Shown here in pieces: positions 1 to 64,000 of a stretch of 64,000 nucleotides of DNA. Origin of the DNA: Pseudoalteromonas sp. MM1 (GTDB taxonomy: Bacteria; Pseudomonadota; Gammaproteobacteria; Enterobacterales; Alteromonadaceae); assembly GCF_030296835.1 (NCBI RefSeq), contig NZ_AP027922.1, forward strand, positions 1,612,001 to 1,676,000. The letters run 5' to 3'. The notes beneath the pieces are model-generated. The model was not told the origin of the DNA, made no database searches, and worked only from the letters and a program-made list of their open reading frames with translations. Within the stretch, counting starts at the first letter, position 1. The number at the start of each line of letters is the position of its first letter. The translations under genes were made by a program, and so were the position numbers.

Positions 1-720
1 AAGGTCAACACTGTAGCACTTGCCAGTGGCGGTGGTGGTATAGCAAGCTTTTTACTTGAGTCGGCTGCGTTTGGGCCATTTATACAAGGTTCTGTATTAT
101 CTCAAGCAGGTACTGCTGAGTCACAAGAGTTTAACGAGTTTCTTCAAGCAGATGCTATTTCAAACTGTGGTACATTCCTACCAGATATGGAAGCGTTTTT
201 AACCTGTGGCTATCAGGCGTATGTAACATCACTTACTACGGCAGGCGAAACTACAAAACTTGCAAACATTCAAGGGGTAATGACCGAGTTTGCTTTTGCT
301 GCGCAAACAGCACTTGATAGTGGTGACCCAACAAATTACGCGGCAGCGGTAAACGCATTAGGTACACCTGTATACACCAATGTAGTTGTAGGCGATGACG
401 TAGATAACAAACCTGACCAAGTTATTCCACCTGCAGCAGCGAATAACCCAATTTCAGGAACGATTCCATTAGCAAACTTTATGGGGCTTGAAACAGTAAG
501 CACTTCACAGCCATTAAGTGAAACAGCGGGAAGCTACTTAGTTAAATTTACTAAAGGACATCATGGCTCTATTTTAACACCAGCCCAAGATGAAGCCCAA
601 GCGGCTACAGTTGAAGGCAGTGCTGCCGCAAATGCTGAAATGCAGCTGCAAGTAGCAACATATTTAGCTGCACGCGGACGCATGTTACTAGTTAGCAACC
701 CAGAGGTGGTGACTGATTAA
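1..720 (+). CDS. Extracellular lipase, Pla-1/cef (VolA-like) family, C-terminal part
   Basis: The reading frame is open from the first base, so this is the 3' end of a gene that starts upstream of the window; 239 residues are visible. The end resembles the C-terminus of the large surface or secreted lipases of the Pla-1/cef/VolA family, alpha/beta-hydrolases that cleave phospholipids or lysolipids at the cell surface. The sequence FTKGHHGSIL near residue 186 of the visible part fits the region carrying the catalytic histidine; the serine nucleophile lies outside the window. Alanine-rich helices close the protein. A rho-independent terminator follows 25 bases after the stop, so it ends its transcription unit. 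The family call rests on this short end only. Confidence 0.7.
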   Translation, partial: KVNTVALASGGGGIASFLLESAAFGPFIQGSVLSQAGTAESQEFNEFLQADAISNCGTFLPDMEAFLTCGYQAYVTSLTTAGETTKLANIQGVMTEFAFAAQTALDSGDPTNYAAAVNALGTPVYTNVVVGDDVDNKPDQVIPPAAANNPISGTIPLANFMGLETVSTSQPLSETAGSYLVKFTKGHHGSILTPAQDEAQAATVEGSAAANAEMQLQVATYLAARGRMLLVSNPEVVTD

Positions 721-744
721 TCAGCAAATACCTTATTAACCTTG

Positions 745-772
745 AAAAGCCACTGTTTAGTGGCTTTTTTTT
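745..772 (+). terminator. Intrinsic terminator of the lipase gene
   Basis: A GC-containing stem (AAAAGCCACT pairing with AGTGGCTTTT, short loop) runs straight into a T-tract, 25 bases after the lipase stop codon. Confidence 0.85.
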
Positions 773-820
773 GTTATAAAGCATGATAAATTAGCTTAAA
801 TTTATAAATGGAGAAACCAG

Positions 821-1837
821 TTGGAATTTTTATACGAATACGGTTTGTTTTTTGCTAAAACGGTTACCTTTGTTATTGCCATTGCAATTATTTTAACGCT
901 TATTGTTGGCTCAGCGGTCAAGCCAAAAACTAAAAAAGGGGCGATAGAAATAGACGATTTATCTGAGCAATTAGATGATTTAAAAGATAGTTTTTTAGAA
1001 AATACGTTAACTAAAAAAGAGTTAAAAGCGCACCTTAAAGCGCAAAAAGTCGAGTCTAAAAAAACAGCAAATGATGAGCCAAAGCCACGCCTATATGTTA
1101 TTGACTTTATAGGTAGTATGGATGCACACGAAGTTGAAAGCCTACGCGAAGAAGTGACTGCAATTATTGCCATTGCTAACCCTGAAAAAGATAAAGTATT
1201 AGTTCGCTTAGAAAGTGGGGGCGGAGTGGTGCATGGCTATGGTTTAGCTGCATCGCAATTACAGCGTTTTAAAACAGCAGGGATTAAACTATCTATATCA
1301 ATAGATAAAGTTGCAGCTAGTGGCGGTTACATGATGGCCTGTGTGGCCGATGAAATATTAGCCGCTCCTTTTGCTATTGTTGGCTCTATTGGTGTAATTG
1401 CACAAATACCTAATTTTAATAAAATTTTAAAGAAAAACGATGTGGAGTTTGAGCAAATTACCGCAGGCGAATTTAAACGTACGTTAACCTTGTTCGGCGA
1501 AAACACAGATAAAGCCCGCGAAAAGTTTCGTGACGAAATAGAGCAAACACATGGTTTGTTTAAAGAGTTTGTAAGCAGCCAACGGCCAACACTTAATATT
1601 GATAATGTGGCAACTGGCGAGCACTGGTTTGCAACACAAGCAATTGAAAAGGGCTTAGTTGATATCATTAAAACCAGTGATGATGCATTATTAGAGCAAC
1701 AAGCTGAGCGTCAAATATACAAAGTTAAATATAAAATTAAGAAAGGATTAAGTGATAAGTTAGCAATTGGGCTTAGTAATTCTATCAATAAAGCAGGCGT
1801 TAATTTAATGTCGCGCTTTAAAGTAATGAACCCATAA
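821..1837 (+). CDS. sohB: SohB, inner-membrane S49-family protease
   Basis: A 338-residue peptidase of family S49 (SppA/SohB), anchored in the inner membrane with the catalytic domain in the periplasm. One membrane segment covers residues 8-32. A charged linker follows (about 35-90), then the ClpP-like fold. Ser167 in VAASGGY is the likely nucleophile and Lys219 in GEFKRT the general base, the Ser-Lys dyad of the family. Length matches E. coli SohB (about 350). The start is TTG at 821: GGAG lies 7 bases upstream and no ATG precedes the membrane segment. Known roles in the family are degradation of signal peptides or misfolded envelope proteins; the specific substrate here is unknown. Confidence 0.92.
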   Translation: MEFLYEYGLFFAKTVTFVIAIAIILTLIVGSAVKPKTKKGAIEIDDLSEQLDDLKDSFLENTLTKKELKAHLKAQKVESKKTANDEPKPRLYVIDFIGSMDAHEVESLREEVTAIIAIANPEKDKVLVRLESGGGVVHGYGLAASQLQRFKTAGIKLSISIDKVAASGGYMMACVADEILAAPFAIVGSIGVIAQIPNFNKILKKNDVEFEQITAGEFKRTLTLFGENTDKAREKFRDEIEQTHGLFKEFVSSQRPTLNIDNVATGEHWFATQAIEKGLVDIIKTSDDALLEQQAERQIYKVKYKIKKGLSDKLAIGLSNSINKAGVNLMSRFKVMNP

Positions 1838-1854
1838 AGCGTTATTATATCCAT

Positions 1855-1891
1855 CCTCAAAATAGATCACTTAATTATGCGGATTGGTATT
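1855..1891. repeat. Solo end of a dispersed MITE-like repeat
   Basis: Thirty-seven bases read in reverse as ATACCAATCCGCATAATTAA followed by GTGATCTATTTTGAG. The same sequence forms the right end of the fuller element at 9822-9984. Here only one end is present, just after sohB. Confidence 0.65.
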
Positions 1892-1900
1892 TAAAGTAAT

Positions 1901-1930
1901 AAAAAACCCTTGCATAGCAAGGGTTTTTTT
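1901..1930. terminator. Bidirectional terminator between sohB and the symporter gene
   Basis: AAAAAACCCTTGC, loop ATA, GCAAGGGTTTTTTT. The A-tract and T-tract on both sides let it end the rightward sohB transcript and the leftward symporter transcript (stop at 1945). Confidence 0.85.
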
Positions 1931-1944
1931 ATGGGCTTGAATAA

Positions 1945-3276
1945 TTACTCAGTAGATTTGTGGTAATCTTCTAAATCTTTAGCGGCGTTCGGGTCGTTAA
2001 ATATTTTTTCATCTAATTGACCTTCTGATTTAGCAACCACACAAGTTACCATACAGTCACCTGTTATATTAACTGCTGTGCGCGTCATATCGAGCAGCCT
2101 GTCAACACCAATGATAATGGCAATACCTTCTACTGGTAAACCTACTTGGTTAAGTACCATCGCAAGCATAATTAAACCCACACCAGGCACACCCGCGGTG
2201 CCTACCGAGGCAAGCGTAGCGGTTAAAATAACCATTAAGTAATCAGATATTGTTAAATCAACAGCAAACACTTGTGCAATAAATACCGTTGCAACACCTT
2301 GCATAATGGCCGTGCCGTCCATGTTAATGGTGGCACCAAGCGGAATAGTAAAAGAGGCAACTGAGTTGTTTGCACCCAGTTTTTTGGTCGCAGTTTCAAG
2401 TGTAATAGGCATTGTCGCGCTTGAACTTGAAGTACTAAAGCCAAATAAACATGCGTGCTTCATTTTAGCTAAGAAAATTAGTGGGTTAAGGCCTGTAAGA
2501 GCTTTCAAAATAATACTGTAGTTAATGAAAGCATGAATCAATAATGCCGCCACTACCACTAAAAAGTATTTAGCAAGGCTGACTATTAATCCCATTTCGA
2601 TAGTAGTAAAAAGTTTGGCCATTAAAAAGAACACGCCGTAAGGTGCAATGTTCATTAGCAGTGTAACAAGTTTTAAAATAACCGTGTTTAAATCTTCAAA
2701 TACGGCAGCTACACGTTTACCTGCTTTACCACTTAGTGCCATTGCAACACCAAATAAAAGTGCAAACACAATAACTTGCAGCATGTTGCCTTTAGCCATT
2801 GCTTCAAATGGGTTAGTAGGGAACATATCGATAATAACGCGAGCCAGTGTAGGGGCTTCTTTTGCGTTAAAGCTTGCATCTGATGGCAGTGCAATACCTT
2901 GGCCTGGGTTAAATAATAACGCCAATGAAATAGCTACCGTGATAGCCACGGCAGTAGTCACTAAATATAAGCCAATAGATTTACCGCCTAAACGGCCTAA
3001 TTTTTTAGGATCGCTTAAGCTACACGTACCACATACAAGCGAGACGAATACCAGCGGTACAACCAACATTTTTAAGCTGGCAATAAAAATTTGTCCGCCA
3101 ACATGGAAAAGGCCATCTACAAAAAAAGCTTTAATTGGCAAAGAGAATAACCCAAGAGGAATTAGATAATCGTCTTCACCAGCTAATATAGCTTGAAATA
3201 AAAAGCCTACTGCAATACCTAGCCCCATACCTATCATGATACGGGTAGTTAAACTCATTGAACGTATTTTAGACAT
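1945..3276 (-). CDS. Dicarboxylate/amino acid:cation symporter (DAACS family)
   Basis: A 443-residue sodium- or proton-coupled importer of the glutamate/aspartate/C4-dicarboxylate family (GltP/GltT/DctA fold), located in the inner membrane. The hallmarks are visible: the serine-rich hairpin FSTSSSSATMPIT around residues 276-288, the cation- and substrate-site motif TINMDGTAI around 316-324, and DMTRTAVNITGD near the C-terminus, where the aspartate and arginine of this motif contact amino-acid substrates in related proteins. Hydrophobic segments throughout fit eight membrane helices plus two re-entrant hairpins. It is monocistronic, with a terminator on its 3' side. Substrate specificity (glutamate, aspartate or other) cannot be read from the sequence. 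Confidence 0.9.
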   Translation of the reverse strand: MSKIRSMSLTTRIMIGMGLGIAVGFLFQAILAGEDDYLIPLGLFSLPIKAFFVDGLFHVGGQIFIASLKMLVVPLVFVSLVCGTCSLSDPKKLGRLGGKSIGLYLVTTAVAITVAISLALLFNPGQGIALPSDASFNAKEAPTLARVIIDMFPTNPFEAMAKGNMLQVIVFALLFGVAMALSGKAGKRVAAVFEDLNTVILKLVTLLMNIAPYGVFFLMAKLFTTIEMGLIVSLAKYFLVVVAALLIHAFINYSIILKALTGLNPLIFLAKMKHACLFGFSTSSSSATMPITLETATKKLGANNSVASFTIPLGATINMDGTAIMQGVATVFIAQVFAVDLTISDYLMVILTATLASVGTAGVPGVGLIMLAMVLNQVGLPVEGIAIIIGVDRLLDMTRTAVNITGDCMVTCVVAKSEGQLDEKIFNDPNAAKDLEDYHKSTE

Positions 3277-3464
3277 ATTCCCTAATCTATTTTTTCAAAT
3301 TTGCCATAGACTACCAGCAAGGAAATATTTACTACAGAAAAAAATAACCTTTGCGGAATTTTTTACATAAAAAAGTGATAAAAAACTGTGATATTAGACT
3401 AAGTTATAGGTTAATATTAGGTAAACAACTATTAGTAAATAATAACAACGCTAGGGAGAGGTCC

Positions 3465-6400
3465 ATGCCTTTAACGCGACTACTCAGCATTACACTATTT
3501 AGCATCATGCTTTGCGCTTGTGGTGGTGGTGGAACAATCGAAAAAGACGGCACCATCGGAGAAGATGACGATTCTACAACAGAAACATCCACTTTTACGG
3601 TAACCTTAAAAGGTTATTTACAATCTAGCGACACTGAGTCAAACGCAGTTACAGCCAGTGCTCCTTTAGAACTTAGAGCTACTTTAGAAGATAATGATGG
3701 CGATGCGGTTACGGGCGAGCGAATTACTTTTACCCTTGCAGACTCAATAGGTGAATTAAATCCTACAGCAGGCACTGCGTTAACTCAATCAAATGGTATT
3801 GCGACAATAGAGCTTACCGCAGGTGAAAACGCGGGAGCTGGTGAAGTAACTGCAACCTATACAGTTGATGGCGTAAGTTACACAGACACATTTGCATTTG
3901 AGTCAGATGGCGCTCAATCAACAGATCCACAATTAAGCGTCTCGCTTGTTGATTCATCAGGTGGAGCAACTCGAAGTGTTGACTATTTAAACCCCGCCAC
4001 TGCTCAAGTTGAACTATTAATTAATAATGAGCCAGCTGCTTATGAATTAATTGAATTCGTGCTTACTGGTTTAGGCACTATAAACCCTACTAATGGTACA
4101 GCTTTAACAAATGAACAAGGTATTGCCACAATTAGCTTGCTAGCAGGGACTGAAGCGGGTGCTGGCTCAATTGTTGCCACTTACACAGATAATGAAAATA
4201 CAGTTTTTAGCTCGGACGGTTATACGTTCACGACTGAAGGCGATGCGCCCATTCAAGGTGAGTCGCTAGACTTTTCTATCGGTTTAAGCCTTACCTCTTC
4301 AACGACTTTATCAGAAATTAGTACAATCAGCGCAGCTGACAGTGCGGTAGTTAAAGCAACTATATTAGACGGTGATGGTGTTGAAGTTGAAGGGGCGGTT
4401 GTAAACTTCTCATCAACATTAGGAAACTTAATTCCAAGTATTGGTACAGCACTAACAAATGGCAGCGGCGTTGCATCAATTAATTTAACGTCGGGGACTG
4501 TAGAAGGGGCAGGTGTTATAACAGCTCAATATGAAGGTGTTGAACAAACTTTGGGTTTTTATACAAAAGGCGATGCTGTAAATCCAGACCAAAGTACTGC
4601 CGATATTAGCTTTTCTATTTTACAAAATTGTCCAGCAGACTTTAAATCACAAAGAGATGCAAGCCAATGTGACACAGTGACGAGTATTTCTGGTGATTCA
4701 ACTGCGATTCTTTATGTACAAGTAACAAATGAAAATTCGACAACACCACTTTCACAAACTTTGGTAACAGCAAGCACAACAATTGGCTCAATTACACCTT
4801 CAACTGGTACAGCTATTACCGATGCAAACGGTATTGCACTTTTAGATATAGTGCCAGGTCAAGATGTAGGCGCTGGTGAGATTACTGTGTCAGTGCTTGA
4901 TAGCGATTTAACCAAGGCATTTCAAATTGCTGCTGTAGATGTTGAAATTGCTATTAGCAGCTCGATTGCTGACGTTGAGCTATTAGCTGCAGGTGCGACA
5001 GCACTAATCTCAATAGAAATTTCAAAAGACGGTGAGCTTTATACCACACCACTTACTGTTGAGTTTTCATCTGGTTGTGTTGGCTCTGGTCAAGCACTTA
5101 TAGATGAAACAGTAACCAGTATTGGCGGCTTTGCGCGCTCTACATACCGCCCACTTACTTGTGTGGGTGGCGATATAATTACAGCCACTGTGATCACCGG
5201 TGGCGATACGGTTTCTGCGAGCACGACTATAAATGTATCACCAGCCAATATTGGCTTTTTACAATTTGTAGAAGTGACCGAGCCAGTAATTGCATTAAAG
5301 GGCACAGGTGGAGCTGATAGAACAGAAATATCTGAAGTAACATTTAAACTTATCGATTCAAATGGCAATGATTTAGCTTCAAGAACGGTTAACTTTGAAC
5401 TATCTACGGCAGTTGGTGGTATAACGTTAGGCACCGCCAGCGCAATCACTAATGCCAGTGGTGAAGTAACGACTTCAGTACAATCGGGCTCAATAGCCAC
5501 GCCTGTACGTGTCATTGCATCGAGTGAAGAAGAGGTTGATGGCAACACGGTTATTGTCACCGCGCCTTCAGATACTCTAGTCGTTAGCACAGGTATTGCT
5601 GATCAAAACAGCTTCTCGTTGTCGCGTTCCATTTTCAACCCGCACGCATTAAATGTTGATGGTAATACGGTATCGGTTAACGCTCGTTTAGCTGATCACT
5701 TTAACAACCCTGTGCCAGATGGAACTGCAGTTAGCTTTATCACAGAAGGGGGCGTAATAGAGCCAAGTTGTACCACAACTAATGGTGCGTGTAGCGTAAC
5801 ATGGACAAGTAGTAACCCACGTCCATTTACTGACTCTATGTATGAAAATACTATTACACAGAAGTGTGATGGCGGCTTACCATGCCCATTAGGTATTTTA
5901 AATAATGACTTAACGGTAGATTTACCCCTAGGCGGACGCGCAACGGTACATGCTTATGCGATTGGTGAAGAAACCTTTTCTGATTTAAATGGTAACGGTT
6001 ACTTCGATAGCGAAGACTTTTTTGATGATTTATTTGATATTCCAGAAGCCTTTATCGATAACAATGAAGATGGCACTTATGGTGGCAAAGACTGTAATGA
6101 TGGTACAGATCCATGTTCACGTGATAACTCTACTGGTGACGAGTTTGAAGAGTTTGTTGATTTTGATGGTAATGGTACATGGACCACTGAGAATGGGCTT
6201 TACAACGGTTTACTGTGCCGTGAAGAAGACGAACTTGCAGGTATTTGTAGCCGTCAAATGGTTAACGTGTTTCAAAATCAAGAAATCGTGATGTCAGGTG
6301 ATACTGCTTTCTTTAGACTCGTTACGTACGCTGATGATTGCTCTGCTATTGTGGGTGCAACTGCTTCAGAGGTTCGTGTAAACAGCGACCCTGCAAGCCC

Positions 6401-6767
6401 ACTTGTACGCCGTGTACAAAACGATCCAACCAGCGCGTTAATGTGTCAGGTTGATGCAATAGACTTAACCCAAACTACGGGTGCATCAAGTCTAAACCTT
6501 ACGGTATTTATTGCTGACCTTTATAACAACCCAATGCCTGCGGAAACTACTATTTCTATTGATACAGACAATGGTATTTTAACGGGTAGTGATAACTACA
6601 CTTACCCAAATACGACAAGTATTGTGCCTGTAGGCCTTTCGTTTGGTATTACACGTGAGGATTTAGATGGTGGTAATGAGCAATTTAGCGGTATTTTAAC
6701 TGTCACAGCTGAGGCCCCTTCTGGGCTTGAAAGTACTCTTTCTGTTAGCGTCAGTGACGATTTATAA
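3465..6767 (+). CDS. Large Ig-like repeat (Big_1/invasin-type) lipoprotein
   Basis: An 1100-residue secreted lipoprotein. The start at 3465 is preferred over an upstream ATG at 3351 because GGGAGAGG sits just ahead of it and the product then begins with a clean lipoprotein signal ending LCAC-GGGG (Cys19). The body is a series of bacterial Ig-like repeats of about 100 residues. Recurring phrases such as GTALTNxxGIATI and GAGxxTATY mark the Big_1/invasin type. Around residues 840-930 there is a break with acidic loops (DLNGNGYFDSED, DNNEDGTYGGKD, DFDGNGTW) that look like EF-hand or dockerin-type calcium sites, together with several cysteine pairs. Likely a cell-surface or outer-membrane protein in adhesion or matrix contacts; the role is inferred from architecture alone. 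Confidence 0.8.
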   Translation: MPLTRLLSITLFSIMLCACGGGGTIEKDGTIGEDDDSTTETSTFTVTLKGYLQSSDTESNAVTASAPLELRATLEDNDGDAVTGERITFTLADSIGELNPTAGTALTQSNGIATIELTAGENAGAGEVTATYTVDGVSYTDTFAFESDGAQSTDPQLSVSLVDSSGGATRSVDYLNPATAQVELLINNEPAAYELIEFVLTGLGTINPTNGTALTNEQGIATISLLAGTEAGAGSIVATYTDNENTVFSSDGYTFTTEGDAPIQGESLDFSIGLSLTSSTTLSEISTISAADSAVVKATILDGDGVEVEGAVVNFSSTLGNLIPSIGTALTNGSGVASINLTSGTVEGAGVITAQYEGVEQTLGFYTKGDAVNPDQSTADISFSILQNCPADFKSQRDASQCDTVTSISGDSTAILYVQVTNENSTTPLSQTLVTASTTIGSITPSTGTAITDANGIALLDIVPGQDVGAGEITVSVLDSDLTKAFQIAAVDVEIAISSSIADVELLAAGATALISIEISKDGELYTTPLTVEFSSGCVGSGQALIDETVTSIGGFARSTYRPLTCVGGDIITATVITGGDTVSASTTINVSPANIGFLQFVEVTEPVIALKGTGGADRTEISEVTFKLIDSNGNDLASRTVNFELSTAVGGITLGTASAITNASGEVTTSVQSGSIATPVRVIASSEEEVDGNTVIVTAPSDTLVVSTGIADQNSFSLSRSIFNPHALNVDGNTVSVNARLADHFNNPVPDGTAVSFITEGGVIEPSCTTTNGACSVTWTSSNPRPFTDSMYENTITQKCDGGLPCPLGILNNDLTVDLPLGGRATVHAYAIGEETFSDLNGNGYFDSEDFFDDLFDIPEAFIDNNEDGTYGGKDCNDGTDPCSRDNSTGDEFEEFVDFDGNGTWTTENGLYNGLLCREEDELAGICSRQMVNVFQNQEIVMSGDTAFFRLVTYADDCSAIVGATASEVRVNSDPASPLVRRVQNDPTSALMCQVDAIDLTQTTGASSLNLTVFIADLYNNPMPAETTISIDTDNGILTGSDNYTYPNTTSIVPVGLSFGITREDLDGGNEQFSGILTVTAEAPSGLESTLSVSVSDDL

Positions 6768-6780
6768 TAGATAGAATGTA

Positions 6781-6810
6781 AAAAAGCCAACCTTTAAGGT
6801 TGGCTTTTTT
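6781..6810 (+). terminator. Intrinsic terminator of the Ig-repeat lipoprotein gene
   Basis: AAAAAGCCAACC, loop TTTAA, GGTTGGCTTTTTT: a strong stem followed by a T-run, 13 bases after the stop codon. Confidence 0.88.
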
Positions 6811-7016
6811 ATTTGTGTTCTATATATTCCTCAGCAATTATTCTAAAAACACTAGTTTGTATAATTTAACAACAAAAATTGTTTGTTTATTCAGTAAATA
6901 CTGAAAAGTTTGTATTAAAAGCTTGTAACAATAGGTGTTTGTAGATATACCTATAAATATTCGCGCCGTTTATGTCGGCAAAACACATTTAAATATTTGG
7001 TTAGAAATAGGCAACT

Positions 7017-9713
7017 ATGGGCAAATCGCTAGTAATTGTAGAGTCACCTGCTAAGGCTAAAACAATTAATAAATACTTAGGTAAAGACTTCATCGTAAAG
7101 TCCAGTATTGGACATGTGCGTGATTTACCTACTTCAGGTTCGAGCAAGGCTAAAGTACCGGCGACTAAAACGCCAGCTGAAGTTCGTAAAATGGAGCCTG
7201 AAGAAAAGGCAGCGTATAAACAGCAACGAGATTACACTAATTTAGTTGCACGTATGGGTATTGATCCTGAAAAAGGGTGGGAGCCACATTACGAAATTTT
7301 GCCGGGTAAAGAGAAAGTAGTTCAAGAGTTAAAAAAGCTGGCCGAAAATGCAGACCAAGTTTATCTCGCAACGGATTTGGATAGAGAAGGGGAAGCAATT
7401 GCTTGGCACCTTCAAGAAATTATTGGCGGTGAGCCTGAAAAATATAAACGCGTTGTATTTAACGAAATTACAAAAAATGCGATTCAACAAGCGTTTGAAA
7501 CACCCGGCGAGCTAAATACCGACATGGTATATGCACAGCAAACACGCCGCTTTTTAGACCGTGTAGTTGGCTTTATGGTATCGCCATTATTATGGGCTAA
7601 AGTAGCGCGCGGGCTTTCTGCTGGGCGTGTGCAATCGGTTGCGGTACGCTTATTAGTAGAGCGCGAGCGTGAAATTAAAGCGTTTATTCCAGAAGAGTTT
7701 TGGGATATCCACGCCGATGTTAAAAATACTGAGTCACAATTACGCTTAGAAGTCACCAAACAAGCAGACAAGCCATTTAAGCCCGTAAATGAGGCTGAGG
7801 CTACAGCCGCAGTTAAACGCCTTGAGAGCGCAGAATATAAAGTAATTAGTGTTGAAGAAAAACCAAGTAAAAGCCGCCCAAGTGCACCTTTTATTACTTC
7901 AACTATGCAACAAGCCGCCAGTACCCGTTTAGGCTATGGCGTTAAAAAAACCATGATGCTTGCACAGCGCCTTTACGAAGGCGGTTACATTACTTATATG
8001 CGTACCGACTCAACTAACCTGTCAAAAGATGCGGTTGAAATGTGTCGTGATTATGTAACTCAAGAGTTTGGTGCAAAATACTTACCTAAAGAGCCAATTA
8101 GCTACAGCTCAAAAGGTAACGCACAAGAAGCGCACGAAGCGATTCGTCCTTCAAGCGTAACAGTACTTTCTGGACATGTAGAAGGCGTTGATGCGGACGC
8201 TAAAAAGCTGTACGAATTAATTTGGCGTCAGTTTGTAGCCTGTCAAATGGTGCCTGCAGAGTACGATTTAACAACGCTTACTGTGGCCGCTGATGAGTTT
8301 CAACTAAAAGCAAAAGGGCGAGTACTTCGTTTTGATGGTTGGACAAAAGTGCAACCTGCGGTACGTAAAAAGAATGAAGAAGATCAATCGCTGCCAGCAG
8401 TAAAAGAAGGCGAAGTACTTAGTTTAATTGAGCTTGATCCTAAGCAGCACTTTACTAAACCGCCAGCGCGCTTTAGTGAAGCAAGTTTAGTAAAAGAGCT
8501 TGAAAAACGTGGTATTGGTCGTCCATCTACGTATGCATCAATTATTTCAACAATTCAAGATCGTGGTTATGTACGGGTAGAAAACCGTCGTTTCTTCGCT
8601 GAAAAAATGGGCGAAATAGTTACTGACCGTTTGGTTGAGAACTTCACCGATTTAATGAACTTTGACTTTACGGCTAAAATGGAAGGTCGTTTAGATGATA
8701 TCGCCGAAGGCGAGCGTGTATGGACTCAGGTGCTTGATAAGTTTTATGCTGATTTTTCTACGCAATTGAACATAGCCAAAGATGAGCCAGAGCAAGGCGG
8801 AATGCGCCTTAATCAAATGGTCGAAACCGATATTGACTGCCCTACATGTGGCAGAAAAATGGGTATCCGCACAGCATCTACTGGGGTATTTTTAGGGTGT
8901 ACAGGTTATAACTTACCGCCTAAAGAGCGTTGTACAACCACGATGAACTTAGTTTCAGGGGATGAGGCGGTTGCCGCAGATGTTGAGGACATTGAAACTG
9001 AAACATTAATGCAAATGAAGCGCTGTCCAATCTGTGAAACGGCTATGGACTCTTACCTAATAGACGAAACCCGTAAATTACATGTTTGTGGTAATAACCC
9101 TGCTTGTGAAGGGTACATCGTTGAGCAAGGTACCTTTAAGATTAAAGGGTATGATGGCCCTATTATCGAATGTGATAAATGTGGCTCAGACATGGAGCTT
9201 AAATCAGGCCGTTTTGGTAAGTATTTTGGTTGTAACAACGAAGAGTGTAAAAATACGCGTAAGTTACTTAAAAACGGTGAAGCTGCGCCACCAAAAGAAG
9301 ACCCAGTACACATACCAGAACTTGAATGTGAAAAGTCAGAAGCTTATTTTGTTTTACGTGATGGGGCTGCAGGTATTTTCTTGGCGGCTAACACTTTCCC
9401 TAAATCACGCGAGACGCGCGCGCCTAAAGTGGCTGAGCTAAAGCGTTTTAGAGACCGTATTTCACCTAAGTTTTATTACTTAGCTGATGCGCCAGAAAAA
9501 GATCCTGAGGGTAATTTAGCGGTAGTACGTTATAGCCGTAAAAATAAAGCGCAATACGTGATGACTGAAGTGGACGGAAAAGCCACAGGCTGGACTGCTC
9601 ACTTTGAAGCAGGTAAGTGGGTAGAAGAAGCAAAGAAAAAAGCAACGCCCAAAAAGAAAGCGCCCGCAAAAAAATCGCCGGCTAAGCCTAAAGCAAAAAA
9701 AGAAGCTGAATAA
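7017..9713 (+). CDS. topA: DNA topoisomerase I (type IA)
   Basis: An 898-residue type IA topoisomerase that relaxes negative supercoils. The N-terminal Toprim domain begins [20 protein letters not shown] and contains the acidic [12 protein letters not shown] motif. The active-site tyrosine is Tyr327 in [10 protein letters not shown] (Tyr319 in E. coli). Three C4 zinc-ribbon modules follow from about residue 600 (CPTC, CPIC and CDKC motifs). The C-terminus is a lysine-alanine-proline-rich tail (last 30 residues) that likely binds DNA or RNA polymerase. An A+T-rich leader of about 200 bases precedes it and a terminator follows, so it is a single-gene unit. Length and order of domains are normal for gammaproteobacteria. 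Confidence 0.98.
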
Positions 9714-9735
9714 ACGTTAAAATTTATTTACAAAT

Positions 9736-9775
9736 AAAAACCGGAATGCACAGCTTGTGTCATTCCGGTTTTTTT
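9736..9775 (+). terminator. Intrinsic terminator of topA
   Basis: AAAAACCGGAATG, loop, CATTCCGGTTTTTTT, with a 10-bp GC-containing stem and a run of seven T. Confidence 0.9.
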
Positions 9776-9821
9776 ATATTAGGCTAAGTGTCGCAATGGC
9801 TTTGTTAGCCACATAGCCTTA

Positions 9822-9984
9822 TACCAATCCGCAATAATATTTAATCATTTTTAGGGGCTAAACGTGTCGCTATCTGCGTTAAAAAGTTCTCATTTAGAAC
9901 AACTAAATAGCGAATTTTTTGCCTTGCTATCAACACGTTTTTCCAGTCTCAAAATAGATCACTTAATTATGCTAATTGCTATTA
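9822..9984. repeat. MITE-like dispersed repeat, near-complete copy
   Basis: About 160 bases without coding capacity fill most of the gap between topA and the small gene at 9994. The left end starts ATACCAATCCGCAATAAT; the right end, read in reverse, starts ATAGCAATTAGCATAATTAA, so the ends form imperfect terminal inverted repeats. Inside, AACGTGTCGCTATC near 9863 pairs with GCTATCAACACGTT near 9928, so the single strand could fold into a long hairpin. Parts recur at 1855-1891 and, degenerate, at 54180-54260. No transposase is encoded, so movement would need an enzyme supplied in trans. Confidence 0.7.
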
Positions 9985-9993
9985 ATAAAAGAT

Positions 9994-10236
9994 TTAAATT
10001 TTAACAGATGAGACTTTTTTATAGCCTTCAGACTCTAATTCGTCATTTACGCACTGTAATACATATGCATATAAATCATCGTTAGTTACGTCGTCGTCTT
10101 TAGCCCAATTTATACACATATCTGTGTATTCTGTTATTGTTTGTGCAGAAGCTGCAGGTGCATCGTCTGCGACTGCATATGTTGCAGATACAGCAAAAAG
10201 TGGTGCTACTATTAATGCTAGCAATGCTTTATTCAT
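9994..10236 (-). CDS. Small secreted protein of unknown function
   Basis: An 80-residue protein with a clear Sec signal peptide: MNK, then a hydrophobic run, likely cut after AVA near residue 23. The mature part is about 57 residues, acidic in the middle (AKDDDVTNDD), with two cysteines (CINW and CVND) that could form one disulfide in the periplasm. The start at 10236 has an AGGAA ribosome site a few bases upstream. It is not recognised as a named family. It stands alone, with the MITE-like repeat on its 3' side and a long A+T-rich promoter region on the other, consistent with a single-gene unit. It is probably real because of the signal peptide and ribosome site. Confidence 0.6.
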   Translation of the reverse strand: MNKALLALIVAPLFAVSATYAVADDAPAASAQTITEYTDMCINWAKDDDVTNDDLYAYVLQCVNDELESEGYKKVSSVKI

Positions 10237-10471
10237 TTGTTTATTCCTAAATAAATGGTTTGACGATTTAAATACATTTTAATGCTGTACTTAAATAGTG
10301 CCCAATGCAGAACAACTCTGTTGGTATGGTGATTTTTAATCGAATTGAAAATAAAAGATAACGAAAAATTTTTATCGTCAAGATGAGTAAATTACTCACT
10401 AATTAATATATAAGTAATTGTGCTTAAATAAATTATAAGCTAAGGTCGCTTTTTTATAAAAAGATAAATTA

Positions 10472-11023
10472 ATGTTAGAAGATCAAGTAAAAGCAGCTAA
10501 TACGGCCCGTAAAATACACAAAGTAGAGCAGGGCTTAGAGTCATTTATATTTAAAGGTCGCTGGTTATTGGCGCCGTTTTTTGTGGGCTTACTATTTGCT
10601 GTAATATTACTGCTTATTAAGTTTTTTAAGCAGCTTTATTTAATGGGGATTGCCACTTTTAGCGCGACTAACCAAGAGCTATTGGTAGGTATACTTACGT
10701 TGGTTGATACCGCCTTATTGGCAGGTTTATTACTTATTATAATTTTTAGTGGTTATGAAAATTTTGTATCTAAGCTTAATATTGATGGCCATGAAGATAG
10801 GCCATCATGGATGGGCAAGGTTGGCTTCTCTGGTTTAAAAATGAAGTTGATCAGTGCAATAGTCGCTATATCGGCAGTGGAGCTTTTAAAGGTATTTATT
10901 AATTCAAATATTCACTCAAGTGATGAGTTATTTTGGAAAGTGATAATCCACATTACCTTTGTTAGCTCAGGCGTATTATTTGCGCTTACTGATTATTTAA
11001 ATAGTAAAACACAGTCACATTAA
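10472..11023 (+). CDS. yqhA: YqhA family (UPF0114) inner-membrane protein
   Basis: A 183-residue integral membrane protein related to E. coli YqhA. Shared stretches include FKGRWLLAPFFVGL near residue 27, LTLVDTALLAGLLLIIIFSGYENFVSKL in the middle and IHITFVSSGVLFALTDYL near the end. Three to four membrane helices are visible. It is about 20 residues longer than the E. coli protein because of a charged N-terminal extension (residues 1-25). The function of the family is not established. It appears to be transcribed alone; the next gene is convergent, with a terminator hairpin between them. Confidence 0.88.
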   Translation: MLEDQVKAANTARKIHKVEQGLESFIFKGRWLLAPFFVGLLFAVILLLIKFFKQLYLMGIATFSATNQELLVGILTLVDTALLAGLLLIIIFSGYENFVSKLNIDGHEDRPSWMGKVGFSGLKMKLISAIVAISAVELLKVFINSNIHSSDELFWKVIIHITFVSSGVLFALTDYLNSKTQSH

Positions 11024-11047
11024 AAAGGTTAAATTAGTGTTTTGGTG

Positions 11048-11072
11048 GCCGGTATTTCCTCTTAATACCGGC
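11048..11072. other. Inverted repeat in the convergent gap after yqhA
   Basis: GCCGGTATT, 7-base loop, AATACCGGC gives a perfect 9-bp stem 25 bases after the yqhA stop. No T-tract follows, so it is more likely an RNA-stabilising or processing hairpin than a terminator by itself. Confidence 0.5.
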
Positions 11073-11100
11073 TGTAGCAGCCCCACGATTTGAGCGCACA

Positions 11101-11126
11101 AAAAAGCCCGATAAAATCGGGCTTTT
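11101..11126. terminator. Terminator between yqhA and the alpha-glucosidase gene
   Basis: AAAAAGCCCGAT, short loop, ATCGGGCTTTT, flanked by A and T runs. It can serve both convergent genes. Confidence 0.8.
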
Positions 11127-11149
11127 GAGTATTATTAGTCAGGGCATTC

Positions 11150-12775
11150 TCATTTTACAAAAGCAAAATAGCACCCAAAACCGCTTATGCTTAACGTATT
11201 ACCTTCTAAAGTGGCACTACAATGAGATAGTGAGTCATGCGCTTCAGTCACTGTTTTAGTCAGCTCAACTGTTTGATTGGTTTGTGCTAAATTAAACACA
11301 CACAGCATTGTTTGCTCATTTAATGTTCTGTAAAAAGCAAGTATAGGCTCGGCCGTCTTAATAAACTCAATGTCGCCTTCTAATAACACAGCATGCTGTT
11401 TACGCCATGCCATAAACTCACGGTAGGCATTAAGTATAGAGTCTGAATCTTTATCTTGAACAGATACAGCACTTTGAGTGTGCGCGTTATCGACAGGTAA
11501 CCAAGGTTTTGCATTACTAAAACCTGCATGTTCTGAGCTATTGTCATCCCACGGCATTGGTGTTCTGCAGCCATCACGGCCTTTAAAGTTAGGCCAAAAA
11601 GTAATGCCGTACGGGTCTTGTAAGTCTTCAAATGCAACAGAAGCTTCACCTAAGCCAAGCTCTTCACCTTGGTACATGCATACGCTACCACGCAAAGAAG
11701 CAAGTAGGGCTGTAAGCATTTTGCATTGTGCAGAGTTAATTTCACCACTTTGGCTCCAGCGGCTCGCTACGCGCTCTACATCGTGGTTGCTAAACGCCCA
11801 GCATGGCCAACCCTCAAGCATACGTTGCTCCAGTGTTTGTACTGTTTCTCTAATGTATTCACTTGAATAATCATCAGTAAGTAGTTCAAAGCTGTAGCCC
11901 ATGTGCAGCTTATCACCGCCTTGGGTATATTCTGCCATTGTGGCCAATGAATCTTCTGATGAAATTTCACCTAACGACACAGTACCTGGGTACTTATCAA
12001 GTAATGCACGTATGTCTTGCATAAACTCAATGTTTTCTGGCTGAGTGTTATTATAATAGTGATACTGAAAAGCATACGGGTTATCTTCACTAAAGCCACG
12101 GCCTTGGCGCTTATCTTTTGGCTTTGCTGGATTATCGCGCAGTTGTGCATCGTGGTAGCAAAAATTAATTGCATCTAGCCTAAATCCATCAACCCCTTTT
12201 TTAAGCCAAAACTCAACGTTATCAAGCACTGCTTTTCTTACTTCTGGGTTATGAAAGTTTAAATCAGGCTGTTCGGTTAAAAAGTTATGTAAATAGTACT
12301 GACCACGACGAGGCTCCCATTGCCACGCGCCGCCACCAAATATAGATAACCAGTTATTTGGCGCTGTACCATCGTCTTTAGCATCTGCCCATACGTACCA
12401 GTCGGCTTTATTATTGTTTTGGTTTTCGCGGCTATCTAAAAACCATTGATGTTGGTCTGATGTATGGCTTAACACTTGGTCAATAATAATTTTAATACCG
12501 CGTTTGTGAGCTTGATCTATTAATTCGTCAAAGTCGTTCAAGTCACCAAAAATAGGGTCTATGTCGCGATAATCGCTAATATCATAGCCAAAATCTTTCA
12601 TTGGCGATTTAAAAAAAGGAGAAATCCAAATAGCGTCAACGCCTAAGCTTTTAATGTAATCAATGCGATTAATTATCCCTTTAAGATCACCAATACCATC
12701 GTTATTGCTATCTTGAAAGCTTCGCGGGTAAACCTGATAAATAACCGCACCTTTATACCACTGCTGTTGGGCCAT
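11150..12775 (-). CDS. GH13 alpha-glucosidase, cytoplasmic (oligo-1,6-/alpha-1,4-glucosidase type)
   Basis: A 541-residue glycoside hydrolase of family 13, without a signal peptide, so it acts in the cytoplasm on imported malto-oligosaccharides and releases glucose. The barrel begins YQVYPRSFQDSNNDGIGDLKGI. Conserved residues are Asp201 in GFRLDAINF (nucleophile), Glu270 in SLGEISS (acid/base) and Asp332 in FSNHDVERV. The AINF context after the nucleophile resembles subfamily GH13_23 alpha-glucosidases, though the exact linkage preference is uncertain. The C-terminus (about 480-541) is a beta-sandwich. GGAG lies 8 bases before the ATG. It is divergent from the TonB receptor gene, and a perfect palindrome at 12882-12897 lies in its upstream region, which suggests control by the local LacI-type regulator. 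Confidence 0.92.
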   Translation of the reverse strand: MAQQQWYKGAVIYQVYPRSFQDSNNDGIGDLKGIINRIDYIKSLGVDAIWISPFFKSPMKDFGYDISDYRDIDPIFGDLNDFDELIDQAHKRGIKIIIDQVLSHTSDQHQWFLDSRENQNNNKADWYVWADAKDDGTAPNNWLSIFGGGAWQWEPRRGQYYLHNFLTEQPDLNFHNPEVRKAVLDNVEFWLKKGVDGFRLDAINFCYHDAQLRDNPAKPKDKRQGRGFSEDNPYAFQYHYYNNTQPENIEFMQDIRALLDKYPGTVSLGEISSEDSLATMAEYTQGGDKLHMGYSFELLTDDYSSEYIRETVQTLEQRMLEGWPCWAFSNHDVERVASRWSQSGEINSAQCKMLTALLASLRGSVCMYQGEELGLGEASVAFEDLQDPYGITFWPNFKGRDGCRTPMPWDDNSSEHAGFSNAKPWLPVDNAHTQSAVSVQDKDSDSILNAYREFMAWRKQHAVLLEGDIEFIKTAEPILAFYRTLNEQTMLCVFNLAQTNQTVELTKTVTEAHDSLSHCSATLEGNTLSISGFGCYFAFVK

Positions 12776-12881
12776 GCTTTTCTCCGTCGTTCCACACAGT
12801 ATTTATATTGTTATTAGTTCGATTGAAACAATCGCTAAATTTTCAAAAAGCATACGTGAAGGGGGCTACTCTGTAAAAAGC

Positions 12882-12897
12882 CTGCATACGTATGCAG
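12882..12897. promoter_or_regulatory. Palindromic operator (ATACGTAT type), upstream of alpha-glucosidase
   Basis: CTGCATACGTATGCAG is a perfect 16-bp palindrome with a central CG, the usual form of a LacI-family operator. It lies 107 bases upstream of the GH13 start on the minus strand. Related copies occur at 13292 and 19693 and nowhere else that I noticed in the window. Confidence 0.75.
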
Positions 12898-13291
12898 CTA
12901 ATTTACTCACTTAAAAGTACTTTTAAGAAGGTGTATTTAAGGTGCTGTATTTTTATTGCTAGCTTTACCAATCATGCTTTTTACTTATAAATAAAAAGGT
13001 GCGATCTGTTTTGGTGCTTATTTTAAAAGGCTTGCACGGTATTGGTGAAATTGTCGAATGGTCTTACCAATTTCATAAAACTCAAATTATTAAAATAACT
13101 TATGTAAATATTAAAAAATGCCTTATTTAACGCTAGTTACACGCTGTATCGTAAGTAATTCATACTGCGCACAAATGTATTTTTATAAAACTCATTAACA
13201 ATCATGTTGCACCATAATAATAAATTTAAAATCAATAGGTTAGCCTTGGATTTGTGAACTTATTGTTAATTTTTAATGCGTTGCATAGTCT

Positions 13292-13305
13292 TGAATACGT
13301 ATGCA
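13292..13305. promoter_or_regulatory. Palindromic operator (ATACGTAT type), upstream of the TonB receptor
   Basis: TGAATACGTATGCA matches the operator at 12882 in 13 of 14 positions and lies about 100 bases before the TonB-receptor start. Confidence 0.72.
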
Positions 13306-13407
13306 TAAAGTTGTTAATAAAATAATTCGAGCGTTAATATTGATGCTGACAACAAAATTAGCTCGCCTGTTTGACTATCACTCAAATAAAGAAGCGGGTA
13401 TCACAAT

Positions 13408-16233
13408 ATGGGTAACGGGAAAAACATCATGTCTATGTTCAAACCAAGTATATTAACTTTGGCATTAGCAACTGCAGGTTTAGCAAGCTTTACCTCTGTA
13501 GCAGCGCAAGAAGATACAGTTAAAAATGATGACGTTGAGGTTATCGAAGTAAAAGGCTTTCGTGGCAGTGTTGTTGAATCTATCAACACCAAACGCTTTT
13601 CTACACAGGTTGTAGAATCTATTTCTGCAGAAGATATAGGTAAACTACCTGACTCATCAATTGCTGAGTCTATTGCACGCTTACCTGGTTTAACAGCGCA
13701 GCGCCTAGATGGTCGTGCAAGTAGAGTATCAATTCGTGGTTTTGGTGAAAACGAAAGTGGTACTACGTTTAACGGCCGCGAGCAAGTATCTATTGGCGAT
13801 AACCGCGGCGTAGAGTTTGACCTGTACCCATCAGAAATCATGAGCGGTGTAACCGTTTATAAAACACCTAACGCAAGTATCGAAGCCGAAGGTATCGCCG
13901 GTGTTATTAACATGCAAACCGTGCGTCCTTTAAGTAAAGGCGAGCGTGTATTCCAAGTTAATGGCCAATACGAGCAAACAAGCTTTGATAAACTAAACCC
14001 AGACGGTAACGACGATGGTTATCGCGGTACTATTTCATACATTGATCAGTTTGCTGATGACACTATAGGTGTTGCATTTGCACTAAACACCATGAGCTCA
14101 CCAAACCAAGAAAAACGCTGGAACGCTTGGGGCTACCCCGAAAGAGAAGTAGGTGGCCAAACATATTCAATTTTAGGTGGTGCAAAACCATTTGTGCGTT
14201 CATCAACACTTGAGCGTGATTCAGCCATGCTCGTATTAGAAGCGGCTCCAACAGACAAACTAAACATGACGTTTGATGCATTGTATGTTGATTTTACAGA
14301 TGAAAAAATCTTACGTGGTATCGAAATTCCATTCGCATGGGGCCAAGGCTCAATTGACCCTGCAAGCGTAGCTGTAGATGATGCAAGCGGATTTATTACC
14401 AGTGCTGTTACTAATGGCCAGCGTGTAGTTGTTCGTAACGATTATGAAGAGCGTGAAGCAGAGCTAACCGCGTTTGGTTTTAATACTAAATACGATATTG
14501 ACGATGCTTGGTCAGTTGAGTTTGATGCAAGTTACTCGCAAGTTGATCGTAAAATTTGGAGCCTTGAAAGTTACTCAGGTACAGGGCGTGGTGATTCACG
14601 TGGCGTTGCAGATAACTTAGGTTACACATTTAACGGTGGTAATACTGGCGCTACGTTTACTCATGACTTAGATTACAGTGACTATAGTTTGATTCAATTA
14701 GGTGGTCCACTTTCTTGGGGGTCAAACAAAGCATTGAATAATAAGTATGGTTTAGTTGATGCTGATGGAAATGATATTTCTGGTTATAAAGATCAGGCAC
14801 AGGATGGATTCATCAATGCCCCAACCATTGAAGATGAGCTGTCTACGTTAAAGCTAGCGGCTTCTAAAGTATTAGAAAACGAATACTTTAGCTCAATTGA
14901 ATTTGGCATGTCTTATAAAGAGCGCGAAAAAACCAAAGATTCGCAAGGCTTTTATATGACACTATCGGGTTTTTCACTTGATAATCCTGGCATGCTAGCT
15001 GTGCCAGAGCAGTACCGAATGGGCAGTGTCGATTTAAACTTTATTGGCATGGGCGATATGATTGCCTATAACGCTAACAGTTTATTAAACGATGGCTATT
15101 ATACACTCGTTGACCAAAGATTAGCAGACACAAGTCACTTAACTAAATCGTGGACAGTAAAAGAAGAAATTACTTCGGCGTTTGTACAAGCTAATATTAA
15201 TGCTGAAGTGAGTGGTTTAGCATTAACAGGTAACATTGGTGTACGTTATGTACATACTGACCAGTCTTCACAAAGTAACGCTTTTAATTCAGACGATGAT
15301 GGTAATATTTTTGTTACGCCGACAGATCTTAGACACGATTATTCTCACGTATTACCAAGCTTAAACTTATCACTTGCAATTGATGAGCAGCAAACAGTGC
15401 GTTTTGGTGCAGCTAAAACAATCTCACGCGCCCGTTTGGATGAAATGAACTCATCTGTTGATGCGTCATACAACACAACACCTGATGAAAATGGTAACTA
15501 CTGGTCTGTATCGGGTGGTAACCCTAATTTAGAGCCAAAAGAGGCAACGGGTTACGACTTAACATACGAAAACTACTTTAGTGATGAAGGTTACTTCTCT
15601 GCTGCGTTTTTCTACAAAGACATAACCCAGTGGATTTTTGACGGCACATACGAAATTGATATGTCGGGCGTTGCTGACCCATCAACAGGTGAAATTCCTG
15701 CAACATCTGAGGGGACGGGCAGTGGTAAAGTTAATGGCGGTGGGGGTGACCTATACGGTTACGAGCTATCACTGGCGCTTCCATTTAAAATATTCCACCC
15801 GTCACTTGAAGGCTTTGGCTTAATTGCCAGCCATACCGGTATTGAATCTGACATAGAAGATCAAAACGGTAACGAGTACGAGCTACCGGGTCTATCAGAT
15901 AAAATTCAAAGCTTAACGGTTTACTACGAAATGAATGGTATTCAATTACGTACTAGTATGCGTAAGCGTAGTGACTTCAAAGGTGATGTATATGGGCTAG
16001 GTTTTGATACTCAACAAGTTGATATTCTGGGTGAGACTATTTGGGATGTGCAAGCAGGATATGACTTCTCTGAAGCCGGTATTGAAAGCCTCGAAGGTTT
16101 ATCTATTCAGTTCCAAGTTCAAAACTTAACAGAAGAGCCGTTTACATCGCTTTCTGGCGATAACGCACTACAAGTTCGTGACTACCAAGATTACGGTCGT
16201 ACTTACTTGTTAGGCTTTAGCTACAAGCTATAA
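13408..16233 (+). CDS. TonB-dependent outer-membrane receptor, probably for maltodextrins
   Basis: A 941-residue TonB-dependent transporter. A signal peptide ends near VAAQ (residue 34). The plug domain follows, with VEVIEVKGFRGS acting as TonB-box-like and plug start, and RLPGLTAQRLDGRASRVSIRGFG in its middle. The remainder is the 22-strand barrel, ending in the aromatic-rich GRTYLLGFSYKL typical of outer-membrane proteins. Met8 (13429) is an alternative start. The neighbours (GH13 and GH15 enzymes, MalT-type MFS importer) indicate malto-oligosaccharides as cargo, like the MalA receptors of Caulobacter; this is inference from context. Expression is probably controlled through the palindrome at 13292. 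A strong terminator at 16250 separates it from the next gene. Confidence 0.9.
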   Translation: MGNGKNIMSMFKPSILTLALATAGLASFTSVAAQEDTVKNDDVEVIEVKGFRGSVVESINTKRFSTQVVESISAEDIGKLPDSSIAESIARLPGLTAQRLDGRASRVSIRGFGENESGTTFNGREQVSIGDNRGVEFDLYPSEIMSGVTVYKTPNASIEAEGIAGVINMQTVRPLSKGERVFQVNGQYEQTSFDKLNPDGNDDGYRGTISYIDQFADDTIGVAFALNTMSSPNQEKRWNAWGYPEREVGGQTYSILGGAKPFVRSSTLERDSAMLVLEAAPTDKLNMTFDALYVDFTDEKILRGIEIPFAWGQGSIDPASVAVDDASGFITSAVTNGQRVVVRNDYEEREAELTAFGFNTKYDIDDAWSVEFDASYSQVDRKIWSLESYSGTGRGDSRGVADNLGYTFNGGNTGATFTHDLDYSDYSLIQLGGPLSWGSNKALNNKYGLVDADGNDISGYKDQAQDGFINAPTIEDELSTLKLAASKVLENEYFSSIEFGMSYKEREKTKDSQGFYMTLSGFSLDNPGMLAVPEQYRMGSVDLNFIGMGDMIAYNANSLLNDGYYTLVDQRLADTSHLTKSWTVKEEITSAFVQANINAEVSGLALTGNIGVRYVHTDQSSQSNAFNSDDDGNIFVTPTDLRHDYSHVLPSLNLSLAIDEQQTVRFGAAKTISRARLDEMNSSVDASYNTTPDENGNYWSVSGGNPNLEPKEATGYDLTYENYFSDEGYFSAAFFYKDITQWIFDGTYEIDMSGVADPSTGEIPATSEGTGSGKVNGGGGDLYGYELSLALPFKIFHPSLEGFGLIASHTGIESDIEDQNGNEYELPGLSDKIQSLTVYYEMNGIQLRTSMRKRSDFKGDVYGLGFDTQQVDILGETIWDVQAGYDFSEAGIESLEGLSIQFQVQNLTEEPFTSLSGDNALQVRDYQDYGRTYLLGFSYKL

Positions 16234-16249
16234 TAAAGGTTGTGTGTAG

Positions 16250-16285
16250 GAGCCCTTGTAATTTGTTTTACAAGGGCTTTTTTAT
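16250..16285 (+). terminator. Intrinsic terminator after the TonB receptor
   Basis: AGCCCTTGTAA, short loop, TTACAAGGGCTTTTTT: an 11-bp stem and six T. It lies inside the glucan operon, so it probably makes receptor mRNA more abundant than the downstream message by partial termination. Confidence 0.85.
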
Positions 16286-16337
16286 AGCTACTTTATCAAA
16301 CTTAACAAAGCTTTAAACTGTAAACGTGGACAATAAT

Positions 16338-17831
16338 ATGAAACCAATAAAACACGTCGTAATTGCTGGTGGTGGCACGGCAGGGTGGATAACAGCCGCA
16401 TTGCTTAATAAAGTGTTAGGTAAAGTAATTAACATAACGCTGATAGAATCAAGCTCAATAGGCACTATAGGTGTTGGTGAAGCAACAATTCCGCCTATTA
16501 TTCAACTTAATAACGCGCTGGGTATAAACGAGCAAGATTTTATAAACGCCACCAATGCATCTATAAAATTAGGTATTGAGTTCGAAAATTGGAAAACCCT
16601 CTCTCATAGCTACATGCATGCTTTTGGCTCATTTGGAAAAGATTTCCCCTTTTGTGATTTTTACAATTTTTGGGTAAAGGGAAAAATTACAGGCTCTGAA
16701 GATAGCCTATGGGATTTTTCGTTAAATTACCAAGCGGCAAAACAGCATAAATTTGCTCCCCTAAATACTATACCTAATACGCAACTGCCTGGCTTGAGTT
16801 ATGCGTATCATTTTGATGCAACTTTATATGCCGATTTTTTAAAAAAGATCGCAACATTACGAGGTGTTGAGCATATTGATGCCAAAATAGAGCAGGTAGA
16901 ACAATGCCCTCTATCAGGCAATATAAAATCATTAACCCTTGATAATGCACAGCAAATAAATGGCGACCTTTTTATAGACGCTACAGGTCAGCGCGCCTTA
17001 CTCATAGAGCAAACCCTTAACACAGGTTTTGTAGATTGGTCTCATTATTTACCATGCGATAGCGCCGTTGCTGTGCAATCTCGTGGTACTGATTCGCTAA
17101 AACCTTATACGCGTTCAATTGCACACAGCGCAGGCTGGCAGTGGCAAATACCGCTGCAAAGCCGAATAGGTAATGGCTTGGTGTATTGTAGTCGTTACTT
17201 ATCTGACGATGCGGCAACGCAGTTATTATTAAATAATTTACCCGCTGAGCCCATTACTGAGCCGCGGGTGATTAAATTTAAAACAGGACGGCGGTTAAAA
17301 CAATGGCATAAAAACGTGGTGTCGGTTGGCCTTGCAAGTGGCTTTTTAGAGCCGTTAGAGTCTACCAGTATTCATTTAATACAAAGTGCCGTAACCCGTT
17401 TAATAAAGCTGTTTCCGCATAATGGTATTAGCGATGCGTTAGTTGCAGAGTTTAATAAGCAAAGCGTAACCGAAATAGAGCACATTCGTGATTTTATAAT
17501 TTTGCATTACAAACTAACAGAGCGAGAAGACTCTCCATTTTGGCGACAATGCAAGCAAATGGATATTCCCGATTCATTAGCCCATAAACTCAATTTATTT
17601 AAACACACAGGCAAAGTAGTGCGTGAAAACGATGAACTATTTGCAGAGGTTGCTTGGCAACAGGTTTTTATTGGCCAAGGGCTTATTCCCAATGATTACA
17701 ACAGTATTGTTGACTCACTCAGTAGTGAACAACTTAACGATTTATTTTCCACATTAAACACGCTTATTACTTCAACGGTAGAGCAGCTACCTCCTCATAA
17801 AGAATTTTTAGCAAAAATTAAAAAGGTCTAA
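16338..17831 (+). CDS. Tryptophan-halogenase-like flavoprotein
   Basis: A 497-residue FAD protein of the flavin-dependent halogenase family (Trp_halogenase). The residues expected of a working halogenase are present: the FAD motif GGGTAGW (11-17), Lys77 in the position of the catalytic lysine (PrnA Lys79), WQWQIP (267-272), the signature that keeps halogenases from acting as monooxygenases, and Glu341-Ser342 in [12 protein letters not shown] 12 bases upstream is an alternative start; ATG 16338 is preferred because GTGGA precedes it. It sits between a TonB receptor and glucan hydrolases, and the next gene overlaps it by one base. Members of this group often accompany TonB receptors in marine bacteria. 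The natural substrate is unknown, so the annotation as a tryptophan halogenase should not be taken literally. Confidence 0.85.
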
Positions 17832-19687
17832 TGATGAAATTTTTAAATAAACTTTTACTCGTAGGTGCATGTACCTTACCAACCATTAGCTACGCACTTG
17901 ACGTTGAGCCAGCTAATTGGTGGGTTGGTATGAACAAAAATACCATCACCGTCATGGTGCATGAGCAAAACATTGCAAACGAGCAAATTAAATTAGCTAA
18001 ATACAACGGCGTTAAGTTAAATAAAGTAACGCGCACAGATAACCCAAATTATGTATTTTTAAATATTACTGTTAGCGATGCTGCTAAAGCCGGAACGCTT
18101 GAATTTAATAGCAGCAAAACACGCAATAACTTTGAGTTTCCACTTCTTGAGCGAGATAAAAACAGCGCTCAGCGTCAAGGGTTTACATCAGCTGATACGC
18201 TTTATTTAATTAACCCAGATCGCTTTGCTAATGGTGATAAACAAAACGATACGGTTCCAAGCATGTTAGAAGCGGCAAACCCAAGTATAAAGGGCGGGCG
18301 CCACGGTGGTGATATTCAAGGTGTTATAAACGCATTACCTTACTTAGATGATTTAGGTATAACACAGCTTTGGCTTACCCCAGTACTTGAAAACAACATG
18401 CCAGATTACTCTTATCATGGTTATGCGATTACAGACTTTTATAATGTTGACCCACGTATGGGCTCAAACCAGTTATACAAAACGTTATCAATAAAGGCAA
18501 AAGAACATGGTATAGGGCTGGTAATGGATATGGTACTAAACCATTTTGGCTCTGAGCATACATGGGTTAAGGATAAACCCACTAAAGATTGGATTAACTT
18601 TAATGGCGAGTTTAATAAAGGCAAAAATGCTACTAGCCATGCGCGACAAACCATACAAGACCCACACGCCAGTGAATACGACAAGCGCCAGTTTAACGAT
18701 GGCTGGTTTGTAGAAACCATGCCTGATTTAAATCAGCGCGAACCACTGTTAAGCGAATATTTAATTCAAAATTCGATATGGTGGATTGAATACGCGGATT
18801 TAAGCGGTATTCGCGTTGATACCTACTCATACTCAGATAAAGCATTTTTGAGTGATTGGACAAAAGCCATTATGCAAGAGTACCCAGACTTTAATATTGT
18901 TGGCGAAGAGTGGACGTCTAACCCAGCTATTGCCTCTTACTGGCAACGTGGCAAGCATAACCAAGATGGCTATACATCAAGCTTACCAAGCGTGATGGAC
19001 TTTTCTTTACAGGAGTCTGTAATTCAAGCACTAAATGAAGATGAAAGTTGGAATACCGGTTGGGTTAAAGTATATGAATCGCTAGCTAATGACTTTTTAT
19101 ACCCTGATACCAATAACATTATGGTATTTGCCGATAACCACGATATGAGCCGTGTTTATACCGAACTTGGCCAAGATGTTGCTAAAACAAAAATGGCGAT
19201 GACGTTATTTTTAACCACACGTGGTATAGCGCAAATGTATTACGGCACCGAAGTACTGTTAGATAACACCCCAAGTAAAGATCATGGCGATATTAGAATC
19301 GATTTCCCAGGTGGATTTGAAGGCCAAACGAGTAATGCCTTTACAGGTAAAGGGCTCACAGCGCAGCAAAAAGACATGCACAAAACAATTAGCACCTTGC
19401 TTAACTTTAGAAAAGATAGCTCTGCGCTAGATAAAGGCAAACTAGTGCACTTTACGCCTCAACAAGGGGTGTATAGTTATGCCCGCATTAGCGACGAGCA
19501 AACGGTGTTGGTATTTATGAATAAAAATACTCAAGCGCTACAAAAAAACATTGAGTATATGCAAGAGGTGATGCCTAACAGCACAACAGCATTTAATTTA
19601 TTTACTCAAAACACACAAAAGCTTGGTAAAACCATTGAATTACCAGCCATGAGCGCAACGGTACTCGTTATAAATACGCCACAATAG
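17831..19687 (+). CDS. Periplasmic GH13 cyclomaltodextrinase/neopullulanase-like enzyme
   Basis: A 618-residue GH13 enzyme with a Sec signal peptide (cut after SYA, residue 22), so it acts in the periplasm or beyond. An N-terminal Ig-like domain (about 24-105) of the cyclomaltodextrinase type precedes the barrel. Catalytic residues are Asp330 in SGIRVDTYSY, Glu359 in IVGEEW and the aspartate of FADNHDMSR. A C-terminal beta-domain follows (about 530-618). The layout matches Bacteroides SusA-type neopullulanases and cyclodextrinases that trim dextrins and cyclodextrins. The start codon overlaps the halogenase stop by one base (TAATG), which indicates translational coupling. A second Met three bases later is an equivalent start. 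Confidence 0.9.
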   Translation: MMKFLNKLLLVGACTLPTISYALDVEPANWWVGMNKNTITVMVHEQNIANEQIKLAKYNGVKLNKVTRTDNPNYVFLNITVSDAAKAGTLEFNSSKTRNNFEFPLLERDKNSAQRQGFTSADTLYLINPDRFANGDKQNDTVPSMLEAANPSIKGGRHGGDIQGVINALPYLDDLGITQLWLTPVLENNMPDYSYHGYAITDFYNVDPRMGSNQLYKTLSIKAKEHGIGLVMDMVLNHFGSEHTWVKDKPTKDWINFNGEFNKGKNATSHARQTIQDPHASEYDKRQFNDGWFVETMPDLNQREPLLSEYLIQNSIWWIEYADLSGIRVDTYSYSDKAFLSDWTKAIMQEYPDFNIVGEEWTSNPAIASYWQRGKHNQDGYTSSLPSVMDFSLQESVIQALNEDESWNTGWVKVYESLANDFLYPDTNNIMVFADNHDMSRVYTELGQDVAKTKMAMTLFLTTRGIAQMYYGTEVLLDNTPSKDHGDIRIDFPGGFEGQTSNAFTGKGLTAQQKDMHKTISTLLNFRKDSSALDKGKLVHFTPQQGVYSYARISDEQTVLVFMNKNTQALQKNIEYMQEVMPNSTTAFNLFTQNTQKLGKTIELPAMSATVLVINTPQ

Positions 19688-19692
19688 TGACC

Positions 19693-19706
19693 TGAATACG
19701 TATGCA
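19693..19706. promoter_or_regulatory. Palindromic operator (ATACGTAT type), internal promoter of the glucan locus
   Basis: TGAATACGTATGCA is identical to the site at 13292. It lies 6 bases after the GH13 stop and 70 bases before the next start, which suggests that the 19776-25548 genes have their own regulated promoter. Confidence 0.72.
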
Positions 19707-19725
19707 GCAACTGTATGGTTGCTGC
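19704..19725. other. Hairpin overlapping the operator at 19693
   Basis: GCAGCAAC, loop TGTATG, GTTGCTGC gives a perfect 8-bp stem that shares its first three bases with the operator. No T-run follows. It could be a processing or stabilising hairpin at the 5' or 3' side of the message. Confidence 0.45.
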
Positions 19726-19775
19726 AGTAATCTTTAGTATAAAGTTAATAACAATACTGACAAAAAAGACACACA

Positions 19776-21635
19776 ATGAAAAAATCAGTTTATGTACCCG
19801 CAGTACTGTGTAGTGCACTTATTGCTACAGGGTGTTCAGAAAATAACAAACCTGAACAACAGCAACCACCTGCACACACACAAAATGAACTTACAAAGCC
19901 GGTTGTATATCAAGTATTTACCCGTTTGTTTGGTAATACCCAAACAGCCAATGTGCCATGGGGCACTAAAGAGCAAAACGGCGTAGGTAAATTTGCCGAC
20001 TTTAACGATGCAGCCCTCAAAGGCATTAAAGAGCTAGGTACCACGCACATTTGGTATACCGGTGTATTACACCATGCGTTAGTGGGCGATTATACCGACT
20101 ACGGCATTTCACAAGATGACCCCGACGTAGTAAAAGGGCGTGCAGGTTCACCGTACGCAATTAAAGATTACTACGATGTTAACCCTGATTTAGCTGTTAA
20201 TGTGACAAACCGCATGGGGGAGTTTAGCCAGCTTATAGAGCGTACACATAGCCACGGTATGAAAGTCATTATTGATATAGTGCCTAACCATGTAGCACGA
20301 AATTACCAATCACTTGGAAAGCCAAAAGGCGTAGAGGATTTCGGCGCACAAGACAACACCAGTAAAACGTACGATAAAAATAACAACTTTTATTATGTCC
20401 CTGGGCAGTCATTTCAAGTGCCTACTTCTACAACCTATACCGTATTAGGTGGAAAGGCTCACCCGCTTGCAGATGGCTTTTTTGATGAAACACCCGCTAA
20501 ATGGACAGGTAACGGTGCCCGTGCACCAAAACCCGATATTAACGATTGGTACGAAACAGTAAAAGTAAATTATGGCGTAAAGCCAGATGGTAGCTACGAT
20601 TTTGCTCAATTACCAAATGATTACAAGGACAAGGATTACCGTGCTCATTATGCGTTTTGGCAAGACAAAGAGCTACCGAATAGCTGGTACAAATTTAGAG
20701 ACATTGCGCTTTTTTGGCTAGACAAAGGCGTTGATGGCTTTAGATATGACATGGCCGAAATGGTACCTGTAGAGTTTTGGAGCTTTTTAAATTCATCAAT
20801 AAAAATGCACAAAAGCGATGCCTTTTTATTGGCCGAAGTATATAACCCGTTAATGTACCGTGCCTATATTCAGCAAGGTAAAATGGATTACCTTTACGAT
20901 AAAGTCGGTTTTTACGATACCTTAAAAGCGATAATGCAACTTAAACAACCTGCCACTAGTATTTTTGATGCGCATCAAAGTGTGCTCGATATAGAGCAGC
21001 ACATGCTGCACTTTTTAGAAAATCACGATGAGCAACGCATCGCAAGTCCAGACTTTGCAGGTAATGCCCAGTGGGGTAAACCTGCTTTAGTAGTTTCTAA
21101 TTTAATTAGCCGCGCGCCAACGCTTTTATATTTTGCTCAAGATGTGGGAGAAGATGGCTCTGAAAACGCAGGATTTGGCACAGCCACACGTACCAGTATT
21201 TTTGATTACATTGGCGTGCCAGCGCACCAAGCATGGATGAATAACGGCAAGTTTGACGGCGCTAACTTAACCGCAGAGCAAGTAGCACTGCGTGACTACT
21301 ACAAAGCAGTTATGTCACTTAATAGTTTACCTGCTGTATTAGGCGGGGAAATGTCGGCACTTAACCTTGAAGGAAGTGAACGTGTTGTTGGTTTTACCCG
21401 CACTTTAGGCCAGCAAAGTGTGTATGTGTTAAGTAACTTTAGCGAACAATCTCAAACAGTTACGGTTAATTTATCAAAGGCACAATTAGGTGCAATGAGT
21501 GAAAATACACTATTAAATGATTTACTTGAAAATCACACCCCCCAGCTTAAAGCTCACCCGCAAGGCGCTACATTTAACCTAACACTTGATGCATTTAGCA
21601 GCGCAGTATTAACTAATAAGGCTAGCAATGAATAA
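19776..21635 (+). CDS. GH13 alpha-amylase lipoprotein
   Basis: A 619-residue GH13 enzyme with a lipoprotein signal peptide (lipobox IATGC, Cys20), so it is likely anchored in the outer membrane. The barrel begins PVVYQVFTRLFGN. The three acidic residues are visible in GVDGFRYDMAEM (nucleophile Asp), FLLAEVYNP (acid/base Glu) and FLENHDEQR (third Asp). It probably cuts starch or long dextrins at the surface or in the periplasm to feed the receptor and transporter. Its start lies 70 bases after the operator at 19693. The last 8 bases overlap the transporter gene, so the two are co-translated. The precise subfamily is not clear to me. Confidence 0.88.
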   Translation: MKKSVYVPAVLCSALIATGCSENNKPEQQQPPAHTQNELTKPVVYQVFTRLFGNTQTANVPWGTKEQNGVGKFADFNDAALKGIKELGTTHIWYTGVLHHALVGDYTDYGISQDDPDVVKGRAGSPYAIKDYYDVNPDLAVNVTNRMGEFSQLIERTHSHGMKVIIDIVPNHVARNYQSLGKPKGVEDFGAQDNTSKTYDKNNNFYYVPGQSFQVPTSTTYTVLGGKAHPLADGFFDETPAKWTGNGARAPKPDINDWYETVKVNYGVKPDGSYDFAQLPNDYKDKDYRAHYAFWQDKELPNSWYKFRDIALFWLDKGVDGFRYDMAEMVPVEFWSFLNSSIKMHKSDAFLLAEVYNPLMYRAYIQQGKMDYLYDKVGFYDTLKAIMQLKQPATSIFDAHQSVLDIEQHMLHFLENHDEQRIASPDFAGNAQWGKPALVVSNLISRAPTLLYFAQDVGEDGSENAGFGTATRTSIFDYIGVPAHQAWMNNGKFDGANLTAEQVALRDYYKAVMSLNSLPAVLGGEMSALNLEGSERVVGFTRTLGQQSVYVLSNFSEQSQTVTVNLSKAQLGAMSENTLLNDLLENHTPQLKAHPQGATFNLTLDAFSSAVLTNKASNE

Positions 21636-23127
21636 TCAAAATAATAATACCGATAAGCCAAATTTAAGTTTTTGGCAAATATGGAACATGTGCTTTGGCT
21701 TTTTAGGCATACAATTTGGTTTTGCTTTGCAAAACGGCAATGTGAGCCGAATATTTCAAACATTAGGCGCACAAGTTGATGATATACCCATTTTATGGGT
21801 TGCAGCCCCACTTACAGGCTTAATTGTGCAGCCTATTATTGGTTACTGGAGCGACAAAACGTGGGGCCGTTTTGGCCGCCGCCGTCCGTTCTTTTTTATA
21901 GGTGCGGTGTTAACAACGCTTTCATTATTTATTATGCCGCATTCGCCTACGCTTTGGATTGCCGCCGGAATGTTATGGATTATGGATGCGTCAATCAACG
22001 TAACCATGGAACCGTTTAGAGCACTTGTAGGCGATAACTTGCCAGAAAAACAACGCGCTACCGGTTATGGTTTACAAAGTTTTTTTATTGGTATTGGTGC
22101 AGTGTTAGCCTCGGCGCTACCTTGGATGATGACCAATTGGTTTGACGTAAGCAATACCGCAGCGCCAGGGCAAATTCCTGAGTCTGTTAAATACTCATTT
22201 TATTGGGGCGGGGTGGTGTTACTTGTTGCTGTGCTTTGGACCGTGGCGCGAACTAAAGAATACAGCCCAGAACAATTAGCAGCTTTTGAAAAGCAAAGCG
22301 CTCAACCTACATCTAGCAAAGTGGTTGATATTAACTTTAATAAAGGCGCTATTATTTTTGTGGTACTGGGTTTAGCAACTCTTGCATTAGTAATTGGGTT
22401 ATCGCTTGAAAAGGAGCTTTACCTACTTGCTGGTGGTTTATTAGCGTTTGGGATTGTGCAGTGGATTGCAGCAGCGCTTAAAAGTGCTAATAAAACCCAA
22501 GGGGGTTTTTACCAAGTAGTACAAGATGTATTTACTATGCCAGAAGCTATGAAGCAGCTTGCATGGGTGCAGTTTTTTAGCTGGTTTACGTTATTTGCCA
22601 TGTGGATTTACACCACCGCAGCAGTAACAAGCTTTCACTATGGGAGTAGCGATGCAACCTCTAAAGCCTTTAACGATGGTGCAGATTGGGTGGGTATTTT
22701 ATTTGCCGCTTACAATGGTTTTGCCGCTATTGCCGCTATGTGTATTCCGTTTTTAGTTAAAAAAATGGGATTAAAAGGCGCGCATTGCTTTAATTTATTA
22801 CTGGGTGCGTTAGGTCTTGCAAGCTTTATGTTTATTCAAGACCCTAAGATGTTACTTATTCCTATGATTGGGGTGGGTTTTGCGTGGGCATCTATATTAT
22901 CGCTACCTTACGCCATGTTAAGTAACGCACTACCTAGTAACAAAATGGGCGTTTACATGGGTATTTTCAACTTCTTTATTGTTATACCGCAGTTACTTGC
23001 CGCCAGTATTTTAGGGCTTATTTTACGTCACGCATTTTCAAATCAGCCTATTTACGCATTATTAATTGGCGCAGCGTCGTTTGTTGTTGCCGGCATTGCG
23101 GTAATGCGCGTTAAAAATTCTAATTAA
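21628..23127 (+). CDS. MFS maltose/malto-oligosaccharide transporter (MalT type)
   Basis: A 499-residue inner-membrane transporter with about 12 membrane segments, of the MFS/GPH-like branch that replaces the ABC maltose system in marine proteobacteria. The N-terminal half carries GYWSDKTWGRFGRRRPFFF, the basic loop between helices 2 and 3 that defines this branch, and LVGDNLPEKQRATGYGLQS between helices 4 and 5. Its neighbours are GH13 and GH15 hydrolases, with the alpha-glucosidase nearby. It likely imports maltose and short dextrins by proton symport. The start overlaps the preceding amylase gene by 8 bases and the next gene follows after 9 bases, so these are one operon. Confidence 0.9.
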   Translation: MNNQNNNTDKPNLSFWQIWNMCFGFLGIQFGFALQNGNVSRIFQTLGAQVDDIPILWVAAPLTGLIVQPIIGYWSDKTWGRFGRRRPFFFIGAVLTTLSLFIMPHSPTLWIAAGMLWIMDASINVTMEPFRALVGDNLPEKQRATGYGLQSFFIGIGAVLASALPWMMTNWFDVSNTAAPGQIPESVKYSFYWGGVVLLVAVLWTVARTKEYSPEQLAAFEKQSAQPTSSKVVDINFNKGAIIFVVLGLATLALVIGLSLEKELYLLAGGLLAFGIVQWIAAALKSANKTQGGFYQVVQDVFTMPEAMKQLAWVQFFSWFTLFAMWIYTTAAVTSFHYGSSDATSKAFNDGADWVGILFAAYNGFAAIAAMCIPFLVKKMGLKGAHCFNLLLGALGLASFMFIQDPKMLLIPMIGVGFAWASILSLPYAMLSNALPSNKMGVYMGIFNFFIVIPQLLAASILGLILRHAFSNQPIYALLIGAASFVVAGIAVMRVKNSN

Positions 23128-23136
23128 GGACACACA

Positions 23137-25548
23137 ATGAATAAATATAACCTTATAACCGCCTCACTTTTAACATTAGGCTTAACAGCTTGTGGCGCAC
23201 AAAACACAAGCACAGCTAATGAAAGCACCACAGTACAAGTTAAATCGGCACCTGGCGCACCAGGTGTAGAGCCATTTTGGGCTTATGCAGGTAAAAGCGG
23301 TATTGGTACGTCTTACGAGCAATACCAAAAAGGCCAGTACAGTGATTCAGCTGCAACGGGGGATGTGTCTAAAGTATGGTTTTCAATTGCTAAAGGTATG
23401 ATCACCGAAACCATGTTTGGGCTTATTCACCAAGCGCAAATAAAAGATATGCAGTTTGTTGTAACAGGTAAAGACTTTACCGTTAGTGAAGCTGATGAAT
23501 TAGATGTCAGCATAGATTACTTATACAAAGATGCACAAGGCCGCCCACTTTCGCTTGCTTATAAAGTAACAAGCACTGATAAAAAAGGCCGCTTTAGTCT
23601 AGAAAAACACATATTTACTGACCCTGACGGGCAAACCCTGTTTGTACGCAGCATATTTAATACTGAGCTTGAAGGACTAAAAGCGTATGTGTCTGTTAAT
23701 CCGTACATTAATAATAACGGCTTAGATGACTTTGCTAGAACAACAGAGCAAGGGCTAGTTGCATGGGAAGACGATAATTATTTATCACTTCAATCAGCAA
23801 CTCCTTTTAAGGCTAAAACAGTTGGCTTTACAGGTAAAAGCGATGGCATTAACGCACTTAAAACAACGCAATCTTTACAAAACCAGTACACAAATACTGG
23901 CGAAAATGCTGGTAATGTAAGCATGTTGGCTGAGCTTGGTGAAATAAGCGCTAACACCACCTTTGATTTAGCATTGAGTTTTGGAAATACGCAGCAGCAA
24001 AGTATCCAGCAAGGCGAGCAAAGCTTAGCAAAAGGCTACCAAGCAGTGCTTGATCACTATAATGGTATAGGTGAAGCGCTCGGCTGGGAAGATTACCTAC
24101 AAAGCCTAAAACCGCTTAATACCATGGTTGAACAAACTGCCGATAACGGCAAGCTTTTATACACCAGCGCCATGGTTTTAAAAGCACAAGAAGATAAAAC
24201 ACACGCCGGGGCATTAATTGCCTCTTTATCTAACCCTTGGGGCGAAACGGTTTCAGCAAAAGAAGGCTCAACCGGTTATAAAGCGGTATGGGTGCGTGAC
24301 TTTTATCAAGTAGCTATGGCATTTATGGCACTTGGCGATACTGCCACAGCTAAAACAGCATTCGAATACCTTGAAAAAGTACAAGTAAACAGCAAAACAC
24401 CAGGTAATAACGGCGATACAGGCTGGTTTTTACAAAAAACACATGTAGATGGTGAACTTGAATGGGTAGGTGTACAGCTTGATCAAACCGCTATGCCTAT
24501 TATGCTCGCCTGGAAGTTACATAAAGCTAATGTACTTAGCGATGAAGAGCTAAAAAGCTGGTACGGCAAAATGTTAAAACCCGCGGCCGATTTTTTAGTT
24601 GATGGCGGCCTTGCTAAAATTTTATGGAACGACACGCAAATTACACCACCTGCAACCCAACAAGAACGCTGGGAAGAGCAAGAAGGTTACTCACCTTCGA
24701 CTACTGCGGCAATAGTCGCAGGCCTTATTACCGCCAGTGATATTGCAACACTAAGTGGTGATGATAAAAACGCAAAGCGCTACCTCGCAACGGCTAAAAA
24801 GTACAACAACGATATTGAATCGCAAATGTTTACCACTAAAGGTAACTTAAAAGGCGATAATAGCGATGGTGAATACTTTATTCGTATAGGCCAAGATACC
24901 GATGCAAATTCAGACACTAAAATTAACGCTAATAATGGCCGCGAAGGGTTTAATAAAAAGCAAATACTAGATGGCGGGTTTTTAGAACTAGTACGCTACG
25001 GCGTACGTGGTGCTAACGACGAAAGCATTGTTAAAACACTGCCTGAGTACGATGACGAAACGCTTGAAGATAACCTGCAAGTTAAATACAGCTTTAGCTT
25101 TGATGATGGAAGCGGCACATTTGCGGGCTACCGCCGATATGGTAACGACGGCTACGGCGAAGATGAAGTAATAGGCACTAATTACGCAGAGGGCGGCAGC
25201 AATACACCAGGGCAACGCGGTCGTGTATGGCCATTTTTTACAGGTGAACGTGGCCACTATGAAATAGCTGCAGCCAATGCAAACAACGCCCTTAATGATG
25301 CAAAACAAGCCCAAATTAAAAACAGCTATGTTAAAGGCTTAGAGCAATTTGCCAATAACGGCCTTATGTTACCTGAGCAAGTTTGGGATGGCGTAGGAGT
25401 CAACAAAGCAGGTTATAAGCTAGGCGAGGGCACTAATTCAGCAACCCCATTGGCATGGACACATGCTGAGTACGTTAAACTGGTACGATCATTGAGTGAC
25501 AAACAAGTATGGGATCATTACCCAGTTGTAGAGAAAGCCTTAAAGTAG
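23137..25548 (+). CDS. GH15 glucoamylase (glucan 1,4-alpha-glucosidase), lipoprotein
   Basis: An 803-residue exo-acting enzyme that releases beta-glucose from non-reducing ends of alpha-glucans. The lipoprotein signal peptide ends LTACG (Cys19). An N-terminal beta-sandwich (about 40-310) precedes the (alpha/alpha)6 barrel, as in bacterial glucoamylases and glucodextranases. Family motifs are VWVRDFYQVAM, LDQTAMPIMLAW, RWEEQEGYSPSTTAA (general-acid Glu) and PLAWTHAEYVKL near the C-terminus (general-base Glu). A ribosome site AAGGA lies 9 bases before the ATG. It is the last gene of the rightward operon and is followed by a terminator. Lipid anchoring suggests action in the periplasm or at the cell surface. 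Confidence 0.93.
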   Translation: MNKYNLITASLLTLGLTACGAQNTSTANESTTVQVKSAPGAPGVEPFWAYAGKSGIGTSYEQYQKGQYSDSAATGDVSKVWFSIAKGMITETMFGLIHQAQIKDMQFVVTGKDFTVSEADELDVSIDYLYKDAQGRPLSLAYKVTSTDKKGRFSLEKHIFTDPDGQTLFVRSIFNTELEGLKAYVSVNPYINNNGLDDFARTTEQGLVAWEDDNYLSLQSATPFKAKTVGFTGKSDGINALKTTQSLQNQYTNTGENAGNVSMLAELGEISANTTFDLALSFGNTQQQSIQQGEQSLAKGYQAVLDHYNGIGEALGWEDYLQSLKPLNTMVEQTADNGKLLYTSAMVLKAQEDKTHAGALIASLSNPWGETVSAKEGSTGYKAVWVRDFYQVAMAFMALGDTATAKTAFEYLEKVQVNSKTPGNNGDTGWFLQKTHVDGELEWVGVQLDQTAMPIMLAWKLHKANVLSDEELKSWYGKMLKPAADFLVDGGLAKILWNDTQITPPATQQERWEEQEGYSPSTTAAIVAGLITASDIATLSGDDKNAKRYLATAKKYNNDIESQMFTTKGNLKGDNSDGEYFIRIGQDTDANSDTKINANNGREGFNKKQILDGGFLELVRYGVRGANDESIVKTLPEYDDETLEDNLQVKYSFSFDDGSGTFAGYRRYGNDGYGEDEVIGTNYAEGGSNTPGQRGRVWPFFTGERGHYEIAAANANNALNDAKQAQIKNSYVKGLEQFANNGLMLPEQVWDGVGVNKAGYKLGEGTNSATPLAWTHAEYVKLVRSLSDKQVWDHYPVVEKALK

Positions 25549-25566
25549 AGTTACTTTGAAAAATTT

Positions 25567-25597
25567 AAAAGCCATGGTTAATAGCCGTGGCTTTTTT
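25567..25597 (+). terminator. Intrinsic terminator of the glucan operon
   Basis: AAAAGCCATGG, loop, CCGTGGCTTTTTT: a slightly imperfect stem with a T-run, about 20 bases after the GH15 stop. Confidence 0.8.
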
Positions 25598-25652
25598 GTA
25601 TTTAATTGGGGTTTAATGTTGAGTAAGGACAATGAAGTTGAGTGATAAATTT

Positions 25653-26669
25653 TTAACTACTACCCCTAGCAATTAATACCGGTGGCAAAAGGGTGCTTTG
25701 CACTTCTTCTTCACGTATTAATTTAAGTAGGTTTTCTACCAGCATTTGCCCTGCAACGGTGGTGTCTTGCGCTATGGTAGTAAGCGGTGGGTTTATATAG
25801 CTTGCAATAGCTATGTTATCAAAGCCTACAACGGCTACATCGGTAGGCACTTTTATGTTAGCTTCTTTAAGGGCGCGTATTGCACCAATGGCTATTAAAT
25901 CACTGGCGGCAAATAATGCGTTAAATTTTATATTATTAGCAATAAGTGAGCGTGTTGCATGATACCCCGACTCCTCAGTAGAAATTGCATTTGCCATTTT
26001 TCGCTCATTTATAGTTACGTTATTAGCTAATAGCTCGTCTTTAAACCCTTGAAAGCGAGCAAAAAACTCTGGGCTGTGATCAGATGCATCACCAATAAAG
26101 GCACAATCTGTACGGCTATGCGCAATTAAATGGCCTGCTGCAAGTTTACCCCCGCCGTAATTATCACAGCATACGGTGAGGTCAGGGCGGTTATCTACAG
26201 TGGCGCCCCAGCAAACAAACTTGGTGTTTTGATCAAGCAGGGTTTTAAATTTTGGCTGGAAGTCTATGTAATCACCGTAGCCGAGTAAAATAATGCCATC
26301 GGCTCTGTGGCTATCCTCGTAATCGGCTTGCCAATCAGCACTTGCTGATTGAAACGAAACCAGTAAATCGTAACCTTCTTTTGCACACGCTCGGGTTATG
26401 CTCCCCAGCATAGATAAAAAGAATGGATTTATTTGTGATTCATCAGAAGTAGGGTCTTCAAATAATAATAAGGCTAGCGTGCTACTTTGTTGGGTACGTA
26501 AGTTGCTGGCATTTTTATCAACTTTATAGTTAAGCTGTTTTGCTATATCGTGAACGCGCTTGCGTGTTTCTTCATTAACAAGGGGGCTGTTACGTAAAGC
26601 ACGAGATACCGTTGATTGTGAAACCCCTGCATAATGGGCAATGTCAAATGAGGTGGCTTTACCTTTCAT
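25653..26669 (-). CDS. LacI-family regulator, probable regulator of the glucan locus
   Basis: A 338-residue repressor-type regulator. The N-terminal helix-turn-helix reads SFDIAHYAGVSQSTVSRALR (residues 7-26), followed by the hinge helix and a periplasmic-binding-protein-like sensor domain (about 62-338). It sits right after the glucan operon, transcribed towards it. The most economical reading is that it binds the ATACGTAT palindromes at 12882, 13292 and 19693 and responds to maltose or a related sugar, as the MalR regulators of marine gammaproteobacteria do. No such palindrome precedes its own gene; the CACCGGTG-type site lies in that gap instead. Which of the two LacI proteins binds which site is inference. 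Confidence 0.85.
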   Translation of the reverse strand: MKGKATSFDIAHYAGVSQSTVSRALRNSPLVNEETRKRVHDIAKQLNYKVDKNASNLRTQQSSTLALLLFEDPTSDESQINPFFLSMLGSITRACAKEGYDLLVSFQSASADWQADYEDSHRADGIILLGYGDYIDFQPKFKTLLDQNTKFVCWGATVDNRPDLTVCCDNYGGGKLAAGHLIAHSRTDCAFIGDASDHSPEFFARFQGFKDELLANNVTINERKMANAISTEESGYHATRSLIANNIKFNALFAASDLIAIGAIRALKEANIKVPTDVAVVGFDNIAIASYINPPLTTIAQDTTVAGQMLVENLLKLIREEEVQSTLLPPVLIARGSS

Positions 26670-26762
26670 TGTTACAACTTACTTAAATGCTAAATAATTG
26701 TGTCATTTTCGACTATTAGTGAATTATTTCAAGCTTTTTGCGATTTATTATTGATCTAATCC

Positions 26763-26776
26763 TGACACCGGTGTCA
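26763..26776. promoter_or_regulatory. Palindromic operator (CACCGGTG type) upstream of glk
   Basis: TGACACCGGTGTCA, a perfect 14-bp palindrome with central CG, lies in the divergent gap between the LacI gene (minus) and glk (plus). Identical copies stand before edd at 29139 and 29172. Confidence 0.8.
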
Positions 26777-26816
26777 TAATGCTAATGTTTTATCATTTTG
26801 TTGTCAAAACGTATTA

Positions 26817-26847
26817 GCTGCTACTTACTAGTAGCAGCCTTTTTTTA
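26817..26847 (+). terminator. Terminator-like hairpin in the glk leader
   Basis: GCTGCTAC, loop TTACTA, GTAGCAGC, then C and eight T. It points rightward, yet no rightward gene ends upstream: the flanking genes diverge. It lies between the operator at 26763 and the glk start at 26951, so it is most simply read as an attenuator in the glk leader RNA. Confidence 0.75.
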
Positions 26848-26859
26848 CTGTGATAGCTA

Positions 26860-26880
26860 CTTTGAGGTGATAGCTCAAAG
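26860..26880 (+). other. Second hairpin in the glk leader
   Basis: CTTTGAG, loop GTGATAG, CTCAAAG gives a perfect 7-bp stem 13 bases after the leader terminator. A CTTTGA/TCAAAG stem also occurs in the edd leader. Confidence 0.5.
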
Positions 26881-26950
26881 TGTATAAATAACAACGCAAT
26901 GCCGTTGTAAAATAATAAGCATAAGCCGCTTACACAAAAGAGATAATACC

Positions 26951-27943
26951 ATGAGCCAAAATTCGTCTGCCCAGTTTACTCCCATTTTAGTCGCCGATAT
27001 AGGCGGTACTAACGCTCGCTTTGCATTAATCACCGATTTTAACGAGCAGTCAAACCAATTTGTTATTGAGCATATTAACATATTTCCCAGTGCTAATTTT
27101 GGATCTTTAGAAAGCGCGCTTGAACAGTATTTAACAACTATTCCTCATGTTACACCTACTCGCGCATGTTTGGCGGTTGCGGGCCCAATAAAAGCAGGCC
27201 AAGTGCATTTAACAAATTTAGGTTGGCACTTTAGTGTGAGTGAATTTAAAGCACATTTTAATTTAACACAATTAGAAGTCATTAATGATTTTGCAGCATT
27301 TGCCTACGCAGCGCCTTATTTAGATGCTACGCAAAATATTACAATTAAGCCAGGCCAGGCTGATGCAAATGCAAATATTGGTGTTATGGGCCCAGGTACA
27401 GGTTTTGGTGCTGCGTGCTTAGTGCGTACTGCGCAATCTACGGCAGTGTTAAGCTCTGAAGGCGGCCATATGACGCTTGCTCCAGTAAACGAGCTTGACT
27501 CTTTATTAATAAATGAGCTTCGTAAAGAGCATCCTCATGTGTCAATCGAAACTGTATTTTCAGGCCCTGGTATTGCACATTTATACAAAGCAATGGCAGC
27601 AGTGAAAGGGATTCCAGCTAAAAACTTAGATGCAGCGCAAATTAGTAGCTTGGCTAATAGTGGCGAGTGTGAAGTATGTGATGCAACACTTAATCAGTTT
27701 TGTGATTGGATAGGCAGCGTGGCAGGTGATTTGGCGGTAGTATACGGCGCATTAGGTGGCCTATTTATAGGCGGTGGCATTTTACCACGCATGCAAAGCA
27801 GATTATTAGAAAGCCGTTTTGTAGAGCGCTTTTCGCAAAAAGGGGTAATGTCGCAATATGCAGGTCAAATTCCGGTTACGTTAGTAACACAAGATAACAT
27901 TCCGCTTATTGGCGCTGGTGCGTGTTTATTTAACAGCAAATAG
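26951..27943 (+). CDS. glk: Glucokinase (Glk family)
   Basis: A 330-residue ATP-dependent glucokinase that phosphorylates glucose to glucose 6-phosphate in the cytoplasm. The N-terminal phosphate-binding motif is LVADIGGTNARFALI. INDFAAFAYA (around 110) contains the catalytic aspartate, GPGTGFGAA (around 152) and SSEGGHMTLAP form the sugar site, and GGLFIGGGILPRM is the adenosine-binding region. Length is close to E. coli Glk (321). It links the glucan locus, which yields free glucose inside the cell, to the Entner-Doudoroff genes downstream. The next gene, a LacI regulator, follows within 40 bases. A CACCGGTG operator and an apparent attenuator precede it. Confidence 0.95.
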   Translation: MSQNSSAQFTPILVADIGGTNARFALITDFNEQSNQFVIEHINIFPSANFGSLESALEQYLTTIPHVTPTRACLAVAGPIKAGQVHLTNLGWHFSVSEFKAHFNLTQLEVINDFAAFAYAAPYLDATQNITIKPGQADANANIGVMGPGTGFGAACLVRTAQSTAVLSSEGGHMTLAPVNELDSLLINELRKEHPHVSIETVFSGPGIAHLYKAMAAVKGIPAKNLDAAQISSLANSGECEVCDATLNQFCDWIGSVAGDLAVVYGALGGLFIGGGILPRMQSRLLESRFVERFSQKGVMSQYAGQIPVTLVTQDNIPLIGAGACLFNSK

Positions 27944-27979
27944 TTTTTTGCTTAATGGTTGTATTTGGATAATGAACAA

Positions 27980-28993
27980 ATGAAAAAAGTAACCATAAAT
28001 AGTGTAGCAAGCCATGCTGGGGTTTCTAAAAAAACCGTGTCGCGGGTTTTAAATAATGAGCCTAACGTAAGTGCGGCTACGCGCGAAAAAGTGCTTAAAG
28101 TATTTAAAGAACTTGATTATACGCCAAACCCAATAGCACGAGGCCTTGCCCAAAATCGCAGCTTTATTATTGGTTGTTTATACGACAACCCCAGTAAAAG
28201 TTATATAACACGTGTACAAACGGGTGCGCTTGCTGCGTGTAAAGAGAATAACTATAACTTACTAATTCACCCATGCGAATTACGTGGCGACGATTTAATA
28301 AACGATATAGAGCAGCTATTACAAACATCGCGCCTAGATGGCGTTGTACTCACACCACCATTTGGTGATTTTGAAAAGCTTGCTAACTTTTTGAAAGCAA
28401 AAAAAATTCCGTATGCACGGGTTGCATCAGCACTGCTTGAAGATGATTCAATTTCGGTGCGCAGCAATGACGAGCAGGGCGCCTATGAAATCACCGAGCA
28501 TTTAATTTCGCTTGGACACAAATCTATCGCCTTTATTAAAGGTCACCCAGATCACAGTGCAACTCAGCAGCGCTTTAAAGGTTACAGACGCGCTTTAGCA
28601 AGTCACGGTATAGAATTTGACGAGCGACTAGTAGAAGAGGGTAACTTTAGTTACCACTCAGGTGTAGACAGTGCGCGTAGTATTTTAGATCTATCACCAA
28701 GGCCTACGGCTGTATTTGCATCGAATGATTACATGGCGGCGGCGGTACTAAAGCTTGCCACACAACGCCAATTACGCGTACCGGATGATATATCTATTGC
28801 AGGGTTTGATAACGCACCCATTGCACGCCATATTTGGCCTGGTTTAACAACAATTGCACAACCTGTAGAAGAAATGACTAAACAAGCTGTGACGCAGCTT
28901 ATATCGCATATTTCACAGCCGCAAGAACAGCCTTATCAGGTAACACTTGAATCACGTTTAATCACCCGCGAGTCAACAGCTGCAATAAAATAG
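27980..28993 (+). CDS. LacI-family regulator, probable regulator of glk and edd operons
   Basis: A 337-residue LacI-type regulator. ATG 27980 is chosen over an upstream TTG at 27959 because the product then begins MKKVTINSVASHAGVSKKTV, placing the helix-turn-helix at the usual distance from the N-terminus. The sensor domain covers about 58-337. It is co-transcribed with glk. The three TGACACCGGTGTCA sites sit before glk (26763) and edd (29139, 29172), so this protein is the likely binder and would control its own operon. RegPrecise-style names such as GluR may apply, but I could not check this. A terminator follows the gene. Confidence 0.87.
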   Translation: MKKVTINSVASHAGVSKKTVSRVLNNEPNVSAATREKVLKVFKELDYTPNPIARGLAQNRSFIIGCLYDNPSKSYITRVQTGALAACKENNYNLLIHPCELRGDDLINDIEQLLQTSRLDGVVLTPPFGDFEKLANFLKAKKIPYARVASALLEDDSISVRSNDEQGAYEITEHLISLGHKSIAFIKGHPDHSATQQRFKGYRRALASHGIEFDERLVEEGNFSYHSGVDSARSILDLSPRPTAVFASNDYMAAAVLKLATQRQLRVPDDISIAGFDNAPIARHIWPGLTTIAQPVEEMTKQAVTQLISHISQPQEQPYQVTLESRLITRESTAAIK

Positions 28994-29016
28994 CCCCCAT
29001 TTTTGTTTTTCACAGT

Positions 29017-29054
29017 AACCCGAATTTGAGTGACGCTTATTCGGGTTTTTTTTG
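29017..29054 (+). terminator. Intrinsic terminator of the glk-lacI unit
   Basis: AACCCGAAT, 13-base loop, ATTCGGGTT followed by a T-run. It lies about 25 bases after the lacI stop. Confidence 0.82.
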
Positions 29055-29138
29055 TGCGAATTTTAGCAAATAAACTAAAATTCGCGTGGTCATTAATTGT
29101 TCACGTTAAAATTTTAGACTATTTTTGTTACTCAGGGT

Positions 29139-29152
29139 TGACACCGGTGTCA
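29139..29152. promoter_or_regulatory. CACCGGTG operator, distal copy before edd
   Basis: TGACACCGGTGTCA, identical to the site before glk. Its centre lies 33 bp, about three helical turns, from that of the next copy, so two dimers would bind on the same face of the DNA. Confidence 0.8.
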
Positions 29153-29171
29153 ATGCTATGCGTTAATACAG

Positions 29172-29185
29172 TGACACCGGTGTCA
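29172..29185. promoter_or_regulatory. CACCGGTG operator, proximal copy before edd
   Basis: TGACACCGGTGTCA, the third identical copy, 133 bases before the edd start codon and upstream of the structured leader. Confidence 0.8.
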
Positions 29186-29240
29186 GGGTTGTTGTGAGAG
29201 GCTCCCTGGTAGCGTACCTTTGAACGGGTAAATCAAAGAT

Positions 29241-29290
29241 GCTCAGTGCAGTTATTTACGTGGAGTCTGTAATTGCAACTGAGCCTTTTT
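29241..29290 (+). terminator. Terminator-like hairpin in the edd leader
   Basis: GCTCAGTGCAGTTA pairs with TAATTGCAACTGAGC (one bulge, one mismatch) and is followed by CTTTTT. It lies 29 bases before the edd start, downstream of both operators. A smaller stem CTTTGA/TCAAAG precedes it (about 29217-29238) and CTCTA/TAGAG follows (29292-29306). The placement suggests an attenuator or a leader RNA switch. Confidence 0.65.
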
Positions 29291-29318
29291 CCTCTAACTA
29301 ATAGAGATGAGCTAAATT

Positions 29319-31169
29319 ATGTTGCACCCTCGCATTGAAGAAGTCACCCAGCGCGTTATTGAACGCAGTAAACAAACCCGTCAAGATTATTTAGATCGTA
29401 TTTCGCACGCAAAAAAACAAACAAGAGTTCGTGCCGGACTAGGCTGCGGAAACATCGCTCACGTTATGGCGGCATGTAGCAGCGACGACAAAGCGCGCTT
29501 AAAGGCTGATGAGCAGCCAAATCTTGCTATCATCAACTCATATAACGATATGCTTTCGGCCCATGTGCCATACAAAGACTACCCAGATTTAATTAAAGAC
29601 CTTGCAACTAAGTACGACGCAACAGCACAAGTTGCTGGTGGCGTACCTGCAATGTGTGATGGTGTTACGCAAGGGCGTGACGGCATGGAACTATCGCTTT
29701 TCTCTCGCGATGTTATTGCAATGTCTACAGCGGTTTCATTATCGCATGATGTATTTGACGGCGTTTTTTGTTTAGGCGTATGTGACAAAATTGTCCCAGG
29801 TTTATTGATTGGCGCATTATCATTTGGCCACTTACCTGTGTTCTTTTTACCAGCAGGCCCAATGCAATCGGGTATTCCTAACAAAGAAAAAGCACGTATT
29901 CGCCAAAAATTTGCACAAGGCTTAGTAAGCCGTGAAGACTTGCTAGAAGCTGAAAGCGCGTCTTACCACAGCGCAGGTACTTGTACGTTTTATGGTACTG
30001 CTAACTCAAACCAAATGCTTATGGAAATAATGGGCTTGCACCTTCCTGGTAGCTCGTTTATCAACCCATACACAGAGCTTCGCGATGGACTAACAGGTAA
30101 TGCTGTAGAAACTATGCTGAAGCAGCTTACAGATGATAAAGAAAGCCCGTGTCTAGCAGATGTGATCAGCGAAAAAACCATTATTAATGGTTTAGTTGGC
30201 TTATTATCTACAGGCGGCTCTACTAACCACGCTATTCATATTGTTGCCATTGCAAAAGCGGCGGGTATACAAGTAACGTGGAAAGACATGTCTGATTTAT
30301 CAGAAGTTGTGCCACTACTTACGCGTATTTACCCTAACGGCTCAGCAGATGTAAATCATTTCCAAGCTGCAGGCGGTATGGGCTTTTTAATGCGTGAATT
30401 AGCCGGTGCAGGTTACTTGCATACTGATGTTAAAACAATGCTTGGAGAAGGCTTAGCGCCTTACATGATGGAGCCGCGTTTAGATAAAGACGACAGCTTA
30501 ATTATGAGCAACTCTACAGGTCCTTCTAAAGTTAAATGGGTAGATTGCCCTGAAAACTCACTCGATGAAGAAGTGCTGCGTCCAATTAGCAATCCATTCA
30601 GTAAGCAAGGTGGCCTACAACTACTTACGGGTAACCTAGGTAAAGCCGTAATTAAAGTCTCTGCGGTAGCAACAGAGCACCAAGTAGTAACAGCCCCAGC
30701 TAAAGTATTTAGCTCACAAGGCGAACTGCAAGAAGCATACAGCCGTGGCGAGTTAAACCAAGACTTTATTGCTGTGCTTAAAGAGCAAGGCCCTAAAGCT
30801 AAAGGTATGCCAGAGCTTCATAAATTAACGCCAGTAATGGCAACTCTTCAAGACGAAGGCTTTAAAGTAGCCATTGTAACTGACGGCCGTATGTCGGGCG
30901 CATCAGGTAAAGTGCCTGCTGCTATTCACTTAGCACCAGAAGCTGTTGAAGGTGGCATTATTGCAAAAATTCTTGAGGGCGATTTAGTAACACTGGATGC
31001 GCCAAACGGAATATTAAAAGTACATGTTAGCGACGAAGAGCTTGCTAAGCGTGAACTACAACTTAGCCAACCAAGCTTAACCTTTGGTACTGGCCGAGAG
31101 TTATTTACTGGATTTAGAAATATTGTAAGCAGCGCCGATTTAGGTGCGAGTGCTTTTGGACTTGAATAA
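29319..31169 (+). CDS. edd: 6-phosphogluconate dehydratase (Entner-Doudoroff)
   Basis: A 616-residue iron-sulfur dehydratase of the IlvD/Edd family that turns 6-phosphogluconate into KDPG. Family motifs are [12 protein letters not shown] (around 110) and [12 protein letters not shown] (around 150), whose cysteines hold the cluster, [15 protein letters not shown] (around 214), and [19 protein letters not shown] near 520. Length equals the usual 600-610. It heads the edd-eda-gap operon. Regulation appears two-layered: a pair of phased operators and a leader hairpin. The dehydrogenase steps that make its substrate (zwf, pgl) are not in the window. Confidence 0.97.
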
Positions 31170-31203
31170 TAATTGCCACACACTGGGTAATGAGGAACAA
31201 GTA

Positions 31204-31824
31204 ATGAGTATTGAAAAAATCTTAGCGTCGGCACCTGTGGTGCCAGTGGTTGTAATCGAAAAACTAGAAGATGCAGCACCACTCGCTAGAGCGTTATACA
31301 ACGGTGGCCTAAAAGCACTTGAAATTACGCTACGCACGCCTGTTGCAGTTGAAGCTGTAAAACTAATGAAAGCAGAAGTTCCAGACGCTTATGTTGGTAC
31401 AGGTACAGTGGTTGATAAAGCAAGCTTTGATGCTTCAGTAGAAGCAGGCGCTGATTTTATGGTTAGCCCAGGTGTAAGTGATGAATTATTAGCATTAGCT
31501 AAAAATTCAGACATTCCCTTTTTACCAGGTGCAGCAACTGCGAGCGAAGTTATGCAGTTAGCAAGCCATGGCTTTAAGTATTTAAAATTCTTCCCAGCTG
31601 AAGCTGCTGGCGGAACAGCAATGCTTAAGTCGATTGGTGGCCCATTACCACATATTACTTTTTGCCCAACAGGTGGCATTAGCCTAGCAACCGCACCTAA
31701 CTATTTAGCACTTAATAACGTTATTTGTGTTGGTGGTACGTGGATGCTAGATAAGCAACTAATTGAAAACAAAGACTGGCAAGCCATTGAAGCGCTTGCT
31801 CGACAAGCAAGTGAAGTTAAATAG
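31204..31824 (+). CDS. eda: KDPG/KHG aldolase
   Basis: A 206-residue class I aldolase splitting 2-keto-3-deoxy-6-phosphogluconate into pyruvate and glyceraldehyde 3-phosphate. Lys128 in KYLKFFPAE is the Schiff-base lysine and Glu40 in ALEITLRT the general base. The start at 31204 is chosen because GAGGAA lies 7 bases upstream; the open frame extends further up but would overlap edd with no ribosome site. It follows edd by 34 bases, in one operon with it, and gap begins 10 bases after its stop. Confidence 0.96.
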
Positions 31825-31834
31825 GAGTCTAAAA

Positions 31835-32839
31835 ATGATTAATGTAGCAATTAATGGCTATGGCCGTATCGGTCGCAACGTATTACGTGCACTTTACGAG
31901 TCAGCACAAAACAGTGAAATTAAAATTGTAGCAATTAACGACTTAGCACCGGCTAACGTAAATGCACACTTAACACAATTTGACTCAGTTCATGGTCAAT
32001 TTTCTCAAAAAGTAACACTTGAAGATAACACCATGTTAATTGGTGATGACGTAATTACTTTAACGCAAGAGCGTGACCCTGCAAACTTACCGTGGAAAGA
32101 GCTAAACGTAGATATCGTTTTAGAATGTACAGGTTTTTTCACTAAGCGTGAAGACGCCGCTAAGCATATTACAGCAGGCGCTAAAAAAGTTATTGTATCA
32201 GCACCAGGTAAAGACTTAGACGCAACGGTAGTACACGGTGTTAACAGCGATGTAATTAACGCTGATAGCAATATTATTTCTAACGCTTCTTGTACCACTA
32301 ACTGTTTAGCGCCAATTGCTAAAGCAATTAACGACACAGTCGGTATTGAGCAAGGCAGCATGACTACAATCCATGCTTACACAAACGATCAAAACTTATC
32401 TGACGTCTATCACCCAGATCTATACCGTGCACGTAGTGCAACACAATCTATGATCCCAACTAAAACAGGTGCTGCTGCCGCTGTTGGCTTAGTACTTCCT
32501 GAGCTTGCGGGTAAATTAGACGGCATGTCGGTACGTGTACCTACTATCAATGTTTCTTTAGTAGACTTTACGTTTATTACTAAGCGCGACACAACAGCTG
32601 AAGAAATCAACGAAGTAATGAAAGCCGCAGCAACAGGTTCAATGAAAGAAATTTTAGAGTATAACGAGCTTCCGCTTGTATCTATTGATTTTAATCACAA
32701 CCCTGCGTCGTCAATTTTTGATGCAACGCAAACTAAAGCTGATGGCAAACTAGTTAAAGTAATGGCTTGGTACGACAACGAATGGGGCTTCTCAAACCGC
32801 ATGTTAGACCAAGTTAAAGCATTAGGTCAGTACTTATAA
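31835..32839 (+). CDS. gap: Glyceraldehyde-3-phosphate dehydrogenase
   Basis: A 334-residue phosphorylating GAPDH that oxidises glyceraldehyde 3-phosphate to 1,3-bisphosphoglycerate. The NAD-binding start is [19 protein letters not shown], and Cys153 in [12 protein letters not shown] is the catalytic cysteine. AGGAG lies 8 bases before the ATG, which overlies the eda end. As the third gene of the Entner-Doudoroff operon it consumes the triose made by Eda. Genomes of this group usually carry other gap paralogues elsewhere, so this is probably the catabolic, sugar-induced copy; that is inference. A terminator closes the operon. Confidence 0.96.
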
Positions 32840-32871
32840 TTGACCCTATAAAAGTTTAGCTTTATCCAACC

Positions 32872-32896
32872 AAGCCTGCATTATGCAGGCTTTTTT
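32872..32896 (+). terminator. Intrinsic terminator of the edd-eda-gap operon
   Basis: GCCTGCA, loop TTA, TGCAGGC followed by six T, 33 bases after the gap stop codon. Confidence 0.88.
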
Positions 32897-32908
32897 ATTT
32901 TGATTACT

Positions 32909-34204
32909 TTATACCAAGTTGTTTAATAAGGTGCTTAGCCCTTTAAAACTAGGGCGCGATGCAATAGCTGTATTTACAGCACGCGCTGCTATATCGGACA
33001 TTTTATCAAACAGTTCGTTTTGCTTATCGTTAAAGCTTACAGTACTTAGTAAATCCTCAATTAAACACCCAAAAGCGCGTACTTCAATTAACTGTATTTG
33101 CTGTTGCTGATGCTTGCTAAGCATGGCTAAATTTGTTGCAGCACCAAAGTCGCCAAATAAAACATCGTACTGTTCATTTATCATGGTGTTGTGTGCGTAA
33201 ATATCGCCATGGCTTACGTAATTATCATGTAGGTGAGTTAGCGTATTTGCCATCTGTTTTGAAATTTTATAAACAGCTTCAATAGGGTAATTACAACCAT
33301 CATTAAATGTATCGCGCGTACACGTTTCTAAACTTGGTGGTAAACCCAAATTTGTATAATTGGTATCTATTAATTCCATTACTAAGCCAAGCTGTGTGCT
33401 TTGCTCTATGTAACTTAATACGTTTATTAAATTTTTATGGGAGCCTGCTTGTAAACAGCAATTTACTTCATCAAGTGGGTAGCCATCGCTCGTTATTGCC
33501 CCTTTAAACAATTTTACCGCCACATCGCGGTGTGCTGTTTTAGCTAAATGAATAACGCCCGATGCACCTTGGCCAATTACTTTTTTAAGCTTAAAATTTT
33601 CAAGCGGCGTGTTTTGCAAACGACTGTTAGTTAAGCACTGCGCTTTATTAAATGTATTACCGGCAAAGGCAAGCCAAGCAAGTTTTGGTAATTCTAATAG
33701 CCAACCATCAAGTTTTGTTAGGTTATTAGCAGAGAGCCTCACAAGCTCTAGATTAGTACAGTTAGCCATACTCTCGGGTAGGTGTTTTAGGCTATTTCCT
33801 GCAAGGGCGAGTTTTTTAAGTTTGGTGTAATTACCAAAGTCACTAGGCAACGCGCTTAATTTGTTATCGGTCAGTATTAACCATTCAATATTTTTAGGTA
33901 AGCTGTTTAATGCAAACTGTGTTATTTGATTGCCTTTAAAGGCAACCATAATTAAAGCAGGGCACTTAGCGAGTACTTTAGGTATATGTTTAAACTGGTT
34001 AAACGATAAAAACACCCGCTTAAGCTTTGTTAAGCTTGCAAATTCATCAGGTAGTGTAGTGAGATTATTGTTTGATAAATCGAGTACTTCGAGGGTGTCT
34101 GCAAGGGTTAAAATTTCCAAAGGAAACTCAGTTAAGCCATCAACAAGTTGTAAGCGAGTAACACCATTCAACCTACCAGCTTTAAGCTGTGCAAGGGTAT
34201 TCAT
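32909..34204 (-). CDS. Leucine-rich repeat protein with C-terminal protein-kinase domain
   Basis: A 431-residue two-domain protein. Residues 15-185 are leucine-rich repeats of the LxxLxLSxNxLxxLP bacterial type (about seven units). Residues 200-431 are a eukaryotic-type kinase fold: glycine loop IGQGASGVIHL (210-220), Lys231 in VAVKLF, Glu246 as likely helix-C partner, HGDIYAHNT (332-340) with catalytic Asp334 and Asn339, and DFG at 352-354. The key residues for activity are present, although HRD is changed to HGD, and the C-lobe is short. No signal peptide or membrane segment is seen, so it is cytoplasmic. It stands between the gap operon and the YebC-type gene, apparently as an independent gene. 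Substrate and role are unknown. Confidence 0.85.
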   Translation of the reverse strand: MNTLAQLKAGRLNGVTRLQLVDGLTEFPLEILTLADTLEVLDLSNNNLTTLPDEFASLTKLKRVFLSFNQFKHIPKVLAKCPALIMVAFKGNQITQFALNSLPKNIEWLILTDNKLSALPSDFGNYTKLKKLALAGNSLKHLPESMANCTNLELVRLSANNLTKLDGWLLELPKLAWLAFAGNTFNKAQCLTNSRLQNTPLENFKLKKVIGQGASGVIHLAKTAHRDVAVKLFKGAITSDGYPLDEVNCCLQAGSHKNLINVLSYIEQSTQLGLVMELIDTNYTNLGLPPSLETCTRDTFNDGCNYPIEAVYKISKQMANTLTHLHDNYVSHGDIYAHNTMINEQYDVLFGDFGAATNLAMLSKHQQQQIQLIEVRAFGCLIEDLLSTVSFNDKQNELFDKMSDIAARAVNTAIASRPSFKGLSTLLNNLV

Positions 34205-34227
34205 AAATTTTCACAAGCCTTTTAAAA

Positions 34228-34253
34228 TAAAAAAGCCAACATGGCTGTTGGCT
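34228..34253 (-). terminator. Terminator of the YebC-type gene
   Basis: On the minus strand AGCCAACA, loop GCCA, TGTTGGCT runs into TTTTT, 25 bases after the stop of the gene at 34278 and just before the LRR-kinase start. The kinase gene therefore needs its own promoter or read-through. Confidence 0.85.
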
Positions 34254-34277
34254 TAAAATAAATACGTTTAGTAAAGT

Positions 34278-34991
34278 TTAAAACTGCGCGTTATGGTAAA
34301 CGTTTTGCACGTCGTCACAATCTTCAAGCATGGCTAAAAAGCGTTCCATTACTTCTACGTCTTCACCTTCAATTGGGGCTTCAACTTGTGGTACAAACGA
34401 AATCAAGTCTACGTCAAAATCTGTAATCCCCATTTCTTCAAGTGCTGTGCGTGTGTTGTTGTATTCAGTATGCGGAGCAAAAACCGTTACTTTGCCGTTC
34501 TCTACTTCTACATCTGTAACATCAACATCGGCCATCATAAGGGCTTCGAGTACAGCTTCATCGTCATCGCCGTCAAAAACAAAAATAGCGAGGTGATCAA
34601 ATAAATGTGATACTGAATTTTGCGCGCCAATTTTAGCGTTTGCTTTGGTAAAACAAATACGTACATCAGCAAACGTGCGTTTATTGTTGTCTGTTAAACA
34701 GTCAACAATAATCATACAGTTGCCAGGGCCGTAACCCTCGTAACGTGTGGCTGCGTAATCTTCACCGCCACCGCCTTTCGCTTTTTCTATTGCGCGTTCA
34801 ATTACGTGTGCCGGTACTTGGTCTTTTTTAGCGCGCTCAATTAAACGGCGTAGCGCAAGGTTGCCATCAGTATCGACGCCACCGTTTTTAGCACATATGT
34901 ATATTTCTTTACCGTACTTAGAATAAACTTTAGTTTTAGCACCCGCAGTTTTAGCCATTGAATCTTTTTTGTTTTGGTAAGCTCTTCCCAT
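34278..34991 (-). CDS. YebC/PmpR-family regulator (YeeN-like)
   Basis: A 237-residue cytoplasmic protein of the YebC/TACO1 family. It begins [20 protein letters not shown] and carries the conserved [29 protein letters not shown] region and [24 protein letters not shown]. The closing VYHNAQF matches the YeeN subfamily better than YebC. Family members bind DNA as regulators or aid ribosomes at difficult sequences such as polyproline. It has its own terminator and a weakly conserved upstream region, with no operon partners. Confidence 0.92.
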
Positions 34992-35105
34992 CTGCGTCTC
35001 GCCTTAATATATGTAAATTATTGAATAAAATTGCAAGTCGGTATTCTAAAGGTAAAGCGGCAGTATCGCCAGTAAATGGCTGTAATTAACCAAAGTTCAA
35101 GTTAA

Positions 35106-36887
35106 TTAATCTTCCTGCTGTTGTAATTGCCACATTTGAGCGTATTGACCTTTTTTTGCTATAAGTGCTGCATGTGTACCTTGCTCTACCAGCTCACCGT
35201 TGTTAAATACCAGTATGTTATCGGCATCGATAATAGTAGAGAGCCTATGAGCAATCACCACGCTAGTATGGTTTTGAGTAACTGCACGCATTGCGTTTAA
35301 TATTGCTTGTTCAGCGTGCGAGTCGAGTGCTGAGGTTGCTTCATCAAAAATTAAAATAGGAGAGCGCTTTAAAATAGCGCGTGCAATGGCAATACGTTGT
35401 TTTTCGCCGCCAGATACTTTTAAACCGCGCTCGCCAACCAGTGTTTTATCGCCTTGCGCTAATGTTGAAATAAAGTCTTTTAAATGGGCCATTTCTATTG
35501 CTTTATCTATTTCAGCATCGCTCGCTGAGGGTCTGCCATAGGCTATGTTTTCACGTATAGTGGTATTAAATAGCACAGTGTCTTGTGGCACTATAGCAAT
35601 GGCACTGCGCAGGCTATTAAGTGTAACTGAATCTATGGCTTGGTTATCTATAGTAATAGTGCCCGAGTTCACATCGTAAAAGCGATACAGTAACCGTGCT
35701 AATGAGCTTTTACCCGCGCCACTTGCCCCTACAACAGCTACTTTACTGCCTGCTTTTACTTTAAAGCTAATGTTATTTAGTATTGGGCGACTGGCATTGT
35801 AACTAAAGCTTACATTATTAAACGCTATATCGCCTTGGGTAAGTATTAGGTTTTGTGCATTAGGTTGCTCAACGACTTGTGGCTTTTTATTAAGTAAACC
35901 CAGCATGTTTTCTAAATCGGTAAGCGCGCGCCTTATTTCTCGATACACAAATCCCAAAAAGTTAAGCGGTAAAAATAATTGGATCATGTAGGCGTTTATC
36001 ATTACAAGTTCACCAATTGTTAAAGCGCAAGTTATCACTTCTTTGGCGCCTAACCACATCAGCGCCGTTATAGCACTGGCTATAATTAGCGCCTGGCCAG
36101 AATTAAGCGCCAGTAACGACATTCTATTTTTCAAACGGGCGGCTTCCCAGTTTGCTAAAAAGGAGTTGTATGTTTTTGCCTCAAATTCTTCGTTATTAAA
36201 ATACTTTACGGTTTCAAAGTTAAGAAGGCTGTCTATGGCGCGTGTATTACTCAAATTATCGGCGGCGTTTGCCTCACGTATAAAGCGGTTTCGCCACTGC
36301 GTTACTGTTACGGTAAAGGTAATATAAATAGCAACCGCCAATAAGGTTATTAACGCAAACCAAACAGAAAATAGCGTCCCAAAAATAATGGCAACGGTGA
36401 GTATTTCAAAAAGGGTGGGTACAATATTAAACATTAAAAAACGCATTAAAAAGCTCAGCCCACTCGTGCCGCGCTCTATATCACGGCTTATGCCGCCTGT
36501 TTGCCTATCGAGGTGAAACGCAAGCTCTAGTGAGTGTAAATGTTTAAATACTTTTAAACCAATATCGCGCATAGCGTGCTCTGTCACACGCGAGAACACC
36601 GCATCGCGTACCTCGCCTAAAAACACGCTGGCAAACCTAAGTCCACCATACATAAGCAGTAGTAACGCCGGGATAACTAAAATAGGATTGATTGATTTAT
36701 CTACCGAATCGATAATCTCTTTTAGTGCCCAAGGCATTAAGAGTGTCGCGCCTTTAGCACCTATAAGCGCTAAAAGTGCAATAAATACTCGCCCTTTAAA
36801 TTTAGTAATGTAAGGCCACAGTGTTTTAATGCTTTGTTTTAAGGTCATGGCATCGGCGCGTTTTATAGTACTGTGCTTGGAGCGCAT
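35106..36887 (-). CDS. Atm1-type ABC exporter (fused permease and ATPase)
   Basis: A 593-residue ABC half-transporter that should work as a homodimer in the inner membrane. Six membrane helices (about 35-320) precede the ATPase domain: Walker A VGASGAGKSS, signature VSGGEKQRIAI, Walker B ILIFDEATSALD and the H-loop VIAHRLS. The transmembrane region, with HLDRQTGGISRDIERG and NFETVKYFNNEEFEA, is typical of the Atm1/HMT1 branch that moves glutathione-linked compounds or heavy-metal conjugates. A second Met 39 bases downstream is a possible start. It is transcribed alone. The substrate is inferred from the family. Confidence 0.9.
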   Translation of the reverse strand: MRSKHSTIKRADAMTLKQSIKTLWPYITKFKGRVFIALLALIGAKGATLLMPWALKEIIDSVDKSINPILVIPALLLLMYGGLRFASVFLGEVRDAVFSRVTEHAMRDIGLKVFKHLHSLELAFHLDRQTGGISRDIERGTSGLSFLMRFLMFNIVPTLFEILTVAIIFGTLFSVWFALITLLAVAIYITFTVTVTQWRNRFIREANAADNLSNTRAIDSLLNFETVKYFNNEEFEAKTYNSFLANWEAARLKNRMSLLALNSGQALIIASAITALMWLGAKEVITCALTIGELVMINAYMIQLFLPLNFLGFVYREIRRALTDLENMLGLLNKKPQVVEQPNAQNLILTQGDIAFNNVSFSYNASRPILNNISFKVKAGSKVAVVGASGAGKSSLARLLYRFYDVNSGTITIDNQAIDSVTLNSLRSAIAIVPQDTVLFNTTIRENIAYGRPSASDAEIDKAIEMAHLKDFISTLAQGDKTLVGERGLKVSGGEKQRIAIARAILKRSPILIFDEATSALDSHAEQAILNAMRAVTQNHTSVVIAHRLSTIIDADNILVFNNGELVEQGTHAALIAKKGQYAQMWQLQQQED

Positions 36888-36985
36888 TAAGGGTCTCAGT
36901 TAAATTAAATACTTAATTAATAAGCATTGTATTTTAATTACTTGCCCATATATACTACGCATCCCTTGTTTAGTTTGAAGTAACT

Positions 36986-37447
36986 ATGTTTAACGTTCGT
37001 GTATTTATAACTGCTTTTTTGCTGTTTTGTGCGCTTTTTAGTGTGCAAAGTAGTGCGCAGTGCGCGACACACAAATTAAACACGGTAGCCATTTCATTGA
37101 GTGTATTTGCTGATAGCGTTGATTTAACTAAAACGCTGCCTATATCAAAATCGGTAAAGGGCAGTGAGCACAAAAAAACGCATCAAACGGGCTTTGATGC
37201 TCATCAACCTAGGTTAACGGCTAGTAACTCTTCTTTATTTTTACATGCCGCGCAAAGTGAGCCTGAATACGACCTTGTATTTGAGTTTTTTGCACAAACT
37301 CTTTTTAGAGAAATACACCTAAGGCCCAACGCTTTTGTTGTCCAACAGCCTTGGTATACACTTGTATCACATAGCAAAAAGTCGCGACTGAGCGGCTGGA
37401 AAGATGCAAACTTGCTCTACAGCGCTGTAACTACTTACCACGCTTAA
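36986..37447 (+). CDS. Secreted protein of unknown function before secD
   Basis: A 153-residue protein with a Sec signal peptide (hydrophobic run FITAFLLFCALFSV, likely cut near SSA-QC, residue 24). The mature part is rich in Ser, His and Thr and has no motif I recognise. Two cysteines are close to the predicted cleavage site. It lies 110 bases before secD on the same strand and may share its transcript, though there is no direct sign of that. The reading frame has the composition of a real gene, but the absence of a known family keeps confidence moderate. Confidence 0.55.
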   Translation: MFNVRVFITAFLLFCALFSVQSSAQCATHKLNTVAISLSVFADSVDLTKTLPISKSVKGSEHKKTHQTGFDAHQPRLTASNSSLFLHAAQSEPEYDLVFEFFAQTLFREIHLRPNAFVVQQPWYTLVSHSKKSRLSGWKDANLLYSAVTTYHA

Positions 37448-37557
37448 TTTTCTTATTTAATTTTTTATTAGGTTTAACGTTTTACGTTTAAGCCTTGAGA
37501 TTAATTGTGCTTTTAAAAAGTACGTTGCCAGTAATTTACTGGTAATAAGGAAAAAAC

Positions 37558-39396
37558 ATGTTAAGTGTAAAAAAAGATCAAAAGTCATTTATGGCTAAAT
37601 TTAAATTAAGCTATATAGCCATGCTTATTGTGCTGATTTTATTAGCTATTAGCGCATTACCCAACTTATACCCTAATAAATCGTGGTTGCATGTAAGCAA
37701 CGCGCCTCATAGCGAAACCCAAGCCGTGCTAAGTACTAACACATTAGTTACTTTTTTAAATAACCAAGGCTTTAATGTTGAACAAGGGCTTGATAAGCAA
37801 GCAACTATAAATATTTTATTAAACGAGCCAACTAAAAGCGCTCAAGCGCAAGCGGCTATAAAGGCGCAGTATCCAAACACACAAGTTAAAATTGTAGAAC
37901 ATGCAACAAGCCCACTTTGGCTGCAAGAATTTGGTTTATCACCAATAAAATTGGGCCTTGATTTAAATGGCGGCGTGTTATTTGTACTCGACGTAGATTT
38001 AGACAAAGCCGTTGATGAGCAATTAGTGAGTGCATATCAACAAGCTAAATCAATCATCGTAAAGCAAAAAGCGCATGGCCTTAAAGCGCTGAAAACGGAT
38101 CATGGTTTTGAAATTAGCGCACTACCAAATGCGGTGCAAAAACTTAACCCAGTGATTGATGAGCTACAAAGTCGCTTTGCTAATTTAGCGGTTACAACAA
38201 CCAATAATGGGGACGTTAAAAATGCACTATTTAGTTATTCAGAGCAAGGACGCAGCAGCTTTGATAAAGAAGTAATGAGCCAAACACTCACCACGCTTCG
38301 CTCACGCATTGAAGAATTAGGTATTACCGAAGCCGTAACACAGCGCCAAGGTAAGCAGCGTATACGTATTGAGCTACCAGGCGTGCAAGACCCAACCGAG
38401 GCAAAGCGCATTATAGGCGCGACTGCTTCACTTGGGTTTTACCAGTTAAAAGAAGTAGGTGGCCAAACATTTAATATGCAGTCTGGTGGGACCATTAAAC
38501 TTGATCCTGTGCCTATTTTTACCGGTGATCACATTAATAATGCCAACATAGGGCGCGACGACTGGGGTAAACCCCTAGTACAACTGAGCCTAGATGGGCA
38601 AGGCGGCGATGCTATGTCGGCATTTTCAAAAGCGAATATTGGTAAGCCTATGGCCACGGTTTACTCTGAGTACTCTCAAAATGCAAACGGTGAAACCGTT
38701 AAAAAAAGCGAAGTTATAAACGTGGCTAATATTGCACAGCATTTAAGCTCACGTTTTAGCATTACCAATATGAAAAGCCAACAAGCAGCGGCAGATTTAG
38801 CCCTGTTATTACGCGCAGGCTCACTAACCGCGCCTGTAACTATAGTGCATGAGCAAACAATAGGGCCAAGCCTTGGCAGCGAAAATATTAGTAATGGTTT
38901 AGCCGCATTAATGTTGGGCATGGGGATTACACTTGCCTTTATGGCGCTGTGGTATCGACGTTTAGGGCTTATTGCAAACGTAGCGCTGTTATTAAATTTA
39001 ACATCGCTTGTTGGCCTCATGTCGTTATTACCAGGAGTTGTATTAACCCTGCCGGGTATTGCTGGGCTTGTGCTTACTATTGGTATGGCGGTAGATACCA
39101 ACGTTATTATATTTGAACGAATTAAAGAAGAGCGCAGAAAAGGGCGCTCTGCATATCAGGCGATTCAAGAAGGTTACAAACAGGCGGCCAATACAATATT
39201 TGATGCCAATATAACCACTATGATCACCGCGCTTATTTTATACGGCATAGGTTACGGCCCAGTTAAAGGCTTTGCCATCACATTGGCACTTGGTTTAATA
39301 ACCTCTGTATTTACTGGCGTGTACGTATCAAAAATACTAAGCCAAACGTTATATTTAAAAACGGCTAAAAAAGCAGGAGTAAATGCACATGCTTAA
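37558..39396 (+). CDS. secD: SecD, Sec translocase accessory subunit (second-type copy)
   Basis: A 612-residue RND-type membrane protein that helps pull exported proteins across the inner membrane using the proton gradient. A first membrane helix (about 18-37) is followed by the periplasmic P1 region (LGLDLNGGVLFVLDVDL, with conserved D1/D3 features) and a C-terminal block of five membrane helices that includes GIAGLVLTIGMAVDTNVIIFERIKEE. AAGGA precedes the ATG. It overlaps secF by 14 bases. There is no yajC, tgt or queA upstream, as there would be for the main secD; this suggests an extra secDF pair in the genome, which cannot be confirmed from this window. Confidence 0.92.
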   Translation: MLSVKKDQKSFMAKFKLSYIAMLIVLILLAISALPNLYPNKSWLHVSNAPHSETQAVLSTNTLVTFLNNQGFNVEQGLDKQATINILLNEPTKSAQAQAAIKAQYPNTQVKIVEHATSPLWLQEFGLSPIKLGLDLNGGVLFVLDVDLDKAVDEQLVSAYQQAKSIIVKQKAHGLKALKTDHGFEISALPNAVQKLNPVIDELQSRFANLAVTTTNNGDVKNALFSYSEQGRSSFDKEVMSQTLTTLRSRIEELGITEAVTQRQGKQRIRIELPGVQDPTEAKRIIGATASLGFYQLKEVGGQTFNMQSGGTIKLDPVPIFTGDHINNANIGRDDWGKPLVQLSLDGQGGDAMSAFSKANIGKPMATVYSEYSQNANGETVKKSEVINVANIAQHLSSRFSITNMKSQQAAADLALLLRAGSLTAPVTIVHEQTIGPSLGSENISNGLAALMLGMGITLAFMALWYRRLGLIANVALLLNLTSLVGLMSLLPGVVLTLPGIAGLVLTIGMAVDTNVIIFERIKEERRKGRSAYQAIQEGYKQAANTIFDANITTMITALILYGIGYGPVKGFAITLALGLITSVFTGVYVSKILSQTLYLKTAKKAGVNAHA

Positions 39397-40321
39397 CACT
39401 TTTTTAAAAGGCGAGGCGGGCACGCGTCTGCGTTTTTCGGGCATGCTTTTGAGCGCCATACTTGTACTGCTATCGGTATTTACACTTAGTCAAAAAGGGC
39501 TTAATTTTGGACTCGATTTTACCGGTGGCTACCTAACGGAATTTACCACCAGCCAAGGTGTTGAGCTAAAAGAGCTTCAATCGTTTATTACTAAAAATCA
39601 CAATGGCGAGTTTGAGCTAACCGCGCAAGGCAATAGCCATTTTCAACTACGCGAAGCGCCTAGCGATTCAACAGCAAATAGTAATGATTGGCAAACTGCC
39701 ATTACTCAAAACGCAGATATGAACGCTGAGGTATTATCGTCAGCGTATATTGGCTCACAAGTGGGTGATGAACTGTTTGAGCAAGGTTGTTTAGCCCTGT
39801 TTTCAGCTATGATTGCAGTAATGCTTTATTTAGCGGTGCGGTTTGAATGGCGTTTAGCTGTTGGCTCAGTAGTTGCGCTAGTGCATGATTTATTACTGGT
39901 ACTGGGGCTATTTTCGCTATTTCAACTTGAGTTTAATTTAACCGTACTTGCCAGCTTACTCGCCATTATAGGTTATTCACTAAACGACTCAATAATAGTC
40001 GGTGATAGAGTACGCGAGCTTTTACGTGTTAAATCTAATAATGCACTTAGCCCCGCAAGTATTATAAATAGCGCGATTAAAAGCACGTTAACGCGTACAC
40101 TTATTACATCGGGCACCACACTTGCTACGGTTGCCAGCGTTTGGTTACTCGCAGGCGCGCCATTACAAGGCTTTGCCATTGCATTATTTACCGGCATTGT
40201 AGTAGGTACGTTTTCGTCTATTTGTATAGCGGCAACCTTGCCTGAGCTTTTAGGATTAAGCGCTGAAAACTACGAAGAAAAACTCGATGTAAAAACCCAA
40301 GCATTAATGGATATGCCATAA
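39383..40321 (+). CDS. secF: SecF, Sec translocase accessory subunit (second-type copy)
   Basis: A 312-residue partner of SecD with six membrane helices. It has the SecF signature GLNFGLDFTGGYLTEF (about 30-45), ASLLAIIGYSLNDSIIVGDRVRE in helix 4 and the STLTRTLITSGTTLATVAS region. The start ATG overlaps the secD end by 14 bases, so translation is coupled; a second Met two codons in is equally good. It forms the SecDF complex with the preceding product. The gene order secD-secF without other sec genes again points to an accessory copy. Confidence 0.93.
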   Translation: MHMLNTFLKGEAGTRLRFSGMLLSAILVLLSVFTLSQKGLNFGLDFTGGYLTEFTTSQGVELKELQSFITKNHNGEFELTAQGNSHFQLREAPSDSTANSNDWQTAITQNADMNAEVLSSAYIGSQVGDELFEQGCLALFSAMIAVMLYLAVRFEWRLAVGSVVALVHDLLLVLGLFSLFQLEFNLTVLASLLAIIGYSLNDSIIVGDRVRELLRVKSNNALSPASIINSAIKSTLTRTLITSGTTLATVASVWLLAGAPLQGFAIALFTGIVVGTFSSICIAATLPELLGLSAENYEEKLDVKTQALMDMP

Positions 40322-40435
40322 ATGCGAGTCTAAATGATTAAGTAAACATATCGGCGCTTAAAATAATGGTTTTAAGCGCCTTATAACGTTAAAATTAACC
40401 ACATAGTTTACAGCATTGGTTATTAGCGCTACCTC

Positions 40436-40912
40436 ATGAACAAGACCCACGTAATTGAACACCTTAAATTTGCACTTGAAGCACAATTAAACAGCGCAAA
40501 ACAAGCTGCCAAAGCCGCGCACGACGCCGCAACTCACGAAGAAAGCGTAGCAGAAACGCAATATGATACCCTAGGGCTCGAAGCCGCTTATTTAGCACAA
40601 GGCCAAGCCGAGCGTGTAAACGAATGCTACAAAAGCATTAAACAATTTGAAGCCATTTTTAAAGAGCCGACTCACAATAAAGTGATTATAAGCTCACTCG
40701 TTTGTTTAGAAGATGAAAACACCATACAAAAATGGTTTTATTTAGGCCCAGCCGCAGGTGGCTTAACGGTTGAAGTAAAAGGGCTAACTATTCAAGTTGT
40801 TACACCCGAAGCCCCGCTAGGCAAACAACTTTTAGGCAAGCAGCTTGACGATGAAGTAAGCCTAAGTATTGCAGGCAATAACCATGAATATGGAGTGGTA
40901 GAAATTTTATAA
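40436..40912 (+). CDS. GreA/GreB-like protein
   Basis: A 158-residue cytoplasmic protein with an N-terminal alpha-helical hairpin (about 1-75, many Ala, Glu and Gln) and a C-terminal FKBP-like domain (about 80-158). The end, VVTPEAPLGKQLLGKQLDDEVSL followed by a short strand, matches the GreA/GreB C-terminus that docks on RNA polymerase. The acidic tip residues of true Gre factors cannot be assigned with confidence, so it could be a Gre-like or Rnk-like modulator rather than a transcript-cleavage factor. It is transcribed away from secF with 114 bases between. The accessory block begins right after its stop. Confidence 0.75.
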   Translation: MNKTHVIEHLKFALEAQLNSAKQAAKAAHDAATHEESVAETQYDTLGLEAAYLAQGQAERVNECYKSIKQFEAIFKEPTHNKVIISSLVCLEDENTIQKWFYLGPAAGGLTVEVKGLTIQVVTPEAPLGKQLLGKQLDDEVSLSIAGNNHEYGVVEIL

Positions 40913-40928
40913 AACATTGGTTTTATAT

Positions 40929-40960
40929 GTAGGTCGGATAAGCGCAGCGCCATCCGACAA
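40929..40960 (+). repeat. REP palindrome 1
   Basis: GTAGGTCGGATAAGCGCAGC followed by GCCATCCGAC: a hairpin with stem GTCGGAT/ATCCGAC, immediately after the GreA-like gene. The same family occurs at 43452, 44071 and 44180. Confidence 0.8.
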
Positions 40961-41074
40961 AGCTAATTTTTTTCACAACATTATCAACAGTCGTTTTGGT
41001 GTAAATCATTAGAACCATTTAATTACTTGTTTACATTAGAGTTGTTTGGTGGAATTATTGAGCGATGAAATATA

Positions 41075-41101
41075 CGCGGTTTGGGGGTGTTATAAACCGC
41101 G
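41075..41101. other. Hairpin upstream of the abortive-infection-like gene
   Basis: CGCGGTTT, 11-base loop, AAACCGCG: a perfect 8-bp stem 48 bases before the start of the membrane-protein gene. Function unknown. Confidence 0.45.
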
Positions 41102-41148
41102 AAAATGGTGTTTGATAAGTTGTTATGTACTTAGGGAGTATATTTAGA

Positions 41149-41637
41149 ATGTGGCTGATGAAAAATTGGAAGTCGCTAGCCTCTATGTTGATTGTTGTAG
41201 GTGTTTTAATGCTGGCAGCAATGATGTATTTCTTTTCATTTGGTGGTGAACTATCAAGTGAATCTGGGGATTGGGGGGCATTTGGTAGCTATTTAAGTGG
41301 TACAGCTGGGGTAGTTATTGCTCTTTTTGCAGTAATTTGGTTAATTTACTCAGTCAGTATTCAAAAAGAAGAGCTTTCACAACTCAAGAGTGAGCTTAAA
41401 AAATCAGGTGATGAGCAAGTTGTTCAAACGCGCATCAGCTCCCTTACGGCTTTAATCAATTCATACGGCACAGCAGCTTCAGTTAGTCAACAAAAACTCA
41501 ACGCGTGTAATGATGGTGACAATCATTTTTTACCAAATGAAACACCTGAGACCATCAAGCAAACCATGCAGAATGAGCTTAGCAATATGGCTAAATACAC
41601 TAAAGAGTTAGAAGTGATACTTCAAGATCGTACATAG
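41149..41637 (+). CDS. Membrane protein resembling putative phage abortive-infection (PutAbiC) proteins
   Basis: A 162-residue protein. ATG 41149 is preferred because AGGGAG lies 11 bases upstream; a 24-base longer form is possible. Two membrane helices (about 7-27 and 46-68) are joined by a short loop with DWGAFGSYLSGTAG, then comes a coiled coil (QKEELSQLKSELKKS) and a helical tail. The WGxFGxxxxG loop between two helices, followed by Q-rich coiled coil, is the layout of the PutAbiC family; the match is by eye and weak. An integron attC-like site begins at its stop codon, so it looks like a gene cassette. If the family call is right, it would act at the inner membrane in phage defence. Confidence 0.55.
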   Translation: MWLMKNWKSLASMLIVVGVLMLAAMMYFFSFGGELSSESGDWGAFGSYLSGTAGVVIALFAVIWLIYSVSIQKEELSQLKSELKKSGDEQVVQTRISSLTALINSYGTAASVSQQKLNACNDGDNHFLPNETPETIKQTMQNELSNMAKYTKELEVILQDRT

Positions 41638-41741
41638 CAAACGCTTTAAGTGGGACTATCAACTCTAGGCAGTTTTAGCGTGGTTAGGTGTTTGCAGTGA
41701 TAAAGCAAGTTAGTTACTAGCCCCTTAAGCTGGCGTTCTAC
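41632..41741. other. Integron attC-like recombination site (VCR-like)
   Basis: The 110 bases between the stop of the membrane-protein gene and the start of the DUF3800-like gene have the layout of a Vibrio cholerae repeat. The left end, AGCAAACGCTTTAAGTGGGA, continues with CTATCAAC. The right end has AGCCCCTTAAGCTGGCGTTC before TAC. In VCRs, as I recall them, the corresponding stretches are AACAAACGCCTCAAGAGGGA and AGCCCCTTAGGCGGGCGTTA. The two ends are imperfect inverted repeats of each other, as attC folding requires. The outer core triplets deviate from the consensus (GTTCTAC rather than GTTRRRY), so the site may be weak. No integrase gene is visible. Confidence 0.75.
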
Positions 41742-41754
41742 AACTAGGTGAATA

Positions 41755-42549
41755 ATGCGAACAATCGTAGCTTTTGATGATACAGGATCTCCCGGTGTTG
41801 ATATGCCTTCAAATTGGTTGAAAACCAATCGAAAGACTTATGTAGCAGTTATTTTGCTTTCTGAACAAATAGAGCAACTTACAAATAGTATAAATGCTGG
41901 GCTGAAATTAATAAAAGCCCAGTATGGAATCGATGAGTTTCATTTGACAGATATTATGAATGGTAAAGGCCAGTGGAGTGTAATGGAGCAAACTGATAGG
42001 TTTGGTACGTTTAAAGTCTTATGTGAAGTGTTTTCTGAGTATTATATACCGTGTGTTGCGCAAACTTGGAGTAAAGAGAGTTATGACTTTAATAATATAA
42101 ATGCATCTGCTCTACCTGACTTTGAAAATCTTGATAAATATAATTATGAACATGTAGCATTTTATTTAGCGTTAATTAAAAGTGTTAAATATTTATACAA
42201 GAAAAACCTATTGGACACTGCATATTTTTATTGCGATGAGGGTATTAGAAAGCCAGGTGTAAATTTATCTTTTAGTTTCTTAAAAAATAATTCAGTTAGT
42301 TTTGAAGAGTCAAAGAATAATATTTATCTACAAATCGCAGATTTCGCTGCATACTGTTTTAATAAATCACAAATGCTAGCAGTAAAAGAAAATAAGACTG
42401 AAAGTGACTGGGAAATATTAAAATGTTTCCAGAACTCGGGATTTTATTTTTTAGATTCTGTAGAAATAAATGTCCCTAAAGAGCAGCTTAACTCTGAGTT
42501 ATATGATTATGTTCAATGGCATAACCATGTATATGTGCATCGAAATTAA
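41755..42549 (+). CDS. DUF3800-like protein
   Basis: A 264-residue protein of low GC and with codon use unlike the flanking chromosomal genes. The N-terminus TIVAFDDTGSPG corresponds to the DUF3800 start (usually xxDESG). DEFHLTDI (about 62-69), YFYCDEG (about 160) and LQIADFAAYCF (about 193) supply the conserved acidic residues of an RNase H-like fold. The ILQIADFxAY element is the best-preserved part. Proteins of this family are common in mobile elements and defence loci, but their biochemical role is not established. It starts 14 bases after the attC-like site, which marks it as cassette-borne. Confidence 0.7.
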   Translation: MRTIVAFDDTGSPGVDMPSNWLKTNRKTYVAVILLSEQIEQLTNSINAGLKLIKAQYGIDEFHLTDIMNGKGQWSVMEQTDRFGTFKVLCEVFSEYYIPCVAQTWSKESYDFNNINASALPDFENLDKYNYEHVAFYLALIKSVKYLYKKNLLDTAYFYCDEGIRKPGVNLSFSFLKNNSVSFEESKNNIYLQIADFAAYCFNKSQMLAVKENKTESDWEILKCFQNSGFYFLDSVEINVPKEQLNSELYDYVQWHNHVYVHRN

Positions 42550-42637
42550 ATTGTATAACAAGATAATTGGACTCCCAACCTCTACACAGTAGTAGAAATT
42601 ATTTTATGAGTTCAATTATGAATAAGTCAAGATTTGA

Positions 42638-42784
42638 GAAAAATAAACAAGACACCCATCCTAAATTTTGCAGTTTACGCATAGGTTCGTCTGTTAAATT
42701 AAAGTGGGTGTCAAGTTTGGTTTTATTCTCAAGTTTGGTTTTATTCTCAAGTTTGGTTTTCGTTACGGAGTTAGGTTGCATCGA
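42638..42784. repeat. Duplicated intergenic unit, copy A
   Basis: The stretch from AATAAACAAGACACCC to GTTAGGTTGCATCGAT recurs at 42931-43043 with few changes. Copy A is longer because it contains an 18-bp tandem repeat (42711-42760). Both copies end in GGAGTTAGGTTGCATCGAT; GTTAGGT fits the integron core-site consensus GTTRRRY, though the rest does not resemble an attC site. Confidence 0.65.
42711..42760. repeat. 18-bp tandem repeat, 2.7 copies
   Basis: The unit TCAAGTTTGGTTTTATTC starts at 42711, 42729 and 42747; the third copy is cut after TCAAGTTTGGTTTT. The copies are identical. Copy B of the larger unit has only one. Confidence 0.85.
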
Positions 42785-42785
42785 T

Positions 42786-42841
42786 AAAAGTAAAGGGGTC
42801 AAATCTTGACTTCAAAAGTAAAGGGGTCAAATCTTGACTTC
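42786..42841. repeat. 28-bp tandem repeat, two perfect copies
   Basis: Two adjacent identical 28-base units, each containing AAAGTAAAGGGGTCAAATCT followed by TGACTTC. Within each, GTCAA and TTGAC form a small inverted repeat (GTCAAATCTTGAC). They lie between copies A and B of the larger duplicated unit. Confidence 0.85.
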
Positions 42842-42930
42842 AGACATCAAGCGCTTTTGAAAGAAATAGTAAACGACTCGAGTAAATAGAGCCTGCTTTT
42901 TTCATATAAAAGGTGGAGTATGACCGTCAA

Positions 42931-43043
42931 GAAAAAAATAAACAGGCAACCATCCTAAATTTTACAGTTTACGCATAGGTTCGTCTGTTAAATTAAAGTG
43001 GGTGTCAAGTTTGGTTTTCGTTACGGAGTTAGGTTGCATCGAT
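42931..43043. repeat. Duplicated intergenic unit, copy B
   Basis: The second copy of the unit at 42638-42784, with one instead of 2.7 copies of the inner 18-bp repeat. It ends immediately before the start codon of the small gene at 43045, so that gene's ribosome site would lie in the repeat. Confidence 0.65.
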
Positions 43044-43044
43044 T

Positions 43045-43365
43045 ATGAATGATGAGTCAAGTAAGAGAAAGTCTTGTGAGCTTGCGAAGGCGTTGTTAAC
43101 AAGCAATGAAGACTATTTGGATACTGTCTTAGCTTTGTCATTTTTAGGAAATAATATTCATGGTCAATGTTGGGAAACAGAGTTTCATATTTTTGGGCTA
43201 ATTACATCAGAAACTGATCATTTGCCACTTAAAAAAGTCAGGCAACATTGTAGCGATGAGTTATTATCTAAATCTGACAGTGAAATACAAGAAACTATTA
43301 ATTATTATTCAACGCAAGTACACGCTGCATGCACTGAAATATTGGAAAAATATGGCAATGTATAA
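43045..43365 (+). CDS. Small protein of unknown function with SETDHLP motif
   Basis: A 106-residue cytoplasmic, mainly helical protein. It contains FHIFGLITSETDHLPLKKVRQHC in the middle, a phrase I associate with a widespread family of small hypothetical proteins (possibly DUF2489-like), and ends in a helix with CTEILEKYGN. The start is uncertain: ATG 43045 has no clear ribosome site and another ATG two codons upstream is not in frame with a better one. Its low GC and the repeat unit directly before it mark it as accessory DNA. It may be part of a cassette, since ATGTATAACAAACAAGTCA after its stop resembles the left end of an attC site, but no right end was found. Confidence 0.55.
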   Translation: MNDESSKRKSCELAKALLTSNEDYLDTVLALSFLGNNIHGQCWETEFHIFGLITSETDHLPLKKVRQHCSDELLSKSDSEIQETINYYSTQVHAACTEILEKYGNV

Positions 43366-43451
43366 CAAACAAGTCATCCCAAAACAAAACAATCAGCATG
43401 ACACCGATCCAAATTACCAATACAATAAACGCTTATACTTATAAATTAACT

Positions 43452-43487
43452 GTCGGATGGCATGGCTCCGCCACTTATCCGACCTAC
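43452..43487 (-). repeat. REP palindrome 2 (inverted relative to REP 1)
   Basis: GTCGGATGGCATGGCTCCGC followed by CACTTATCCGACCTAC. Read in reverse it begins GTAGGTCGGATAAG, as REP 1 does. It lies about 75 bases before the transposase gene. Confidence 0.8.
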
Positions 43488-43559
43488 GTCAATGTTGTAT
43501 ATATCCTAAAATTACGCTTTATTTAGCTAATGTGTAACAAATAGAGCAGTGGATGTGTA

Positions 43560-44063
43560 ATGCGATATCGTCGTAATTATGTTAAAGGTGGGACGTACTT
43601 TTTTACCGTTAATTTGCTCGATAGGAATAAATCGTTGTTGGTTGAGCATATCGATTTATTAAGAGAGTCTATCCGTATTGTTAAATTCCAAAGGCCATTT
43701 TATATAGATGCATGGGTTGTGCTACCCGATCACCTTCATGCGGTTTTAACCTTACCAGATGGTGATATGGATTATTCGAGTCGCTGGCGAGAAATTAAAA
43801 AGCGATTTTCAAAATCTCTCCCAAAAACAGAGTTTTTAACTCAAACACGAAAACGTAAAAATGAGCGCGGAATTTGGCAGCGCCGGTTTTGGGAGCACAT
43901 CATTAAAAATAATGATGATTATTGGCATCATATTAACTACGTTCACTTTAATCCGTTAAAGCACGGTTTAATTAGTCGAGTAGTTGATTGGCCTTATTCA
44001 AGTTTTCACAGAGCCGTAAAACAAGGTGTTTATACAAATAATTGGTGTGGCGAAAAAATATAA
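43560..44063 (+). CDS. REP-associated tyrosine transposase (RAYT, Y1/IS200-like)
   Basis: A 167-residue single-strand DNA transposase of the Y1 HUH group. The metal-binding pair is HLH (58-60, in LPDHLHAV) and the catalytic tyrosine is Tyr127 in INYVHFNPLKHG. The N-terminus MRYRRNYVKGGTYFFTV and the C-terminal WPYSSF are typical of the RAYT group, which is domesticated rather than self-mobile and acts on REP palindromes. REP elements lie on both sides (43452, 44071 and 44180), the usual REP-RAYT arrangement. The gene is intact and of usual length, so it may be active. Confidence 0.9.
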   Translation: MRYRRNYVKGGTYFFTVNLLDRNKSLLVEHIDLLRESIRIVKFQRPFYIDAWVVLPDHLHAVLTLPDGDMDYSSRWREIKKRFSKSLPKTEFLTQTRKRKNERGIWQRRFWEHIIKNNDDYWHHINYVHFNPLKHGLISRVVDWPYSSFHRAVKQGVYTNNWCGEKI

Positions 44064-44070
44064 ATTATTC

Positions 44071-44100
44071 GTAGGTCGGATAAGCGAAGCGCCATCCGAC
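44071..44100 (+). repeat. REP palindrome 3
   Basis: GTAGGTCGGATAAGCGAAGC followed by GCCATCCGAC, 7 bases after the transposase stop. It differs from REP 1 by one base. Confidence 0.82.
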
Positions 44101-44179
44101 GAAGCCATAGTTACATTATACATTTTAGCCTTGTATATAACTCTATTGTTGAATGAAATAACCTAGGTCTTTATGGCGC

Positions 44180-44215
44180 GTCGGATGGCATGGCTTCGCC
44201 ATTTATCCGACCTAC
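44180..44215 (-). repeat. REP palindrome 4 (inverted, pairs with REP 3)
   Basis: GTCGGATGGCATGGCTTCGC followed by CATTTATCCGACCTAC. REP 3 and REP 4 face each other 80 bases apart, the BIME arrangement. REP 4 ends 4 bases from the yjdM stop codon, where its hairpin may also act as a 3' end. Confidence 0.82.
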
Positions 44216-44219
44216 CCAG

Positions 44220-44558
44220 CTAGTTAGCCTTTTTTACAAACTTCGCTGTTACCATCATTTCGCCAATACCATCTACTTTACAATCTAGCTCGTGATCTTT
44301 TTTATCAAGCACACGCCTTACGACCGCTTTGGTGCCAATTTTAATAACTTGTGAGCTACCTTTAATTTTTAAATCTTTGGCTACGGTTACTTTATCGCCA
44401 TCATTAAGTAGTGTGCCGTTGGCATCTTTAACTAAAATTGCGTCTTCATCGTTTGTACTATTTGGGTTCCATTCATAGGCGCATTCAGGGCAAATAAGCA
44501 TTTGTTGGTCTTCGTAAACATATTCAGATTGGCACTGTGGGCAGGCAGGATGTGACAT
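44220..44558 (-). CDS. yjdM: YjdM (PhnA-like) zinc-ribbon protein
   Basis: A 112-residue cytoplasmic protein. The N-terminus is a zinc ribbon with CPQC and CPEC pairs (residues 6-27), followed by an SH3-like domain with DANGTLLNDGDKVTVAKDLKIKG, the conserved core of the YjdM/PhnA family. The old name phnA comes from its place near the E. coli phosphonate genes, but no phosphonate genes are near here and the family is not a phosphonoacetate hydrolase. It is monocistronic and ends next to REP 4. Confidence 0.92.
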   Translation of the reverse strand: MSHPACPQCQSEYVYEDQQMLICPECAYEWNPNSTNDEDAILVKDANGTLLNDGDKVTVAKDLKIKGSSQVIKIGTKAVVRRVLDKKDHELDCKVDGIGEMMVTAKFVKKAN

Positions 44559-44863
44559 TTATAACGCTCATAAAATAGTAATTTTGCGTATTTTAATCTG
44601 CATTAATAGGAAAATATAGTTAATCAATATTTTTTATCTTCACGCTAAAAATATCTCGTTTGTGTGGTTTTTAAAAAGGGCATATAAAGCAGATGTCGCT
44701 TAAGCAATTTAAGCGCTAACACTTACAGTAGGTATTTGTTAAAGCACCCATCGTATTAAGTGATACGCGCAATGCCCACTTAGTACGCTGGGTGTTTCTA
44801 TTTATAGTGCTGAGTATTTTATTAGGCATGCTTTTTATATTTCTGACTTAACTAGGAAAAGTC
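44559..44863. other. Intergenic region between yjdM and the RimK-like gene
   Basis: A 305-base divergent gap. It holds a frame open from 44732 to 44851 that would encode a 39-residue peptide with one membrane segment (VFLFIVLSILLGMLFIFLT), but no start codon upstream of the hydrophobic part was found. It may be a decayed gene or chance. A short hairpin CACCCATCG...GCTGGGTG was noted but is weak. Confidence 0.4.
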
Positions 44864-46258
44864 GTGTTTAAAACCTTAATAGTGGTTGATAACAACGAGC
44901 AAACACTTGCTCAATCGTTCGAAAATGTCATTACGTTTAATAGTTACTTACGTGATTACCCAAAACATAATGAACCTAAAACTCGCATTATTAATTTATG
45001 CGACTCAAGCCAATACTTGAGTAAGGGTTACTATTGCTCACTGCTTGCAGAGGCGCGTAAGCACCAAGTTTTGCCAAGTGTAAAAACAATAAACGCGCTT
45101 AGAAGTGGCCAAGCTCCTATGTCAAATGTGGGGCAAATTGATGGCGAAATTTACTTTGGTAATGCCTTAAACGAATTACAAAGCAAAGCGGCTAAATCGG
45201 TATTTAAACAATACCCAGCGCCTATTTTATATGTAGATGAGCAAGGTTTGTTACAGCAAGGTTCGCTAAATACTTTAAACGATGAACAATATAGCAATTT
45301 TGTAGCAAAACTAAATACATTTACCCAAACACAATGGCGTATTGGTACTGTGCAGCGCCGTTTTAGATGGGACATGGCAATACTGGTTGATCATAACGAA
45401 AAAGTACCACCGAGCGATAAAGACGCCATTGCCCGCTTTATAAAAGCAGCGGCTAAACACGGTATTAATGCACAAGCACTCAGTTTTGATGAAATAGACA
45501 ATATTGCCCAGTTTGATGCGTTATTTATTCGTCAAACTACAGCGATTGACCATCCAACGTATCGCCTTGCAAGTAAAGCGCAAAGCCTAGGTTTAGTGGT
45601 AATTGACGATGCTGAATCTATTTTACGTTGTTGTAATAAAGTGTATTTACACGATGCATTTAATTATCAAAAAGTGCCCAGTTTAAAAACGGTTGTAGTG
45701 GCTGATCAATCAGCGCAAACGCTTGAGCAATTAGAAGAGACGTTTACCTATCCGCTGGTGTTAAAAATGCCTGAAGGGTCGTTCTCAAAAGGGGTGTTTA
45801 AAGTTGCAAACCGCAGTGAGCTTGAAGCAAAACTAACCGAGCTGTTTGATTATAGCGCATTGGTACTTGCACAAGAATACATGTATACCGAGTACGATTG
45901 GCGAGTGGGTGTGTTAAATGGCCGTGCTATATATGCGTGTCGCTATTTAATGGCACGCAACCATTGGCAAATTTATAACCACGACGCTAAACGGTTTTTC
46001 TCGGGTGGTTTTGAAACGTTACCTACCTTTGAGTTACCAAAAGCTGTACTAGATGCCGCTTTAAAAGCATGCAAAACAGTGGGTAAAGGGTTATATGGCG
46101 TAGATGTTAAAGAGCATCAGGGCCGTGCTTATGTGCTTGAAGTAAATGACAATCCAAGTATTGATCACAAAGTTGAAGACGGCTATTTAGGCGACGAACT
46201 ATACATGATCATTATGGATGAATTTAAACAACGTTTAGAAGCGCGAGGCCGTGGTTAA
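44864..46258 (+). CDS. RimK-family ATP-grasp ligase with RLAN-type N-terminus
   Basis: A 464-residue ATP-grasp enzyme. The N-terminal part (about 1-170) is the domain found before RimK-like enzymes in proteobacteria (IINLCDSSQYLSKGYYCSLLAEARKH). The ATP-grasp core follows (about 175-464), with LVLKMPEGSFSKGVFKV for nucleotide binding, EYDWRVGVLNG and GVDVKEHQGRAYVLEVNDNPSID for metal binding. RimK relatives add amino acids to proteins or peptides. The start is GTG 44864 with AGGAAA 6 bases upstream. The next gene, a GNAT-C39 fusion, begins within a few bases of the stop, and this pair recurs in many gammaproteobacteria, so a shared peptide substrate is likely but unproven. Confidence 0.85.
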   Translation: MFKTLIVVDNNEQTLAQSFENVITFNSYLRDYPKHNEPKTRIINLCDSSQYLSKGYYCSLLAEARKHQVLPSVKTINALRSGQAPMSNVGQIDGEIYFGNALNELQSKAAKSVFKQYPAPILYVDEQGLLQQGSLNTLNDEQYSNFVAKLNTFTQTQWRIGTVQRRFRWDMAILVDHNEKVPPSDKDAIARFIKAAAKHGINAQALSFDEIDNIAQFDALFIRQTTAIDHPTYRLASKAQSLGLVVIDDAESILRCCNKVYLHDAFNYQKVPSLKTVVVADQSAQTLEQLEETFTYPLVLKMPEGSFSKGVFKVANRSELEAKLTELFDYSALVLAQEYMYTEYDWRVGVLNGRAIYACRYLMARNHWQIYNHDAKRFFSGGFETLPTFELPKAVLDAALKACKTVGKGLYGVDVKEHQGRAYVLEVNDNPSIDHKVEDGYLGDELYMIIMDEFKQRLEARGRG

Positions 46259-46262
46259 TAAC

Positions 46263-47372
46263 ATGAGCAACCTTGTTATTAGAAAGGCAATTAGCAGTGA
46301 TTTAAACGCACTAATTGATGTTGAAAACGCGTGCTTTAATAACGATAAATTGAGCCCGCGTAGCTTAAAGCGCTGGTTAAGTGCTAAGCACGGTATTTTG
46401 CTAATCGCAGAAAATAGCGAACAAGTATGCGGCTATGGGCTGGTGTGGTGCCATAAAGGCACGCGTTTGGCACGTTTATATTCGCTTGCTGTAAAACCCA
46501 CAATGCAAGGTAAAGGCATTGCCAAAATGCTTTTAGCTGCGCTTGAAAAACAAACGTGTGAGCGCGGGCGAATTTACCTTCGTTTAGAAGTGGCCGTAAA
46601 TAACGACAGTGCTATTGGGCTTTATAAAAGTTTGGGTTACAGAGTGTTTGGCCAATATAGCGATTATTATGACGATCACAGTGATGCGTTGCGAATGCAA
46701 AAAAATATTCGCCAAACGAGTGAGCTAAAAGTAGCGCGATTAACGCCGTGGTATCAGCAAACTACCGAGTTTACCTGTGGGCCAGCGGCGTTATTAATGG
46801 CAATGGGGGCACTTAAGCCAACAACCGAGCTTAGCCAATCACATGAGCTGGCACTTTGGCGTGAAGGTACCACCATTTTTATGACCTCAGGCCATGGTGG
46901 TTGCCATCCGTTTGGTTTGGCACTTGCCGCTAATAAGCGTGGTTTTAAAAGCGAGGTAATGGTTAATACCACAGAGCCTTTGTTTTTAGATGGCGTACGC
47001 AATGAAAACAAAAAAGTGGTACTTGCCACCGTGCATCAACAATTTGTAGATGGTATTGCACAGGCAAATATACCGCTTGTGCATAAAGATGTTGAGCTTG
47101 AGCATATTGAACAGTGGTTAAGCGAAGGCTTTAGTGTGCTCTTATTAATTAGCACATACAGTTTTGATGGTAAAAAATCACCTCATTGGGTGTGCGTTAC
47201 CCACCTTGATGAGCACTGCGTGTATGTTCATGACCCGTTTTGCGAGCCAGGAAGCGACAAACAACTCGCAATAGATTGCCAGTACGTACCTATAGCACGC
47301 AGTGATTTTAGTAAAATGTCAGCATTTGGTGGCCAACGGCTAAGAACCGCAGTGGCCATTGCTAATAATTAA
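46263..47372 (+). CDS. GNAT acetyltransferase fused to a peptidase-C39-like domain
   Basis: A 369-residue fusion. Residues 1-150 are a GNAT acetyltransferase, with LYSLAVKPTMQGKGIAKMLL as the acetyl-CoA site and a RimI-like C-terminal NDSAIGLYKSLGYRV. Residues 160-369 are a papain-like C39 domain: Cys172 in EFTCGPAAL, a histidine in SPHWVCV and an aspartate in VHDPF form the triad. C39 proteases cut leader peptides at double-glycine sites, but here there is no ABC transporter, so the domain may act on another target. An upstream GTG at 46251 overlaps the preceding gene and is a possible start. It is co-transcribed with the ATP-grasp gene. Confidence 0.86.
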   Translation: MSNLVIRKAISSDLNALIDVENACFNNDKLSPRSLKRWLSAKHGILLIAENSEQVCGYGLVWCHKGTRLARLYSLAVKPTMQGKGIAKMLLAALEKQTCERGRIYLRLEVAVNNDSAIGLYKSLGYRVFGQYSDYYDDHSDALRMQKNIRQTSELKVARLTPWYQQTTEFTCGPAALLMAMGALKPTTELSQSHELALWREGTTIFMTSGHGGCHPFGLALAANKRGFKSEVMVNTTEPLFLDGVRNENKKVVLATVHQQFVDGIAQANIPLVHKDVELEHIEQWLSEGFSVLLLISTYSFDGKKSPHWVCVTHLDEHCVYVHDPFCEPGSDKQLAIDCQYVPIARSDFSKMSAFGGQRLRTAVAIANN

Positions 47373-47389
47373 TAGGTTTAATGTAAAGA

Positions 47390-47902
47390 GTGACTTTTTT
47401 AGATTTAATTGATGTAGCCCCTTATTCTTGGGCAGCCATTGGCACCGCCGCTTTTTGTGGTGCCATAATTGGTTTAGAGCGCCAGTTACGCGGTAAACCT
47501 GTGGGTATTCGCACATCTGCTTTAATAACTTTAGGCACGTATTTGTTTTTATCGACCGCGTTTAACTTACAAGGCGATGTAATTGATCATTCTCGTGTAG
47601 TGGGGCAAATAATTACAGGTATAGGCTTTTTAGGCGCTGGCGTAATGCTTGCAAAAGACGGAGCCGTAGTAGGGGTTACCTCAGCTGCAACCATTTGGGT
47701 GCTTGCCTCTATTGGCGTAATGATAGCCACCGACAATCTAGCTGCTGCCATTAAGCTTTCGGTGCTGGTGGTTGGTATTTTATATGGGGTAGATGTACTA
47801 GAGGCAAAATTTAAAAGCTTAAGTAAAGGCGTCCATACTAAAGTAAAAAATTATCAAAAACGTTACTACCGAAAAGACTTTAATGACCCAGAACGCCACT
47901 GA
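47390..47902 (+). CDS. MgtC/SapB-family inner-membrane protein
   Basis: A 170-residue protein with four membrane segments in the first 135 residues. The family signature is ILGLERQLRGKPVGIRT-like (here IGLERQLRGKPVGIRTSALI, about 27-46), followed by GIGFLGAGVML (about 75-85). The tail is basic. The family's founding member helps survival at low magnesium, and related proteins act on envelope stress; the role of this one is unknown. The start is GTG 47390, only 17 bases after the preceding stop, so it may be in the same operon as the ATP-grasp and GNAT-C39 genes. A terminator follows. Confidence 0.88.
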   Translation: MTFLDLIDVAPYSWAAIGTAAFCGAIIGLERQLRGKPVGIRTSALITLGTYLFLSTAFNLQGDVIDHSRVVGQIITGIGFLGAGVMLAKDGAVVGVTSAATIWVLASIGVMIATDNLAAAIKLSVLVVGILYGVDVLEAKFKSLSKGVHTKVKNYQKRYYRKDFNDPERH

Positions 47903-47905
47903 TTT

Positions 47906-47928
47906 AACGCCACTAATTTAGTGGCGTT
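47906..47928. terminator. Terminator between the MgtC-like gene and the GlxA-type gene
   Basis: AACGCCACTA, loop ATT, TAGTGGCGTT gives a perfect 10-bp stem between convergent genes. The flanking T- and A-runs are short, so termination strength is uncertain. Confidence 0.7.
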
Positions 47929-47938
47929 ATTATTTGCA

Positions 47939-48949
47939 TTAACCAAATAACTTTCTTCTCACTACTTTTCTATACTCGCTTGGCGTTTGGCTTAGCACTT
48001 TTTTAAATACGCGAGTTAGATGGCCTTGGTCGTTATAGCCAACCTCAAGCGCCACTTCTTGAATAGTTAAATTAGACGACGCTAATAACTCTTTAGCACC
48101 TTCAACCCGTAATTGTTGCCAATATTCTATCGGACTTTGGTTAGTGGCAAGTTTAAAGCGCCGTGTAAAGGTACGGTAGCTTAAACTAAATTGTGCCGCT
48201 ACTTCTTGTAGGTTTAACTCGCTGGCTAAATTGGTTTTAAGCCAAAACTGAATTTGCGCTATTAGTTCATCTGGGTGGCGGTCAACCGCGCCTTCAAGGT
48301 AGCGCTGATCTTCGTAGGGTTTACGTACTTCGTGCGAAAAGTTACGTTCTACGTGCTGCGCAGCTGCTTTGCCGTAATATTGGCTAATAATATGTACGAT
48401 CACATCGGCAAGGGCATTTAAGCTTGCCACCGTATACATGCGCTCAGATTGGGTGATAAAAAAGTCGGGCTTTAGGCTGACCAAAGGGTAGTCGTGGCTA
48501 AATTGTTTTGCATAATGCCAATGGGTTGTTGCGGGGTGCCCATCAAGTAACCCTGCCTCTGCAACTAAGCAATTACCAGTACCCACACCAATTAGTTGGC
48601 TGCCAGTTTCAAAACTTTCTTGCAGCCATTCAACCACTTCTTTATTAGTACGAACAACTGGGCGAGGGTTTCGCCATATACCGGGTACAATAATTAAATC
48701 GTTATGCGGTGCGTTGGCTGTAGTGAAATCGGGAACTATAGCAAGACCAGTACGGTTTTGTATTGGCTCATTATTTTTAGCAATTAAATTTATACTAAGT
48801 GGTCTAAAATCAGCTTGGTTTAAATGGCCTTTTGCATAGGCTTCGCCGGCTCTTAGCATTTCAATAGGGAGTGTTAAACTGGTAATAAGTAAATGCGGGT
48901 ATACTGCTATGGCAATATTTAACGCTGGGTTTACTGATTTGTTATTCAT
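47939..48949 (-). CDS. GlxA-type regulator (AraC helix-turn-helix with DJ-1/PfpI-like domain)
   Basis: A 336-residue transcription factor. The N-terminal half (about 8-195) is a DJ-1/PfpI-like domain with VGTGNCLVAEAGLLDG at the nucleophile elbow. The C-terminal half (about 230-336) has the two AraC helix-turn-helix motifs: LNLQEVAAQFSLSYRTFTRRFK and LTIQEVALEVGYNDQGHLTRVFKKV. Such regulators usually activate a nearby gene. It diverges from the beta-ketoacyl synthase gene with 124 bases between, so that gene is its likely target. Confidence 0.87.
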   Translation of the reverse strand: MNNKSVNPALNIAIAVYPHLLITSLTLPIEMLRAGEAYAKGHLNQADFRPLSINLIAKNNEPIQNRTGLAIVPDFTTANAPHNDLIIVPGIWRNPRPVVRTNKEVVEWLQESFETGSQLIGVGTGNCLVAEAGLLDGHPATTHWHYAKQFSHDYPLVSLKPDFFITQSERMYTVASLNALADVIVHIISQYYGKAAAQHVERNFSHEVRKPYEDQRYLEGAVDRHPDELIAQIQFWLKTNLASELNLQEVAAQFSLSYRTFTRRFKLATNQSPIEYWQQLRVEGAKELLASSNLTIQEVALEVGYNDQGHLTRVFKKVLSQTPSEYRKVVRRKLFG

Positions 48950-49073
48950 GTGAATGCTCCGACCAGTATTTTTTGGCCTTTAATGCTGAATATTTGGCTA
49001 TTAAAGCACAAAGTGCTGTGGTGAATCCAATTAAACTGTTTGCTTCTCCTATAACACGTTTTAAAGGTTAATT

Positions 49074-50981
49074 ATGACAGCATTACCTGTAATTGTAGGC
49101 ATGGGCGGTATTAACGCCGCAGGCCGAACTTCTTTCCATCAAGGTTACCGCCGTATCGTGTTAGATGCATTAAACGCACAAGATCGTAGTGAAACATTTT
49201 TAGGCCTCGCCACATTAATGAACTTGGTACGCGTTGTTGATGGCCAATTACAAGATACAAACGGTAATAATGTTGAGCAAAGCGACATAGAAGCACGCTT
49301 TGGTGAGCAAATTATTGCTGGCACACTTATTCGTAAAATTGAAAAAGAGCACTTTGATGCAGATGCCACACCTTGGCAGCAAAAAATGACATTAAAGACA
49401 TCTGACGAAAACGCAATTGTATTTGAAACTCGCGCTCGCGATTTACCAACGCCGGTTCCGGCGAGTTGGCAGGTTGAAGAGCTTGAAGGCAAAAAGGTAA
49501 AAGTAACCATAGCCGCAGAGCTAGACGTAAAGCTTGACTCTACCCGTGACAACCCGATTAAATCGGCGGGGCAGTTTCCTACTGGGTTTGATCCATCAAT
49601 AATGTATAACAGCCGTTATCAGCCACGCGGTTTGCAAGCCACCATATTTGCTGCAAACGACGCTATTAAGTCAACTGGGCTTGACTGGCAACGTATAATG
49701 AATAGCGTAGAGCCAGATAAAATTGGTACCTATTCAGCCTCTGTTATTGGCCAAATGGACGATAAAGGATTAGGTGGTTTAGTTAAAGCGCGCCAGCAGG
49801 GCGATCGTGTTAGTACTAAGCAATTAGCACTTGGCTTAAATACGATGTCTACTGATTTTATAAACGCGTACGTTACAGGTAATGTAGGTACTACGTTTTC
49901 TACCTCGGGCGCATGTGCCACATTTTTATATAACTTACGCGCTGCAGTAAACGATATTCAAGCTGGGCGTACCCGTGTTGCGGTTGTTGCAAGTGTTGAA
50001 TGCGCTATAACGCCTGAAGTAGTCGAAGGCTTTGGTAATATGAGCGCCCTTGCAAATGTTGAAGGCCTGCGCCGTTTAGATAACTTAAGCAGTGAACAAG
50101 AGCCTGATTACCGTAAAAGCAGCCGCCCGTTTGGCGAAAACTGTGGTTTTACATTAGGTGAAGGCGCGCAAGTGACTATTTTAATGGATGATGCATTAGC
50201 ACTAGAGCTTGGTGCAGACATTATGGGCTCAGTACCAGATGTATTTGTAAATGCCGATGGCATTAAAAAATCAATCACCTCGCCGGGCCCAGGTAATTAC
50301 ATTACCATGGCTAAATCTGCGGCATTGGCAACAAGCTTATTAGGTAAAGACGCGCTACAAAATCGCAGCTTTATTTTAGCGCATGGTTCAAGTACGCCAC
50401 AAAATAGAGTAACTGAGTCACTTATTTATCATAAAGTAGCACAAACCTTTGCCATTGATAGCTGGAAAGTAACAGCGCCAAAAGCTTATGTAGGGCATAC
50501 AATTGCCCCTGCTAGTGGCGATCAGCTTGCGATAGCGCTGGGTGTATTTAGCCATAATATTATGCCGGGTATTACGACTATAGATAAAGTTGCTGACGAT
50601 GTTTATGCAGATCACTTAGATATACGTAACAGTCATTATGATTGCGGCGATTTGGACATAGCTTTTATAAACTCAAAAGGCTTTGGCGGTAATAACGCCA
50701 CTGCGACTGTACTTAGCGCTAAAGTAACAATGCAAATGCTTGCTAAGCGCCATGGTGAAAAAGCAATGAGTAATTACGCTGATAAGCATACATCTGTTGT
50801 TGCTGCGCAAAATACCTATAAAGCACAAGCAGATCTAGGCAAGTACGAATTAGTATACCGTTTTGGCGATGGCGCCATAGATGATAACGATATTGTAATT
50901 GGCGAAGAGGGCATTGAACTACCTGGTTTTGATAAAGCCATTTCGTTTACTACAACCAACTCCTATCAAGATATGTTTTAA
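49074..50981 (+). CDS. Long beta-ketoacyl synthase (FabB/FabF-like)
   Basis: A 635-residue thiolase-fold condensing enzyme, about 200 residues longer than FabB or FabF. The extra length lies mainly in the N-terminal 200 residues, starting MTALPVIVGMGGINAAG. The Cys-His-His triad is visible: Cys281 in FSTSGACATFLYN, the histidine in LAHGSSTPQN and the histidine in KAYVGHTIAPASGD. Such long synthases occur in marine gammaproteobacteria beside an AraC-type regulator. No acyl carrier protein or other synthase domain is adjacent, so it probably uses the ACP of fatty-acid synthesis; the product is unknown. A terminator follows. Confidence 0.87.
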   Translation: MTALPVIVGMGGINAAGRTSFHQGYRRIVLDALNAQDRSETFLGLATLMNLVRVVDGQLQDTNGNNVEQSDIEARFGEQIIAGTLIRKIEKEHFDADATPWQQKMTLKTSDENAIVFETRARDLPTPVPASWQVEELEGKKVKVTIAAELDVKLDSTRDNPIKSAGQFPTGFDPSIMYNSRYQPRGLQATIFAANDAIKSTGLDWQRIMNSVEPDKIGTYSASVIGQMDDKGLGGLVKARQQGDRVSTKQLALGLNTMSTDFINAYVTGNVGTTFSTSGACATFLYNLRAAVNDIQAGRTRVAVVASVECAITPEVVEGFGNMSALANVEGLRRLDNLSSEQEPDYRKSSRPFGENCGFTLGEGAQVTILMDDALALELGADIMGSVPDVFVNADGIKKSITSPGPGNYITMAKSAALATSLLGKDALQNRSFILAHGSSTPQNRVTESLIYHKVAQTFAIDSWKVTAPKAYVGHTIAPASGDQLAIALGVFSHNIMPGITTIDKVADDVYADHLDIRNSHYDCGDLDIAFINSKGFGGNNATATVLSAKVTMQMLAKRHGEKAMSNYADKHTSVVAAQNTYKAQADLGKYELVYRFGDGAIDDNDIVIGEEGIELPGFDKAISFTTTNSYQDMF

Positions 50982-51000
50982 GCACACATACTTGAATCCA

Positions 51001-51027
51001 AAGGCGCTGTTTAAGGCGCCTTTTTTT
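51001..51027 (+). terminator. Terminator of the beta-ketoacyl synthase gene
   Basis: AAGGCGC, 8-base loop, GCGCCTT and then T-run. Confidence 0.8.
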
Positions 51028-51154
51028 ATGCTTGAATTTTACCTAGCTGAGTTTTGCTGCGATTAAAAAACAATCGCTTTTGTTGTTTCTTGTATTGCGT
51101 TTATGGGCTAGATTTGTTTTTATATTAGAAACATAATCTAGGATGGATAAATCG

Positions 51155-52180
51155 ATGAAAAAACGTTTACTCGCACTTTCTTTAGCTTCAACCTTTACTC
51201 ACCTATCTGCATCAGCGGATGACTTTGTACCTGCACAGGTAATAAATAAAAATTACGACCAGCTCACTAATACGTCACCACGCGCATCAAGGTTAGAAGG
51301 CATTAACTTAAGTAGCTACGTGGTTGATAAAAACGGGCAGGTGAGTGATATCGAAATTGTAGCCACGGCAGGGCAAAAAAAATATCAACGAGAAGTCGTC
51401 GATTACGTTTCTAAACTTAATTATAAAAGTGCACAAATTAATGGCGGTGCTGTTTCTACAGCTAAAACTATTACGGTAAGCTCACAAAATGTACATGCTA
51501 GTTTTTCAAACGATCAGGCATCTCCTGGCTTTTTTAAAGATTATGAAAAAGCCAGCCAGCTTATCGATGATAAAAAGTTTGATGAAGCTAAAACGTATAT
51601 TACTGAGCTTGAAAACGAACATACTAAAAACACCGTTGAAATAGTTTTACTGGCTTGGCTTAAAAGCCAACATAGCTACTTTGTAAAGGATTGGAAAAGC
51701 TTTGATAAGTCTATTTATGAAGCGTTTTTGTTTAGAGATAACTTGCCGGATCAAATAAAAAAACGCGTTATTAAAAATGCGCTACAGTGGTTTATTTCAA
51801 AGCAAGATTACGTACGTGCTTACGATGCAATTGATGCATTAGGCGATATAGAATCTATAACCTTTTCAGAGCAAAACAAAGCGCAGCTATTAGCGCAAGT
51901 AAACGATATATATAAAAATTCGGGTGATATTAATCAGCAAATTTCACTTGAGTCTGAGCAGGCTGTTTTACCTTTATTGTCTAAAAGCGAAGCTGTATTA
52001 AAGGCTGAAAAACCATTGTCTAAAGTTCAGCTTAGATGTGAAAACAAAGTAGTGGATTACGATACAAGCGCTATTGATAAAATTGTAATTTCTAAAAATG
52101 ATATGCGCTGTGGATTATTAATTAAAAGTGCTCATGCCCAAACTGTGACCCTAAAACAAAGTGGTAAAAGCTTTTTATAG
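51155..52180 (+). CDS. Secreted protein with TonB-C-like domain and helical repeats
   Basis: A 341-residue periplasmic protein. ATG 51155 is chosen because AGGATGGA stands 8 bases upstream; an in-frame ATG at 51143 lies inside that ribosome site. The signal peptide ends ASA-DDF (about residue 22). Residues 25-110 look like a TonB C-terminal-type domain (GINLSSYVVDKNGQVSDIEIVATAG), without the membrane anchor and proline-rich linker of TonB. Residues 120-260 are helical, TPR-like (PGFFKDYEKASQLIDDKKFDEA). The last 60 residues have two cysteines. Its partners are unknown; it is a single-gene unit closed by a terminator. Confidence 0.7.
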   Translation: MKKRLLALSLASTFTHLSASADDFVPAQVINKNYDQLTNTSPRASRLEGINLSSYVVDKNGQVSDIEIVATAGQKKYQREVVDYVSKLNYKSAQINGGAVSTAKTITVSSQNVHASFSNDQASPGFFKDYEKASQLIDDKKFDEAKTYITELENEHTKNTVEIVLLAWLKSQHSYFVKDWKSFDKSIYEAFLFRDNLPDQIKKRVIKNALQWFISKQDYVRAYDAIDALGDIESITFSEQNKAQLLAQVNDIYKNSGDINQQISLESEQAVLPLLSKSEAVLKAEKPLSKVQLRCENKVVDYDTSAIDKIVISKNDMRCGLLIKSAHAQTVTLKQSGKSFL

Positions 52181-52204
52181 CTATTGAGCAAGCTCGCTTA
52201 TCAA

Positions 52205-52236
52205 TAAAAACCCCGCAGTGTATGCGGGGTTTTGTT
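52205..52236. terminator. Terminator between the TonB-C-like gene and the DUF1624-type gene
   Basis: AAAACCCCGCA, loop GTG, TGCGGGGTTTTGTTTT, placed between convergent genes and usable in both directions. Confidence 0.85.
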
Positions 52237-53421
52237 TTAAATGTATTTAGCAATTAAGCTGTGTTTGTTATTGCGCTTCCAACCTAAATAGCGTTTAGCA
52301 AGTAGCGTTGTTAACCCTATAACCACAGCTATAAATAATAGGGTTGCGCCATAACTCATACCGTAACCAGCTGGAAGGCCTACTAATGTATCTCCGTAAG
52401 TCATATCGCTAAAATTAAGCCCTAAAACGGGGATTAGTAGCCAAGCTAATGCGTGCAATAAGTACAAATGTACAAGGTATGAAAACATACTGGTTTTTCC
52501 GAGCACTTGTAAAAAGTCACGAGAAAAATCGGTTTTTAGATGGCTTAAACACTTAAGTGCAATAAGCCCAAGGCCTACTGTGAGCAACATGAACTGTAAT
52601 GACAGTGGGTACTTTGTAGGGTTTAAAAACGACATAACGGTTTCAAACGTATGGTCATGAATTGTAAAAGTTGAAGTATCGCCGTATAAATTAAAACCTC
52701 GTAATACTGCATATAAAGCTAAGCAACTTACACCAAGTAAAGCAGCATGGTTTATTGATTTTGTACTGTATTGTTTTGCTTTGTAATAAACACCAGCGCA
52801 ATAAGCGAGTGCCATTAAGCCTACAATGGGGGCTACAGGGTAGGTTGTTCTGATTTTAAAATCGAAAGGCAGTTCGAGTACATTTTTTTGATGAGCGATA
52901 GACCAAAGCGTATTTGCTAGCGTATTAGGCTCAAAACTTACACCATCAAACATATTGTGGCCAAATACTAATAATAGGCCAGCTATAAATACAGCATGTA
53001 GGCCAATTAAACGAAGCAGCCCCAGCATTACAAATCCCCAGCCAATAGCCCATATAACTTGTGCGTATAACATTGGAAATAACGGGTTAAAGCTCCACGA
53101 CCATGAGACGATTGTAAATTCAAACAAAATAAGTACCAAACCGCGGACAATCAAGTTTTGTGAAAATGCTTTGGTGGAGGCATATTTATGCTCGGTTATA
53201 GCCGCCGAAAGCCCCGCTAAAAATACAAATAAAGGGGCGCAAAAGTGTGAAACAAAGCGCGTAAAAAAGGTGAGGGGATCAGTCCCTGGAATAGTCATCG
53301 GGTCGGTGACTGAATAATTTAGGCAGTAATACATGCCATGGTCTATCACCATAAAAATGATGATAATACCTCGAAGTAAATCAATGTGATGCAATCGAGG
53401 CGTTACGGAAGGGGTCGACAT
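52237..53421 (-). CDS. DUF1624-type membrane protein (heparan-alpha-glucosaminide N-acetyltransferase-like)
   Basis: A 394-residue inner-membrane protein with about ten membrane helices. The N-terminus RLHHIDLLRGIIIIFMVIDHGMYY matches the DUF1624/YeiB-like acyltransferase superfamily, in which a conserved Asp-Arg and a histidine (IDHG) handle an acyl group across the membrane. The histidine and FLAGLSAAI motif (about 74-82) are present. ATG 53421 is preferred over an in-frame TTG 12 bases upstream. It is monocistronic and its substrate is unknown. Confidence 0.82.
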   Translation of the reverse strand: MSTPSVTPRLHHIDLLRGIIIIFMVIDHGMYYCLNYSVTDPMTIPGTDPLTFFTRFVSHFCAPLFVFLAGLSAAITEHKYASTKAFSQNLIVRGLVLILFEFTIVSWSWSFNPLFPMLYAQVIWAIGWGFVMLGLLRLIGLHAVFIAGLLLVFGHNMFDGVSFEPNTLANTLWSIAHQKNVLELPFDFKIRTTYPVAPIVGLMALAYCAGVYYKAKQYSTKSINHAALLGVSCLALYAVLRGFNLYGDTSTFTIHDHTFETVMSFLNPTKYPLSLQFMLLTVGLGLIALKCLSHLKTDFSRDFLQVLGKTSMFSYLVHLYLLHALAWLLIPVLGLNFSDMTYGDTLVGLPAGYGMSYGATLLFIAVVIGLTTLLAKRYLGWKRNNKHSLIAKYI

Positions 53422-53563
53422 AGTTAAGCTCAAAACGCGTGTTGAAAATTTACCGGTATTATATGTTATATAATAACGCCATGCGAGTTTGAGGGAGTTA
53501 GTTTATGTGCATGTAAGCTGCACTTTTTAAAGTTGGTAAAAAGTTTAGTATTCAGATTTGTGG

Positions 53564-53980
53564 CTATTTAAACTTTTTAACGTACCTGAGTGTTATAAAA
53601 TTAATAACAGCGAGCAGTATCGCTATTTCATAACGGCTGTAGGCTACAGCAATGCCAATTAACCCCATATTCCAGATACTTGCTGCGGTTGCAGTGCCTG
53701 ATGTTGACTTATTATTTTTTAAAATTGCACCACCGCCTATAAAACCAATACCAGTGATTATGCCTTGTAGCATTTTAGACTGCGCTTCTGCGCCATCTAA
53801 AACCGACATAGCTATTAATGCATACCCACACGATGCTACGGCAACTAATGGAAAAGTTCTTAACCCTGCACCATCGTGGCTGCGCTCTCTATCGTAAGCC
53901 ATAGGAAGAGCCAGTAAATAGGCTATGCCGAGGTGAATTAAATTATCTATGATTTCGTTCCATTGTAAATCAATTTCCAT
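53564..53980 (-). CDS. MgtC/SapB-family inner-membrane protein (short form)
   Basis: A 138-residue protein with four membrane segments. It keeps the family motifs YDRERSHDGAGLRTFPLVAVASCGY (about 25-50) and IITGIGFIGGGAILKN (about 74-89) and lacks a C-terminal domain. It is one of two MgtC-like proteins in the window and is not close in sequence to the one at 47390. It stands alone, with 140 bases of nothing recognisable on the 3' side and about 330 bases on the other. Confidence 0.88.
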   Translation of the reverse strand: MEIDLQWNEIIDNLIHLGIAYLLALPMAYDRERSHDGAGLRTFPLVAVASCGYALIAMSVLDGAEAQSKMLQGIITGIGFIGGGAILKNNKSTSGTATAASIWNMGLIGIAVAYSRYEIAILLAVINFITLRYVKKFK

Positions 53981-54312
53981 TGTTATTCCTGTTGGTAAAG
54001 TTTGTAAATTAATAGCAATAGATAAGCCAACTTAAAACTAATTATAAAACAGTGACTTATTAGTTAATTGTGCCCCTAAAGTTAAAAGAACTAGAAACAT
54101 TTACACAATCAGTTACGCTTTTACTCAATAATGAACATAAATAGCAATGTGCAGACGTTGCTTTTTAGAGAATTTAAATAACACGTTTTTCATTACTTCC
54201 GCCGAGGTTTTCACCTATTAAACCCTAAATTAGCTCACTTAATTAAGCAATTGGCATAAGAAGATTTGAACTGTGTATTAAAGCGCCTTATTCTTTTAAA
54301 CATAAACAACAT
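53981..54312. other. Intergenic region with a degenerate MITE-like copy
   Basis: A 332-base divergent gap. From about 54180 to 54260 it contains ACACGTTTTT and later TAGCTCACTTAATTAAGCAA followed by TTGGCATAA, in the order and spacing of the right half of the element at 9822-9984. I take it for an old, decayed copy. Nothing else was recognised. Confidence 0.5.
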
Positions 54313-55833
54313 ATGCGCGAGAGCCACTTGCACTTAACAACTCCAAAGCTTGAAAAAACAGCCTTATTTCTTTGCATTAGTTTATCTATTGTCGCTTTTT
54401 TATTTCCTGAATTACTAACGGGAAACTTACAGCCAATTATTAATGATTTATTAGGCTTGTTAGGAGCACCATTTTTTATTTTGGTAAATCTTTTACTATT
54501 TGCGGTAATTGTTATTGCGATTAGCCCAATTGGGCAACGTAAAATGGGTGGAGAACAGGCCCATATTGAATTTAGTCTGTTTGGCTGGCTTTCTATGCTT
54601 TTTGCGGCAGGAATGGGATCGGGGCTCATTTTTTGGGGTGTAGCAGAACCTGCACTTCACTCAGTTAATCCTGTACTAAAACAAAGTTTATATGCAAACA
54701 CTCAAACGAGTGGCTTGGCGCTTACACTTGTAAACTGGGGAGCACATGCATGGGCACTGTATGCGGTGTTTGGTTTAGTTTTAGGAGGGCTTAGTACTCA
54801 AAGTGGTAAAGCTGGCGATATAACCGCGCCTGTAATTAATGCAACCAAAGGGATTATTAATAGAGGTTGGCAATTAAAGTTGAGCTTTAGTATTAAACTT
54901 ATAGCCATATTTGCAATATTTTTTGGCGTCGTAGGGACTATTGCAAACTCAACGTTATTGCTTCGTAAAGGATTGGAGTTAAAGCTTGGCGTTGAGTCGG
55001 TATTGCTTTCAGGTTTTATTATAATTAGTTTGATCGTTATTTTGTATACGGCTTCGGCAAAGCTTGGCCTGAAAAAGGGTGTGCAAGCGCTGAGTAAGTT
55101 TAATGTTTTTTTAGCTTTTGGGCTGATTATATGGTTATTGTTTTATGTACCGATAAAACCAATTATTGATATAGCAATTGGGGGGACTTGGGATTACATT
55201 CAACTTATTACTACTGGTACTTGGCAATTAGAAAGCGTACTTAAAAACCCTGAGTGGGCAAATGGTTGGACCTATAATTATTATTTTTGGTGGTTAGCTT
55301 GGGGGCCATTTGTAGGTGTGTTTTTAGCTAAAATAAGCCAAGGTAGACCGGTTTGGCAATACATTATAGGCGTAGTGTTTGTGCCTACGTTTGTCACCAT
55401 AATATGGTTTAGTGTTTTTTCGGGGTCGGCTATAGCGTGGGACCAAACGCACAATGCAGGTATTTTAGCGGCTATTAAAGCCGATTATACTCAAGGGTTA
55501 TTTGTATTTTTTGCACAATTAGGCTGGCAAGGAAGTATTTTAATTTGGTCAAGCTTACTGCTTTTGCTGATTTTTGTAGCAACATCGGCAGACTCAGCAA
55601 TACTTGTAATAAAGGAGTTAAGTTCGTCAAATAAAAATATGCATACTAATAACTCAGCTAGTTTATATGGGTGGGCTTTTGCTTTAGGTTTATGTGCCTT
55701 AGTATTACTTGTTCAAAATAACGAGCCACTCAATAGAAGTGTTGCCATTATTGGTGCGCTTCCGTTTTTGGTTATTTTTATTTTACAGCTGGTGGGTTTT
55801 ATTAAAGAGTTTATAAGTGAATTTAAGCACTAG
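54313..55833 (+). CDS. BCCT-family transporter (betaine/choline/carnitine type)
   Basis: A 506-residue inner-membrane transporter with twelve membrane helices. Family markers are WLSMLFAAGMGSGLIFWGVAEP (about 97-118, the glycine-rich helix 3) and WTYNYYFWWLAWGPFVGVFLAKISQGR (about 318-344, the tryptophan-rich stretch of helix 8). BCCT carriers import quaternary amines such as glycine betaine or choline, with sodium or protons, often as osmoprotectants in marine bacteria. The tail is short, without the long osmosensing extension of BetP, so osmotic activation through the C-terminus is less likely. Confidence 0.93.
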   Translation: MRESHLHLTTPKLEKTALFLCISLSIVAFLFPELLTGNLQPIINDLLGLLGAPFFILVNLLLFAVIVIAISPIGQRKMGGEQAHIEFSLFGWLSMLFAAGMGSGLIFWGVAEPALHSVNPVLKQSLYANTQTSGLALTLVNWGAHAWALYAVFGLVLGGLSTQSGKAGDITAPVINATKGIINRGWQLKLSFSIKLIAIFAIFFGVVGTIANSTLLLRKGLELKLGVESVLLSGFIIISLIVILYTASAKLGLKKGVQALSKFNVFLAFGLIIWLLFYVPIKPIIDIAIGGTWDYIQLITTGTWQLESVLKNPEWANGWTYNYYFWWLAWGPFVGVFLAKISQGRPVWQYIIGVVFVPTFVTIIWFSVFSGSAIAWDQTHNAGILAAIKADYTQGLFVFFAQLGWQGSILIWSSLLLLLIFVATSADSAILVIKELSSSNKNMHTNNSASLYGWAFALGLCALVLLVQNNEPLNRSVAIIGALPFLVIFILQLVGFIKEFISEFKH

Positions 55834-55905
55834 CGCTTACATATTTTTACAATACTATTTATAAGGTTGTATATAATTTAGGTAATATTTTGATCAGGAT
55901 ACATC

Positions 55906-56280
55906 ATGAGAACGTTAACTGTATTTTTATGTGTTATTTACCTAAGTGGCTGCACAGTCGCCGGTGCCATAATTGATGGCCAGGCACAGTCAAATGCACG
56001 TGATAATAAACATAGTAATAGTCCTGCTCGTTCAGAGCCTTATAAAAATCCACTCGAACCAGTACCTAAAGACAAAAACGGGTTTAGCTTTACCGATATA
56101 GGATTGAAAATAGATTCATTGCTGATCAATTTAGTCAAAGGTGAGGGCAATACGGTACAAGTTTGCAGGGAAGTGAATAAAGTATTGAAAGAGTGTGTAG
56201 AAGTAGATAGATCCGAACTACACACTAATGAAACTACGCAGATAAAAACTGACTATGAAATGATAAGTGTTGGTCAATAA
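55906..56280 (+). CDS. Small lipoprotein of unknown function
   Basis: A 124-residue lipoprotein with signal peptide ending LSGC (Cys16), followed by a polar, probably disordered segment (about 28-55) and then a short structured part with two cysteines (VCREVNKVLKECVEV). An identical ribosome-site layout (AGGATACATC before ATG) supports the start. No family is recognised. Its last 47 bases overlap the end of the convergent fghA gene, so the two 3' ends share sequence on opposite strands. Confidence 0.65.
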   Translation: MRTLTVFLCVIYLSGCTVAGAIIDGQAQSNARDNKHSNSPARSEPYKNPLEPVPKDKNGFSFTDIGLKIDSLLINLVKGEGNTVQVCREVNKVLKECVEVDRSELHTNETTQIKTDYEMISVGQ

Positions 56281-57076
56281 AACTGCTTATAAAAAAGTAG
56301 CTATGATCGTAGCCTGGTTGCATTTCAATACTAAGCGGATAGCCTTTATTTTTAGCAACAGCCGCTAAGTTTTGTGGCTTAAGTTGCTCCTCTAAAAACC
56401 CATCGGCATCACCCTGTGTAACAAGCATAGGGAGAAAATCAGCCTGTTGGGCTTTTTTCATCAACTCGCACGAATCGTATTGAGCCCAAAGCTCTTTATC
56501 AGTGCCTAAATAACCCGTAAACGCTTTCACGCCCCATGGGCAATCAATTGGATTTACGATAGGACTAAAGGCCGATGCGCTAACAAACGCTTTAGGGTTT
56601 TTAAGTGCCACCATTAAAGCGCCGTGCCCGCCCATAGAGTGACCGCTAATTGCTTTAGTACTGGTCACTGGAAAGTGTTGTTCAATAAGTGTTGGAAGCT
56701 CATCCACCACATAGTCATACATATTAAAATGTGTATTGAACGGTGCTTGTGTCGCATTTACGTAAAAGCCAGCGCCTTGGCCAAAGTCGTAATTATCGTC
56801 ATCCGGGACATTATCACCACGTGGGCTTGTATCAGGCGCTACAATAGCAATGCCCAGCTCAGCCGCTTTTCTAAATGCGCCGGCTTTTTGCATAAAGTTT
56901 TCATCGGTACAAGTTAAGCCCGACAACCAATAAAGCACCGGCACTTTATTTTTTTCGCTTGCGCCAGGGGGTAAAAATACCGCAAAACGCATTGTGCAAT
57001 GGGTACTTGTTGCTGCGTGGGTATATTGTTTGTGCCAACCACCAGCTACTTTTGTACTTGAGATATTTTCTAACAT
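56234..57076 (-). CDS. fghA: S-formylglutathione hydrolase
   Basis: A 280-residue esterase-fold enzyme that hydrolyses S-formylglutathione to formate and glutathione, the second step of formaldehyde detoxification. The catalytic triad is Ser147 in SGHSMGGHG, an aspartate in QGDADGF (about 223-225) and His258 in PGYDHSYFF. The N-terminal MLENISSTKVAGGWHKQYTHA matches the family. ATG 57076 has AAGGA 6 bases upstream, and an in-frame ATG 21 bases further up is less likely. It lies downstream of adhC, with a hairpin between. Confidence 0.95.
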   Translation of the reverse strand: MLENISSTKVAGGWHKQYTHAATSTHCTMRFAVFLPPGASEKNKVPVLYWLSGLTCTDENFMQKAGAFRKAAELGIAIVAPDTSPRGDNVPDDDNYDFGQGAGFYVNATQAPFNTHFNMYDYVVDELPTLIEQHFPVTSTKAISGHSMGGHGALMVALKNPKAFVSASAFSPIVNPIDCPWGVKAFTGYLGTDKELWAQYDSCELMKKAQQADFLPMLVTQGDADGFLEEQLKPQNLAAVAKNKGYPLSIEMQPGYDHSYFFISSFIDQHLSFHSQFLSA

Positions 57077-57086
57077 AAAAATCCTT

Positions 57087-57121
57087 AAAAGCCGCAAACC
57101 TTTAGGTTTTACGGCTTTTTA
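57087..57121 (-). terminator. Hairpin between adhC and fghA
   Basis: On the minus strand AAAAAGCCGTAAAACC, loop TAAA, GGTTTGCGGCTTTT. It lies between the adhC stop and the fghA ribosome site. The T-run is short, so it may be a partial terminator or a processing hairpin that sets the adhC:fghA ratio. Confidence 0.7.
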
Positions 57122-57141
57122 AATTGCTTACTAGTTGCGTA

Positions 57142-58385
<1,244 letters not shown>

Positions 58386-59264
58386 ATGGCAATAATGGCG
58401 CGTTGGGATGGCATAGACGAATTTATAGCGGTAGGCGAAGAGGGCAGTTTTACCGCCGCTGCTAACTTATTGGGTTTATCGGTTGCACATATAAGTCGCC
58501 ATGTAACGGCGCTTGAGCAGCGATTAAACACCCAGTTACTCACCCGTACCACCCGCAAAGTGGTATTAACCAAAGAAGGTGAAGCCTTTTTACATCAAAC
58601 TAAGCAATTACAACTTGCTATGGACGATGCCACGCAAAGCTTAGCTACGCAGCAAACAACGCCTAAAGGTAAAATTAAATTAACAGCCCCGGTTATGTAT
58701 GGTGAAACTTTTATTATGCCCATTGTGCACAATTTTATGCACGCTCACCCTGAGGTCGAAGTTATTGCTACACTTTCGAACGAGCAAGAAAATTTGCTCG
58801 AAGGCGGGTTTGATTTAGCTATACGGTTAGGCCATTTAAAAGATTCAAGCCACAGAGCCCGGCGTTTAAGTGCTCGGCGCTTTATAATGTGTGCCTCCCC
58901 AGATTATTTATCCCGTGTAGGTGAGCCTCATACGTTAGGCGAGCTAACTCAACATCAATGTTTAATTGGTAACAGCAGTTATTGGCGAGTAAAAGAAAAT
59001 GACCGCGATAAACATATTAAAATTGCAGGGCGCTTGCGCTGTAATAGTGGCTGGGCGTTAGTTGATGGAGCTAAAAAAGGCTTAGGAATAGTGCAGCTGC
59101 CCAATTATTACATTGAAAATGAGCTACGAACGGGCGAGCTTGTGCCAGTATTAACTTCTTATCAGCCGGATCAAGAGGGCGTGTGGGGAATTTACCCGCC
59201 GCGTCAGTTTGTTGCCACTAACGTAAGAGTATTACTCGATTATTTAGTAGCGGGGCTTGAATAA
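58386..59264 (+). CDS. LysR-family regulator, probable regulator of adhC-fghA
   Basis: A 292-residue regulator. The N-terminal helix-turn-helix spans GSFTAAANLLGLSVAHISRHVTALEQRLNTQLLTRTTR (about 17-55), and the effector-binding domain covers about 90-292 (GKIKLTAPVMYGETFIMPIVHNF). ATG 58386 or 58395 is the likely start, since the usual N-terminus of this group is MARWDG; no good ribosome site marks either. It diverges from adhC, and related LysR genes in marine bacteria occur beside adhC, so it probably controls the formaldehyde genes. Confidence 0.87.
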   Translation: MAIMARWDGIDEFIAVGEEGSFTAAANLLGLSVAHISRHVTALEQRLNTQLLTRTTRKVVLTKEGEAFLHQTKQLQLAMDDATQSLATQQTTPKGKIKLTAPVMYGETFIMPIVHNFMHAHPEVEVIATLSNEQENLLEGGFDLAIRLGHLKDSSHRARRLSARRFIMCASPDYLSRVGEPHTLGELTQHQCLIGNSSYWRVKENDRDKHIKIAGRLRCNSGWALVDGAKKGLGIVQLPNYYIENELRTGELVPVLTSYQPDQEGVWGIYPPRQFVATNVRVLLDYLVAGLE

Positions 59265-59389
59265 AGCGCGCCTAAAATATAGCCAAGTATAAGATTTATA
59301 AATTATTTCTTACATTTATGGTCATATTCAATTCATCGTAGTTCGTGCTACTATAGCTGCACACTTTTAGCATAAATGTTTTAAATAAT

Positions 59390-60607
59390 ATGTTTCAACC
59401 GGTTAGCTTATTTATAGGGCTCAGATATAGCCGCTCCTCCAAAGGAAATGCGTTTATATCGTTTATCTCGTTTTTTTCTATTGCCGGAATAGCCATAGGG
59501 CTAATGGCCTTATTCACTGTAAGTAGTGTAATGAATGGCTTTGAAAACAGTTTAAAAACAAATATGTTAGGGCTTATCCCCCATGTAGAAGTACAAGCCA
59601 ATAAACACTCCAGCGCACAAATGACAGCGTTAAAAGCCGATTTAGAGCGCTCAGATTATGTAGATCACGTAAGCCTTTACCGCCACGGCGAAGCCATTTT
59701 ACAAACCAATAAAGATTTACACGGCGTATTACTGCAAGGTTTGTATGGCGACAACGGCTCGTTATATAAAATTACCGATAAAGTTGTGCAGGGCAATTGG
59801 CAAAACGTTTTAAATAATAGCTACAACATAGCTATTAGCCGTTATTTAAGCCGTAAACTTGGCGTAGGTATGGGAGAAAAACTGCGCGTAATTATGCCTA
59901 ATGCCTCAACTTACACGCCACTTGGGCGTGTTCCTAGCCAGCGTTTATTTAAAATAGCCGCAATATACGAAACCGGCTCTGAGATAGATATGAGCCTTGC
60001 ATTTACCAGTGGTACATCTTTACAGCGCGTATTAAAGCTTAACAAAAATACCGCGCCTAACTTAAGTGTATCGTTACATGAACCTTTTGAATTAGCGCAA
60101 TTTACAAAGGACAGCCAGCACATTTTGCGCGACTACCAAGTAAGTGACTGGCGCAGTAGCCAAGGTACCTTATTTGCCGCGGTTGCCATGGAAAAACGTA
60201 TTATGTCTATGTTGTTAGGGCTGATTGTATTAGTGGCTGTATTTAATATTGTTTCGGCACTGACTATGATGGTGAGTGAAAAACAAGGTGAAGTGGCTAT
60301 ATTACAAACCTTAGGGTTAACGCCTTCACAAGTACAAAAAGTGTTTATGGTGCAAGGCTTATATAACGGGGTTATTGGCACCGCAATAGGGGCACTTTTA
60401 GGTGTGTTGTTTAGCTTATATATTAATGAACTACTCGCTGCTGTGGGGCTAAACCTACTAGCAGGCGTAGAGCTTCCGGTAAAATTTGATGTGTTTAGCC
60501 TCGTTTTTATTGCACTTAGCAGTATTGCAATGAGCTTTTTAGCCACTTTATATCCTGCGCGCAAAGCCGCAAAAGTAAAACCAGCAGAGGTATTGCGTTA
60601 TGAATGA
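59390..60607 (+). CDS. lolC: LolC, lipoprotein-releasing permease
   Basis: A 405-residue permease subunit of the LolCDE complex, which extracts lipoproteins from the inner membrane and passes them to LolA. One membrane helix lies near the N-terminus (FISFFSIAGIAIGLMALFTVSSVMNGF, about 24-50), then a large periplasmic domain and three C-terminal helices (about 270-395), the MacB/FtsX-like arrangement. The ending AAKVKPAEVLRYE is typical of this permease group. It overlaps lolD by 8 bases and heads the operon. Confidence 0.93.
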   Translation: MFQPVSLFIGLRYSRSSKGNAFISFISFFSIAGIAIGLMALFTVSSVMNGFENSLKTNMLGLIPHVEVQANKHSSAQMTALKADLERSDYVDHVSLYRHGEAILQTNKDLHGVLLQGLYGDNGSLYKITDKVVQGNWQNVLNNSYNIAISRYLSRKLGVGMGEKLRVIMPNASTYTPLGRVPSQRLFKIAAIYETGSEIDMSLAFTSGTSLQRVLKLNKNTAPNLSVSLHEPFELAQFTKDSQHILRDYQVSDWRSSQGTLFAAVAMEKRIMSMLLGLIVLVAVFNIVSALTMMVSEKQGEVAILQTLGLTPSQVQKVFMVQGLYNGVIGTAIGALLGVLFSLYINELLAAVGLNLLAGVELPVKFDVFSLVFIALSSIAMSFLATLYPARKAAKVKPAEVLRYE

Positions 60608-61298
60608 TTTAGTTATTAGCTGTCAAAATTTAAGTAAAGTTTATCAAGATGGCCAAAACCAAGTAGAAGTATTAAAAGGGGTGGACCTATCGCTCAACCA
60701 AGGGGATATGCTGGCTATAGTGGGCAGTTCAGGCTCAGGGAAAAGTACCTTATTGCATATTTTAGGAACCCTTGATACGGCTACCTCAGGGAGCGCTAAA
60801 ATAAAAAACCAAGACGTTGCTAAATTATCGCGAACAGAGCAAGCGGCGTTTAGAAATAAAAACTTGGGTTTTATTTATCAGTTTCACCATTTATTAATGG
60901 AATTTAGTGCGGTTGAAAACGTGGCTATGCCGCTGTTAATTAAAGGGCTCAACGCAAAAGAGGCGAAAGAGCAAGCTTTGCAAATGTTAGATAAAGTAGG
61001 TCTTGCGCATCGTAGTGAGCATAAACCTTCAGCGCTATCGGGTGGAGAGCGCCAGCGTGTTGCTATTGCCCGAGCGCTGGTGACTAAACCTGCATTAGTG
61101 TTAGCCGACGAACCCACTGGTAATCTTGATAAGCAAAATGCGATTAAAATTTACGATTTAATTAATGAGCTAAATAAAAGCCTAAATACCAGTTTTGTAG
61201 TGGTTACTCACGACTTAGAGCTAGCAGACAAACTAGGTAAAATTGCGTATTTAGATGATGGAAAACTTGCCATTAAAGAGTCGCAACATGTTGCTTAG
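60600..61298 (+). CDS. lolD: LolD, ATPase of the lipoprotein-releasing system
   Basis: A 232-residue ABC ATPase that powers LolCE. Walker A is GSSGSGKSTLLHILG (about 42-56), the signature LSGGERQRVAIARAL, Walker B LVLADEPTGNLD and the switch VVTHDLELA. The sequence LGTLDTATSG after Walker A matches the LolD/MacB group. It overlaps lolC by 8 bases at the start and lolE by 11 bases at the end. Confidence 0.96.
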   Translation: MNDLVISCQNLSKVYQDGQNQVEVLKGVDLSLNQGDMLAIVGSSGSGKSTLLHILGTLDTATSGSAKIKNQDVAKLSRTEQAAFRNKNLGFIYQFHHLLMEFSAVENVAMPLLIKGLNAKEAKEQALQMLDKVGLAHRSEHKPSALSGGERQRVAIARALVTKPALVLADEPTGNLDKQNAIKIYDLINELNKSLNTSFVVVTHDLELADKLGKIAYLDDGKLAIKESQHVA

Positions 61299-62532
61299 TT
61301 TATTTTTAAGTGAGCGCTTTAGAGCGTATTCTGGCCATAAAGACGAAAAAAACGCATTTGTAAGCTTTATTGCCAAAGCCTCTACCGTTGGTATTTTATT
61401 AGGGGTGGCGGTGTTAATTGTTGCGCTTTCGGTTATTAATGGCTTTGAGCAGCAATTAGTACATCGTTTGTTAAGTGTAGTACCGCAAGTTGAATACGTA
61501 GCGCCTAGCCGCCCCATTGCTGATTGGCCTAATAAAGTAGAAAAACTTAAAGCTGAGCCTCATGTTACAGGTGCTGCGCCGTTTATTGCCGTAAATGGTA
61601 TGGCGCAATTTAAAAGCCAGCTAAAAGCGGTAGAAATACGTGGCGTTGAACCTAGCTATGAGGGAAATGTATCGGCCATAAATCAATTTACCCAAGGTAC
61701 ATTGGTTAGTCAGCTACGCACGGATGACGTTATTTTAGGCAAGCAAATTGTAAAGCAATTGGGCGCTAATATAGGCGATAATATAACTTTACTCATTCCT
61801 AAAATTAGCGAGCAAGGCAAGTCTCTATTAGCCCCTAAGCGCGTAACGTTAACACTTGCGGGCATTATAGAAATGGGTGGGCCGATTGATAGTAGCGCTG
61901 CGTTTATTCATTTAAATAAAGCACAATCAGTTTTAGGTTACGACACCAGCCAAGTGACAGGATTACGACTGAGCGTAGACGATGTGTTTGCTGCGCATCA
62001 AATTGCACTGCGAGTAGGCCAAACTATCAGTGATTATGTGTATGTGTCTAGCTGGTTTAGAACGCAAGGTAGCCTGTATCAAGATATACAAATGGTGCGC
62101 ACTATTGTGTACATTGTGGTGTTTTTAATTATTGCGGTAGCCAGTTTTAATATTGTGTCCTCCTTGGTAATGGAAGTGCGCGAAAAACAAGGCAACATAG
62201 CTATTTTAAAAACCATGGGCGCAAAAGACAGTACCATTTTAGCCACCTTTGTAATGCAAGGCTTAACGCAAGCTTTTGTTGGTGTGTTACTTGGCACACT
62301 GGTTGGGGTTATATTAGCGCTTAACATTAGTGAACTGTTTACATGGGCTAGCCAGTTATTTGCAGCTAACCCACTCGAAGGCGTTTATTTTATTGAGTTT
62401 TTACCCAGTAAATTAGTACTCAGTGATATAGGTATAACAGTGATAGTTACCTTTATTTTAGCTGTACTTGCTACTATTTACCCTGCGTGGCAAGCAACTC
62501 GAGTAGACCCTGCCAAGGTACTAGGTAATTAA
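61288..62532 (+). CDS. lolE: LolE, lipoprotein-releasing permease
   Basis: A 414-residue permease, the second membrane subunit of LolCDE. ATG 61288 gives MLLSLFLSERFRAYSG, the usual LolE start, and overlaps lolD by 11 bases; an in-frame ATG further upstream would extend the overlap without a ribosome site. It has one N-terminal helix (about 31-54), a periplasmic domain and three C-terminal helices, with FNIVSSLVMEVREKQGNIAILKTMGA as the coupling region to the ATPase. It is the last gene of the lol operon. Confidence 0.94.
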   Translation: MLLSLFLSERFRAYSGHKDEKNAFVSFIAKASTVGILLGVAVLIVALSVINGFEQQLVHRLLSVVPQVEYVAPSRPIADWPNKVEKLKAEPHVTGAAPFIAVNGMAQFKSQLKAVEIRGVEPSYEGNVSAINQFTQGTLVSQLRTDDVILGKQIVKQLGANIGDNITLLIPKISEQGKSLLAPKRVTLTLAGIIEMGGPIDSSAAFIHLNKAQSVLGYDTSQVTGLRLSVDDVFAAHQIALRVGQTISDYVYVSSWFRTQGSLYQDIQMVRTIVYIVVFLIIAVASFNIVSSLVMEVREKQGNIAILKTMGAKDSTILATFVMQGLTQAFVGVLLGTLVGVILALNISELFTWASQLFAANPLEGVYFIEFLPSKLVLSDIGITVIVTFILAVLATIYPAWQATRVDPAKVLGN

Positions 62533-62645
62533 CAGCCCTTTATAGTGTAAATATCAATAGGGCAGTGTGCCTTAAGCTGATAAACTTCGCGCTCATTTAA
62601 CGTGGGCGCTATAATTTAGCCCCTCTCCCTACTCAGGAAATTACT

Positions 62646-63110
62646 TTGACAAATAACGATATTTTACGCCGTGTTCGCTATACCTTTAATTTAACCGATA
62701 CTGCCATGGTCGGTATTTACGCCGCCGCAGAGGCTACAGTTACCACTGAGCAAGTCGTTGCATGGTTAACAAAAGAGGGTGAGCCAGGGTTTGTTAAAAT
62801 GTCAGACACTGAGTTTGCGACATTTTTAAATGGCTTTATAAATACTAAGCGTGGTAAACGCGAAGGCCCGCAGCCGGTACCAGAGGCTAAGTTAAACAAT
62901 AATATTATTTTTATGAAGCTACGCATTGCTTTAGACATGAAAGCAGAAGATGTCATTGCAACACTTGCACTGGTTAACTTTGAATTAAGCAAGCATGAGC
63001 TCAGTGCGTTTTCTCGCAAAGTAGAAAATAAACATTACCGTGTTTGTAACGACCAAGTTTTGCGTTTGTTTTTAACAGGTGTTCAGCAGCAGTATCGCCC
63101 TGCAGAGTAA
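62646..63110 (+). CDS. DUF1456 family protein (YehS-like)
   Basis: A 154-residue cytoplasmic protein made of two copies of the DUF1456 domain. Copy 1 is NNDILRRVRYTFNLTDTAMV (about 3-22), copy 2 NNNIIFMKLRIALDMKAEDV (about 84-103). The start is TTG 62646: AGGAAA lies 7 bases upstream and no in-frame ATG occurs before the first conserved motif. Related to E. coli YehS, whose function is unknown. It stands alone after lolE, with a terminator behind. Confidence 0.88.
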   Translation: MTNNDILRRVRYTFNLTDTAMVGIYAAAEATVTTEQVVAWLTKEGEPGFVKMSDTEFATFLNGFINTKRGKREGPQPVPEAKLNNNIIFMKLRIALDMKAEDVIATLALVNFELSKHELSAFSRKVENKHYRVCNDQVLRLFLTGVQQQYRPAE

Positions 63111-63127
63111 ATAAACTATTTAACGCT

Positions 63128-63155
63128 AAAAGCTCAGTAATTGCTGAGCTTTTTT
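63128..63155. terminator. Terminator after the DUF1456 gene
   Basis: AAAAGCTCAG, loop TAATTG, CTGAGCTTTTTT between convergent genes, 17 bases after the stop. Confidence 0.87.
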
Positions 63156-63160
63156 GTAGT

Positions 63161-64000
63161 TTAAGAAAAGGCCTTATCAGTAAGTGATTGCTGCATTTGC
63201 TCTCGCATTTTAAACTTTTGTAGTTTGCCTGTTACTGTCATTGGGTAACTCTCTACAAAACGAATATAACGGGGCATTTTAAAATAGGCGAGTTTGTCTT
63301 TTAAAAATGCACGTATTGCTTGCTCATCAAGCTCAGCATCTTCTTTTGGCTGGATCCACGCGCATACTTCTTCGCCGTACTTTTCATCACTAATACCAAA
63401 TATAGCGGCATCTTGAATACCAGGGTATGTATAAAGGATTTCTTCAATTTCGCGAGGATAAATGTTTTCACCACCCCGAATGATCATGTCTTTTATGCGA
63501 CCAACAATACTCACAAACCCTTCGCTGTCCATTACCCCTAAATCACCAGAGTGTAACCAACCTTCATCATCTATAGTGGCTTGTGTTTTTTCTTCGTCAT
63601 TCCAATAGCAGCGCATTATACCGGCGCCTTTACTACAAACCTCACCGGGTACACCTACTTTTTGAATGTTACCCAATTCGTCAATAATTTTAACTTCAGT
63701 GTGAGCAAGGGCGCGGCCAACGGTTGTTACTTGACGCTCTATAGATGAGTCGGTTTCGGTTATATTATTGATTGGGCTGCATTCTGTTTGCCCATACGCA
63801 ATTAAAACCTGATGCATATTCATTTGTGTTTGTACTTTACGCATGACTTGCTCAGGGCACGTAGAACCTGCCATAACACCGGTGCGCAACGTGCTAAGGT
63901 TATAGTTAGTAAAATTAGGCAGCTCTAGCTGGCTAATAAACATAGTAGGTACACCGTGCAGCGCCGTGCAGCCTTCTTGCTGTACTACATCAAGCGTGGT
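63161..64000 (-). CDS. Acyl-CoA synthetase (AMP-binding family), C-terminal part
   Basis: The gene runs off the right edge; the last 279 residues are visible, continuing upstream of the first Met in view (EGCTALHGVPTMFISQLE). It belongs to the AMP-forming acyl-CoA ligases. Visible motifs are IAYGQTECSP (adenine and acyl site), WLHSGDLGVMDSEGF, GRIKDMIIRGGENIYPREIE (hinge) and the C-terminal TGKLQKFKMRE, whose first lysine is the catalytic one of the thioester step. This resembles medium-chain fatty-acid and branched-chain ligases of marine gammaproteobacteria. The substrate cannot be told from this part. It converges on the DUF1456 gene, with the terminator at 63128 between. Confidence 0.92.
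   Translation of the reverse strand, partial: TTLDVVQQEGCTALHGVPTMFISQLELPNFTNYNLSTLRTGVMAGSTCPEQVMRKVQTQMNMHQVLIAYGQTECSPINNITETDSSIERQVTTVGRALAHTEVKIIDELGNIQKVGVPGEVCSKGAGIMRCYWNDEEKTQATIDDEGWLHSGDLGVMDSEGFVSIVGRIKDMIIRGGENIYPREIEEILYTYPGIQDAAIFGISDEKYGEEVCAWIQPKEDAELDEQAIRAFLKDKLAYFKMPRYIRFVESYPMTVTGKLQKFKMREQMQQSLTDKAFS

Follow-up and report, generated by a model that had tools for sequence, protein, structure and literature searches.

A probable integrase-less integron platform in Pseudoalteromonas sp. MM1 and related attI sites dispersed through the genus

Results

The window analysed here is a stretch of 64,000 nt from Pseudoalteromonas sp. MM1 (NZ_AP027922.1, positions 1,612,001-1,676,000), and the features described from the greA-like gene to cassette 2 lie on the forward strand. 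The left chromosomal neighbour is a greA-like gene (40436-40912, Pfam GreA_GreB), downstream of secD and secF (NCBIfam matches), and the platform directly follows this block of three genes (37558-40912). It begins with an attI region, termed type A (40966-41124), which was recognised by matches in the genus and by copies adjoining intI elsewhere, has a promoter-like Pc and has no adjoining intI. The predicted Pc, found by a motif scan, reads TTTACA - 17 - AATTAT (41030-41058). The attI ends in a crossover GTT (41122-41124), located by similarity breakpoints among relatives, with the cut expected between G and T. Gene cassette 1 (41123-41735) follows with an ORF for a membrane-like protein of 170 aa (41125-41637, ORF call) and a VCR-like attC (41632-41741). 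The R'' of this attC (41630-41638) has AGC for AAC, and its R' GTT lies at 41735-41737. Gene cassette 2, taken up to its R'' (41736-42559), carries an ORF of 264 aa for a DUF3800 protein (41755-42549; Pfam PF12686, 32.2 bits).

A cassette is expected to begin with bases that form the inverted complement of its R''. For cassette 1, the start GTTATGTAC (41122-41130) and the R'' GTACATAGC (41630-41638) are complementary in this way at 8 of 9 positions, and the same agreement is seen for cassette 2 between GTTCTACAA (41735-41743) and TTGTATAAC (42551-42559); the sampled per-position chance of such a match is 0.00026. The right half of a second attC gave no covariance-model match after cassette 2 in an unfiltered search of 8 kb. 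The cassette 1 protein had only weak matches below the cut-offs in PADLOC, Pfam and NCBIfam. The DUF3800 protein is present in 1 of 108 genomes of the genus and has 12 relatives at E <= 0.001, of which those with a named source come from Vibrio, Aeromonas and Cellvibrio. The tail beyond cassette 2 holds repeats, an ORF of 106 aa without a family match in Pfam or NCBIfam, and a REP-associated transposase gene. An 89-base repeat occurs there in two copies (42636-42724 and 42931-43018, 94% identical), and similar short stretches are found in other loci, e.g. L269 and L038. The transposase gene (43560-44063; NF047646, 194.9 bits) is of the REP-associated tyrosine type and lies near REP-like repeats that recur around the locus.

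A reading of the sequence alone had proposed VCR-like attC arms between the two ORFs (41125-41637 and 41755-42549). When 54 attC sites from other loci, excluding the candidate, were used to build a covariance model, it matched exactly 41632-41741 on the forward strand with 42.8 bits. The E-value was 2.1e-7 in a search of 218 kb and 7.9e-9 in an unfiltered one of 8 kb, these model E-values being rough. No other convincing attC was found in the window, where the next model match scored 13.7 bits. An initial strict attC scanner reported nothing in the window and six stretches elsewhere in the genome; it was superseded by a looser scanner and the covariance model. An Rfam scan of the window gave no family at the gathering score. 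Allowing one mismatch, the VCR left-arm pattern was detected in 9 of the 345 genomes searched within the order, including this one, with a reversed control of 0 throughout. Among the copies read through, those in L054, L057, L065 and L069 are full VCR-type attC sites and that in L055 is truncated. An attC of the same genus (L127:2472-2597) has ACATA[A/G]CAAACGCTTTAAG in common with the site in the window.

The core triplets are off consensus, as the sequence-only reading had noted: R' begins with the expected GTT and reads GTTCTAC, while R'' ends in AGC and not in AAC. The expected VCR-like folding was seen only in part, as its energy is weak. Both arms pair when the bottom strand is folded as DNA, yet its energy is no better than that of shuffled sequences (z +1.00, 173 of 200 shuffles as good; z +1.17 with flanks). 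Among seven true attC sites folded alongside, three were likewise weak (z -0.22, -0.39 and -0.82) and four strong (-2.17 to -4.17). The attC of cassette 1 is a real site, but because of the altered R'' and the folding result it now looks decayed.

A profile search found no integron integrase in the window, in agreement with the sequence-only reading, and accordingly no intI lies beside the attI. The only TIGR02249 match above the cut-off in the whole genome (C1:1763631-1764578, 466.6 bits, no stops) is located 110 kb from the attC of cassette 1 and heads an array of its own. Its product is 68.7% identical to the type A reference and is of another type, type B; the same whole-genome search gave no type A integrase. 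The suggestion that the window simply cuts off the integrase of this locus thus fails, since the sole intI is distant and belongs to another array and another type. Further attC sites, which had been anticipated elsewhere in the genome, were found: besides the one intI there are 25 attC matches, of which 22 with E <= 4.4e-6 all fall into six attI-headed arrays. This count is a lower bound, as 150 of 2424 first-look candidates were scored.

The array with intI has six attC sites and a type B attI, and the other five lack intI. Two of these have a type A attI and one attC each, namely the window array and that at C1:1858960 (attI at C1:1859 kb). Another two have a type C attI, with three attC sites at C1:1988902-1990806 (attI at C1:1990 kb) and one at C2:218564. 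The remaining array (C1:2158695-2167628) has ten attC sites and a type B attI at C1:2158 kb, which is 81.6% identical over 245 bases to the intI-adjacent attI; this array keeps sequence resembling an intI start. The two type C sites are 79.7% identical to each other and about 80% identical to intI-adjacent attI sites of other genomes. A partial type A site (L217) in this genome has no confident attC, and a weak attC match lies at C2:86441 (E 0.2). In the intI array, the first two cassettes look duplicated (L032, 9191-9307 and 9677-9793). The layout in this genome is thus that of one integrase gene alongside several attI platforms, which are distributed over both replicons. With at least six arrays and one intI found, several of these dispersed docking sites would likely have to share a single enzyme, or have likely been abandoned by it.

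The type A attI (40966-41124) has counterparts in 47 of the 108 genomes compared within the genus, with at most 7 candidates scored per genome. Its identification as attI is based on homology to an element located between intI and the first cassette in L018 and L022, and also in L016, L017, L019 and L020, and on the fact that cassettes begin at its GTT. Among the intI loci read, type A attI adjoins only IntI that are 89-100% identical to the L018 reference, and type C attI only IntI of 81-82% identity to it. Type B attI adjoins the integrase of the MM1 genome (69%), with a weak 73-base match beside a 63% IntI in L041. Six loci with other IntI had no attI match. The Pc motif agrees with the consensus at 9 of 12 bases, and three such motifs were found in the stretch compared with 1.4 in shuffles; the Pc motif is kept in 52 of 66 platforms and, judged by its sequence, would transcribe the first cassette. 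No match of the type A attI was found in a phage collection, and 10 plasmid records contained one.

The greA-like neighbour is 93-97% identical in seven other genomes, one of which, G063 (L119), is without the whole insert. In the other six (L116, L117, L118, L120, L121 and L122), the flank is common up to the end of attI and then diverges. When L117, L118, L120, L121, L122 and the window are compared in pairs, similarity ends +3 to +7 from the G of GTT in 14 of 15 cases and at +17 in one. In L116, which is not part of these 15 pairs, the GTT reads GCT and similarity ends slightly earlier. Perfect complements between cassette start and R'' were found in L117 (12 bases), L118 (13) and L122 (11). 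The attC model matched in L120 and L121 (E 2.6e-6, 4.2e-10 and 0.0012); it also matched in L117 and L122, by construction, since both sites were part of the model.

A core pattern of the attI, TATACGCNGTTTTGGNGNGTTATAANC, gave 138 matches with up to three mismatches in 45 of 108 genomes, some of which may be false at this tolerance, and a reversed control gave 0. At least two matches are present in 31 genomes, and ten in G030. Regions read around 56 and a further 17 of the 138 matches were combined with four regions obtained from a full-attI match only. The 76 platforms that reach a GTT carry 75 names, L251 standing for two platforms, after three platforms without GTT were dropped. Upstream of these, a full intI is present in four cases and a partial one in three; in the other 68 no intI lies within 5.5 kb, the available upstream sequence being shorter than 2 kb for six. 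Complements of at least 9 bases between start and R'' occur in 28 of 69 platform entries compared with 3.5% of 8953 control GTTs. The window itself, with an exact complement of only 6 bases, does not pass this exact test because one R'' base is changed. In 60 regions, 75 of 76 attC matches lie downstream of attI on the same strand, and 35 of the 60 regions have at least one. Some attC matches arise by construction, as the 54 model sequences include nine taken from these 60 regions, two taken from the greA locus (L117 and L122) and another two belonging to the intI array of the MM1 genome.

Among 54 orthologous pairs in ten groups, similarity is lost at -3 to +8 of the GTT in 39. The same holds for 32 of the 41 pairs in which neither member has an intI remnant of at least 30 aa. 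The other nine of these pairs end at -7 (two), +9, +12, +17, +18, +24, +347 and +1389; the +347 pair is L249/L251, which overlap at one site, and L236/L237 share their first cassette (to +1389), all being kept in the totals. Remnants of intI were recorded in L211, L214, L226 and L243 for the complement test and in L214, L243 and L278 for the breakpoint test, the lists differing in part due to different cut-offs. A LexA-box-like site is present in 18 of 66 platforms, and broken intI copies are common in the genus. Outside the genus, six of 39 stretches contained the exact attI core, and Colwellia accounts for three of the six. In Colwellia maritima, L300 and L322 both carry a pair of type A attI cores (spacing 4.6 and 3.0 kb), and L300 has four attC matches.

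Some platforms occur together with a cassette as 100% identical copies at different places (L199/L200, 1599 bases; L199/L232, 1263; L231/L247, 1028), and these are perhaps units moving as a whole. These copies have a left-border motif, CGGACACTGAAAA, which is present in 21 of 66 platforms with two substitutions allowed, mostly at about -218. Two long segments, 99% identical between arrays with and without intI in one genome (L197/L198 and L204/L207), were considered as exchanged cassettes, and this reading was rejected. Their products are a group II intron reverse transcriptase/maturase and a transposase of the IS110 family, so the segments are elements inserted at attC ends, which is no proof of cassette exchange. 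Insertions with ORFs of these two kinds occur at attC ends in several platforms. One short cassette is common to the arrays of two genomes (L197 +1 to +408, L236 +2534 to +2941, 94%).

Among plasmids, the type A attI is matched best in pRVS1-224 of Aliivibrio salmonicida. The matching site lies beside an annotated integron integrase and a dfrA1 cassette, and is 84.6% identical to the window attI over 156 aligned bases. The plasmid integrase is 99.4% identical to a chromosomal integrase of Pseudoalteromonas G021, and the block of SDR gene, intI and attI is 98.1% identical between the two over 2205 bases. PMC3108266 lists the pRVS1 integrase fifth among its five class references, and the integrase of pRVS1-224 was read as class 5 accordingly. 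The sequence identities point to Pseudoalteromonas or a close relative as the source of this class 5 integron.

Discussion

The locus is best explained as an integrase-less integron platform that was likely loaded by an integrase which is encoded elsewhere in the genome or has since been lost. The probability of this reading is estimated at about 0.7. The platform would consist, in order, of attI with the predicted Pc, cassette 1 with its attC, and the start of a second cassette. For loading, the folded bottom strand of an attC would be cut by IntI and joined to the attI at G/TT. The platform has lost, or never had, an integrase of its own, and service in trans would be expected to produce the turnover that is seen at the GTT of platforms without intI. 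Alternatively, this turnover could predate the loss of intI. Since no type A integrase was found in the genome, present-day service in trans is doubtful for this site. The present cassettes are probably largely fixed, because AGC replaces AAC in the R'', the second attC is present only in part, and the one integron integrase found in the genome is of another type (69%).

A wider form of the proposal would be a distributed integron, in which many intI-less platforms of attI and Pc on both replicons are loaded and reshuffled in trans by one integrase. This extension is put forward tentatively and falls somewhat short of even odds. If it were true, a cell would hold more than one cassette simultaneously in first position, where expression is strong.

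The strongest competing explanation is a plain relic, that is, a complete integron that gained its lineage-specific cassettes with intI in cis and lost intI several times, with nothing acting in trans. The intI pieces or LexA-box-like sites kept in some platforms (the latter in 18 of 66), the intI-start-like sequence in the type B orphan array of this genome and the frequency of broken intI copies in the genus all fit such a history. However, none of the six relatives has an intI between the greA-like gene and attI, so this explanation needs several separate losses, and the same pattern recurs in other intI-less groups. It is regarded as a serious though rather doubtful possibility.

Clearly less probable is the spread of platforms as units, in which attI, Pc and cassettes would be copied together by a mobile element or by repeat recombination, without integrase action at the new place. 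The identical platform and cassette copies at different places (1028 to 1599 bases, 100%) and the left-border motif in 21 of 66 platforms are what this process would leave behind, but they concern a second type A subfamily. The window platform has no border motif and occupies one conserved place in its group, and no consistent right border was found.

Insertion of the cassettes at a non-classical chromosomal site (attG), with only accidental similarity of the flank, is very improbable. Off-target insertion by integron integrases is documented (PMC10127599, and PMC12444791 where it cites work on attG), but an attG is neither attI nor attC, whereas the target here is a 159-base attI with a type-specific partner integrase elsewhere in the genus. 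Least credible is a chance attC-like inverted repeat. The unremarkable folding energy would agree with it, but the model E of about 2e-7, the exact position between two ORFs, the matching cassette start and the attI upstream speak against it.

In the usual description, an integron has one integrase, a single attI and a single array together in cis, and good expression is limited to the first cassettes of the array. Clusters of attC sites without an integron integrase are termed CALIN, and single ones SALIN. The sequence-only reading gave, as one of two options, a stranded CALIN-type fragment, of which the attC without an integrase holds but the fragment does not. The array starts at its own attI and Pc, which makes it an integron head without intI and not an attC fragment. 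A CALIN has at least two attC sites without intI, and the window has one model match. By count it has the single attC of a SALIN, followed by the left end of a second attC, but this name does not cover a site headed by attI. The likeness to CALINs and SALINs lies in attC-bearing cassettes without a nearby intI. In contrast to these, the array keeps an attI and a promoter-like Pc, and such heads are dispersed through the genus with cassette turnover at GTT. According to the cited reports, integrase-less arrays are common in Shewanella (PMC9229058), and in Xanthomonas CALINs also adjoin secF and secD (PMC12444791), a shared setting that is possibly due to chance.

A closer parallel is the Shewanella prophage M16-3, for which PMC9892861 describes a CALIN whose leading attI is of the type found in a complete integron of that element. 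It is likewise an integrase-less array headed by attI, but a single prophage case, whereas the MM1 genome alone has six arrays and the genus 138 pattern matches. The class 5 integron of pRVS1-224 has the same attI type as the window, but with intI in cis. Within the genus, P. tunicata is reported to encode four IntI4-type recombinases (PMC2536512), and integrons have been annotated on Pseudoalteromonas chromids (PMC7858055). In the literature searched, which covered a minority of the subscription papers, no account was found of intI-less attI sites dispersed through a genus.

The attC arms of the window are of the same sequence type as the VCR of V. cholerae. The chromosomal integron of V. cholerae has one long array beside one intI, whereas several short arrays, each with an attI, are present here. 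Integrase-less arrays as such are already known; here there are instead six attI-headed arrays, one integrase gene and an attI type that is dispersed through the genus. If these arrays were served in trans, each cell would have several first positions, and arrays without an integrase would include a class that works as platforms and is not debris.
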